This document shows, piece after piece, positions 1 to 36,992 of a stretch of 36,992 nt of DNA. The notes under the pieces are model-generated. The model was not told the DNA's origin, did not search any database, and saw only the letters and a program-made list of their open reading frames with translations. The position numbers and the translations under genes are program-made. Within the stretch, counting starts at the first letter, position 1. Each line of letters starts with the position of its first letter. This DNA is from a virus. The stretch is from positions 1-36,992 of the IMG/VR virus record IMGVR_UViG_3300021437_000055. One strand, written 5' to 3'.

Positions 1-2
1 CA

Positions 3-3000
3 GTAAAAGTTGGCGACCCTTCTATTCTATATATCGATGATGGATCAGGATTTCAACCTTCATTTGCAGGTCAATCTGTAGACTCATTATTGAGTAATGC
101 AACAGGTAAAGAGGAGTTTTTACAACTCTCTAATTACCCAGTGCCTCGTCCTCAAGTTATAAATGTAGATCAAGGCCCATTTACTATTAAAAATGGATCT
201 TTTTTAAGAGTTATAGTAGACGGAAGTGAAGAAACAATTTATTTCAATACTTCTGATTTCCTTAATATTTCTGCAGCTACTCTATCTGAGGTCATTGTTG
301 CAATTAATGCACAATCTACTTCTTTTAAGGCTCGTTTTGTAAATACTTCAAATAACATTTTGTTATATCCAGTTGCTCATGATGCTGAAGTAATTCAGGT
401 GACACCGCTTCGCACAAGTGACGATTCAACTCTATATGTTAACACAGTATTAAAATTTCCAACCGATGAGTTCAGTTATATTGCTCTTTATCAAAATGCT
501 AATCGTCTTCATGAAAAAGCTAAAAGTGCTACTTTAATTACTAGCGCTTACGCTCAATGGAATGTTAATGCTACAAGCAATATTGTTATTGCTGTTGATA
601 ATACTCCAGCACAAGATCGTAACTTTGCATTAAGTGATTTTGCAGGAGCTTCATCTTTCGCGTCTCTTACTATTAATGATTGGGTTACAGCTTTTAATGC
701 TAAGTTTGCTGGTCTTACAGCAACTGCAACACCAAGTCAAACTATGGTGATCGTTTCTAATAAAACTGGAGCTGAGAGTTCTATTGTTGTATCAGGTGGA
801 ACACTTCTTAATAAATGGTTTCCAAACCTACCATTATCAAGTTCAGGTCAAACTGCTCAGTTTGAGTTAAATAGACAAACTGGTAATTTAAGAATCCTTA
901 ATACAATAGCAGCTGGAGATAATATTTCTGCTGGCGTTGAAGATGCTAAGGGATTTGAAATATCTACATCTACAAGTAATGGAACATATAATCTTTCTTC
1001 AGATTCAGTAGGACGTCCTGCTGAGATGGTGATTGTGGTTGATTCTACAGTTTGTAATCAAGTCTCTATACCATTATTAATTGGCGGAACTATCTCAATA
1101 TCTAATCCTGGTGCAAGCACTATGAGAGTTATCGCAAGTTCGGCTGATGCTTTTGCATCATTAAAACCTGGTAATTTTATTTATATTGTTGCAAGAAACT
1201 CTGGTTGGGTTAATGCAAATAATTCTGGACTTTTTAAAATAAAAGCTAAAGGTGGACATACTTCTGCAGGAGTTGATTCTTTTGTGGATGTCGAGAATAT
1301 TAACGTAGTTACTGAGAGCGGTATAGTAATCGCTGACTCTTTAGATATTAAAGGTTTTGAAACTGATGGTTTTCCACAAATTTGGCGTGGAGCTTATCTT
1401 AATAATCCACCAGCTGAACCAATTACTGGAGTTGTTGCATCTTTAAACAAAGATATATCTGGTGTTTTAGCTAGCATATATAAATCAAATTCAATTAAAT
1501 TAACCTCAACTGCCGAACATAGCGGAAGTATTGCTATTCCAGTCTCTATTAGTAATGCTTCAGTAGTTTTTGCTGAAACTGTTTCTGCGCAATCAGGAAA
1601 TCCTCCTCATATTGCTACAAGAATTTCAGATAAAACCCTTGTTGGTATGTTTAAACGTTCTGCTGTAACTGGTCTTAATGTTTTCTTAGGAAGACATATT
1701 TATTCAGATGTGAAAGGTTCACTCTCTAGTGCTTCTGCACCTGATGCTTCACCTTTCTCTGGAACATACGGCGAAATAGTAGAATCAACTGGAGTATTGA
1801 CTCCAGGTAATGTTGGATATGATGACTATATCTCTTTTACAAGAGGCGATAATAGAAATCAATTTAAAACAATTAAAGCAAAAATTGCAACTGATAAAGT
1901 TGGAACTCAACAAGGTACAGCTCATACAGAGTTAGATCATATTGTTGGAGATGAAGTTGAATTGGTTCGTCCAATATCTATATCATCCGATGATAGCATT
2001 GTTGTTGTAATGGATAAAGATGCAACAATTAAAACTGTTGATGTTCGTATGGCAAGAACTGGTCGTGTAAACTCTGGATCTGGTGCAGGATCATTTAATC
2101 CTACAACTACGGAATTTTCTGCATTTGATCAAGATAATGAGCCAGGAATTGATTTTAATAATTTAACTGTTTGGGGAACAAGTATTAATAATACTGATTT
2201 CTCTGATTATGCTGTTTGGATGAAAGCACGCAACTGGTATTCAACTAATGGTGTGTCTGGTTCTGGTGGAAAAATGATCGTTAGGTCTCAACAATATGGA
2301 CCAAATGGTGAAAAGTTACGTTTCGCACTAGCTTATCCTACAAGCGTTAATCAAAATCCAACAACGACCTTTTTAAATACCCCTTCATATAGTTTATTGT
2401 CTTACTTTTTTGGATCTGGTTCTGCTAGAGCAACAGCATTATCTTCTGGATATACTGTTGCAGTAAAAGGCCCATACCCTGATTCTTCAACTAATTTCCC
2501 TAATGGATCTTCTGGTTCAGGTAATTATTATGATTACACTTTTTCTTCTGGCACTTTAGCTGCAGTCACTATTGGCGATATCTTATCTATTTCTAGTGGA
2601 TCTGGTATCTCTAATGCGAATATGGGTCAATTCCGCATAGAAAATAAAAGTGGATTAACTGTACGTGTAGCAAATCCAAATGCTTCAACTACAGCAGCCG
2701 GCGCTCAAGAAGTTACAACTATCACTACAGTTGCTGACATTGTTGGAACTCCAACACAATATGTCATTAATACTGTTGCTGATATTGCTGGCTCTTTACA
2801 TCAAAAATATTTTATAGTTTATGACTCCCAGGGGTCTGTGGCCGTTTGGTATGATATAAACAATACCGGAGCAATTGCTCCGTCTGCAGGGGCTAATCGT
2901 TATGTTAAAGTTGCAACTGTTGTAACTGGAGATTCTGCAGATAATGTCGCAACAAAGACAGCACAAGTTTTAGCATTAGATAATGCTTTCTCTGAAAGCG

Positions 3001-6000
3001 CAATTACAAATCAAATCACTATTACAAATATAATTAATGGTGCTTTAGCTTCTGCAAGTGCTGGAACTTCTGGTTTTAGTGTATCTTCGAGCACAGGTAC
3101 AAATGACAATTCTCTTGATGGTAAATACTTTATTATCAATGATGAGAATGGATCTGTAGCTGTTTGGTATGACGTAGGAGATGATGGAACATCTGAACCA
3201 TTCCATGGTGCAGATAGATCTATTCGTGTCGCTGGTGTGAATTTCGGCGATTCTGCAACCACAGTTGCTGCAGCAACGGTTGCGGCTATAAATCCTGATA
3301 TTTTATTTACAGCATCTAATTTATTAAATGTTATTACTATTACTAATGTAGCAAATGGTAATGTACCAGATGCAACTGCTGGAACTTCTGGTTTTAGCAT
3401 GTCTTCAGTAAGTGGATCTCTCCCTACATCTGAACTTATTACTAATGCAGGAAATATAGTTATGTTTCCATTGGTTGGAAACGATGTTCAAACTATAGCA
3501 GATACTGTAAATGCAGGCACTGTAATTGAAATTGCGCCAGTAGGTAGTCCATCACTTACAATCGATAGATCAACCGTTCAAGAGTTTTATAACTATAGTG
3601 GAAATTCTACAGCATTAGCTTATGGACATAATCCAACAGCTGAAAGTACTCGTAATCATATTAATTTATATGATGGAGTTAATTGGGTTAAGAGTTTCCA
3701 AAATACAAATCCTAACTTTACAATGAAAAAAGCTTTCACATTAAATGGTGTAGCTTCTTCTGTTTATCAAATGGATACAGCTCCAAATTATAATACTTCT
3801 GACTTAGGTGAGATGGTTAAATTAATACCAGTTAGCGTTAAAAACGTACATCATCATTTAACTCAGAAAGCACTATCACAGCTTCCTATTATCTCTAATA
3901 TTAGAATCTCTCAAGATCGCAAAAATGTTCAGATTACTTCTAAACAACTTGGTTCTGCTGGAGCTATTGAAGTTATTGGTGGAAATGCTAATAAAGCTCA
4001 AGCATATATTTTTGGAGAATCTGAAGTTGCATCTGACACAAGTGGCGACTATTTATTAATGAAAATCCCTGCTTTCCCAGACACTTTTAACACAGGTGAT
4101 TACATTAAGATTGAAAATGATGCGGGAGTTAAAAGATTAAGTCGATTATCTTCTACTGACAGTATTGATGTAACTAGTCCTTCTTCTAATATAATTGAAT
4201 ATAATTTTAATCCAAAGGCGATTGGTGCACTTTCAAGCACCCAATTCACTATATCCGATGTTTCTGGATCTTATGGAAGACCTGCAGGCTTTGTATGGCG
4301 TTGGGAACATGACGGATCAGCCACACTTTCACAAGTTAAAGCTGGTGATCAAGTGTTTGCTTTTGGCAATACTTTATCTTGGGCACAAGGAAATAAGGTT
4401 CGAAATGGTGGAGACGGTTTAGTAGCTGGTCTTCCAATTATTGCAGTAAATGATTCTGCTAATCACTTTGATGTAGTAAATCCTTATGGAAAGGCTATGA
4501 GCTCTACAGCTATTGGTGCTGGTAATACAGTTCAAATCTGCCCTACGCCTATAATTAAATGGAATCTTGCTCATGCAAGTCGAGTTAGTATATCATCTAT
4601 AGTGCGGAGTTCTAATACAATTACTGTTATTGCGTCTGCTCCTCATTATTTAAATTCTGGAGATAATGTTGACATAATTGATAGCAATAATATTGCAGAT
4701 GGATCTTATGGTCCTATTACAGTCACTAGTTCTAATCAATTTACATTTACACTCTCTGGTTCAAATTTTACAGAAGCATCTGTTGGAGCTTCTTTAATTA
4801 AAGATGGCCTAGTCCCTACTCGTTATCGTATAGAGAAACTTGGCTTTAATAGTATGGTTCGTATATCTCGTCAAGATGGCGAATCTCCAAGATTTTTAGA
4901 TTGTGGAGTAGCAGTTGATGATTACGTTATAATTGGTGGAGAATCATTTAAAGCAAACAATAACGGAAGATTCCGTGTTCTTGCAGTAGACAGTAACTCT
5001 ATTATTATAGTTAATGCTTCAGCAAGTGATGAATTAAATACAACAGTACCTTTTAATAATAAGGGTCTATCAGCAACATGGACTGCAAACGTAAATGTTG
5101 TAACCGGTATTGCTGGAACTTTTAAAAACTTAAATATTGGTGATTGGGTTAAGAAACCTGAAGATGCAGACTCTCTTTATAGACAAGTTATATCTTTTTC
5201 ACCAAGTACATCAGACACTGCTACACAAATTACACTTGGTGGAAATTATGGTGGAAGCACTGCAATATCGTCTGGTGTAAGCTATGACATGTTAAATGAC
5301 TACGATAAAGGTGTTATCCTTAAAGGACAAGAGGATCTTGTTTTCTTAGAGGGTGATGCTACAACTGCAGGTGATACTTTATTTGTACAAAATATTGTTA
5401 ACAGCAATTGGTTTAGTGTTAGCAACATGGGAAGCTTTGAAGTAACTGAAATTGGAACAAATGCTATTACTTTTAAACCTTTTATTAGAGTTGTAAATGC
5501 TGCAGGTGTTGCAGAATCTAATAGACTAATGTCTGTTGATTCTTCTGGTCTATATTTAATTGAAGGGTTAGCTAATAAGTTTTCAACTATACGTGAAATT
5601 ACAAATGTAGCATTAGATGATTTAAACTTAGAAAGACGAGCTATCTATGCGATTCCTTCTAATAGAAATTATAAATTTAGCGATGCTAATGCAACTAGTA
5701 TTACTCATATGGGTAAACTTGGATATAGCACAGATGTAACTACTGGTATCGATGGGTACTTGTATTACACAGGATTATTGCGTAGAGTTCAGCGCATAGT
5801 TGATGGATATGAACCAGATGCACAAAATTATCCTGGACGTAGAGCAGTTGGTGGAGCAATCGAAACACTTCCACCACTTATCCGCAAGATAATGATAACT
5901 ATTAATGTAACTACAAATGAAGGTGTTAACTTAGGAGATATTTCTAATAATATTAAATCTGTAGTAATTAATTACATTCAAACTTTAGGTGTTGGAGAAG

Positions 6001-6152
6001 ATGTTATCCTTTCTGAGATTATTGCTTCTATAATGTCAATTAAGGGAGTTGGGGCAGTAACATTTACTAACCCAGTTCCAAGTACAGAGCGTATAACTAT
6101 AGCTAATAATGAGAAGGCGACTATATCGCCTGAAGATATTGGAATAGCTTAA
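3..6152 (+). CDS. Giant baseplate J-like protein (5' partial)
   Basis: The reading frame is open from base 3 with no start of its own; the first available start, a TTG at 90, lies inside coding sequence, so the true N-terminus is upstream of the window. At least 2,049 residues are visible. The last ~100 residues (about 5860-6150) look like the C-terminal part of baseplate J / T4 gp47 family proteins: helices ending in the motif LGVGEDVILSEI, then IKGVGAV and a short strand region. The first visible residues (VGDPSILYIDDGSGF) fit the N-terminal part of the same family. Between them lie roughly 1,800 residues of Ser/Thr/Asn-rich, beta-predicted sequence, including a tandem ~106-residue repeat at about 2790-3420. 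Ordinary J proteins are about 300-500 residues, so this one carries a very large insertion. The stop overlaps the next ATG by one base (TAATG). The expected role is a baseplate wedge; the insertion's function is unknown. Confidence 0.75.
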   Translation, partial: VKVGDPSILYIDDGSGFQPSFAGQSVDSLLSNATGKEEFLQLSNYPVPRPQVINVDQGPFTIKNGSFLRVIVDGSEETIYFNTSDFLNISAATLSEVIVAINAQSTSFKARFVNTSNNILLYPVAHDAEVIQVTPLRTSDDSTLYVNTVLKFPTDEFSYIALYQNANRLHEKAKSATLITSAYAQWNVNATSNIVIAVDNTPAQDRNFALSDFAGASSFASLTINDWVTAFNAKFAGLTATATPSQTMVIVSNKTGAESSIVVSGGTLLNKWFPNLPLSSSGQTAQFELNRQTGNLRILNTIAAGDNISAGVEDAKGFEISTSTSNGTYNLSSDSVGRPAEMVIVVDSTVCNQVSIPLLIGGTISISNPGASTMRVIASSADAFASLKPGNFIYIVARNSGWVNANNSGLFKIKAKGGHTSAGVDSFVDVENINVVTESGIVIADSLDIKGFETDGFPQIWRGAYLNNPPAEPITGVVASLNKDISGVLASIYKSNSIKLTSTAEHSGSIAIPVSISNASVVFAETVSAQSGNPPHIATRISDKTLVGMFKRSAVTGLNVFLGRHIYSDVKGSLSSASAPDASPFSGTYGEIVESTGVLTPGNVGYDDYISFTRGDNRNQFKTIKAKIATDKVGTQQGTAHTELDHIVGDEVELVRPISISSDDSIVVVMDKDATIKTVDVRMARTGRVNSGSGAGSFNPTTTEFSAFDQDNEPGIDFNNLTVWGTSINNTDFSDYAVWMKARNWYSTNGVSGSGGKMIVRSQQYGPNGEKLRFALAYPTSVNQNPTTTFLNTPSYSLLSYFFGSGSARATALSSGYTVAVKGPYPDSSTNFPNGSSGSGNYYDYTFSSGTLAAVTIGDILSISSGSGISNANMGQFRIENKSGLTVRVANPNASTTAAGAQEVTTITTVADIVGTPTQYVINTVADIAGSLHQKYFIVYDSQGSVAVWYDINNTGAIAPSAGANRYVKVATVVTGDSADNVATKTAQVLALDNAFSESAITNQITITNIINGALASASAGTSGFSVSSSTGTNDNSLDGKYFIINDENGSVAVWYDVGDDGTSEPFHGADRSIRVAGVNFGDSATTVAAATVAAINPDILFTASNLLNVITITNVANGNVPDATAGTSGFSMSSVSGSLPTSELITNAGNIVMFPLVGNDVQTIADTVNAGTVIEIAPVGSPSLTIDRSTVQEFYNYSGNSTALAYGHNPTAESTRNHINLYDGVNWVKSFQNTNPNFTMKKAFTLNGVASSVYQMDTAPNYNTSDLGEMVKLIPVSVKNVHHHLTQKALSQLPIISNIRISQDRKNVQITSKQLGSAGAIEVIGGNANKAQAYIFGESEVASDTSGDYLLMKIPAFPDTFNTGDYIKIENDAGVKRLSRLSSTDSIDVTSPSSNIIEYNFNPKAIGALSSTQFTISDVSGSYGRPAGFVWRWEHDGSATLSQVKAGDQVFAFGNTLSWAQGNKVRNGGDGLVAGLPIIAVNDSANHFDVVNPYGKAMSSTAIGAGNTVQICPTPIIKWNLAHASRVSISSIVRSSNTITVIASAPHYLNSGDNVDIIDSNNIADGSYGPITVTSSNQFTFTLSGSNFTEASVGASLIKDGLVPTRYRIEKLGFNSMVRISRQDGESPRFLDCGVAVDDYVIIGGESFKANNNGRFRVLAVDSNSIIIVNASASDELNTTVPFNNKGLSATWTANVNVVTGIAGTFKNLNIGDWVKKPEDADSLYRQVISFSPSTSDTATQITLGGNYGGSTAISSGVSYDMLNDYDKGVILKGQEDLVFLEGDATTAGDTLFVQNIVNSNWFSVSNMGSFEVTEIGTNAITFKPFIRVVNAAGVAESNRLMSVDSSGLYLIEGLANKFSTIREITNVALDDLNLERRAIYAIPSNRNYKFSDANATSITHMGKLGYSTDVTTGIDGYLYYTGLLRRVQRIVDGYEPDAQNYPGRRAVGGAIETLPPLIRKIMITINVTTNEGVNLGDISNNIKSVVINYIQTLGVGEDVILSEIIASIMSIKGVGAVTFTNPVPSTERITIANNEKATISPEDIGIA
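2790..3420 (+). repeat. Tandem ~106-residue protein repeat inside baseplate gene
   Basis: Two adjacent units (about 2790-3108 and 3109-3420) encode similar beta-rich modules. Each begins with KYFI followed by D..GSVAVWYD, continues with GA.R...V and GDSA..VA, and ends with ITNxxNG and AGTSGFS. The DNA has diverged, so the duplication is old. Boundaries are approximate. Confidence 0.75.
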
Positions 6153-8464
6153 TGGCAAATAATAAAGGCAAAATAGATCAGATTCATGACTTATTACCAG
6201 GGCACTTACACTCAAAGACTAATACTAATTGGAAAGCTTTAGTTGATGCTCTTGGTGAACAAGATCAGAATACAGCAGACCTTGTAACAGAGGTGCGAAA
6301 GCAATTCTTTGTTAAGACTGCGTCTAGACCATATTTAGATCGTTTAGCAGCAAATAATAAAATTGCTCGTCCACGATTAGTTGGCATGGATGATCCATCT
6401 TTTAGACAATACATTCCTGTACTCTCTTATCAACCTAAACAGGTTAAACTTATAATAGATCAATTGCTTGATATTTTCTTTTTTAAAGAGAGTACTACAG
6501 CCTTTATGACGTCTATAGCCTTCCAACCTTTTAATTTAAACAACGGTTGGGAATTAGAGTTTTCAGTTGATGAAAATAATATTGATAGAGTTATATTTAA
6601 AACATCTGATTTTACAGATATTAATAAGGCATCAGCTGATGAAATAGTCGCTGCAATCAATCGTCAAACTAAGTACTGTTATGCAACAGCATATTATGAC
6701 AGCATATCTAAAAACACTTTTATTAGAATTTTCAGTACAACAGTAGGCTCTAAAGGATCTTTGCGGATTCTTGGTGGACGTGCTAATACGGCTCTTCGTT
6801 TTAATGGCTTTATTAATGATGCTGGAAATGGTTCAAATACAGAATGGACTGTTTCAAAAATTGGAGATCAAGCTACTTTTACAAATACAGGTGGGGCCGA
6901 CCCTGGCATTGATAAATTACAAGTAGGTGATTTAGCAATTATTGATTTACCCAATAATCAAGGGTCTTTTGTTATTTCTGATGTCAATCTTGTTGACAGT
7001 AGTATTACATTTACTAACTTGTTCGCAACAACCGGTGTATTCACTAACACTAGCTCTGATGATATTAAATTTGTTAGACCTCAAAAGTTTGTCGCATACC
7101 TTAATCCTAGAAGAGCTATGACGTGGGAAACTTCACCTGGTGAAGTAACTGTTGAAATGCCAACTTCTCCACCAGTTGTTAAAAGATCTCTTCAAGGATC
7201 AGCCCATATAAATGGCGCTTTTAGTCAAATGACTAATAGGAACAGCGATACATCTCTTGATGTAGCGGACGCCTTTCAATTTCCTGAGTCTGGAACTTTT
7301 TGGATTGAGAGAGTTGATGAAATTCAAGAAAGAATTTTAACATCAACGGAAAATCAAATTGTCTCAAAGAAGATAAATACACGCTTACAACATCAAATTG
7401 ATAGATATGAATATACCAGTAGAGCTTCACTTACTACTTTAGGTACAATCACTGTAGATACTAATCAAATTACTGTTGCTTCAACTTCTGGAGTAAACAT
7501 TGGTGACCAGGTTATCCACCCTTTCTTTCCAGCCTATACTAGAGTAACTAACATTGTCGGTTTAGTTGTAGACTTATCTTTTCCAGCCATAGCAAGCGGT
7601 GTAGGTGAGACTATTAAATTTTTAGGTAATACTTTGCAAGGAATTATTCCAAATTTACCTCAAGCCTCTAGCTTAAATGAATTTACTCTTAGCTCTATGT
7701 CACGTACAGGTAATTTAGTAACAGCTACAACCTTAACTCCACACGGATATTTAGTAGGTGAGACTGTTATTATTTCTGGCAATAGTGGCATCAGTGGTGA
7801 TGACATGAATGTAAGTAAAGTAATTACAGCAGTAACTTCAAATACTTTTAGTTATATTAAGCTTGGTGTAGATGGCACTGCAATTACACCAGGTACTGCA
7901 AGAGTTGAAAGAGTTGGTTTGGCCAACTCTGGATCTAAAATTATAGTAGCAGACGGTATATCTAATAATGTCAGTCGAATCACTGGGACATACATTTGGG
8001 ATCAAGCTGCTACATTTGTCTTATCATCAAATACAGCACAAATTTCAGATGCCATACAAGCCGGTAAGATTGTTAGACTTTTAAATGTATCTTCAAACAC
8101 CATTTCTAAAGATGGTGGATATTTAATTTTTGATTATGGGAGAAGTACTCAAGAGGGGCCAGTTCGCTTTTTATATAAGCCAACTGACAACACTATTGCT
8201 TTAGATCCTTCTTATACATTTAAACATAGCCATACCGCTAATTCGCCTATTGTTGCTATTAGTCGTAAAGGCCCTCATCAAATGAGCGGTCGGGCTACTG
8301 AATATCCTCCATATATAACAGATCCATCAGAAGCAAGGTTTATTCTTCAAGATTTGATCCGTTCTGTTAAGTCAGCTGGTATTTTTGTAAATTTCTTGGT
8401 TCGTTACCCAGAGCAATTGTATGCTACATTAGATGTGTATCAAAGCGGCATAGATCCTGGTTAA
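6152..8464 (+). CDS. Baseplate/tail protein following J (gpI-like N-terminus)
   Basis: A 770-residue protein whose ATG overlaps the preceding stop, which implies translational coupling. The first ~120 residues are helical, with the pattern of a tail protein that pairs with baseplate J: a length-defining segment (ALGEQDQNTADLVTEVRKQF), then YLDRLAANN and RPR, and a segment about joining positions. In P2-like and SPO1-like phages the gene after J encodes gpI or an equivalent, so position agrees. The remaining ~650 residues are beta-rich and adhesin-like. Residues near 125-220 resemble a module near the start of the visible baseplate J sequence (VDxxx..F.TSDF.DI.....EIVAAIN). A segment near residues 515-575 (PHGYLVGETVIISG) resembles modules in both flanking structural genes. 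The role as a baseplate wedge is inferred; the exact family is uncertain. Confidence 0.55.
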   Translation: MANNKGKIDQIHDLLPGHLHSKTNTNWKALVDALGEQDQNTADLVTEVRKQFFVKTASRPYLDRLAANNKIARPRLVGMDDPSFRQYIPVLSYQPKQVKLIIDQLLDIFFFKESTTAFMTSIAFQPFNLNNGWELEFSVDENNIDRVIFKTSDFTDINKASADEIVAAINRQTKYCYATAYYDSISKNTFIRIFSTTVGSKGSLRILGGRANTALRFNGFINDAGNGSNTEWTVSKIGDQATFTNTGGADPGIDKLQVGDLAIIDLPNNQGSFVISDVNLVDSSITFTNLFATTGVFTNTSSDDIKFVRPQKFVAYLNPRRAMTWETSPGEVTVEMPTSPPVVKRSLQGSAHINGAFSQMTNRNSDTSLDVADAFQFPESGTFWIERVDEIQERILTSTENQIVSKKINTRLQHQIDRYEYTSRASLTTLGTITVDTNQITVASTSGVNIGDQVIHPFFPAYTRVTNIVGLVVDLSFPAIASGVGETIKFLGNTLQGIIPNLPQASSLNEFTLSSMSRTGNLVTATTLTPHGYLVGETVIISGNSGISGDDMNVSKVITAVTSNTFSYIKLGVDGTAITPGTARVERVGLANSGSKIIVADGISNNVSRITGTYIWDQAATFVLSSNTAQISDAIQAGKIVRLLNVSSNTISKDGGYLIFDYGRSTQEGPVRFLYKPTDNTIALDPSYTFKHSHTANSPIVAISRKGPHQMSGRATEYPPYITDPSEARFILQDLIRSVKSAGIFVNFLVRYPEQLYATLDVYQSGIDPG

Positions 8465-8475
8465 GAGTTTCCATA

Positions 8476-8482
8476 GTATAAT
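8476..8482 (+). promoter_or_regulatory. Phage promoter box GTATAAT with leader
   Basis: AGTATAAT lies in the 38-base gap between two structural genes. It is followed by a short leader with a Shine-Dalgarno sequence (AGGAG at 8492-8496) and a GTG start at 8503. No -35 hexamer is visible. It matches the motif seen before at least eight other transcription units in the window. Confidence 0.6.
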
Positions 8483-8502
8483 TGAGATCGTAGGAGAATA
8501 GT

Positions 8503-11500
8503 GTGGCAGTATTAGGTAGACTATTAGTCAGCTCAGCGGAACGCTTAGATCTTCCGGACCTGTTGTCGCTAGACAGCTATGCGGCCGGTGATTGGAAATT
8601 TTTTCTTAAAGGCCTTGTTGGTGATTCTAAACCATATATCCTTAAAGGATTTGATGTAATTGATCCAGGTAATGCAATAGGGACACAATCATGTTCTATT
8701 CGTGTTGCAGATTCAGTTACTTTTTATCCAGGTTCTAGTGCAGGGGCATTTTTTCATGGCTTGCCAGAAGGCAATTCGCAATCAACTCCTTTAGTTCCTG
8801 AACTTCGTAAAAATGCAGTAAACTATGTTTACTTAACTTTTTCAACTTTCAATACATCAACAGATACACGTGCTTTCTGGGATCCAGATAAAGACGGTGG
8901 TGTTGGTGGTGAATTTACACAAGATGTAAATACTCAATCAGTACTTCAGGTTCAAGTCAACGTATCTACAGGATCATTTCCTGCAAATACTATCCCTGTA
9001 GCTAAAATCACAGTTGGTCCAGTAGTTATTACTGCAATTGAAGATGCTCGCGACATGATGTTTCGTTTGGGATCTGGTGGTATTAATACTAACCCATTTA
9101 ATACATACTCTTGGAGATCTCTCCCTGGTTCAGGATTTCAAAGATCTGAACCTCCAACTACAATGCTTGCTGGTGGAACTAATCCATTTCAAGGGGCAGA
9201 TAAGAATATCCTTACACTTAAAGAGTGGATGGATGCAGTTATGTCTAAACTACGCGAACTTGGTGGTACGACATATTGGTATGAAGATACTTCTTCTTAT
9301 AGTTTAATTTCTAACTTTGTTGATTCTGTAGCTACTGCTTTTAAATCTAAAGGTAAGTGGGTGCACGATACTGTTGTTCCAGGTTTGTTGACATGGACTG
9401 AAGATCTTAATATTAAAGTTACTGCTGATCCTAGAACATACATTGTTCGCAATGGTAATAAAACATTAAGTGATGAACAAGTGATGTATGTACCAATGGT
9501 ACGCAATCAGTCAATTAATCCAACAGATGAATCTGTTCAATGGACTAATGGTCAACCTTATATTAATACAATTGGCGGTGCTGTTGGTTTATTTAGCAAT
9601 CTTGCTAAAGGCGACTATGTTAAGAAGGCAAATGATACTTCTGATAAGTGGCTAAGAGTTGAAGAGTTCTATGATGCTATCAGTCTTGGTGGATCAACAA
9701 CTACAGCGGCTTTAGCCCGTTCTGTTCGTTTAAATGGTAATTATCTTGGTGTAACATTGGCCGAAAAAGGTCGATATGATAAGGGGATTTATTTAAGTTC
9801 AGATGTAGCTACATCAGATAGAAACTCTACAAGTATTAGCAATGTTGGTGGAAATTTCCATTGGATTGCAATGCGATCTGATACGATTGAAAATGTCGGC
9901 AATATTGTTACAACAAGTTTAACTATTAATATCACCGAACATGATGGAAAAACTGCAAAAATTACTTCTTCAAGTGCTCATGGTTTAGTTGACAATGATA
10001 GAGTTAATATCTCAGGATCAACTAACTTTAATGGAACATTCCAGGTTGAAGTTGAATCAAGCACTGTGTTTTATATAACACTTGCTGGTGGACCTTTTGC
10101 AAATGAATCTAGTAAGACTGCAAGATACGCAACAGTAACTACTGCTGCAAGATCAACGGCTTATGGGCTTCAATTAGAATCTGCAAACCATAATTTTAAA
10201 ACAGATGATACTATTACAATAGCCGGAACAACTAATTACAATAATAGTTATAAAATCAATGTAATTGATAGTACACATTTTACTATACCAGTTACATCTT
10301 CTAATTCTTCTGAAACAGTTGGTACTGCAACACTTGCAAGAATGATTGTTAGAACAGAAGGTGCAGTTGCGCCTGTTATTCAAGGACAAACTGTTGATAT
10401 TGGTGGCTCTGCTGCTGACAATATGCGTCAGTATATTGGAATGCAATCTTTCTCAGAGACACAACCCGCATACTCTATTCCTGAGTCTTATAATACTCTT
10501 GATGGAATGCAAAACTATAATGGCGTAGTTAATGAAAACTTAACTGCCCGTGTTTCTAAACTTACTGCTATGATGGCAGATAAAGCTCAAGATAAGACTG
10601 TTAAATTTTTAGGTCAAGGTTTTCAAAGTACTGCAAACGTAACAAGCGGATCTAATCAAATTATATCTTTTAATGCTGATGCAAATCCGCCTCCAATTTT
10701 AAATATTATAATGCCAGGTTCTGCAAATAACGGCATTGTAGGTTTAACTGGATCATTAACGTTAGCGGCAAATAAAATTGCTTATATAACAGTTGACCGC
10801 AATAATGTTTTCTCTGTTGCCAATTTAGCTGCAGTCACTATTGCAAATATTAGTGACGCTATTATTGATGAAAATATTTTTATCCTCGCAACACGTCTCT
10901 CTACTGGTGATGTTTGGTTATGGAATGGTCAAAGAATACCATCAGATCAAGTAGTTCCTAACCCTGAATATCAAGGTCAAGGAATTAAGGTTGTTGGTGG
11001 TGGAACATTTACTAATGTAGGTGGAACTCAATTAACATTTACATCTGATATGTATCTTGAAAAAGCTGGATTAGCTTATTCTGACAATACAATACCTGTT
11101 AGCCAAAGTCCTATTACATTCCCAGCAACTCAGTATGTTGCATATGTAATTCCAAATTTGAGTGCTGGCGGTTCTAATCTTACTGTTACAGTCACAACAT
11201 TAGCTAATGTACCTATTAATGCAGTAATGATTGCTCGTAGAGAAGGTAGCGATATTATTGTCGGTAGTAGTTCAATGAGATTAATAACTGGAGAATCTAA
11301 GAAGCTTTATGCTGGATCTTCAAATCAGACATTGGCTTATACCGGTCAACCAGATGCAGCAGATTCATCGCCGACATATACAAATGTAACAAATGGTCTT
11401 GCTCCATATTCTGTAGTTCAAGGAAATGATTTAACTCAAGCTATTGGTCAAACAGTAGGTAATGTTAATTCAATTCTTACAACATTAGATCAACCATCTT

Positions 11501-12255
11501 ATGATGAATTTAGAGAGATCGTGGCATCTTCTCCAACAGGTAATCAATTGGCTGGTCCAATTACAAGTGGCACAACCATAACACTTCCTACAAATTCACG
11601 CTTAAGTGGATCTCCACAACAATATTATATTGTTGGTAAAGGCACTTTAGAGATTTTCTTAAATGGACAGGTATTGCAATTAGGTGAAACTGGTGGCTGG
11701 AGTGAATCTGGTACTTCTTTAACACCTAGCTCTCAAATCACTATAAATCAAGATTTAGTTGTAGGTGATTTTTTAAGTTTTAGAATTGATGCAACTGGCG
11801 GGCCAGGGTCTGGCGGGGCTGGGGCTGCTGATGACAATTTCTACACACTTCCTACAAAGATTACTGCTTCAGATTTAGACTATACATTAATTTATGATGT
11901 AGCTGCAAATGCTTATAAAAAACAAACCAGAGCAAATTTTTTAGCTGGATTAAACAATGTAACGAATGTTAGACCAGTAACAGCAAACTGGACATTAATT
12001 AGCAGTGATGATTTGATTGTAGCAGATACAACATCTGGACTAATAAATCTGACACTTCCTAGTTCTGCTGCAAATGCTGGCAAAAAATACATGATTAAAA
12101 AGAGCAATAATGCACCAAATGATTTAGTATTGCAAATAACTGGTGGTGATCTTATAGATGGATCATCTACTTTTAGCTTTAATTCAAATGGAATAACAAA
12201 TCTTGGATCTTTAACAATTATTTCAGATGGTTTAGGAAATTGGTGGTTATTTTAA
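8503..12255 (+). CDS. Large virion structural protein, probable baseplate/fibre component
   Basis: A 1250-residue protein that starts at GTG 8503, with AGGAG six bases upstream. The N-terminal ~200 residues look like a virion-attachment domain (RLDLPDLLSLDSYAAGDWKF, later AKITVG...ITAIEDARDM); such starts occur in large tail proteins of myophages. Two consecutive copies of a ~60-residue beta module lie around residues 480-610 (SSAHGLVDNDRVNISG and SANHNFKTDDTITIAG); the same module is present in the two upstream genes. Near residues 1030-1090 is a fibre-type segment (LEIFLNGQVLQLG). The last ~110 residues resemble a fibre C-terminal domain and end in GNWWLF. The next gene begins inside its stop codon. 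A structural role is well supported by context and composition; the specific part is not. Confidence 0.6.
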   Translation: MAVLGRLLVSSAERLDLPDLLSLDSYAAGDWKFFLKGLVGDSKPYILKGFDVIDPGNAIGTQSCSIRVADSVTFYPGSSAGAFFHGLPEGNSQSTPLVPELRKNAVNYVYLTFSTFNTSTDTRAFWDPDKDGGVGGEFTQDVNTQSVLQVQVNVSTGSFPANTIPVAKITVGPVVITAIEDARDMMFRLGSGGINTNPFNTYSWRSLPGSGFQRSEPPTTMLAGGTNPFQGADKNILTLKEWMDAVMSKLRELGGTTYWYEDTSSYSLISNFVDSVATAFKSKGKWVHDTVVPGLLTWTEDLNIKVTADPRTYIVRNGNKTLSDEQVMYVPMVRNQSINPTDESVQWTNGQPYINTIGGAVGLFSNLAKGDYVKKANDTSDKWLRVEEFYDAISLGGSTTTAALARSVRLNGNYLGVTLAEKGRYDKGIYLSSDVATSDRNSTSISNVGGNFHWIAMRSDTIENVGNIVTTSLTINITEHDGKTAKITSSSAHGLVDNDRVNISGSTNFNGTFQVEVESSTVFYITLAGGPFANESSKTARYATVTTAARSTAYGLQLESANHNFKTDDTITIAGTTNYNNSYKINVIDSTHFTIPVTSSNSSETVGTATLARMIVRTEGAVAPVIQGQTVDIGGSAADNMRQYIGMQSFSETQPAYSIPESYNTLDGMQNYNGVVNENLTARVSKLTAMMADKAQDKTVKFLGQGFQSTANVTSGSNQIISFNADANPPPILNIIMPGSANNGIVGLTGSLTLAANKIAYITVDRNNVFSVANLAAVTIANISDAIIDENIFILATRLSTGDVWLWNGQRIPSDQVVPNPEYQGQGIKVVGGGTFTNVGGTQLTFTSDMYLEKAGLAYSDNTIPVSQSPITFPATQYVAYVIPNLSAGGSNLTVTVTTLANVPINAVMIARREGSDIIVGSSSMRLITGESKKLYAGSSNQTLAYTGQPDAADSSPTYTNVTNGLAPYSVVQGNDLTQAIGQTVGNVNSILTTLDQPSYDEFREIVASSPTGNQLAGPITSGTTITLPTNSRLSGSPQQYYIVGKGTLEIFLNGQVLQLGETGGWSESGTSLTPSSQITINQDLVVGDFLSFRIDATGGPGSGGAGAADDNFYTLPTKITASDLDYTLIYDVAANAYKKQTRANFLAGLNNVTNVRPVTANWTLISSDDLIVADTTSGLINLTLPSSAANAGKKYMIKKSNNAPNDLVLQITGGDLIDGSSTFSFNSNGITNLGSLTIISDGLGNWWLF

Positions 12256-12686
12256 TGTATGCTAAAGGCGGAATTCCATCAGGTACATCTAAATCAATAG
12301 CAAGAAGCGCGTACAATAACTCAGGATCAGTTATTGTTAAAGCTACTCCAGTAAGGTTAACGCCAACTGGTGCTGCTTTAATTGATGTAACTGATGAAGC
12401 TAGTGCAAATGCAATAGCAGGTTTAATTAAAGCCAACATAGCAAATGCAGAAGTTGGCGATATAGTAAATTCTGGAGTTATTGAAGATATAACAACTTCG
12501 GCTACTATTGGTGATATAATGTATGTATCTAAGTCTGGTGACTTAACTAACATTAAACCTTCAATAGGTGTAAATGGTTTTATAACTGGAGATTGGGTTA
12601 TTAGAGTTGGCGTAATAGCAAAAAACAATGATAATGCAATTCTTAAAGATATATTAGTTAATATCCAAATTATAGGAGAATTATAG
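12255..12686 (+). CDS. Small fibre-associated protein ending in TAG
   Basis: A 143-residue protein beginning MYAKGGIPSGTSKS. I use ATG 12255, which overlaps the upstream stop (TAATG); a TTG at 12240 is in frame but lies inside the upstream gene. The sequence has no membrane segments and looks all-beta (VKATPVRLTPTGAALIDV, GDIMYVSKSGDL, WVIRVGVIAKNN). It resembles the C-terminal ~130 residues of the fibre protein at 12910 in pattern, so it may be a fibre head or decoration-like domain. Its stop is TAG (12684-12686), and the following 67-codon gene is in the same frame, so readthrough would fuse the two. Confidence 0.6.
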   Translation: MYAKGGIPSGTSKSIARSAYNNSGSVIVKATPVRLTPTGAALIDVTDEASANAIAGLIKANIANAEVGDIVNSGVIEDITTSATIGDIMYVSKSGDLTNIKPSIGVNGFITGDWVIRVGVIAKNNDNAILKDILVNIQIIGEL

Positions 12687-12689
12687 GTT

Positions 12690-12893
12690 ATGAATACAAT
12701 TAATGAACCTGCAGATATGAAAGCACTTCCTGTTTCTGAAAGAGCAAAAGTTGCTACTATGTTAGGTGAACAAGTTGGTAAAGTGATTGACCGAGCACTT
12801 ACAAAGTGCAATAAGATGTTAAAAAAATACGGGTACTCTGTAAGTGTAACTTTAAACTTTCATGAGCTCGATAACGAACAAGATATTAAGTAA
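12690..12893 (+). CDS. Small unknown tail-region protein
   Basis: A 67-residue charged protein with a predicted helical N-terminus (ERAKVATMLGEQVGKVIDRALTK would be amphipathic) and a short beta tail (YGYSVSVTLNFHEL). It starts at ATG 12690, one codon after the TAG of the previous gene and in the same frame. An AGGAG at 12674-12678 sits 11 bases upstream, longer than ideal spacing. It is either a separate protein or, if the TAG is suppressed, a C-terminal extension of its neighbour. I do not recognise a family. Confidence 0.6.
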   Translation: MNTINEPADMKALPVSERAKVATMLGEQVGKVIDRALTKCNKMLKKYGYSVSVTLNFHELDNEQDIK

Positions 12894-12909
12894 ACGATAG
12901 GGGTTTTAT

Positions 12910-14685
12910 ATGGCAGATATTTCAGTTTTAGCAAGGTTACTTAATGGTGCTTTGCGAAATGTAGATTTAACAACCAACACGCCAGTTGTATTGTCGGTGA
13001 AAGTTGGCGGTGGTATAAGTAATACAGAGTTAACTAAAACTTTAGTTGACAATTTAGTTACTTTATCAGGTGGTGGTGATGCGGGTTCATTACACAACCA
13101 TAATGGTGCATACAATACAAAAGCAGAATTAAGTTCTGCAACTTCATCTTCAGGTTCTGATCTGATTGGTGATGATAATACATATTCAAATTTTACTCCT
13201 GCTGCTGCTACTGTTAAAGGTGCATTGTCGGGAATTGATAGTGCTTTAGCAGCTGCTACCGGTACTAAGGTTAAGGTTTCTGCAACAGATACAACATCTG
13301 GCTACTTAGATGAATCTTTAACTGCTGGCGCAGGGTTAAGTAAGTCAATTACAAATCCAGCTGGTAACGAAGTTTTAGATCTTGCTGTAAATGTAGATGG
13401 TTCAACGATTGAAATCAATGCAGATGCTTTAAGTCTTAAAGCTTTAGGTATTACTAATTCTCATGTTTCTGCTTCAGCTGCAATTGTTGAATCTAAATTA
13501 GCTTTAGATTTCTCAACATCTTCTTTAAATACTGCTATTGGTACTAAAATTTCATCTTCTGAAAAAGGTGCAAACAATGGTGTTGCAACTCTAGACGCTG
13601 GTGGAAAAGTTCCAGTTTCTCAATTACCTAATTCTGTAATGACTTTTGAAGGTGTATGGGATGCTTCTACAAATACTCCAACTCTTGCAGATAATGCTAA
13701 TGGCGCAAATGCAGGTATGGTCTATCTAGTAAGTGTCGCAGGTACTCAAAACTTAGGCTCTGGTTCTCAAACATTTGCTGTTGGTGACTGGGTTGTTGCC
13801 AATTCTAGCAATGTATGGCAAAAATCAGTTAATTCAAATGCAGTTGTTTCTGTCAATAGCCAAACAGGCGTTGTTACAATTAATGCTATTAATCAGTTAA
13901 CTGGTGACATCACAGCTGGTCCTGCTTCTGGTTCTCAAAGTGCTGCAGCAACTATTGCAGCTGGAGCAGTTACAGGCGCTAAAATCGCATCAGACACTAT
14001 TACTAATAGTAATATTAACTCTGCTGCAGCTATAGCTTATAGCAAGTTAAATATTTCTAATAGTATTGTTAATGCAGACATTAATTCTGCTGCAGCTATT
14101 GCTTACTCAAAATTAAATCTTTCTAATAGCATTGTAGCTGGTGACATTACATCTGATGCAGTTACAACTGCAAAAATTCTAAACGCTAACGTTACTGCAG
14201 CTAAATTAGCAAGTAATGTAGCCGATCAATCTACAATTACTGGCGGTGCTGGTTCTGCTTTAGCGGTTCAAAGTGCACCATTAATGAAGCGTACTTTAGT
14301 TGCTGGTGAGGCTTTTGCAGCAAATACATCTTTCTTAGTTCGTTGGGCATTAACTGGCGAAACTGCTGGTCAAGTCTATAAAGCAGACAAAGATGCAAGT
14401 ACTTCTAATAAGTATATGGCAATCGGTATTGCTCTTTCTACTGGTGCTGTTTCAGCAGGTGGAAACATTGATGTTGTTATGATGGGTGAATTTACATTAG
14501 GATCAAGCGATTCAGCTTTTGCATCTGGTGATGTAGGTAAAGAGGTATTTGTTGGTTCTTCTGGAGCTTTCATACTTGGTGCCGCTTTAGCAAACACTGC
14601 AAACGAAGCTCAATTTTGTGTCGGCGTGGTACAAACTACTAGTAAGATCTGGATTGATGCTAAACAATTAAGAGGTATAGCTTAA
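12910..14685 (+). CDS. Tail fibre protein with SAAAIAYSKL repeats
   Basis: A 591-residue fibre protein that starts at ATG 12910 after AGGGG. It is rich in Ala, Ser, Thr and Asn, with no Cys-rich or membrane segments. A central region carries tail-fibre repeats of the pattern SAAAIAYSKL (two 22-residue units, about residues 369-412, plus a degenerate copy near residue 185, SASAAIVESKL). Other fibre-typical elements are NGVATLDAGGKVPVSQLP near residue 225 and VNSQTGVVTIN near 316, both common in phage side-tail fibres. The last ~130 residues form a beta-rich head-like domain (GEFTLGSSDSAF, GKEVFVGSSGAF). The role is probably host attachment or spacing within the tail tip. The stop is TAA followed immediately by TAG. 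Confidence 0.75.
   Translation: MADISVLARLLNGALRNVDLTTNTPVVLSVKVGGGISNTELTKTLVDNLVTLSGGGDAGSLHNHNGAYNTKAELSSATSSSGSDLIGDDNTYSNFTPAAATVKGALSGIDSALAAATGTKVKVSATDTTSGYLDESLTAGAGLSKSITNPAGNEVLDLAVNVDGSTIEINADALSLKALGITNSHVSASAAIVESKLALDFSTSSLNTAIGTKISSSEKGANNGVATLDAGGKVPVSQLPNSVMTFEGVWDASTNTPTLADNANGANAGMVYLVSVAGTQNLGSGSQTFAVGDWVVANSSNVWQKSVNSNAVVSVNSQTGVVTINAINQLTGDITAGPASGSQSAAATIAAGAVTGAKIASDTITNSNINSAAAIAYSKLNISNSIVNADINSAAAIAYSKLNLSNSIVAGDITSDAVTTAKILNANVTAAKLASNVADQSTITGGAGSALAVQSAPLMKRTLVAGEAFAANTSFLVRWALTGETAGQVYKADKDASTSNKYMAIGIALSTGAVSAGGNIDVVMMGEFTLGSSDSAFASGDVGKEVFVGSSGAFILGAALANTANEAQFCVGVVQTTSKIWIDAKQLRGIA
14014..14145 (+). repeat. Two 66-bp tandem repeats in fibre gene
   Basis: Units at 14014-14079 and 14080-14145 each encode 22 residues with the core NSAAAIAYSKLN. 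Differences are mainly synonymous. Fibre shafts commonly lengthen or shorten through such units. Confidence 0.8.
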
Positions 14686-14694
14686 TAGCTAATT

Positions 14695-15000
14695 ATGGGT
14701 AGATTTTTAAGGTTATCAGCAGGAGCATTGAGATCATTTGATGAATCATCAAGTCCTGTGATTTATGATCAGAACTCAGTAATCGGAGGCGGTGGACTTA
14801 CTACTGGCTCTCCACTTACTTTGCCGTCTAGTCAAACCTATGATTCTCAAGAATTAGAAGTTTATCTTAACAATGTACGACTTACACCGGTTTTAGATTA
14901 TAATTATGTTGGGGCTTCTGCACCAAGAACACAAGTAAGTTTTACTTTTGATCTTTTAGCAGCAGAAGTTGTACGATTTCGTATAGATAGAGGAATTTAA
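14695..15000 (+). CDS. Small tail protein with LEVYLNNVRL module
   Basis: A 101-residue protein from ATG 14695; no clear Shine-Dalgarno is visible, so it may be coupled to the fibre gene ending 9 bases upstream. The second half (residues ~45-101, TLPSSQTYDSQELEVYLNN then LDYNYV and VVRFRIDRGI) is a short beta module of the kind found in phage tail proteins. A comparable segment occurs inside the 1250-residue protein at 8503 and in the fibre gene that follows. The stop overlaps the next ATG (TAATG). It is probably a tail-tip adaptor; function is not known. Confidence 0.6.
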   Translation: MGRFLRLSAGALRSFDESSSPVIYDQNSVIGGGGLTTGSPLTLPSSQTYDSQELEVYLNNVRLTPVLDYNYVGASAPRTQVSFTFDLLAAEVVRFRIDRGI

Positions 15001-18000
15001 TGGCAGCAAATAAAATTGACGCAAGACAGTCTAAGTTGGCAGCAGCACAAGCAATGCTTGGATCCGCTGCTAATGATACATTAGATACAATCTTTCCTAA
15101 AATTAATGATGAACTGGCAAAACTATTTGAAGATAGAAACCTTCAAATAACTGACGGTGGTCTAATCTCATTTTTAGGAACTAGTGTTCAATTTACTCAG
15201 TCTTTAAAAATTCATTTAAACTCAAAAGTAGCTGGCGGTTCTCCAGTTATTATTGATTTAGGTTCTACAACAAGAACAATCTCTGCAGATGGTCGAATGA
15301 TCTATGCAGTTATTAATAGAACAGCTGGTACGGCAACAGTTACAGACGATTCTGCAACTCTTCCAGCAATAACCTCTTCTAATCAAGAGGTTTTTTTAAT
15401 TGCTAAGCGTGTTGATTCTCCAGATGGAGTAAAGCGTCTTTATTTTAGAAACGGATCTGCATTCAATGAAGGTCAATCAGCAAGACTTGGTTCTGCTGGT
15501 TCTGGAACTGGATCGGGGAGCGGTGTCGGCGATGATTTAGATGCTTTAACTTTTAAAGCAAGCATAACAGATACATTTGCTGAACTATCTACTGATACAA
15601 CAACCACTATTGACTATGGATCAAATAAAACTGATGCAACACTTTTGAGTGTTGTAAATCAATACATTAGATTAAATTATGATGCTGCTAAAACTGTCAC
15701 AGCTGGAACAACTACAACCAATTTAAATATCTCAGCTTCTGCTGCATTTACTGTTAAAGTTGGTGACTTTGCTATTTATGGAACAGATGTAAAAAGAATC
15801 ACTGCGGTAGCTTCTCAAAGCAGCTTTACAACTGAAGCTTTTACAACTGCTCCAACTCTTGCTGGACAAGTTACAATCTCTCAAGGTGTTTACACTAAAG
15901 ACTTAAATAACTATTCTGGTGATGGATATCCTATCTCTACTGCTTTTAGTACTAATATTAGTCAGATTTTAATGTCTTATGAAGACACTACGACTGTTAA
16001 TGATATTATTTTTGATGCTAACGCTGCTCCAGTAATTGGATACTCAGCATCATCTGATGGAACTACTTATTCTTCATTAACAAATCGCGCAACTAATTTA
16101 AGCGACACTCAATCAATGCTAAATCTTCCTACATCTGGAACTAATCTATATGTAAGATTTGTTGTTAATAAGACATCTGGCTTTGGCGCCGTTAATCTTT
16201 TAAATTATAAAACATTCTTTCATAGAGATGCAACATTCACTGATGGAAGTGTTTTAAATCAAGCTTATGGAAGACTTGATGGTATTGGAACTAAAGTAAA
16301 TATTGCAGTAATTGCCAATGTATCAGGAAAAACAAGGGTTCAACTCTCTTGGTCTTATCCTGTTGGTGTTAATTCTGGCACAGCTAATGGCTCAATAAAA
16401 GTTTATTTAAACGGCCAAAAAGTTCCTAGATACGTTGATGCCACAACAACTGCAGATGCTTATTATAAAGAAATTGATCAAAATACTATTGAATTAGATC
16501 AAGACTACACATCTCTTGCTTTAGCAATTGAAATTGTTCAAGATGTTGCTGTAGTAGATGCATCTGATACAAATACAACTGCTGTTGCTCAAATTCAAGA
16601 AGCAACTGGTGAGGGCTTTCAGGCGTTCATTAAATCAAGTCAAGTCATTAATGCAACAACAACTACTGGAACTCCAGCAACTGGAACCTTCTATTCATCA
16701 ATCACAAATAGAGCTTCAATTATTGATTTATCTCAAGACCTTAAGGTAAGAATGGGTATTGAGAGAATAATGACTCAACAGATCTACCAACTTCAAAATG
16801 AATTTGGATCTAGTGGTGAACCTGTTTGGGCAACTCCAAATGACTTTTTTAATCAAATTAGGTGTGTAGGCAACTGGGCACAAACTGTTCCAAATAACGG
16901 ACAACACGGACCATTTATTCAAGGTAATAGTTTAAATGATTTTATAGAGATTACTTTTTATGGAACTGGTCTAAACTGGTTAACATTTCCTAACAGTTCT
17001 GCTGGAACTGATATTAGGGCATCTGTAGATGGTGGTACTGAAGGCGCAAATTTGTTTGTTCTTCAATCTTCTGTGTTGCAAAATAGAATTTATAGCCCAA
17101 ATGTTATTGTTCCTGTTGTTGCTGGACTTACTTTAGGTACACATACTGTTAAATTAAGACTGGCAGCTGTAGCAAATTCTTTAAATGTGTTTGGCTTTGA
17201 AGTTCTAAATGAAGCTTCAACTTTAAAAATTAATCCAGGTTCTTCTTATATAAACAATAAAAAAATAACTACGAATACTCAACAATCTCCTTCTTATAAT
17301 TCGTCTTTTGAATCAGGTACTCTTGGAACAAGAGGCGGTAGGGTTCTAGTTTATCAAAAGTCTGATGGAACAATAGCTAAGGCAGTTCAACCAGCCGGTT
17401 CACAGCTTAATTTGACAAGTGCCGATCATACAAGTGAAGAGGTTTCTAGAATATATTCAGTGAGAGAGTTTGGAGCTGGAAGAGCTGATGATTTTAGTAT
17501 AGCGACCGCAGCAGGAAGCTATGCTTTTACGCTTGATGACGGAACAACTACATTATCTGGTGCAGCAGTAGTGCCAAATACTTTATTTTCAGGCAGAACT
17601 GGTGTTGGATATAGCACTAGTGGGTTTTTAATTTTAACTTTTATTGGTACTGGTTTGGATATTAATTGTAATTCAACATCAGCTAATACAATTGTTACAC
17701 TTGTAGATGGGGCTTCTGTAGGAAATATAACTACTTTAACTACTGGATATAGAACCTATAAAGTTGTATCAGGTCTTCCATACGGGACACATACAGTTAA
17801 ATTAACAATAGCAACTGCTGCAAATATAACAATAAATGAGTTTATTGTTTACCAACCTAAAAAACCTACACTCCCATCTGGAGCGGTTGAATTAGCTGAT
17901 TACAATGTGATTGCAGATTACACTGGAACAACCACCGTAACAGGCAGTGGAGTTTGTACTGGAGTTTTAAGAAAATGTTTAGCTGTACGAGAAGCACAAT

Positions 18001-18863
18001 TCGTTGGCACATGGGCAATTGGCGGTGTTCAAGCCGCAACATTTGAGAGTGGGATAAATAACAGTTCCGTTGTTGCAAATTCATATGTAAGTTATTCATT
18101 TTTCGGCACTGGATTTGAGCTTGGCTTTTTAACTGCTAATGGTGTTAATAATGCCACTTTTACAGTTGATGGTGCAGTTAATACAAATGTTACTATGGTT
18201 CAGGGTGGAACTGGTGTTGTCTATACTCCTGCTACTGGAGTATTGAGTGGAACATCTTCTAATAACTATGTTAAACTAAAATTATCAGGCTTGACATTAG
18301 GTGTTCATACTATTAAATTTTTGGCAAATTCAACAAATGTGATTTATGCGGATGTAATTGACATTATCACTCCAATTCATTCGGCAAAATCTAACATCTA
18401 TATAGATACACAAAACACATTACCAGTTGGTTCTCAAGGTATCTCTGATAACAGAAAAACTTCAGCAATCAAAGAAGCCAGTGCTCAAACTAAAAATATT
18501 GCACAAGCTGTTGGAATTAGTGTTAGTCCAACTACTACATCAACAACTGCTGTACCTCTTTCTGATATGTCTGTTGTTCACTTTAATAGAACTGGTAGAA
18601 TTAAAATAAGCTATTCTGCTTCATTAACTACTAGTGCATCTGGTGGACAATCAGCATTTCTTCAAGCATTTGTCGATGGATCTGCGGTAGGTACAGAGAA
18701 ACTTTTACAAGTTGCAACTGCAAATGTTCACTCACCAGTTTCTGATAGTTTTTACGTTAATGTGTCGCCTGGAGTACATAAGATTGATGTCTATTGGTAT
18801 ACATCTGCAGGTACTTCTACGTCTAACGGCGTTAGAAGAAATCTTTTAGTGGAAGAGGTTTAA
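15000..18863 (+). CDS. Long tail fibre / receptor-binding protein, paralogue A
   Basis: A 1287-residue protein with a helical start (MAANKIDARQSKLAAAQAML) suited to virion attachment. The C-terminal two-thirds contain three related beta modules (about residues 645-740, 875-950 and 1030-1120), each with F(Y/I/F)GTG(L/F), then VDG, then GxHT(V/I)K. This pattern resembles galactose-binding or carbohydrate-esterase-associated jelly rolls, so sugar binding is a reasonable inference. The final ~110 residues (RIKISYSASLT..., GVHKIDVYWYT) form a probable trimeric tip. A conserved block near residues 551-615 (GIERIMTQQIYQLQNEFGSS) is almost identical to the gene at 19575, at DNA level too. It is followed by a glycine-rich adhesin gene. 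Confidence 0.7.
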   Translation: MAANKIDARQSKLAAAQAMLGSAANDTLDTIFPKINDELAKLFEDRNLQITDGGLISFLGTSVQFTQSLKIHLNSKVAGGSPVIIDLGSTTRTISADGRMIYAVINRTAGTATVTDDSATLPAITSSNQEVFLIAKRVDSPDGVKRLYFRNGSAFNEGQSARLGSAGSGTGSGSGVGDDLDALTFKASITDTFAELSTDTTTTIDYGSNKTDATLLSVVNQYIRLNYDAAKTVTAGTTTTNLNISASAAFTVKVGDFAIYGTDVKRITAVASQSSFTTEAFTTAPTLAGQVTISQGVYTKDLNNYSGDGYPISTAFSTNISQILMSYEDTTTVNDIIFDANAAPVIGYSASSDGTTYSSLTNRATNLSDTQSMLNLPTSGTNLYVRFVVNKTSGFGAVNLLNYKTFFHRDATFTDGSVLNQAYGRLDGIGTKVNIAVIANVSGKTRVQLSWSYPVGVNSGTANGSIKVYLNGQKVPRYVDATTTADAYYKEIDQNTIELDQDYTSLALAIEIVQDVAVVDASDTNTTAVAQIQEATGEGFQAFIKSSQVINATTTTGTPATGTFYSSITNRASIIDLSQDLKVRMGIERIMTQQIYQLQNEFGSSGEPVWATPNDFFNQIRCVGNWAQTVPNNGQHGPFIQGNSLNDFIEITFYGTGLNWLTFPNSSAGTDIRASVDGGTEGANLFVLQSSVLQNRIYSPNVIVPVVAGLTLGTHTVKLRLAAVANSLNVFGFEVLNEASTLKINPGSSYINNKKITTNTQQSPSYNSSFESGTLGTRGGRVLVYQKSDGTIAKAVQPAGSQLNLTSADHTSEEVSRIYSVREFGAGRADDFSIATAAGSYAFTLDDGTTTLSGAAVVPNTLFSGRTGVGYSTSGFLILTFIGTGLDINCNSTSANTIVTLVDGASVGNITTLTTGYRTYKVVSGLPYGTHTVKLTIATAANITINEFIVYQPKKPTLPSGAVELADYNVIADYTGTTTVTGSGVCTGVLRKCLAVREAQFVGTWAIGGVQAATFESGINNSSVVANSYVSYSFFGTGFELGFLTANGVNNATFTVDGAVNTNVTMVQGGTGVVYTPATGVLSGTSSNNYVKLKLSGLTLGVHTIKFLANSTNVIYADVIDIITPIHSAKSNIYIDTQNTLPVGSQGISDNRKTSAIKEASAQTKNIAQAVGISVSPTTTSTTAVPLSDMSVVHFNRTGRIKISYSASLTTSASGGQSAFLQAFVDGSAVGTEKLLQVATANVHSPVSDSFYVNVSPGVHKIDVYWYTSAGTSTSNGVRRNLLVEEV
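16652..16834 (+). repeat. Near-identical DNA block shared with 20023-20185 (copy 1)
   Basis: Two runs of identical DNA (16652-16717 and 16749-16834) match 20023-20088 and 20100-20185 in the paralogous fibre gene, while the joining segment and the flanks differ. Copy 1 has a longer joining segment in my reading, though the encoded proteins align without a large gap; exact edges should be confirmed by alignment. Confidence 0.7.
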
Positions 18864-18864
18864 T

Positions 18865-19503
18865 ATGTCTAAAATTTTAGGAATTCATACAACAGCTCCT
18901 ACTCAAACCAAATTAACCTCGGGCTCTGGTACCTACACACTCCCTACTGGAGTCAAGTACATTCGTGTAAGGATGGTCGGCGGTGGTGGCGGCGGTGGTG
19001 GAAATGTTGCCTCTACTACAGGAGGAACTGGTGGAGCAACAATATTTGGTGCAAACTTATCTTGCGCTGGTGGAGTAGGTGGAACTGCTAATAGTGATGA
19101 CTCTCCATCTACAAACGGTGCGGCTGCAACAAATACAACTGGTCTAACAGCAATTACCATTAGAGGTTCTACTACTAACGGTGGAGCTGCATCTGGCGGT
19201 TTGGTTGGAGGTATGGGCGGTACATCTCCTTTTGGAGGTGCTGGTGGAGCAGATGGTGGTTCAAATTCAAGTGGTTCTGGTGGGGCTGCAACTAATAGTG
19301 GTTCTGGTGGCGGTGGCGCAAATTCAGTTGGTGCATCCTTTAATGGTTCTGGTGGTGGCTCGGGAGCATATATAGATATACTCATCCCATCTCCTGCGAG
19401 TTCATATACCTATACTATTGGAGCAGGTGGTGCTGCTGGAAATGCAACTGCTGGTGCTGGAGCTGCAGGAATTATTATTGTTGATGAATTTTATAAAGTC
19501 TAA
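18865..19503 (+). CDS. Glycine-rich tail adhesin A
   Basis: A 212-residue protein with a short N-terminal beta segment (LTSGSGTYTLPTGVKYIRVRMVGGG) followed by poly-Gly and Gly/Ser-rich stretches and a C-terminal IPSPASSYTYTIGAGG segment. This is the architecture of glycine-rich phage tail proteins; similar polyglycine adhesins sit at fibre tips in some T-even-like phages (S16 gp38). The start ATG 18865 has AGAGG upstream and directly follows the long fibre gene. It is paralogous to the gene at 22591, which also follows a fibre gene. A receptor-contacting tip is inferred. The opposite strand contains a proline-rich open frame that is only an antisense shadow. Confidence 0.75.
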   Translation: MSKILGIHTTAPTQTKLTSGSGTYTLPTGVKYIRVRMVGGGGGGGGNVASTTGGTGGATIFGANLSCAGGVGGTANSDDSPSTNGAAATNTTGLTAITIRGSTTNGGAASGGLVGGMGGTSPFGGAGGADGGSNSSGSGGAATNSGSGGGGANSVGASFNGSGGGSGAYIDILIPSPASSYTYTIGAGGAAGNATAGAGAAGIIIVDEFYKV

Positions 19504-19548
19504 ATAGATTGATATATTTATGCACAACTATAACCCGCTGTAATTGAT

Positions 19549-19555
19549 GTATAAT
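19549..19555 (+). promoter_or_regulatory. Phage promoter box GTATAAT before fibre gene B
   Basis: ATGTATAAT lies in the 71-base gap ahead of the second fibre gene. The predicted transcript start near 19562 leaves a short leader with GGAG at 19566-19569 before ATG 19575. No -35 element is apparent. Confidence 0.6.
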
Positions 19556-19574
19556 GAAGTAAACGGAGTATTTA

Positions 19575-22241
19575 ATGTCATTGACGAAACCTGTAAATTC
19601 TAAATCAAATATAAAGCAGTACAGTAATGCTGATCTGCCAGTACAGCCACGTCAACCGGTTGTTGCTAGGTATGCAGCAGAATCAACTTTAAATCAAACT
19701 GTAATTAACCTACCTTTTCAAGTTGATACAGTCAATGCAGCTGACTCTTTTATGCTGACAGTTGATGGAAAAGTTTTAACTCCAGGATTAACTAATGACT
19801 TTACTTTTACTGCAATTGATTCATTTGGATTTTCTAGTACTGTAACACTCGTTCAGTCTATTCCTGCCTCTTTAAATATTCAAGCTATTAAACTAGGTCT
19901 TAAGAAAGAGACTGAATTCTTACAGGATGCAAGATTTACTCAATTGTATGAATCCCAAGATCAAGCCTTACAAGGTTTTATTCGCACTGCCGATGTAATA
20001 ACTGCAACAACAACTACTGGAACTCCAGCAACTGGAACCTTCTATTCATCAATCACAAATAGAGCTTCGATTGTAGATCTAAGTAAAGATCTTAAAGTTA
20101 GAATGGGTATTGAGAGAATAATGACTCAACAGATCTACCAACTTCAAAATGAATTTGGATCTAGTGGTGAACCTGTTTGGGCAACACCAAATGATGACAG
20201 GGGTCAGATTAGATTTGTAGGGAGTTGGAGTAATTTTAATTCATCTCAAGGTACTTTCCCTATCGCATCTTCTCAAAATGACTTTGTAGAGATTACTTTT
20301 TACGGAACTGGTTTAAATCTTTTATATAGTCCAGATTCAACAGCAAGAGATTATAGATACACAGTAGATGGTGGAACAGAGAGTTCAAATTTTTATATTA
20401 TTGGATCTAATGTATTAACTGGCAGAAATTATGCTCAAAATCAATTAGGTAATGTAGTAACTGGATTAAGTTTAGGTATTCACACAATTAAGATTAGAAA
20501 TGCTAGTGCATCGCAAAATATGTTTTTATATGGTTTTGAAGTTCTAAACGAATCTTCAACTTTAAAAGTTAATCCAGGTTCTACATATTTAGCTGGTAAA
20601 AAAATTACTACACTAGCTCAACAATCTCCTGCTTATAATTCTGGATTTGAAACAGGTACATTAGGCTCTCGTGGCGGTAGGGTTCTAGTTTATCAAAAAT
20701 CAGATGGCAGTATTGCAAAAGCAGTTACACCAACTGATGCAAGTTCTTTAACATATCCTTCAGTTGTTCATACAAATGAAGAAGCAATCCGTCCTTATCA
20801 CTGGAGAGAATTTGGTGCAGGAAGATCTGATGATTTTAGTTTATTAACAAGTGCAAGCACTAACGTAAATGTGGCTTTTAGTTTAGATGATGGAACGACG
20901 ACATTAACAGGTATTGCGGTAACTCCACATTCAACATTAAATGGAGTTACCCCTACTACTAATAGTGCCAGTTCATTAATATTTACATTTGTTGGTACTG
21001 GCTTAGATGTCGAATTTTATATTGACAGTGCAGGAACAAATACTAATGCGAATGCATATACTTATACAATTGATGGTGGATCTCAAATCAACCTACCAAC
21101 TGTAAGTGCTGGTGCTGGAGCTTTTGTTACTTTAAAAGTAGCATCTGGTCTTCCTTATGGAACACATACTTTTAAATTAATTAGAAATGTCCCAAATGTT
21201 TTTAGTTATTTTATTAGAAAACTGATTCCATATCAACCTAAGAAACCTTCTCTACCTTCTGGTGCAGTTGAATTAGCTGATTACAATATTATGGCAACAT
21301 ATGTTGCATCAAGTAGTACAACATCAAATGTACCTTCAACTGGTGTCTTAGCAAAAAGTATGAGTAGAGAAGTTATTCCTACTGGAACTTGGACGGCTAT
21401 TACTCAAAGATTTAATGATGTTAATTTGACCAGTTTTTCATTAGATACAACTACAACTGGTCAAACTTTAGAGTATACATTTTTTGGAACTGGTATTGAA
21501 TTTGGCATGTATTATGCTAACAATCCATGCAGTGTTACTGTTCAAATTGATGGTGCAGCTTATACAGGTGCAGCAACAGTGAGTAATAGTAGTTTTATGA
21601 CATGGACACCTGGTACAAGTACAGCACTTGTGACTGGTGGCAGTAGTGCAAACTTGCAAATTTCAAGCCTTAGTCTTGGAAAACATACAATTAAATTAAC
21701 TGTTGCATCAATTGGAGCATCAGCAACTCTTGCAATGATTGGTTTTCAAATCATCACTCCAATTCATTCATATAAATCAAATATTTATGCTGATTTACAG
21801 AATACTCTTTCAGTTGGATCAAATGCAATCTCTGACAACAGAAAAACTTCTGCTATCAAAGAAGCACTGCCTGCTCAAAAAGCTTGGGCGCAAGCAATAA
21901 GAATCTCATCACTAACTACAACATCTACATCTTATGTTCCAACAGGTGATTTATCTTGTACTGTTAAGGTTGGATCTAATGGACGTTTAAAGATTTCTGC
22001 AAATATGGGATTCAGGAACAGTGTTGCCGGGACTGATACATATTTAGGTATTTTTGTAAATGGCGTACAGGTTGGTATTGATGTTAATAGAACTATTTAT
22101 ACTGGTGCTGCAAGTGATAATTTAACTACATCTTTAATAGTGCCAATATCAGCTGGAACACATAAAGTTGATGTTTATTGGAAAAACAATGGTGGAACAT
22201 CAACTTTATTTCCAAGTATTTTAACTGTAGAAGAGCTTTAA
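19575..22241 (+). CDS. Tail fibre / receptor-binding protein, paralogue B
   Basis: An 888-residue paralogue of the fibre gene at 15000. The N-terminal ~135 residues differ (beta module FMLTVDGKVLTPG near residue 58), then the shared block TPATGTFYSSITNRAS...QNEFGSSGEPVW appears near residues 150-205. Three F(Y/V/F)GTG(L/I)...(V/I)DG...GxHT(I/F)K modules follow at about 235-328, 465-552 and 632-728, joined by the same linkers (RVLVYQKSDG, PYQPKKPSLPSGAVELADYN-like). It ends with the same tip domain (GTHKVDVYWKN). It has its own promoter box and Shine-Dalgarno sequence, so the second cassette can be expressed separately. It is probably a second receptor-binding fibre with different specificity. 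Confidence 0.7.
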   Translation: MSLTKPVNSKSNIKQYSNADLPVQPRQPVVARYAAESTLNQTVINLPFQVDTVNAADSFMLTVDGKVLTPGLTNDFTFTAIDSFGFSSTVTLVQSIPASLNIQAIKLGLKKETEFLQDARFTQLYESQDQALQGFIRTADVITATTTTGTPATGTFYSSITNRASIVDLSKDLKVRMGIERIMTQQIYQLQNEFGSSGEPVWATPNDDRGQIRFVGSWSNFNSSQGTFPIASSQNDFVEITFYGTGLNLLYSPDSTARDYRYTVDGGTESSNFYIIGSNVLTGRNYAQNQLGNVVTGLSLGIHTIKIRNASASQNMFLYGFEVLNESSTLKVNPGSTYLAGKKITTLAQQSPAYNSGFETGTLGSRGGRVLVYQKSDGSIAKAVTPTDASSLTYPSVVHTNEEAIRPYHWREFGAGRSDDFSLLTSASTNVNVAFSLDDGTTTLTGIAVTPHSTLNGVTPTTNSASSLIFTFVGTGLDVEFYIDSAGTNTNANAYTYTIDGGSQINLPTVSAGAGAFVTLKVASGLPYGTHTFKLIRNVPNVFSYFIRKLIPYQPKKPSLPSGAVELADYNIMATYVASSSTTSNVPSTGVLAKSMSREVIPTGTWTAITQRFNDVNLTSFSLDTTTTGQTLEYTFFGTGIEFGMYYANNPCSVTVQIDGAAYTGAATVSNSSFMTWTPGTSTALVTGGSSANLQISSLSLGKHTIKLTVASIGASATLAMIGFQIITPIHSYKSNIYADLQNTLSVGSNAISDNRKTSAIKEALPAQKAWAQAIRISSLTTTSTSYVPTGDLSCTVKVGSNGRLKISANMGFRNSVAGTDTYLGIFVNGVQVGIDVNRTIYTGAASDNLTTSLIVPISAGTHKVDVYWKNNGGTSTLFPSILTVEEL
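20023..20185 (+). repeat. Near-identical DNA block shared with 16652-16834 (copy 2)
   Basis: Identical runs at 20023-20088 and 20100-20185 match the paralogous fibre gene. The surrounding DNA is clearly diverged, which is expected if recombination or conversion keeps this block homogeneous while the receptor-binding parts change. Confidence 0.7.
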
Positions 22242-22252
22242 TAAGGAATTAT

Positions 22253-22576
22253 ATGCAAAAATTAGAATTACAATGGAAACAAATTAATATAGATTTACGA
22301 GCAGTTGATGCCAAATTAAGAAGCGAATATCCTTCTTATAAAGGCAATCAAGCAGCTAATTGCTTGGAACTTTGGTTCGAAGAAATGCCATCTCAAGAAG
22401 ATCAAGATACTATTAAGGCATATTGGGAAGCATTAGACGAATCTTCAAGCGAAGCAGTGTCGTATAAATCTGAAGCTCAACTTGAAATTGAAAAACAAAA
22501 TAAAAAGCTTTCTGCAAAAGCTAAACTCCTTGCTTTAGGTCTTTCTGAAGAAGAAGTTGCAGCTTTAAGTTTATAA
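22253..22576 (+). CDS. Small protein between fibre B and adhesin B
   Basis: A 107-residue, mostly helical, acidic protein beginning MQKLELQWKQINIDLRAVDA. ATG 22253 has TAAGGA 7 bases upstream; an in-frame ATG at 22178 lies inside the fibre gene and is rejected. Near the N-terminus are W and Y residues spread over amphipathic helices, and the C-terminus (KAKLLALGLSEEEVAALSL) is a helix-turn-helix-like tail common in small phage tail proteins. Cassette A has no counterpart. A fibre assembly chaperone or connector would fit the position, but no family is recognised. Confidence 0.65.
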   Translation: MQKLELQWKQINIDLRAVDAKLRSEYPSYKGNQAANCLELWFEEMPSQEDQDTIKAYWEALDESSSEAVSYKSEAQLEIEKQNKKLSAKAKLLALGLSEEEVAALSL

Positions 22577-22590
22577 TATGGGGAGCTAAT

Positions 22591-23229
22591 ATGGCTATTA
22601 CTCAAATTCCTAGATTACCAACACAACAACGCTTTACATCTGGTTCTGGTACATATACTACGCCAGCAAATTGTAAATTTCTTCGTGTTCGTATGGTTGG
22701 TGGTGGCGGTGGCGGTGGTGGATCTGGAACTTCAAATACATCAAATAGTGTAGGCACATCAACAAGTTTTGGAACTTCTCTTTTAACTGCAGGCGGCGGC
22801 CAAGCTCAAGTGTCAACTGCTCCAGGTGCAGGTGGAACAATAACAATAAATTCTCCTGCTTATGGAACTGGTTCAATTGGTGGTGCAAGTCCAGCAGGTA
22901 GTCAATCTCCTTCTGCTACAACTTTTGCCGGTGTAACTGGTGCAGCCTCTCCACTTGGAGGAGCTGGTGTTGGGGTATATGGGGCTGCAGGACAAGCAGC
23001 TGCAGCTAATTCTGGCTCTGGTGGCGGTGGCGGTGCTCCAGTTGGAAATGCAATTGTTGGTGGATATGCCGGTGCAGCTGGTGGATATATTGATGCAATT
23101 ATTCCAAGCCCCAATACTACTTATAGCTATACAGTTGGCTCTGGTGGCGCTGGCGGAACTGCAGGAACTTCTGGGTTTGCTGGTGGCGCTGGCGGTAGCG
23201 GTTATATAGAAGTTACTGAATATTATTAA
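22591..23229 (+). CDS. Glycine-rich tail adhesin B
   Basis: A 212-residue paralogue of the gene at 18865 with the same order: FTSGSGTYTTPANCKFLRVRMVGGG near residues 15-40, glycine/serine/alanine-rich middle, then IPSPNTTYSYTVGSGG and a short ending EVTEYY. GGGGAG precedes ATG 22591. The middle region differs from adhesin A, as expected for receptor-contacting loops. Its TAA shares the TTAA palindrome with the stop of the convergent gene on the other strand. Confidence 0.75.
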   Translation: MAITQIPRLPTQQRFTSGSGTYTTPANCKFLRVRMVGGGGGGGGSGTSNTSNSVGTSTSFGTSLLTAGGGQAQVSTAPGAGGTITINSPAYGTGSIGGASPAGSQSPSATTFAGVTGAASPLGGAGVGVYGAAGQAAAANSGSGGGGGAPVGNAIVGGYAGAAGGYIDAIIPSPNTTYSYTVGSGGAGGTAGTSGFAGGAGGSGYIEVTEYY

Positions 23230-23615
23230 ATAAATAGCATCTGATTGATATCAATATATAAAGAGGGATCAACTTGATTCCTCAGTATATAAACTTTACT
23301 CCACCAAATTGTAACACCACGAACCTGCTGTTCGTCCCAACTTTGTAAGTCCTCATGAACATTGAATTCTATAGATATTTTTCCACCAGGATCGAATCCT
23401 CTTACACGCTGTTCTAATGCCTCTTTAGCTTTTTTAAATAATGTTGGATTATATCCGCTATTTTCGCCATTAAAATTTCTTGTAGCATCAATATTGCGAA
23501 AGAAATCAAATGCAGCAGCTTCTAGAGTTTTATTGTTAGCGGCAGCGATTCGTTTGTCACGAATCTTCTGTGCTTTCTTCTCTATTTCTGCAAGCATATC
23601 TTTTTTGGATGACAT
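23226..23615 (-). CDS. Unknown protein, last gene of replication operon
   Basis: A 129-residue protein on the minus strand, with a basic helical N-terminus (SSKKDMLAEIEKKAQKIRDKR) and a mixed C-terminal half containing SIEFNVHED and VTIWWSKVYIL. Its ATG overlaps the primase stop by one base, and a promoter box (minus-strand GTATAAT at 23631-23625) lies 9 bases before the ATG, so it may be made both by coupling and from a transcript with a leader of only about three bases. No family is recognised; the position suggests a replication or DNA-binding accessory protein. Confidence 0.6.
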   Translation of the reverse strand: MSSKKDMLAEIEKKAQKIRDKRIAAANNKTLEAAAFDFFRNIDATRNFNGENSGYNPTLFKKAKEALEQRVRGFDPGGKISIEFNVHEDLQSWDEQQVRGVTIWWSKVYILRNQVDPSLYIDINQMLFI

Positions 23616-24523
23616 TATATTGGTATTATACTTTTAATAACAAATTTAGCAAATTCAGTATGACCTAGTTGTTTTAGCATATCATTCCAATCTTTTTCAC
23701 TATCATTTGTAAATGCATAATGAGTAATTGAGCCTGATTCAGCAAACTTCTGATACATCTTTATTCCGGCTTCGTCTGTGTCTGGGGCGACGACGACTTT
23801 GAGTCCTCTGTCTTTGAGTTCTTTGAGCGTTTCTCTTTGTAATTCTGTAGCACCAGAGCCAGAGCAAGCAATGAGCCTCCAGGGACAATGAGACACACCG
23901 CCGTAAGCTTGATTAAGCGCTTGCTGGATGGCGATAGCGTTAAAGGCACCTTCTGTAACAATGACTCCTTTAACTTGCGCCAAGAATTTCCCTTGATTCC
24001 ACCCATAAAATAATAATCCCAATCGTGTTCCAGGAAGTGTAGTTATTTTCCACACATCACCATCTTCATTAACTCTTTGCTCTACAAATCTAACCTGTGC
24101 TCCACAGAAATGATTTTCTAAGTAATATGGAAAAACTATTCCCTCTTGATCAAGGTCATAATACATATCACCATCTAAATTCAATCCACGAGACTTAATA
24201 TATTCTACGCCTTTGATTGCCCTAGGATCTGATAAAGGAATAAATCTTGCTGGCCAAGCCATTGCAGAAACTTCATTTGGTTGAGCTTCAACAAAATAAA
24301 AATCACCTGCCCCAATAAATTCATCTTTATCTATACCAGCAGTCTCACAATATTGTGTTAATGAATAGGCGCGATCGCATTTATTGCAATAGCACCAGAA
24401 TGGATCCGGTTCATAGCCTTTAGCACGAGCAGCTTCCATTTTTTCTGGTTCAGTTGCATGCCAATATAGTGTTCTATTTCTTGGTTGGCAGATTAAACAC
24501 CAACGATTATCACGTTGCGCCAT
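23615..24523 (-). CDS. DNA primase (zinc finger plus Toprim)
   Basis: A 302-residue primase from ATG 24523, preceded by AAGGA; upstream in-frame codons to 24562 would lie deep in the helicase gene and lack a ribosome site. Residues 9-49 hold a zinc-binding set (C9, C12, C44, C46, C49). The Toprim fold shows the acidic motif VTEGAFNA near residue 187 and the D.D motif APDTDEAG near 243, followed by DWNDML. This order matches DnaG and the T7 gp4 primase half, which lay down RNA primers for lagging-strand synthesis. It overlaps the DnaB-like helicase gene by 14 bases, so primase and helicase are made together but as separate proteins. It is shorter than bacterial DnaG (about 580 residues) because it has no helicase-binding C-terminal domain. 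Confidence 0.85.
   Translation of the reverse strand: MAQRDNRWCLICQPRNRTLYWHATEPEKMEAARAKGYEPDPFWCYCNKCDRAYSLTQYCETAGIDKDEFIGAGDFYFVEAQPNEVSAMAWPARFIPLSDPRAIKGVEYIKSRGLNLDGDMYYDLDQEGIVFPYYLENHFCGAQVRFVEQRVNEDGDVWKITTLPGTRLGLLFYGWNQGKFLAQVKGVIVTEGAFNAIAIQQALNQAYGGVSHCPWRLIACSGSGATELQRETLKELKDRGLKVVVAPDTDEAGIKMYQKFAESGSITHYAFTNDSEKDWNDMLKQLGHTEFAKFVIKSIIPI
23625..23631 (-). promoter_or_regulatory. Minus-strand promoter box GTATAAT
   Basis: The sequence AAGTATAAT on the minus strand lies inside the end of the primase gene and ends 9 bases before ATG 23615. With the spacing of the other boxes, the transcript would begin about three bases before the ATG. Confidence 0.5.
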
Positions 24524-25523
24524 TTGATCCTTGCAATCTATCGAGAGCTGCAGTAGCAGCATTTAAACGACTATTTTTAGTTCTATTTTGAATCTCATCT
24601 TCCGATATCATTACGTATCTACCTTTTTCGAAGGCACAAACGATTTTGTTACCCTGCTTGCCAAAACGATCTTTATGGATGATAAACTCAGATGTTTGAT
24701 TATCATAATTTGGCACAATTTCAATAATAACTGTAGCAGGTTCAACAATAGCAGAGCAATCTTTGATACGCGTATCTATATCTTTGGCTCCACCCTTTTT
24801 TGAAACTGAGTAAAGTTGGGCAAATAAAACAACAGGCATACTAGAACCTTTAATATATTGTCCAAGCCATACACGAAGATCATTTAGATTTTCGTATGCA
24901 GTTTTCTTAGAATCTTTAATTGAATACTTAATTAATTGAAAGTAATCGATTAAAACGCAAGAATAACTATCTTCTTTTTTAACAGCTTCTAAAGCCTTTT
25001 TAATACCTTCAATTTTAGTTGTAATGCCATCTTGATATGTAACATCTAGCACCTTTACATAATTAGATATCTCAGGAAATAGTCCGACTACTTTCATCAT
25101 ATCTTCATTTGGCATCATTCCCTTTTTATAATCATTAAAGCTTAATCCAAGATGTAAGCAAGCGATACGAAATAGAATATCTTGCTTTGATTCTTCATTA
25201 GAGATAACTAATGTTTTCTTACCTTGAAGCCATAAGGGGTATGTAATATTTGCCGCAACTGTTGATTTACCAGAACCAGTATATGCACAAAACAGATAAA
25301 GATTTTCTCTAGTAAACGGTATTGTTGCACTAAGAGCATCATTTATTAATGTAATTCGCTGAGAGAGCATTTTCTTATACTTACCTATATCAGTAAGCAT
25401 CTCTCTCATTGAAGCTTGATCACCAAATGATTCAATATCATCAAGGGAAATTTGAACGTCAGCAGTAGGACCCTTACCGGCCAATTTAAGCTGCGCTTGC
25501 ATTTGCTCAGGAGTTAGTTTCAT
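24510..25523 (-). CDS. DnaB-like replicative helicase
   Basis: A 337-residue RecA-fold ATPase. I chose ATG 25523, with AGGTGA five bases upstream, over an in-frame GTG at 25532. Walker A is GSGKST near residues 83-88, Walker B is VLIDYFQL near 189-196, then FAQL (motif H3-like) and KDRFGKQG, the position of the arginine finger in DnaB-type helicases. The N-terminal domain is short (~60 residues) compared with DnaB (~150), as in several phage helicases. It is expected to form a hexamer at the fork, unwinding DNA with the primase encoded just downstream. It overlaps both neighbours by 14-17 bases. Confidence 0.85.
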   Translation of the reverse strand: MKLTPEQMQAQLKLAGKGPTADVQISLDDIESFGDQASMREMLTDIGKYKKMLSQRITLINDALSATIPFTRENLYLFCAYTGSGKSTVAANITYPLWLQGKKTLVISNEESKQDILFRIACLHLGLSFNDYKKGMMPNEDMMKVVGLFPEISNYVKVLDVTYQDGITTKIEGIKKALEAVKKEDSYSCVLIDYFQLIKYSIKDSKKTAYENLNDLRVWLGQYIKGSSMPVVLFAQLYSVSKKGGAKDIDTRIKDCSAIVEPATVIIEIVPNYDNQTSEFIIHKDRFGKQGNKIVCAFEKGRYVMISEDEIQNRTKNSRLNAATAALDRLQGSNGAT

Positions 25524-26037
25524 TTTTATCACCTAAAACGTTTTGTAATGTATCTTCTACATCAAGATTGTACTCTAATTGATCTCGCCATCGTTTGACG
25601 AGTTCATCCGTGTTTAATGTAGGGAATTGATCAGCATATCGACGTTGAGCTTTATATTCAGTTGCAGACATACTCCCATAAACCTTTGGTTCCGGATCGT
25701 GATCTACAGGCGTTGCAGGAAAGAATTCGAAGAAGACTTCAGTTGCAGTAGCTTCAATGCTATCATTCCATTCTTCAATGAATTCTTTTTCAGATTTGTC
25801 TAGTTTAGATTTTAAGTTCTTATAAACACTTCTTGCTACCGATGGTAGAGGTTGATGTGTTTTAATTACTTTTGGTAAATACGATTCATATACATCATCA
25901 AAAACTGCTTCAGCATCTTTCCATTTCTGGAATAGCTCTTCAAAATTATTTCTAGCATTCTTTGTTTTCTTGTCACCAGATTTAAAGTTTGCAGCCCATT
26001 CAATAAATGCTAATTCAATTAGTTTATTCTTGTCCAT
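25507..26037 (-). CDS. Unknown protein upstream of replicative helicase
   Basis: A 176-residue, strongly charged and mostly helical protein from ATG 26037 (MDKNKLIELAFIEW), with GAGG upstream; codons back to 26070 are inside the upstream gene. The middle contains EFIEEWNDSIEATATEVFFEF and the C-terminal part KRWRDQLEYNLDVEDTLQNV. No motif is recognised. It overlaps the helicase gene by 17 bases and the previous gene by 14. A helicase loader or replication accessory protein would fit this position, but the sequence does not prove it. Confidence 0.6.
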   Translation of the reverse strand: MDKNKLIELAFIEWAANFKSGDKKTKNARNNFEELFQKWKDAEAVFDDVYESYLPKVIKTHQPLPSVARSVYKNLKSKLDKSEKEFIEEWNDSIEATATEVFFEFFPATPVDHDPEPKVYGSMSATEYKAQRRYADQFPTLNTDELVKRWRDQLEYNLDVEDTLQNVLGDKNETNS

Positions 26038-26230
26038 CTTCAACCTCAGACGGAAGTGCCGAAGATTCAATGGCTACACCTGTCTTAAGGTTTGTAACAC
26101 GAATCTTTGCCGAGTTGTTGATCTTGTCAACAAACAAAAGCTCTAACTTATATTCGTTATTAATAATAAATGGCTTTTTCTTTCCAAGCCACCAGTAAAG
26201 AGAATCTTTTAACTTATTTGCATATTCCAT
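26024..26230 (-). CDS. Small unknown protein, first gene of replication operon
   Basis: A 68-residue protein starting at ATG 26230 with a strong GGAGG five bases upstream. It begins with a basic Trp-rich helix (LKDSLYWWLGKKKPF) and continues with beta-predicted sequence (YKLELLFVDKINNSAKIRVTNL). No family recognised. Being first after the minus-strand promoter at 26270-26264 it leads the operon that includes helicase and primase. Confidence 0.6.
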   Translation of the reverse strand: MEYANKLKDSLYWWLGKKKPFIINNEYKLELLFVDKINNSAKIRVTNLKTGVAIESSALPSEVEDGQE

Positions 26231-26263
26231 ATAACCTCCAAAAACGGTTTTCTCTATAAATTG

Positions 26264-26270
26264 ATTATAC
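26264..26270 (-). promoter_or_regulatory. Minus-strand operon promoter box GTATAAT
   Basis: CGTATAAT on the minus strand is followed by about 33 bases that include GGAGG before ATG 26230. This is a conventional leader, unlike the leaderless starts on the plus strand. No -35 is obvious. Confidence 0.55.
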
Positions 26271-26315
26271 GATCAGATTAAAATCGGTCGTAAAGCTAAG
26301 GCTATTTATACCCGG

Positions 26316-26322
26316 GTAGAAT
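26316..26322 (+). promoter_or_regulatory. Promoter-like box GTAGAAT, leaderless start
   Basis: The box differs at one base from the common motif and ends six bases before ATG 26329. No Shine-Dalgarno sequence is present. If transcription begins where spacing predicts, the helicase mRNA starts at its ATG. The divergent minus-strand promoter lies 46 bases away. Confidence 0.45.
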
Positions 26323-26328
26323 ATGAAG

Positions 26329-27732
26329 ATGAAGATAACAGTTAATAATGATTATACAAATATCTCTGGAGCAACTCCACAGTTAATACAAACTTTGCAA
26401 TCTGAGTTAACTTATACAGATAAGGCTAAACAATATCAGTTGCGCAGATTATCTAGAACAGTTTGGGGAAGAACATCTCCATTGTATAAACAATTGCAAC
26501 AAGAAGTACAGGGCAAACTATACACCATGAATGGAAACGACATGATGATTAGTTCTGCTTTTTATGGATATTTGTTAGAGAACTTTCCTAATGAAATGAA
26601 GATGGCAAGCATATTAGATAATAGAAAACACACTGGAGCTAAGATTGTAGTTCCATGGGTTAATAAGCCTCACCCATTACGACCATATCAACAAGAGGCA
26701 GTTGATCTTATGTTATCAAACTATAGGGGAGTTATTAACTTTGCTACTGGTTTAGGTAAGACATTGGTTGCAACTCATTTAGTTCAACAGTATAAAAAGC
26801 GGACATTAGTAGTTTGTCCTAGTGATTCAGTTGCAAAACAATTTTATGATCAATTTGTTGAGTGCTTTGGAAAAAAGAAGGTTGGTTTTTATGGGGGCGG
26901 AAAAAAGCAAATTAGTGAAATTACGGTTGGCATTGCTGCTTCTGTCTCTAAATATGTATCCGAATTCCAAGCAGCAGATCTTGGTCTGGTTATTTTCGAC
27001 GAGACTCATCACACTCCAGCAACTACTTTTTTTGACATCGCAGAGGGACTTAGAGGAGTTGGTAAGATATTTGGACTCACTGCAACCGACTACAGATCAG
27101 ATGGAAAAGACATAATGATTACTGGCGGCTGTGGACATGTCCTTATTCGTAGAGATATTAAATGGGGTGTTGAGAATGGTTTCTTAGCAGAACCATATTT
27201 CATTATTCGTGAAATTCCTACTGCTGGTAGAGACTTTAAAGATGATAAACTTAAATCATATAAAGAACATGTTCTTAATAATCAGATAATGAAATCTAGA
27301 ATTGAAGGCGATGCAAAAGCAATGATGGCATCTGGCAAAGCAGTGTTAATTCTTGTAGATGAAGTAGCTCATGGAGAAGAACTCTCTAAAGCCCTTGGTA
27401 TTCCTTTTGCTACAGGTCTTGATAAGAAATCACAATCTTATGTTGATGATCTTAATGCAGGGAAAATACCAGGTTTAGTGGGAACTGATGGCAAGGTTGG
27501 GGAAGGAACAGATACGAAAAATGTCGATGTCCTTATCTTGGCTAACTTTGTTGCTTCAAAGGGACCAGTTACACAAGCTATTGGACGCGGATTGCGGAAG
27601 CAGGGTACAAAGACTAAATGCTTAATACTTGACTATATCCCAATGGGATCTACTATGTTAAGTAGGCATGCAAATAACCGGATTGGTTTTTATGAAGAAA
27701 TCACCGATAAAGTAAAGGTAATTACAATATGA
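26329..27732 (+). CDS. SF2 DNA helicase, UvsW-like
   Basis: A 467-residue helicase. Two in-frame ATGs are close together (26323 and 26329); I prefer 26329 because the promoter-like box ends exactly six bases before it. Motifs in order: LRPYQQEAV (Q-like motif), Walker A ATGLGKT near residue 139, CPSDSV (Ia), DETHH (DEAD-box variant II) near 224, GLTAT (III) near 245, and QAIGRGLR (VI) near 416. This order is typical of the SF2 family that includes T4 UvsW, which rewinds and remodels branched DNA and R-loops during recombination-dependent replication. It stands on the opposite strand from the DnaB-like operon, divergently transcribed. The stop TGA overlaps the next ATG. Confidence 0.85.
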   Translation: MKITVNNDYTNISGATPQLIQTLQSELTYTDKAKQYQLRRLSRTVWGRTSPLYKQLQQEVQGKLYTMNGNDMMISSAFYGYLLENFPNEMKMASILDNRKHTGAKIVVPWVNKPHPLRPYQQEAVDLMLSNYRGVINFATGLGKTLVATHLVQQYKKRTLVVCPSDSVAKQFYDQFVECFGKKKVGFYGGGKKQISEITVGIAASVSKYVSEFQAADLGLVIFDETHHTPATTFFDIAEGLRGVGKIFGLTATDYRSDGKDIMITGGCGHVLIRRDIKWGVENGFLAEPYFIIREIPTAGRDFKDDKLKSYKEHVLNNQIMKSRIEGDAKAMMASGKAVLILVDEVAHGEELSKALGIPFATGLDKKSQSYVDDLNAGKIPGLVGTDGKVGEGTDTKNVDVLILANFVASKGPVTQAIGRGLRKQGTKTKCLILDYIPMGSTMLSRHANNRIGFYEEITDKVKVITI

Positions 27733-27989
27733 TGTTAAAGAAAACTAAAAAAGAAGTTCTTGACGATATTAAAAATGCAGCCTATAGTGCAGCTTATCAA
27801 GCTGGTCAAGTTAACATAAATATTGATCAATATCAACTTCAACAAGCATTTCAAAATTCCATTAGATTAAATAATCAATTTGGCGTGCAACAAGCTATAG
27901 CCGATGCAGTTGCTGCCGGTTTTGCTAAACTTATTGAGAATACATACTTTGATGCTGAATTTGAACAAGATATCGGGCTAAAAAGCTAG
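27729..27989 (+). CDS. Small unknown protein after SF2 helicase, ends in TAG
   Basis: An 86-residue helical protein with a basic start (LKKTKKEVLDDIKNAAYSAAYQAG) and an Ala/Gln-rich middle. The ATG overlaps the helicase TGA by four bases; an adjacent ATG at 27732 is an alternative start. The stop is TAG (27987-27989), whose last base begins the promoter box of the next gene. A suppressor tRNA would add six residues before TAA. Function unknown. Confidence 0.6.
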   Translation: MMLKKTKKEVLDDIKNAAYSAAYQAGQVNINIDQYQLQQAFQNSIRLNNQFGVQQAIADAVAAGFAKLIENTYFDAEFEQDIGLKS

Positions 27990-27995
27990 TATAAT
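27989..27995 (+). promoter_or_regulatory. Promoter box GTATAAT, leaderless start
   Basis: AGTATAAT overlaps the upstream TAG stop and ends five bases before ATG 28001. There is no Shine-Dalgarno sequence upstream. Confidence 0.6.
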
Positions 27996-28000
27996 AGGTT

Positions 28001-29446
28001 ATGCCTTTAAGTAATAAAGATTTATCAGATATAGCTAAAGAATTTGCAGTTGCCAAGGGAGATCTTGGTAACGATAAGAATGCTATTCCTAATATTCAAA
28101 CGCAAGTATCTGCAAAAGATGAACAAGCATCTAGAATATATGTTTTATACAATAATGCTCATGTAGAGAGAATTACACCTTATGAAACTGAACATCGCTG
28201 GATTGATGGAACTACATATACTACAATTACTCAATCTCAAATAGAAACATTTGGAACCGATGGAAGATCAACATATTTCTTTCCAACATCTTGGACAAAG
28301 AGCAATCCGCAAATACAAGCCAATGCAAATGGTAATCCTAAAACATCAAGTATTAATAGTGAATCATCTGTATTAAATAACACTATCGCTTCAAATGGTT
28401 TAATTTCTCAAATTAATTTATTAAAAAACGGCATTACAGGATCAAATGCAACGACAACTACACAAAATACATTATATAATATTCCCGCTGGGATAGTTTC
28501 AAATATGCAGATCGATGTACAAAGCACATCTGGTTTTAGTGCTGGACAATTTATATATATAAATTTAGGATCAAGTAGTGGTTTATATTTGCTAGATTCT
28601 GTAACTTCTCAACATTTATTTATTAGTAGTGTAATTCCATCTCAACTTGGTTTTTCAAGTGTTGGTGCAACGATACGTAATACTGTAGTAGGTTTTACTA
28701 ATAGCGAAAGACAAACGCTTATTTCTAATTTATATCAAGAATTACTTACAAATCTCACAAATAGAATTAAAAATGCAGCCACATTATGGGATACTGCTTT
28801 AACTAATCAATTATCACAATTAAATATTAATATTGATCAACCATCACAAATTGCATCAGCAAAAACTTCTGTTAATGCCGCTAAATCTGCGTATTCTGTA
28901 TGGTTTGCTCTTTCTGATACAGGTTCTTCTGGTAAATTTGTCGACACAAGTTTAACAAATTTAGCAACAGCATACAATAATAGAATCTCTGGGTTTGCTT
29001 CAAGAACAAACCAGATCACTGCAGCTTTAGGTTCAGTATCTCAAGATGCTGAAGGTGTTTATTCTGGGACAGGTAATTATTTACAGAGATTCAAATGCCT
29101 TGGATTCCTTATAAATACAGCCAATGGGCCAATTTATCAAGCCAATGGTTTAAAGGCAGCTAAGACTAATTTTGAAGATAAAGTTAAAAGTACTACTGAT
29201 AAGTTAGCAACTTTTAGTAACTTAGTTCGCTATGCTGGGTCAACTAAGGATCCAGTTGGAAATACTTTAGAAGTTGAAGGTGTTTCTCAATTTGCAATAA
29301 ATGATGCTGTAGTTTTAACGGCTAATGATAAAGCCTCTATTGAATGCACTATTACCAGTATTTTAGGGAATATTGTCACCCTAAGTGCAACAATTCCTAA
29401 AGAATATAATAAAGCCTCTAAAGTTGGAATTATAAAGAAAGTTTAG
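28001..29446 (+). CDS. Probable virion structural protein, ends in TAG
   Basis: A 481-residue Asn/Ser/Thr-rich protein, compositionally like the fibre and baseplate proteins. It starts with a helical region (MPLSNKDLSDIAKEF), has a beta-rich middle (NTLYNIPAGIVSNMQIDV, SGQFIYINLGSSSGLYLLD), a long helical segment around residues 235-390 with coiled-coil character, and ends with a short beta domain (VEGVSQFAINDAVVLTAND, IVTLSATIPKEYNKASKVG) of a kind seen at the ends of tail proteins. It lies apart from the structural cluster, between a helicase and an endolysin. No Shine-Dalgarno; the promoter box predicts a leaderless mRNA. TAG stop at 29444-29446. Confidence 0.55.
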   Translation: MPLSNKDLSDIAKEFAVAKGDLGNDKNAIPNIQTQVSAKDEQASRIYVLYNNAHVERITPYETEHRWIDGTTYTTITQSQIETFGTDGRSTYFFPTSWTKSNPQIQANANGNPKTSSINSESSVLNNTIASNGLISQINLLKNGITGSNATTTTQNTLYNIPAGIVSNMQIDVQSTSGFSAGQFIYINLGSSSGLYLLDSVTSQHLFISSVIPSQLGFSSVGATIRNTVVGFTNSERQTLISNLYQELLTNLTNRIKNAATLWDTALTNQLSQLNINIDQPSQIASAKTSVNAAKSAYSVWFALSDTGSSGKFVDTSLTNLATAYNNRISGFASRTNQITAALGSVSQDAEGVYSGTGNYLQRFKCLGFLINTANGPIYQANGLKAAKTNFEDKVKSTTDKLATFSNLVRYAGSTKDPVGNTLEVEGVSQFAINDAVVLTANDKASIECTITSILGNIVTLSATIPKEYNKASKVGIIKKV

Positions 29447-29447
29447 T

Positions 29448-29454
29448 GTATAAT
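29448..29454 (+). promoter_or_regulatory. Promoter box GTATAAT, leaderless endolysin start
   Basis: TGTATAAT begins two bases after the upstream TAG stop and ends six bases before ATG 29461. No ribosome site is present between or upstream within useful distance. Confidence 0.6.
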
Positions 29455-29460
29455 TAAGTT

Positions 29461-30012
29461 ATGAGAAAAGTGAACAAAGCTGGTATAGATTTAGTTAAGG
29501 GATTCGAGGGTTTATTCTTAAAACCTTACTTAGACCCTATTAAAATCCCAACTATTGGCTATGGAACTATTCAATATGAAGATGGTACTAAAGTATCTAT
29601 GCAAGATCCAGCTATCTCTGAAGAGAGAGCAGTTGAACTTTTACAATTTGAAATTAATAAAAAATCATCAGCAATTGAATCTTTAATTAAAGTACCAATC
29701 AATGATAATGAATTTGCTGCTTTAGCATCATTCTCTTATAATGTTGGAAGTGGAGCACTTGGCGGATCAACCTTATTGAAGTTATTAAATGCAGGGACTG
29801 ATCGTACTGCAGTTGCTGATCAATTCTTACGTTGGGATAAGGCTGGCGGACAACAACTCCCTGGACTAACTAGAAGACGTCAGGCTGAGCGTTCACTTTT
29901 TCTACAGCCAATGGTAGAATCTAACACTGATACGTTATTACCGGATGGACCGAGTGAAGACGATATTAATAACAAATTAAAAGATTTGGAGGACGAGATT
30001 ATGAAAAAATAG
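29461..30012 (+). CDS. Endolysin, GH24 (T4-lysozyme-type), ends in TAG
   Basis: A 183-residue muramidase. The catalytic triad is visible with T4 lysozyme spacing: E16 (GFEG), D25 (YLDP) and T31 (PTIGYGT). The rest of the fold follows (FAALASFSYNVGSGAL, LPGLTRRRQAERSLF). It cleaves the glycan strands of peptidoglycan at lysis. No signal peptide or signal-anchor is seen, so a holin elsewhere is expected. A charged C-terminal tail of ~30 residues extends past the catalytic domain. The mRNA is predicted leaderless. The stop is TAG; suppression would add six residues (IADKPP) before TAA. No holin is evident next to it. Confidence 0.9.
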   Translation: MRKVNKAGIDLVKGFEGLFLKPYLDPIKIPTIGYGTIQYEDGTKVSMQDPAISEERAVELLQFEINKKSSAIESLIKVPINDNEFAALASFSYNVGSGALGGSTLLKLLNAGTDRTAVADQFLRWDKAGGQQLPGLTRRRQAERSLFLQPMVESNTDTLLPDGPSEDDINNKLKDLEDEIMKK

Positions 30013-30090
30013 ATTGCCGATAAGCCTCCGTAACTACCCTAATTAAGTATCAAGATTAATCAATAAATCAACTTAACTTAGGAGAAATGA

Positions 30091-30390
30091 ATGAAAACTC
30101 ATTTAACAAAATTAAAAGCAGAACTTAAAGTTCTTGCATCTGAAATTAGACAATTAAAATCAACACGTAAACAATGTCCTCACGGATATGTATCAGGTTT
30201 GAGTAATGCTCAAAACGAATTTCGCATTAAACATATTGCAAGATGTATGTTACGTGGCAGAACATTAGAACAAATCGAACCAAAACTTAGAGACCCAAAC
30301 GATTATAATCATGCTTATGTACGTAAACAAGCAGCTAAAATCGTAGCAGATATATTGGAGGCAGTAAATGCACAAGCCAATATCGCATAA
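30091..30390 (+). CDS. Unknown protein upstream of Pth2-like gene
   Basis: A 99-residue basic protein with a helical start (LTKLKAELKVLASEIRQLK) and a C-terminal helix (VRKQAAKIVADILEAV). An RHIARCMLRGRTLEQIEP-like segment (near residue 50) could be a nucleic-acid-binding helical pair but this is a guess. ATG 30091 follows TAGGAGAAATGA, a good ribosome site. Its 3' end overlaps the next gene by 23 bases. Confidence 0.55.
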   Translation: MKTHLTKLKAELKVLASEIRQLKSTRKQCPHGYVSGLSNAQNEFRIKHIARCMLRGRTLEQIEPKLRDPNDYNHAYVRKQAAKIVADILEAVNAQANIA

Positions 30391-30667
30391 GCTTTATATT
30401 CTTATCGATAAAACATTAAAACCATCGCAGCAGGCCGTTCAGGCCTGCCATGCGGCAATTGAGTTTGCAAAAGCATATCCAGATTGGAAGCATGAAAGCT
30501 TAGTCCTTTTAGGGGTGAGTTGTGAAAGAGAGCTGCTTGATTATTATAAACGTATCCTGGGAGGTTGTATGAGAACAGCATTCACTGAACCTCATTGGGA
30601 TAATCGCATGACTGCTGTAGCTTGCTATGGATGTGATGAATACGTTAAAGATTTGAATTTAATTTAA
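30368..30667 (+). CDS. Pth2-like peptidyl-tRNA hydrolase family protein
   Basis: A 99-residue protein beginning MHKPISHKLYILIDKTLKPSQQ. The pattern (K)LYxxxxxxLxxxQQAVQACHAA matches the start of the Pth2 fold (archaeal/eukaryotic-type peptidyl-tRNA hydrolase), whose first strand and helix carry the QxxHA signature. Later strands (SLVLLGVSCE, MTAVACYGCDE) also fit. At 99 residues it is slightly shorter than the usual ~115-120. Members remove peptides from stalled peptidyl-tRNA; some phage relatives may have other substrates. GGAGG is seven bases before ATG 30368. It is directly upstream of the tRNA island, so a tRNA-related role is a sensible inference. Confidence 0.65.
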   Translation: MHKPISHKLYILIDKTLKPSQQAVQACHAAIEFAKAYPDWKHESLVLLGVSCERELLDYYKRILGGCMRTAFTEPHWDNRMTAVACYGCDEYVKDLNLI

Positions 30668-30673
30668 TTACAT

Positions 30674-30818
30674 GCCCGAATAGCTCAGAAGGTCTAAAAG
30701 GTTATTGTGTGTACAGCAATAGTTGAGTCGAGAACGCCTATCAAGGTGGTAGAGTACCGTTATAAGTCCGCGTAATTACCGGCATCGGGGGTCGCAGGTT
30801 CGAGTCCTGCTTCGGGCA
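30674..30818 (+). tRNA. tRNA-like gene with ~70 extra internal bases
   Basis: The ends are those of a tRNA: acceptor strands GCCCGAA (30674-30680) and TTCGGGC (30811-30817), T8 and A9, D-stem GCTC (30683-30686), and a perfect T arm GCAGG-TTCGAGT-CCTGC (30794-30810). Between the D-stem start and the T arm are 107 bases, where a normal class I tRNA has about 36. A second D-like half GGTAGAGT (30748-30755) suggests an insertion of about 54-57 bases in the D loop. Even after its removal the anticodon region is about 15 bases too long and gives no clean anticodon stem. An alternative reading gives an anticodon GTA at 30711-30713 with a weak D arm. After the discriminator A the sequence is CCCA, so CCA is not cleanly encoded. 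It may be a split, intron-bearing or decayed tRNA. Confidence 0.45.
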
Positions 30819-30820
30819 CC

Positions 30821-30834
30821 CATTTTTAAAAATG
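30821..30834. repeat. 14-bp perfect palindrome after tRNA-like gene
   Basis: CATTTTTAAAAATG reads the same on both strands. It lies between the tRNA-like gene and the promoter of the next RNA, and may help end or process the tRNA-like transcript. Confidence 0.5.
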
Positions 30835-30836
30835 AA

Positions 30837-30843
30837 GTATAAT
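30837..30843 (+). promoter_or_regulatory. Promoter box GTATAAT for a noncoding RNA
   Basis: AAGTATAAT ends six bases before G 30850, where the paired 5' end of the candidate RNA begins. No open frame of any size starts there. Confidence 0.6.
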
Positions 30844-30849
30844 ATATCT

Positions 30850-31029
30850 GCACAACCACGTAAATGGATGGTAACATCACACAGGGATTGTAAAGAGTTT
30901 TACGACGTTCTTTTCTTGTTTGAAGCCTACATGCTGATACTTGATGTTGTTAGGGATTGATACCGTAATTACCTGCTAGCAGGAGAAAAGGTTTAAATTA
31001 ATCGTAATTCAGCTTGTGCACCTTTTTTT
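30850..31029 (+). ncRNA. Candidate structured RNA, ~180 nt, family unknown
   Basis: This stretch has no credible gene but has its own promoter box and ends in seven Ts (31023-31029). The 5' end (TGCACAA from 30849) is complementary to 31014-31020 (TTGTGCA), which would close the molecule. A hairpin GTAAA-GAGT-TTTAC lies at 30890-30903, a 12-base palindrome CCTGCTAGCAGG at 30972-30983, and AAAAGGT (30986-30992) can pair with ACCTTTT (31020-31026) as an alternative terminator stem. The last two pairings with the end-closing stem compete or form a pseudoknot. AGGGATTG occurs twice. Size and closed-end form recall 6S RNA, but I see no known family's motif. It is immediately followed by the suppressor tRNA. 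Confidence 0.5.
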
Positions 31030-31042
31030 AAACAGAGAATGA

Positions 31043-31119
31043 GTTCCAGTAGCTCAGTTGGTTAGAGCAGCGTTCTCTAAAAACGATGGTCGTGGGTTCG
31101 AGTCCCATCTGGAGCTCCA
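31043..31119 (+). tRNA. tRNA with anticodon CUA (amber suppressor)
   Basis: A canonical 77-base tRNA: acceptor GTTCCAG/CTGGAGC, T8 A9, D-stem GCTC/GAGC, anticodon stem GCGTT/AACGA (four pairs plus one G-A mismatch at the top), loop CTCTAAA with T33 followed by anticodon CTA (31077-31079) and A37, variable loop TGGTC, T arm GTGGG-TTCGAGT-CCCAT, discriminator T73 and encoded CCA. CUA reads UAG. The amino acid cannot be assigned from the sequence; a U73 discriminator is not typical of Gln, Leu, Trp or Tyr tRNAs. The gene lies directly after the candidate RNA, and no separate promoter is visible, so it may be processed from a readthrough transcript. Confidence 0.85.
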
Positions 31120-31124
31120 AATTT

Positions 31125-31271
31125 ATGAAAAATACAGTCTTTATGTATCATGCACCAAATCCTTTATCATACTCGCCTTTGACAATTTGGACTCCTGATG
31201 GATTGAAAGCAATACCATTATTTAATCTTTTAGTAGCACTTAAAGTAATATCAATAAAGAATTTTACATGA
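31125..31271 (+). CDS. Short unknown ORF after suppressor tRNA
   Basis: A 48-residue reading frame (MKNTVFMYHAPNPLSY...) from ATG 31125, five bases after the tRNA CCA. An earlier in-frame ATG at 31086 lies within the tRNA and is rejected. GGAG within the tRNA 3' end (31111-31114) is the nearest ribosome-site-like sequence. Its TGA overlaps the next ATG (ATGA), which supports translation as a coupled pair. No family recognised. Confidence 0.4.
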   Translation: MKNTVFMYHAPNPLSYSPLTIWTPDGLKAIPLFNLLVALKVISIKNFT

Positions 31272-31603
31272 ATTCAATAGGTAATGACTTTACAAAAATA
31301 TTACACATGAATTTGATCCCTGGCATCAAATTACATCGTGGATATTGGCAAGTTAATATATCCTATGTCTCAAATGAGAATGGCAATACAACTTATAATA
31401 ACGGTACTTTTAACTGCGGTGGCGAGTCATCTGACTTTGATGTTCTAGTTGGGCAAGATGTACGCGATATTACTTTTACATGCTACCGTCACAATTCATT
31501 TCCAGCATACCCAAACACATATATTAATTACTCACTACGGGTAGATAGAATTCTATTCTTAAATCTAATCTACAAACTACTCAATAAGACAATCAAACTT
31601 TAA
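31268..31603 (+). CDS. Unknown protein
   Basis: A 111-residue protein from ATG 31268, overlapping the previous stop by four bases. It looks beta-rich in the middle (YWQVNISYVSNENGNTTYNNG, CGGESSDFDVLVG) with a hydrophobic C-terminal segment ending LNLIYKLLNKTIKL. No signal or motif is recognised. A rho-independent terminator follows. Confidence 0.5.
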   Translation: MNSIGNDFTKILHMNLIPGIKLHRGYWQVNISYVSNENGNTTYNNGTFNCGGESSDFDVLVGQDVRDITFTCYRHNSFPAYPNTYINYSLRVDRILFLNLIYKLLNKTIKL

Positions 31604-31613
31604 AAGTTTCGGG

Positions 31614-31634
31614 GAGGGCCCTGTCCCTCTTTTC
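31614..31634 (+). terminator. Rho-independent terminator
   Basis: GAGGG (31614-31618) pairs with CCCTC (31625-31629) around a six-base loop, followed by TTTT and a pyrimidine-rich stretch. It ends the tRNA-island / small-gene transcription unit. Confidence 0.7.
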
Positions 31635-31662
31635 CTTATTCAGAATTTCTTTCTCTACATAC

Positions 31663-31696
31663 CGCGCGTTTACGCGCGAGTGCGTGGAACACGCAC
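31663..31696. other. Two adjacent GC-rich perfect hairpins
   Basis: CGCGCG-TTTA-CGCGCG (31663-31678) and GTGCGTG-GAA-CACGCAC (31680-31696) stand one base apart in an otherwise AT-rich gap. Neither is followed by a T run, so they are not ordinary terminators. The remaining gap to 31841 shows no gene; only the dUTPase promoter box follows. Possible roles are RNA stability, protein binding or a replication structure. Confidence 0.75.
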
Positions 31697-31841
31697 GTAA
31701 TGGTAGATTAAATTTTCTCTGGTTAGATAGGTTAGTATAGAGAAGTGTGTTTCAATTCGTCAAATCTATTTTACCCGCGACAACGTGTTTTTTAACTCAG
31801 TTTTGAAAATATATTTTCGCCAACATAGTAAATATGGAAAT

Positions 31842-31848
31842 GTATAAT
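31842..31848 (+). promoter_or_regulatory. Promoter box GTATAAT, leaderless dUTPase start
   Basis: ATGTATAAT ends six bases before ATG 31855. An in-frame ATG at 31834 lies upstream of the box and would be outside the transcript, which decides the start. Confidence 0.6.
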
Positions 31849-31854
31849 AGTATT

Positions 31855-32367
31855 ATGGATAAAAATACAATGGAACAATTACGAAAATTATATGGCGAAG
31901 CTTATAAAATAGAAGTTAAAGTTGAAGATGGCGGAAAACTTCCACATAAAGTCAGAGAATCTGATGCAGGGTTTGATCTGTTTGCAACAGAAGATATTTA
32001 TCTTTATCCAGGTCAATCTGGCAAAACTCCACTTAATGTTCGACTAAAACTTCCACTTAACACTTACGCTGAGATAACTACAAAATCTGGGTTAGGCAGT
32101 AAGGGTCATTCAGTCAGAGCTGGAATCATTGACGAAGAATATCGTGGTGTTATTAATGTAATTCATTCAAATGTTGCTCTAATTGCGGGTCTAGATGAAG
32201 ATGGTCTTCCATTAATGCGAACTGAGCCATTGGTAATTAAAAAGGGTGAGAAATTAGCTCAACTTATTATTCATCCATATAATAAACAATATTTTATCGA
32301 AGAAGTTCAAGAGCTTGATATGAATACCTCACGTGGTGAGGGTGGTTTTGGTTCAACAGGTAAGTAA
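31855..32367 (+). CDS. dut: dUTP diphosphatase (dUTPase)
   Basis: A 170-residue trimeric-type dUTPase with all five motifs in order: SDAGFDLFA (1), TKSGLGSKG (2), AGIIDEEYRG (3), KGEKLAQLII (4) and RGEGGFGSTG (5). It hydrolyses dUTP to dUMP and pyrophosphate, keeping uracil out of phage DNA and supplying dUMP for thymidylate. I start it at ATG 31855 (MDKNTMEQL), six bases after the promoter box, rather than at 31834. There is no Shine-Dalgarno sequence. Its 3' end overlaps the next reading frame. Confidence 0.9.
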   Translation: MDKNTMEQLRKLYGEAYKIEVKVEDGGKLPHKVRESDAGFDLFATEDIYLYPGQSGKTPLNVRLKLPLNTYAEITTKSGLGSKGHSVRAGIIDEEYRGVINVIHSNVALIAGLDEDGLPLMRTEPLVIKKGEKLAQLIIHPYNKQYFIEEVQELDMNTSRGEGGFGSTGK

Positions 32368-32788
32368 TTCTAATCTCTTAATAGATTTTGAAACTCTATT
32401 AGGTTCTGAGTATACAAAAATTGATTTTAAAATCACTATCCATTCTAATGCCTACTTTAGTGGAGGAGCTTATATGCAAACCAGCTCCTTTACAGAAGCT
32501 GATCTATATTTAAAATTCTACATAGATCAAATGGTCTTATCACAAGATCCACCCATTGATGTTTTCTCTATAATTGAACATAAAATTACAGACATGATAT
32601 ATTTTGCAGGTGGCGATTATTATCAACGCCAAGCAGAACCATTCAGAGACAAACACCCTATGTTACTAAGTTACACTTTAAAGCTTCCAGACTATGAAGG
32701 CTTTTTACAAAAAGTACATCAACTTGCTCTCAAAAAAATTGACCAAGAATTCACTAAAGCATTAGAGAGTAAACTTCTCGAAGACTGA
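32333..32788 (+). CDS. Unknown protein overlapping dUTPase end
   Basis: Up to 151 residues if started at GTG 32333, overlapping dUTPase by 35 bases; other GTG/TTG starts follow within 15 bases. A stronger ribosome site (GGAGGA) precedes ATG 32474, which would give 104 residues, but codon use upstream of it (about 32366-32470, encoding LLIDFETLLGSEYTKIDFKI) looks coding. The protein mixes beta and helical segments (FYIDQMVLSQ, MIYFAGGDYYQR, LLSYTLKLPDYEGF). No family recognised. The stop TGA overlaps the promoter box of the methyltransferase. Confidence 0.5.
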   Translation: MVRVVLVQQVSNSNLLIDFETLLGSEYTKIDFKITIHSNAYFSGGAYMQTSSFTEADLYLKFYIDQMVLSQDPPIDVFSIIEHKITDMIYFAGGDYYQRQAEPFRDKHPMLLSYTLKLPDYEGFLQKVHQLALKKIDQEFTKALESKLLED

Positions 32789-32795
32789 GTATAAT
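32789..32795 (+). promoter_or_regulatory. Promoter box GTATAAT, leaderless methyltransferase start
   Basis: GAGTATAAT overlaps the upstream TGA and ends seven bases before ATG 32803. No Shine-Dalgarno sequence is present. Confidence 0.6.
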
Positions 32796-32802
32796 ATCAA
32801 GT

Positions 32803-33567
32803 ATGAAACTTGATAATCTTTCAAACATGTTTAAAACTTCAATTCGTATCCAAGAAATGGATTCAATGGATTCTGACGCTGTCTGGCCTCAGAACACAGA
32901 GATATGCATTACCCGTATTCCAATTCGTAAAAGAGATGGTTGGGATCCAAAGAAATTTGAGGAATTTGCTAAGAAACTTAAATCTACTATGGTCCCTAAT
33001 GGAATTGTATTCTTAATCTGCTATGCCCCTATCGAAGCTAAATGGCGACCATTTGAAGTTGCAAAGCTTATGGATGGTGCAGGATTTAATCACGTAGATA
33101 ATATTATTATAAAGAAAACCTGGTTTCCAGGCAAACGCTCTGAAACTAACTTAGTTAACTCACATGAGTACGTTATGCATTTCTGCAATGGAGATGTGTG
33201 GAAGTTAGATCGTCTCCCTTTACGTCAATATATGAAAGTACATGATGACCTTTCTTGTCCGGGTAATACTTGGGAAATTGAGACAGGTTCTTTAGATGAA
33301 AGCTATCCAGTAGATCTTGCTGAACTCCTTATTCGTATGACGAATTGTCTTCCAGGTTCTATGGTGTTTGATCCATATTGCGGTGGAACAGGTTCTTTAA
33401 GGGCTGCACTTAAACTTGGACATAGTTTTTATGGTTTTGAAACTGACAAAAAACAGTTAAAAAAGTATGAGAAGGTAGTATCTGACTATAATGAAGGCAA
33501 ATTAGAAGATTCAACAAAAGCTCATAAAAAGGGTCATCAACAAACAGAAGAATCTGAAGATTTCTAA
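32803..33567 (+). CDS. Divergent DNA methyltransferase (N4/N6-type, beta order)
   Basis: A 254-residue protein related to N4-cytosine/N6-adenine DNA methyltransferases. The AdoMet-binding motif I is clear near residue 189 (VFDPYCGGTGS), followed by LGHSFYGFETD, and the preceding YPVDLAELLIRMTNCLPG and HEYVMHF also match the family. Motif IV, normally (D/S)PPY, should be in the N-terminal part; here the equivalent segment is CITRIPIRKRDGW near residues 31-43, so the first and second prolines and the aromatic are not preserved. It could be inactive, use an altered active site, or have another acceptor. The last ~25 residues are charged. Transcription is predicted leaderless. Confidence 0.75.
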   Translation: MKLDNLSNMFKTSIRIQEMDSMDSDAVWPQNTEICITRIPIRKRDGWDPKKFEEFAKKLKSTMVPNGIVFLICYAPIEAKWRPFEVAKLMDGAGFNHVDNIIIKKTWFPGKRSETNLVNSHEYVMHFCNGDVWKLDRLPLRQYMKVHDDLSCPGNTWEIETGSLDESYPVDLAELLIRMTNCLPGSMVFDPYCGGTGSLRAALKLGHSFYGFETDKKQLKKYEKVVSDYNEGKLEDSTKAHKKGHQQTEESEDF

Positions 33568-33577
33568 GAAGGTAATA

Positions 33578-35314
33578 ATGTCAATTTACGAAAAAAGTAA
33601 AGCAAAAAATATAACAGCAGATAGACAAAAGATTAAGAAGATTGTTCAAGATACTATTATGTTAATGGCTGACTCTGTCGGTGCAACATTGGGACCTGGT
33701 GGAAGACCAGTAATTATTGAGCGAGATAACTTATCTCCACTTATTACAAAAGATGGAGTTACTGTTGCTAAGTCATTAGGTGTTGAGAATGCTGAAGCTA
33801 ATGTTATTATTGATGCTGCAAAAGAGATCTGTTTAAAGACTGCTAAAGAGGCAGGTGACGGTACAACAACAGCTATTGTCCTTGCTGGTGCAATTACAAG
33901 ACATGGATTAAACTTCCTTGAAACAAACCCTAAATATAATCCTCAACGTATGGTTAATGAACTTAATGAATTATATACTGGGGTTATAGTTCCATTTCTT
34001 AAAACAAATGCAAAACCAGTTAAAGGTAAAGAAGAACTTATCTCTGTAGCTAAGATTTCAGCCAATGGTGATCAGGCTATTGCTGAAGCAGCAGTTACTG
34101 CTGTAATGGCTGCAGGCGAAGATGGGCATGTTCTTATTGAAGAAGCTCAAGGTAATCAATTAAAAGTTGAGACAATGGATGGTTTTGTTGTAACATCTGG
34201 ACTAAAAGATATTGGTGCTATTGGTCGCGTATTCATTAATGACCGTGGTTTACAACAAACCAAGATGGATAAAGGGTTAGTATTTCTTTATGATGGTACA
34301 CTCAATGATCTCAAGGTTCCAGGCGCTATACAACAAGCAATCGAAGGAACTGAACTCTTCGGATTGCCAATTATGGTTTTCGCACACGGCTTTGCTGATG
34401 TTGTTATTGAAGCTTTTGCCAAAACTACAAAAGGCGGATATACAGTTGTACCTGTTAAAACTCCAATGTCTGGGGCAGCAAATTCAAGATCCTCATTCCT
34501 CATTGATATGTCTGCATATACTGGAGCAACTGTCTATGATCCCGGAACAATAGATAAGTTTATAACAGAAGATTCTTCTTCTGGTTTTGGTGCTTTTGAT
34601 AGTGCTAAGGTTGGAATGTATGAATCTGTTGTCCAAGCTCTTCCTGATTCTGACAAGATTGATGCTCGATTGGCTGAATTAAAACATTTAATGGATACAA
34701 GTCCATCTGATTTTGATAAGATGCATATTAAGGCAGCAATTGCTAAACTTACAGGTGGTATTTCAACTATCTGGGTTGGCGGTGGTTCTGAATTAGAAGC
34801 TCGTGAGAAACGAGATCGTGTTGAAGATGCTGTTGAGGCAGTTAAATCTGCTATTGCAGAAGGCATTGTCCCTGGTGGATGTGCTGTTCAACTAACATTA
34901 TCATACATAATTTCATTAAATCCTAATAAGAAACCTTCTTGGGATATCATGGCACAAGCATTAGCAGAACCATTTAATCTTTTATTAAATAACTGTGGTG
35001 AAAATGTAGATGAAGTATGGCCTAGCATTGGACCACATATTCATCTTTGTGCACTATCTAAAACAATGCCAACTCAAGTTTTTGATGCAAATCAACATAT
35101 TTTTGTTGATCCATTAACAGTTGGTATCGTTGAACCGGCTAAAGTATGTCGAGTAACAATCGGCAATGCTTTATCGGTAGCATCTTTGTTAGTAACATTA
35201 GGCGGGATCGTAGTTGCTCCGCGTAATGCTGGTTTAGAACAACAACTTGAGCTCTCAAAAGGAGCCTTTAAAGAAATGATGTCCGCTTCTACCGGACACG
35301 TAGGACAGGAGTAA
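33578..35314 (+). CDS. groEL: Phage GroEL-like chaperonin
   Basis: A 578-residue group I chaperonin (E. coli GroEL has 548). Equatorial-domain ATP site: TLGPGGRPVII near residues 37-47, KDGVTVAK with D59 (GroEL D52), GDGTTT with D94 (GroEL D87), and RVEDAV near residue 417, which carries the hydrolytic Asp of GroEL D398. C-terminal VPGG and the helix SKGAFKEMM are present, but the GGM tail is absent. ATG 33578 follows AAGAAGG. It probably folds phage structural proteins in host cytoplasm. No GroES-like gene is seen; the 102-residue gene that follows has a membrane anchor and is not one, so it may use host GroES or another lid. Confidence 0.9.
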   Translation: MSIYEKSKAKNITADRQKIKKIVQDTIMLMADSVGATLGPGGRPVIIERDNLSPLITKDGVTVAKSLGVENAEANVIIDAAKEICLKTAKEAGDGTTTAIVLAGAITRHGLNFLETNPKYNPQRMVNELNELYTGVIVPFLKTNAKPVKGKEELISVAKISANGDQAIAEAAVTAVMAAGEDGHVLIEEAQGNQLKVETMDGFVVTSGLKDIGAIGRVFINDRGLQQTKMDKGLVFLYDGTLNDLKVPGAIQQAIEGTELFGLPIMVFAHGFADVVIEAFAKTTKGGYTVVPVKTPMSGAANSRSSFLIDMSAYTGATVYDPGTIDKFITEDSSSGFGAFDSAKVGMYESVVQALPDSDKIDARLAELKHLMDTSPSDFDKMHIKAAIAKLTGGISTIWVGGGSELEAREKRDRVEDAVEAVKSAIAEGIVPGGCAVQLTLSYIISLNPNKKPSWDIMAQALAEPFNLLLNNCGENVDEVWPSIGPHIHLCALSKTMPTQVFDANQHIFVDPLTVGIVEPAKVCRVTIGNALSVASLLVTLGGIVVAPRNAGLEQQLELSKGAFKEMMSASTGHVGQE

Positions 35315-35317
35315 GTT

Positions 35318-35626
35318 ATGGATAAACGATTAATCGTTTTAGCAGTATTAGTTTTAGGTGGCCTTGGATACTATTTTTATTCAGAAAATAAATGTAAAGA
35401 GGCTTCTGCACAAGAAGTAAAAGTTGCTAGATTTGTTTGTGAGAATCAATTAGATATTCCAACTACAAAGAAAGCTATGTGTCAAAAATTAAAAGGCACT
35501 GATGAATGTAAATTATATCAAGAACAAGACGGCGATGCAGTTGACGCATTTTTGGCTGAAACTATTGCACCATGTGTTAATGAATTATTAGAAGCACAAA
35601 AGTTTTGTAAGATTGAGAGCAAATAA
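35318..35626 (+). CDS. Membrane-anchored cysteine-containing protein
   Basis: A 102-residue protein with an N-terminal hydrophobic segment (residues 5-20, LIVLAVLVLGGLGYYF) and an external domain containing six cysteines, suggesting disulfides in the periplasm or outside. ATG 35318 uses AGGAG overlapping the end of groEL. Its TAA overlaps the next ATG. With the coiled-coil membrane protein that follows it may form a lysis accessory or envelope pair; no family is recognised. Confidence 0.55.
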   Translation: MDKRLIVLAVLVLGGLGYYFYSENKCKEASAQEVKVARFVCENQLDIPTTKKAMCQKLKGTDECKLYQEQDGDAVDAFLAETIAPCVNELLEAQKFCKIESK

Positions 35627-36336
35627 TGAATTTCGCCGATTTACTTTCTAAAGAATGGGTCCGACTTGTCGGGGTTTTGTTGATTGGAATTACGATCGGC
35701 GCTATTTTCTATCCGACTAAGAAGATAGAAGAGAAGATAACTCAGAAGTATGAACAAGAGATTTCTTCACTTAAAGAAGTTCACTCTAAAGAAATAAAAG
35801 ATACTATTGATAAATATGCTTCTGTATTACAAGAGAATAAGCAACTTCATGTTCAAACCGAACAAAAGATTACCTCCTTAACCTCTGAGATTAAAAGTCT
35901 TCAGTCTAAACAAAAAACTTCATATTACAAACTAATTAAGCCAGATGGAACAATTGAAATTAAAAAGTTTAGTGAAAGTGAAGTTAATGAATCTAGTAAG
36001 GTTGTAACTCAAATTCAACAAGAGTTTAAAACTAAGATAGATCAGATAGAAACTAAGTATGCTTCCATTCATAAAGAAAGAGTAGAGAAGTTACAAAAAG
36101 ATTTTGATTCTAAAGAATCACAATATAAAAAGACTATATCTGAACTTACTATAACTAAGGTGACATCTGTTAATCAGAAAAGCTTTAGCATTGAAGGTGG
36201 AATCTTAAGTAATAAAAATTACTATGGACACGCTACTGCTGATCTATGGGGACCAGTCTTTATTGGCATTCATGGAGAATTAAATAAAGATAATAACGAT
36301 AATAAACTAGGTGCCGGAATTGGTTTGAGGTTTTAA
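35626..36336 (+). CDS. Membrane-anchored coiled-coil protein, possible i-spanin-like
   Basis: A 236-residue protein with an N-terminal membrane segment (residues 12-29, WVRLVGVLLIGITIGAIF), a long charged coiled coil (residues ~33-185, with Glu/Lys/Gln heptads), and a C-terminal ~50-residue beta-like domain (SIEGGILSNKNYY, GPVFIGIHGEL, KLGAGIGLRF) ending in Phe. Such N-anchored coiled coils occur in inner-membrane spanins (Rz-like), which fuse the membranes at lysis, but the endolysin is 6 kb away and the C-terminal strand pattern is unusual. Other envelope functions are possible. Confidence 0.55.
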   Translation: MNFADLLSKEWVRLVGVLLIGITIGAIFYPTKKIEEKITQKYEQEISSLKEVHSKEIKDTIDKYASVLQENKQLHVQTEQKITSLTSEIKSLQSKQKTSYYKLIKPDGTIEIKKFSESEVNESSKVVTQIQQEFKTKIDQIETKYASIHKERVEKLQKDFDSKESQYKKTISELTITKVTSVNQKSFSIEGGILSNKNYYGHATADLWGPVFIGIHGELNKDNNDNKLGAGIGLRF

Positions 36337-36992
36337 ATGTTACGTTGGCTTCTCTTTTTATTTGTAGGACTCCCTATCCAAGGAGTCATCTATCTAGTGT
36401 ATCCTTTTATTTATGTAATTTGGCTTTTATTCATATTTAAACCAACCTTTGCTAAAGAACATCCATTACACGAATCTATTAATGATCCAACTATTGGAAA
36501 AGCTACTATGGCTAATGGGGCCCTTTTAGATAATGCTGATGATCATGGAGCATTCTCTATGTATGGCTTTCTTCAAAAAGAAGGCCTAGAACTCCTTCAA
36601 AAGGATGGTTCTCTTATTAGAAAGCTTAATAAAGATGGTTCTTTAAATCGCAATCATGTATCTGGGGATGTTGTTGTTGCATGGTTTTTTGCAAATGCTT
36701 TAGCGACAAGACCTGTTACTGATGAAGTTTTGAAAAACGTAACTGATACTTATATTCATAATTTAGGAACATTATCTTATGATGATACTGCACAAGGCTA
36801 TGTATCTGCTAGATGTTCTAATTTTGGTGTAAATGAAGCAAAAGATTCTGATATTCTTAATATATCTCAACCTGCAACAGGTCCTCAGTTTTATACAACG
36901 TCTGCAGTTTTAGCAAGCGCTTATCATCTTGGTCTTAAATATAAAGTATTATTTTGGTCTCATTGGATTTTAATGGGTGGTTGGTATTGGGC
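36337..36992 (+). CDS. Membrane protein, 3' partial, function unknown
   Basis: Open through the window end with 218 complete codons. ATG 36337 follows TGAGG and the TAA of the previous gene. The first 34 residues are strongly hydrophobic, with two possible membrane helices (WLLFLFVGLPIQGVIYLVY, FIYVIWLLFIF). The soluble part begins with KPTFAKEHPLHESINDP and includes VSGDVVVAWFFANALATRP and YHLGLKYKVLFWSHWIL. No family is recognised. The hydrophobic run of the last residues could enter the membrane again. Confidence 0.65.
   Translation, partial: MLRWLLFLFVGLPIQGVIYLVYPFIYVIWLLFIFKPTFAKEHPLHESINDPTIGKATMANGALLDNADDHGAFSMYGFLQKEGLELLQKDGSLIRKLNKDGSLNRNHVSGDVVVAWFFANALATRPVTDEVLKNVTDTYIHNLGTLSYDDTAQGYVSARCSNFGVNEAKDSDILNISQPATGPQFYTTSAVLASAYHLGLKYKVLFWSHWILMGGWYW

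Follow-up and report, generated by a model that had tools for sequence, protein, structure and literature searches.

What does a tRNA that reads the stop codon UAG do in a phage that keeps the standard genetic code? The question is raised by a tRNA with anticodon CUA at positions 31043-31119 of the window, the term used here for the whole 36,992-base virus fragment analyzed (all window features described below lie on the + strand). The window includes tail genes and genes for a helicase, lysozyme, dUTPase, methyltransferase and GroEL-like chaperonin and, based on the contigs of its relatives, is a piece of a phage family of approximately 150-177 kb with a standard code. Through the GroEL-like protein, 56 viral loci were reached, several of them on contigs of 146-177 kb. 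One of these contigs is contained in a Cytophagales metagenome bin, a weak hint of a Cytophagales host for the family. The right third of the window had no near DNA-level match among deposited phages. The chaperonin itself (33578-35314) shared approximately 30-34% identity with other phage GroELs, and 57-84% inside the family.

A conserved CUA tRNA

ARAGORN called a single tRNA in the window, at the position and with the anticodon (CTA) of the original prediction, and Rfam RF00005 matched at 31043-31116 (60.3 bits, E 8e-11), confirming that the tRNA is real. The stem CGTT/AACG, the seven-base loop CTCTAAA, U33 and U73 had all been read correctly, and a CCA end is encoded as well. The molecule is thus predicted to be a UAG-reading tRNA, with a cloverleaf and the CUA triplet in a 7-nt loop with U33. 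Among 25 distinct CUA tRNAs found at the same locus in relatives, the bases TCTAA (33-37) were invariant, at a mean column identity of 75%; since the anticodon loop is invariant while other positions vary widely, the CUA tRNA cannot be attributed to chance. Position 73 was U, A or G among these homologues, so they probably do not all carry the same amino acid, in line with the earlier statement that it could not be predicted.

UAG is an ordinary stop codon

One explanation for such a tRNA is a change of code, in which phage genes would have UAG reassigned to an amino acid, as is known from Lak and some crAss-like phages. CUA tRNAs are the hallmark of code-15 phages (PMC9523058), and Lak loci have a gene for a Pth2-like protein, a type also encoded beside the tRNA analyzed here, near a UUA tRNA. 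The usage of stop codons argues against this explanation. The 27 genes called in the window end in TAA (20), TGA (4) or TAG (3: 27729-27989, 28001-29446 and 29461-30012), one TAG short of the "at least four" originally counted. In genomes or fragments of relatives bearing the tRNA, TAG terminated approximately 10-21% of genes, against 2-30% in relatives lacking it, representing neither enrichment nor depletion. Reading TAG as sense did not produce a coding density gain consistently above that of TGA as sense in the relatives, whereas genuine recoding, in a Lak control, raised density from 0.60 to 0.89. The search for in-frame TAG, extended to the relatives, was negative: in a restricted test (the unrestricted version was swamped by antisense frames), TAG was spanned by conserved alignments no more often (5/278) than TGA (6/234) or TAA (19/465). 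An FmdB-like/SbcC-like gene pair joined in frame across TAG in some relatives was rejected as chance adjacency, since TAA or TGA and other frames occur at the junction in other relatives.

Taken together, stop usage, coding density and cross-stop alignments indicate that TAG is an ordinary stop in this family; no gene needs recoding, the features that define code 15 are absent, and no recoded gene offers an alternative target for the CUA tRNA. A change of code is, on these grounds, extremely improbable. Two possibilities had been raised by the original prediction. Recoding of genes outside the window is not supported, given that TAG works as an ordinary stop in relatives of 146-177 kb, while partial suppression used for regulation gained support from a UAG at 30010-30012, the proposed target, located before a hairpin at a ribosome-binding site.

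Two observations concerned TGA. In G002 (54599, +), a conserved protein showed TGA where its homologue in G003 has Trp (PPHQ-stop-FWQE vs. PPHQWFWQE), a single case that may be an error. In a 15-kb stretch of L218 (LR745208), where the stop-reading tRNA has anticodon TTA, density rose from 0.85 to 0.94 with TGA as sense, and TGA may be recoded there.

Proteins linked to the CUA tRNA

Clustering of the genes of relatives with and without the tRNA resulted in one protein family limited to tRNA-bearing members. It is represented in the window by two short genes of 99 amino acids each, one for a helical protein (30091-30390) with the motif RHKHIAYC-LRGRTLEQIE and one for a Pth2-like protein (30368-30667), which in most relatives are fused into a single protein of approximately 188 residues, with the helical part as its N-terminal domain. 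Both parts were present in 28 records with a CUA tRNA and neither part in approximately 20 without it, considering all records that cover the lysozyme-dUTPase interval; several of these records are near copies, so the counts are not independent events. Incomplete or exceptional records were L025 (Pth2-like gene at the contig edge, no tRNA called), L041 (tRNA at the contig edge) and L207 (no tRNA called). In L041, 32 tRNAs were clustered at 274-8052, in the interval bounded by the edge of the locus and the dUTPase gene; one of them is a CUA tRNA, and together they serve nearly all amino acids. The order of the conserved cassette is leader, hairpin, helical protein, Pth2-like protein, a tRNA-like RNA lacking an anticodon, and CUA tRNA.

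Modelled with AlphaFold2 (pLDDT 90.8), the fused protein showed the fold of Pth2, a peptidyl-tRNA hydrolase, in its C-terminal half, with Z values of 11.3 to 1q7s (human Bit1/Pth2) and 10.8 to 1xty (the Sulfolobus enzyme), and the profile of the phage homologues (A3) matched solved Pth2s with E 1e-7. The window protein was below the threshold of Pfam PF01981 (14.7 vs. 23), and the homologues from XacN1, ScoobyDoobyDoo and LR756500 were above it. Both sequence and modelled fold therefore point to a relationship with Pth2 (PF01981). The lysine of the GKxxAQ motif is essential in the Pth2s that have been studied; in the phage group this position is occupied by Q, L or Y, and for this reason the protein is referred to as Pth2-like rather than Pth2. 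Searches with the helical domain gave nothing beyond generic helical matches, and no family was retrieved from Pfam, NCBIfam, PHROG or PDB. A different branch has, instead of the helical domain, a gene with an HD-like motif (HDxGKP...HFPNHA) that is fused to the Pth2-like domain or overlaps it (L208, XacN1 ORF364; L215, CM1; L212, ME3_194; L216, Arash gp83; L219, CBB_407).

A UAG leader ending in Pro-Pro-stop

The lysozyme (endolysin) gene (29461-30012; Pfam Phage_lysozyme, 5.9e-40) ends, in the sub-clade of the window, at the UAG of a short leader. This leader (30001-30033), whose beginning is also the lysozyme 3' end, consists of ATG AAA AAA UAG ATT GCC GAT AAG CCT CCG UAA, or M-K-K-(UAG)-I-A-D-K-P-P-stop, with the UAG at 30010-30012 and the Pro-Pro-stop (CCT CCG TAA) at 30025-30033. 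Throughout the sub-clade, the lysozyme UAG opens a tail of 5-15 codons that ends in Pro-Pro-stop (IADKPP, MLKPP, IREPP, IAKKPP, NANSQLASAYADRPP). Pro-Pro-ended tails were found in only 8 of 3,058 ORFs, and six of the eight are the sub-clade lysozymes. The Pro codons vary synonymously (CCTCCG, CCGCCT, CCACCC, CCACCT, CCTCCT), as does the last stop, and the Pro-Pro-stop is kept.

In the remaining relatives the leader stands alone, as a minigene that has a Shine-Dalgarno sequence of its own, such as ATG AAC UAG GTT AAC AAG CCT CCC UAA in L019. The consensus is Met-x-UAG-[Ile/Val]-x-x-Pro-Pro-stop, with the UAG placed in frame after one to three codons. The pattern UAG...Pro-Pro-stop preceded the helical-protein gene by 50-73 nt in 28 of the 30 cassette regions (0.20 expected from shuffles), and the leader was found at the cassette in all ten tRNA-bearing genomes or fragments and in none of seven relatives without the tRNA (0.84 Mb). 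In L004, tRNA and proteins were present and the Pro-Pro motif was absent. Judged from sequence, a short open leader is thus held at a near-fixed distance from the next gene, as would be expected of an attenuator. No account of such a leader was found in the literature searched, which included few subscription papers. C-terminal Pro-Pro is known to interfere with termination in Escherichia coli (PMC2998420).

The coincidence of leader and lysozyme end suggests another explanation, control of lysis timing, in which the lysozyme made by readthrough, now ending in Pro-Pro, would be stalled and marked for degradation, the tRNA thereby delaying lysis. In addition to the shared 3' end in the window's sub-clade, 8 of 19 distinct lysozymes from tRNA-bearing relatives end in TAG (p 0.002, uncorrected for approximately 100 gene families). 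Yet in most relatives, as well as in the phages Summit and DSS3_MAL1 and in large phages with Pth2-like genes, the leader is a minigene free of any lysozyme, and the constant feature is its distance to the next small gene, which makes this explanation unlikely.

A predicted hairpin over the ribosome-binding site

The spacer between leader and helical-protein gene contains a predicted hairpin (30038-30082; CCTAATTAAGT / ACTTAA-TTAGG) that starts 4 nt past the Pro-Pro stop and in which the ribosome-binding site of the following gene is partly paired. The Shine-Dalgarno sequence of this gene, AGGAG, lies at 30080-30084, upstream of the gene start at 30091. In single-sequence folds, all 23 distinct spacers of the family formed a hairpin starting at the stop or a few bases from it (mean z -2.9), with the Shine-Dalgarno sequence paired in 22 of them, usually within the 3' arm. 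The stems themselves differ in sequence (TTAAG/CTTAA, TAGTT/AACTA, GTTAATG/CATTAAC, CCATTATA/TAATAAATGG). The spacers of 16 other phages gave a mean z of -3.5, and in those where no Shine-Dalgarno sequence was visible the stem tended to extend towards the start codon. Individual folds could be weak (z -1.2 for the window, -0.7 for Summit). RNAalifold found zero consensus pairs on the MAFFT alignment of spacers (A7), so the hairpin rests on the single-sequence folds, which are consistent with a putative structure sequestering the ribosome-binding site at the leader cassettes.

Same partners in unrelated phages

The leader was found by inspection among many features. Its recurrence in unrelated phages and the controls for strand and stop codon were established afterwards, and these later tests consequently carry more weight. 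Across 80 loci with Pth2-like genes, all 24 UAG minigenes found were on the sense strand and none on the antisense strand, and no minigene had UAA or UGA in the UAG slot. The small gene located 48-136 nt after the leader at these loci encodes either a homologue of the helical protein or a member of one of two other families. One of these small families begins MKTLEQK...AQHLF (behind the UAG-Pro-Pro-stop leaders of L331, L348, L349, L351, L356 and L358), and the other has RPTLRNINTFLG...KGDFYKN (L352, L355, L364, L365, L367 and L372).

The leader was also present in Summit (MK-UAG-VYKPP), DSS3_MAL1 (MKS-UAG-IRPPP) and OLIVR1 (UAG-IKKPP). Among distant helical-protein loci, only 3 of 49 had the leader. 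The idea that these distant genes are generally preceded by a Pro-Pro-stop leader in which a sense codon takes the place of UAG was rejected: 5 of the 49 loci had a Pro-Pro-stop leader, and three of the five are the UAG leaders.

The tRNA accompanies the proteins as well. The distance from the Pth2-like gene to a CUA tRNA was 130-180 nt in the Mycobacterium phages Myrna and ScoobyDoobyDoo, approximately 420 nt in the Acinetobacter phage ME3, 0.8 kb in a metagenomic phage of 462 kb and 1 kb in the Salmonella phage Arash; in Lak phages and LR745208 the nearby tRNA is a UUA tRNA. A helical protein without Pth2 was found 114 nt from a CUA tRNA in DSS3_MAL1 and 6 nt from the suppressor tRNA in Summit. 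The helical proteins of Summit and the window are only weakly similar when compared alone (E 0.4), and the case for their homology is based on the shared leader, motif and position. OLIVR1, an Agrobacterium phage, also lacks Pth2; approximately 100 nt before its helical-protein gene it has a tRNA, annotated as tRNA-Val, with an eight-base anticodon loop called as CCTA (L243, 5812-5888), which could read UAG or the four-base UAGG.

In IMG/VR, 41 of 54 distinct Pth2-like loci had, no more than 3 kb away, a tRNA that reads a stop codon (CTA; TTA in one case). Stop-reading tRNAs compared with other tRNAs as 36:48 within 1 kb of the Pth2-like gene and as 10:101 beyond (Fisher p 3e-8), and for helical-protein loci 13:13 within 200 nt and 2:56 beyond (Fisher p 1e-6). 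As exceptions, LR745206, LR756502 and PBECO4 had a Pth2-like gene and no suppressor in the tRNA-bearing stretches scanned, even though the first two have leaders, and in XacN1 the two CUA tRNAs and the Pth2-like gene are far apart.

A GCA (Cys) tRNA was close to the CUA tRNA in many Pth2-like loci (L336-L344, L348, L349, L351, L357 and L366). CUA tRNAs were mislabelled in deposited records, as tRNA-Phe in Arash (L216, 9304) and tRNA-Ser in Myrna (L214, 5463), so surveys based on annotation would miss them.

A tRNA-like RNA without an anticodon

A second RNA element of the cassette, missed by the original prediction, was located at 30674-30818. It is tRNA-like (Rfam tRNA, 36.7 bits), with acceptor, D and T arms, interrupted by a large D-loop insert, and with no normal anticodon arm. 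Many members of the family have such an RNA near the CUA tRNA, with a perfect acceptor stem, D and T arms and usually CCA, the anticodon arm being replaced by a longer hairpin, with a GNRA or UUCG loop at its tip in some cases, or by a domain of approximately 110 nt. Eleven short versions keep every acceptor and T-stem pair; in 24 cells both sides of a pair had changed in a compensatory manner, against 7.1 in shuffles, a level attained by 0 of 500 shuffles. Neither ARAGORN nor Rfam called a tmRNA at 30674-30818, and a group I intron, ribozyme or riboswitch within the long form was rejected, having no Rfam match.

This RNA could suggest that the cassette counters host tRNA-cleaving defences, with the Pth2-like protein freeing jammed peptidyl-tRNA, as suggested for a jumbo-phage PTH2 (PMC7824862), and the tRNA and tRNA-like RNA acting as decoys. 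The Pth2 fold and the presence of an anticodon-less RNA within the cassette are consistent with such a role. A decoy, however, should mimic sense tRNAs, and the tRNA found near most Pth2-like genes reads a stop codon; as the UAG of the leader is also left unexplained, a clean-up or decoy function appears decidedly unlikely. The linkage of tRNA and Pth2-like gene could alternatively reflect a termination independent of release factor 1 (RF1), in which the peptide would pass to tRNA-CUA at UAG, to be cleaved off afterwards by the Pth2-like protein; the identity of the amino acid would then seem irrelevant, as the variation at position 73 suggests. We consider this very improbable, in view of a Pro-Pro-stop and a hairpin that it neither needs nor explains, and of the replacement of the canonical Pth2 lysine.

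Proposed translational switch

The evidence described above makes it quite probable that a translational attenuator, with the CUA tRNA as its input, controls the helical/Pth2-like protein. From the tRNA, the leader with its Pro-Pro-stop, their linkage and the controls, we infer a course of readthrough, stalling and hairpin opening based on sequence. By default, RF1 would end translation of the leader at UAG, mostly 18-24 nt before the hairpin, which would stay closed. When charged tRNA-CUA beats RF1 at this codon, the ribosome would continue and dwell at the Pro-Pro-stop. A stalled ribosome protects approximately 12-15 nt beyond its P site (PMC8012679), and a footprint of this kind at the Pro-Pro-stop would melt the 5' arm of the hairpin and free the Shine-Dalgarno sequence, so that the helical/Pth2-like protein would be translated. 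The sign of the switch (readthrough = on) is suggested by this geometry. The switch would in effect gauge the supply of tRNA-CUA against RF1, and any inserted amino acid might do, in agreement with the variation at position 73.

In the most speculative step, the Pth2-like protein would act back on peptidyl-tRNA, either of the stalled leader or of other readthrough events, closing a feedback loop; this is proposed because the Pth2 fold binds peptidyl-tRNA ends. On balance, we lean towards the broader view that many large phages carry a "signal tRNA" whose main or only job is the UAG of one regulatory leader, sensing the phage's own tRNA supply against host RF1, with the Pth2-like protein as the output and possibly the feedback arm.

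Discussion

TnaC, ErmCL and SecM belong to a class of ribosome-stalling leader peptides that act as translational attenuators. The proposed switch would share with this class a short leader, a programmed stall, a hairpin over the next ribosome-binding site and a short fixed spacing. It would differ in its stall motif, Pro-Pro-stop, and in its input: instead of an amino acid, an antibiotic or the secretion state, the signal would be a stop codon decoded by the phage's own tRNA in competition with the release factor. The output protein resembles archaeal and eukaryotic Pth2 in its fold (Z approximately 11) and in the conserved Q and H of the AAQxxH motif, but differs from them in the loss of the lysine, in having EPD in place of the DAG region and in its linkage or fusion to a helical or HD-like domain.

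As in code-15 phages (crAss-like, Lak), the tRNA with anticodon CUA or UUA is phage-borne; unlike them, the phages described here keep the standard code and would use one regulatory UAG instead of many reassigned codons. Closer parallels are Stenotrophomonas phage Summit and Xanthomonas phage XacN1, standard-code phages with a CUA tRNA, for whose suppressor tRNAs the authors found no target gene (PMC9022506 and PMC5852040, respectively). Summit shares the leader, 61 nt upstream of gp69, which lies 6 nt before the tRNA, while no leader was found upstream of the Pth2-like gene in XacN1.

The leader thus provides a candidate target for the unexplained suppressor tRNA of Summit and, in unrelated phages, the proposed target is a UAG/Pro-Pro-stop leader of seven to ten codons upstream of a dedicated protein. 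If true, gene expression would here be controlled through stop-codon decoding, which would itself serve as the signal. Since some recoded phages also have a Pth2-like protein near a stop-reading tRNA, it may bear as well on the origin of stop-codon reassignment in such phages.
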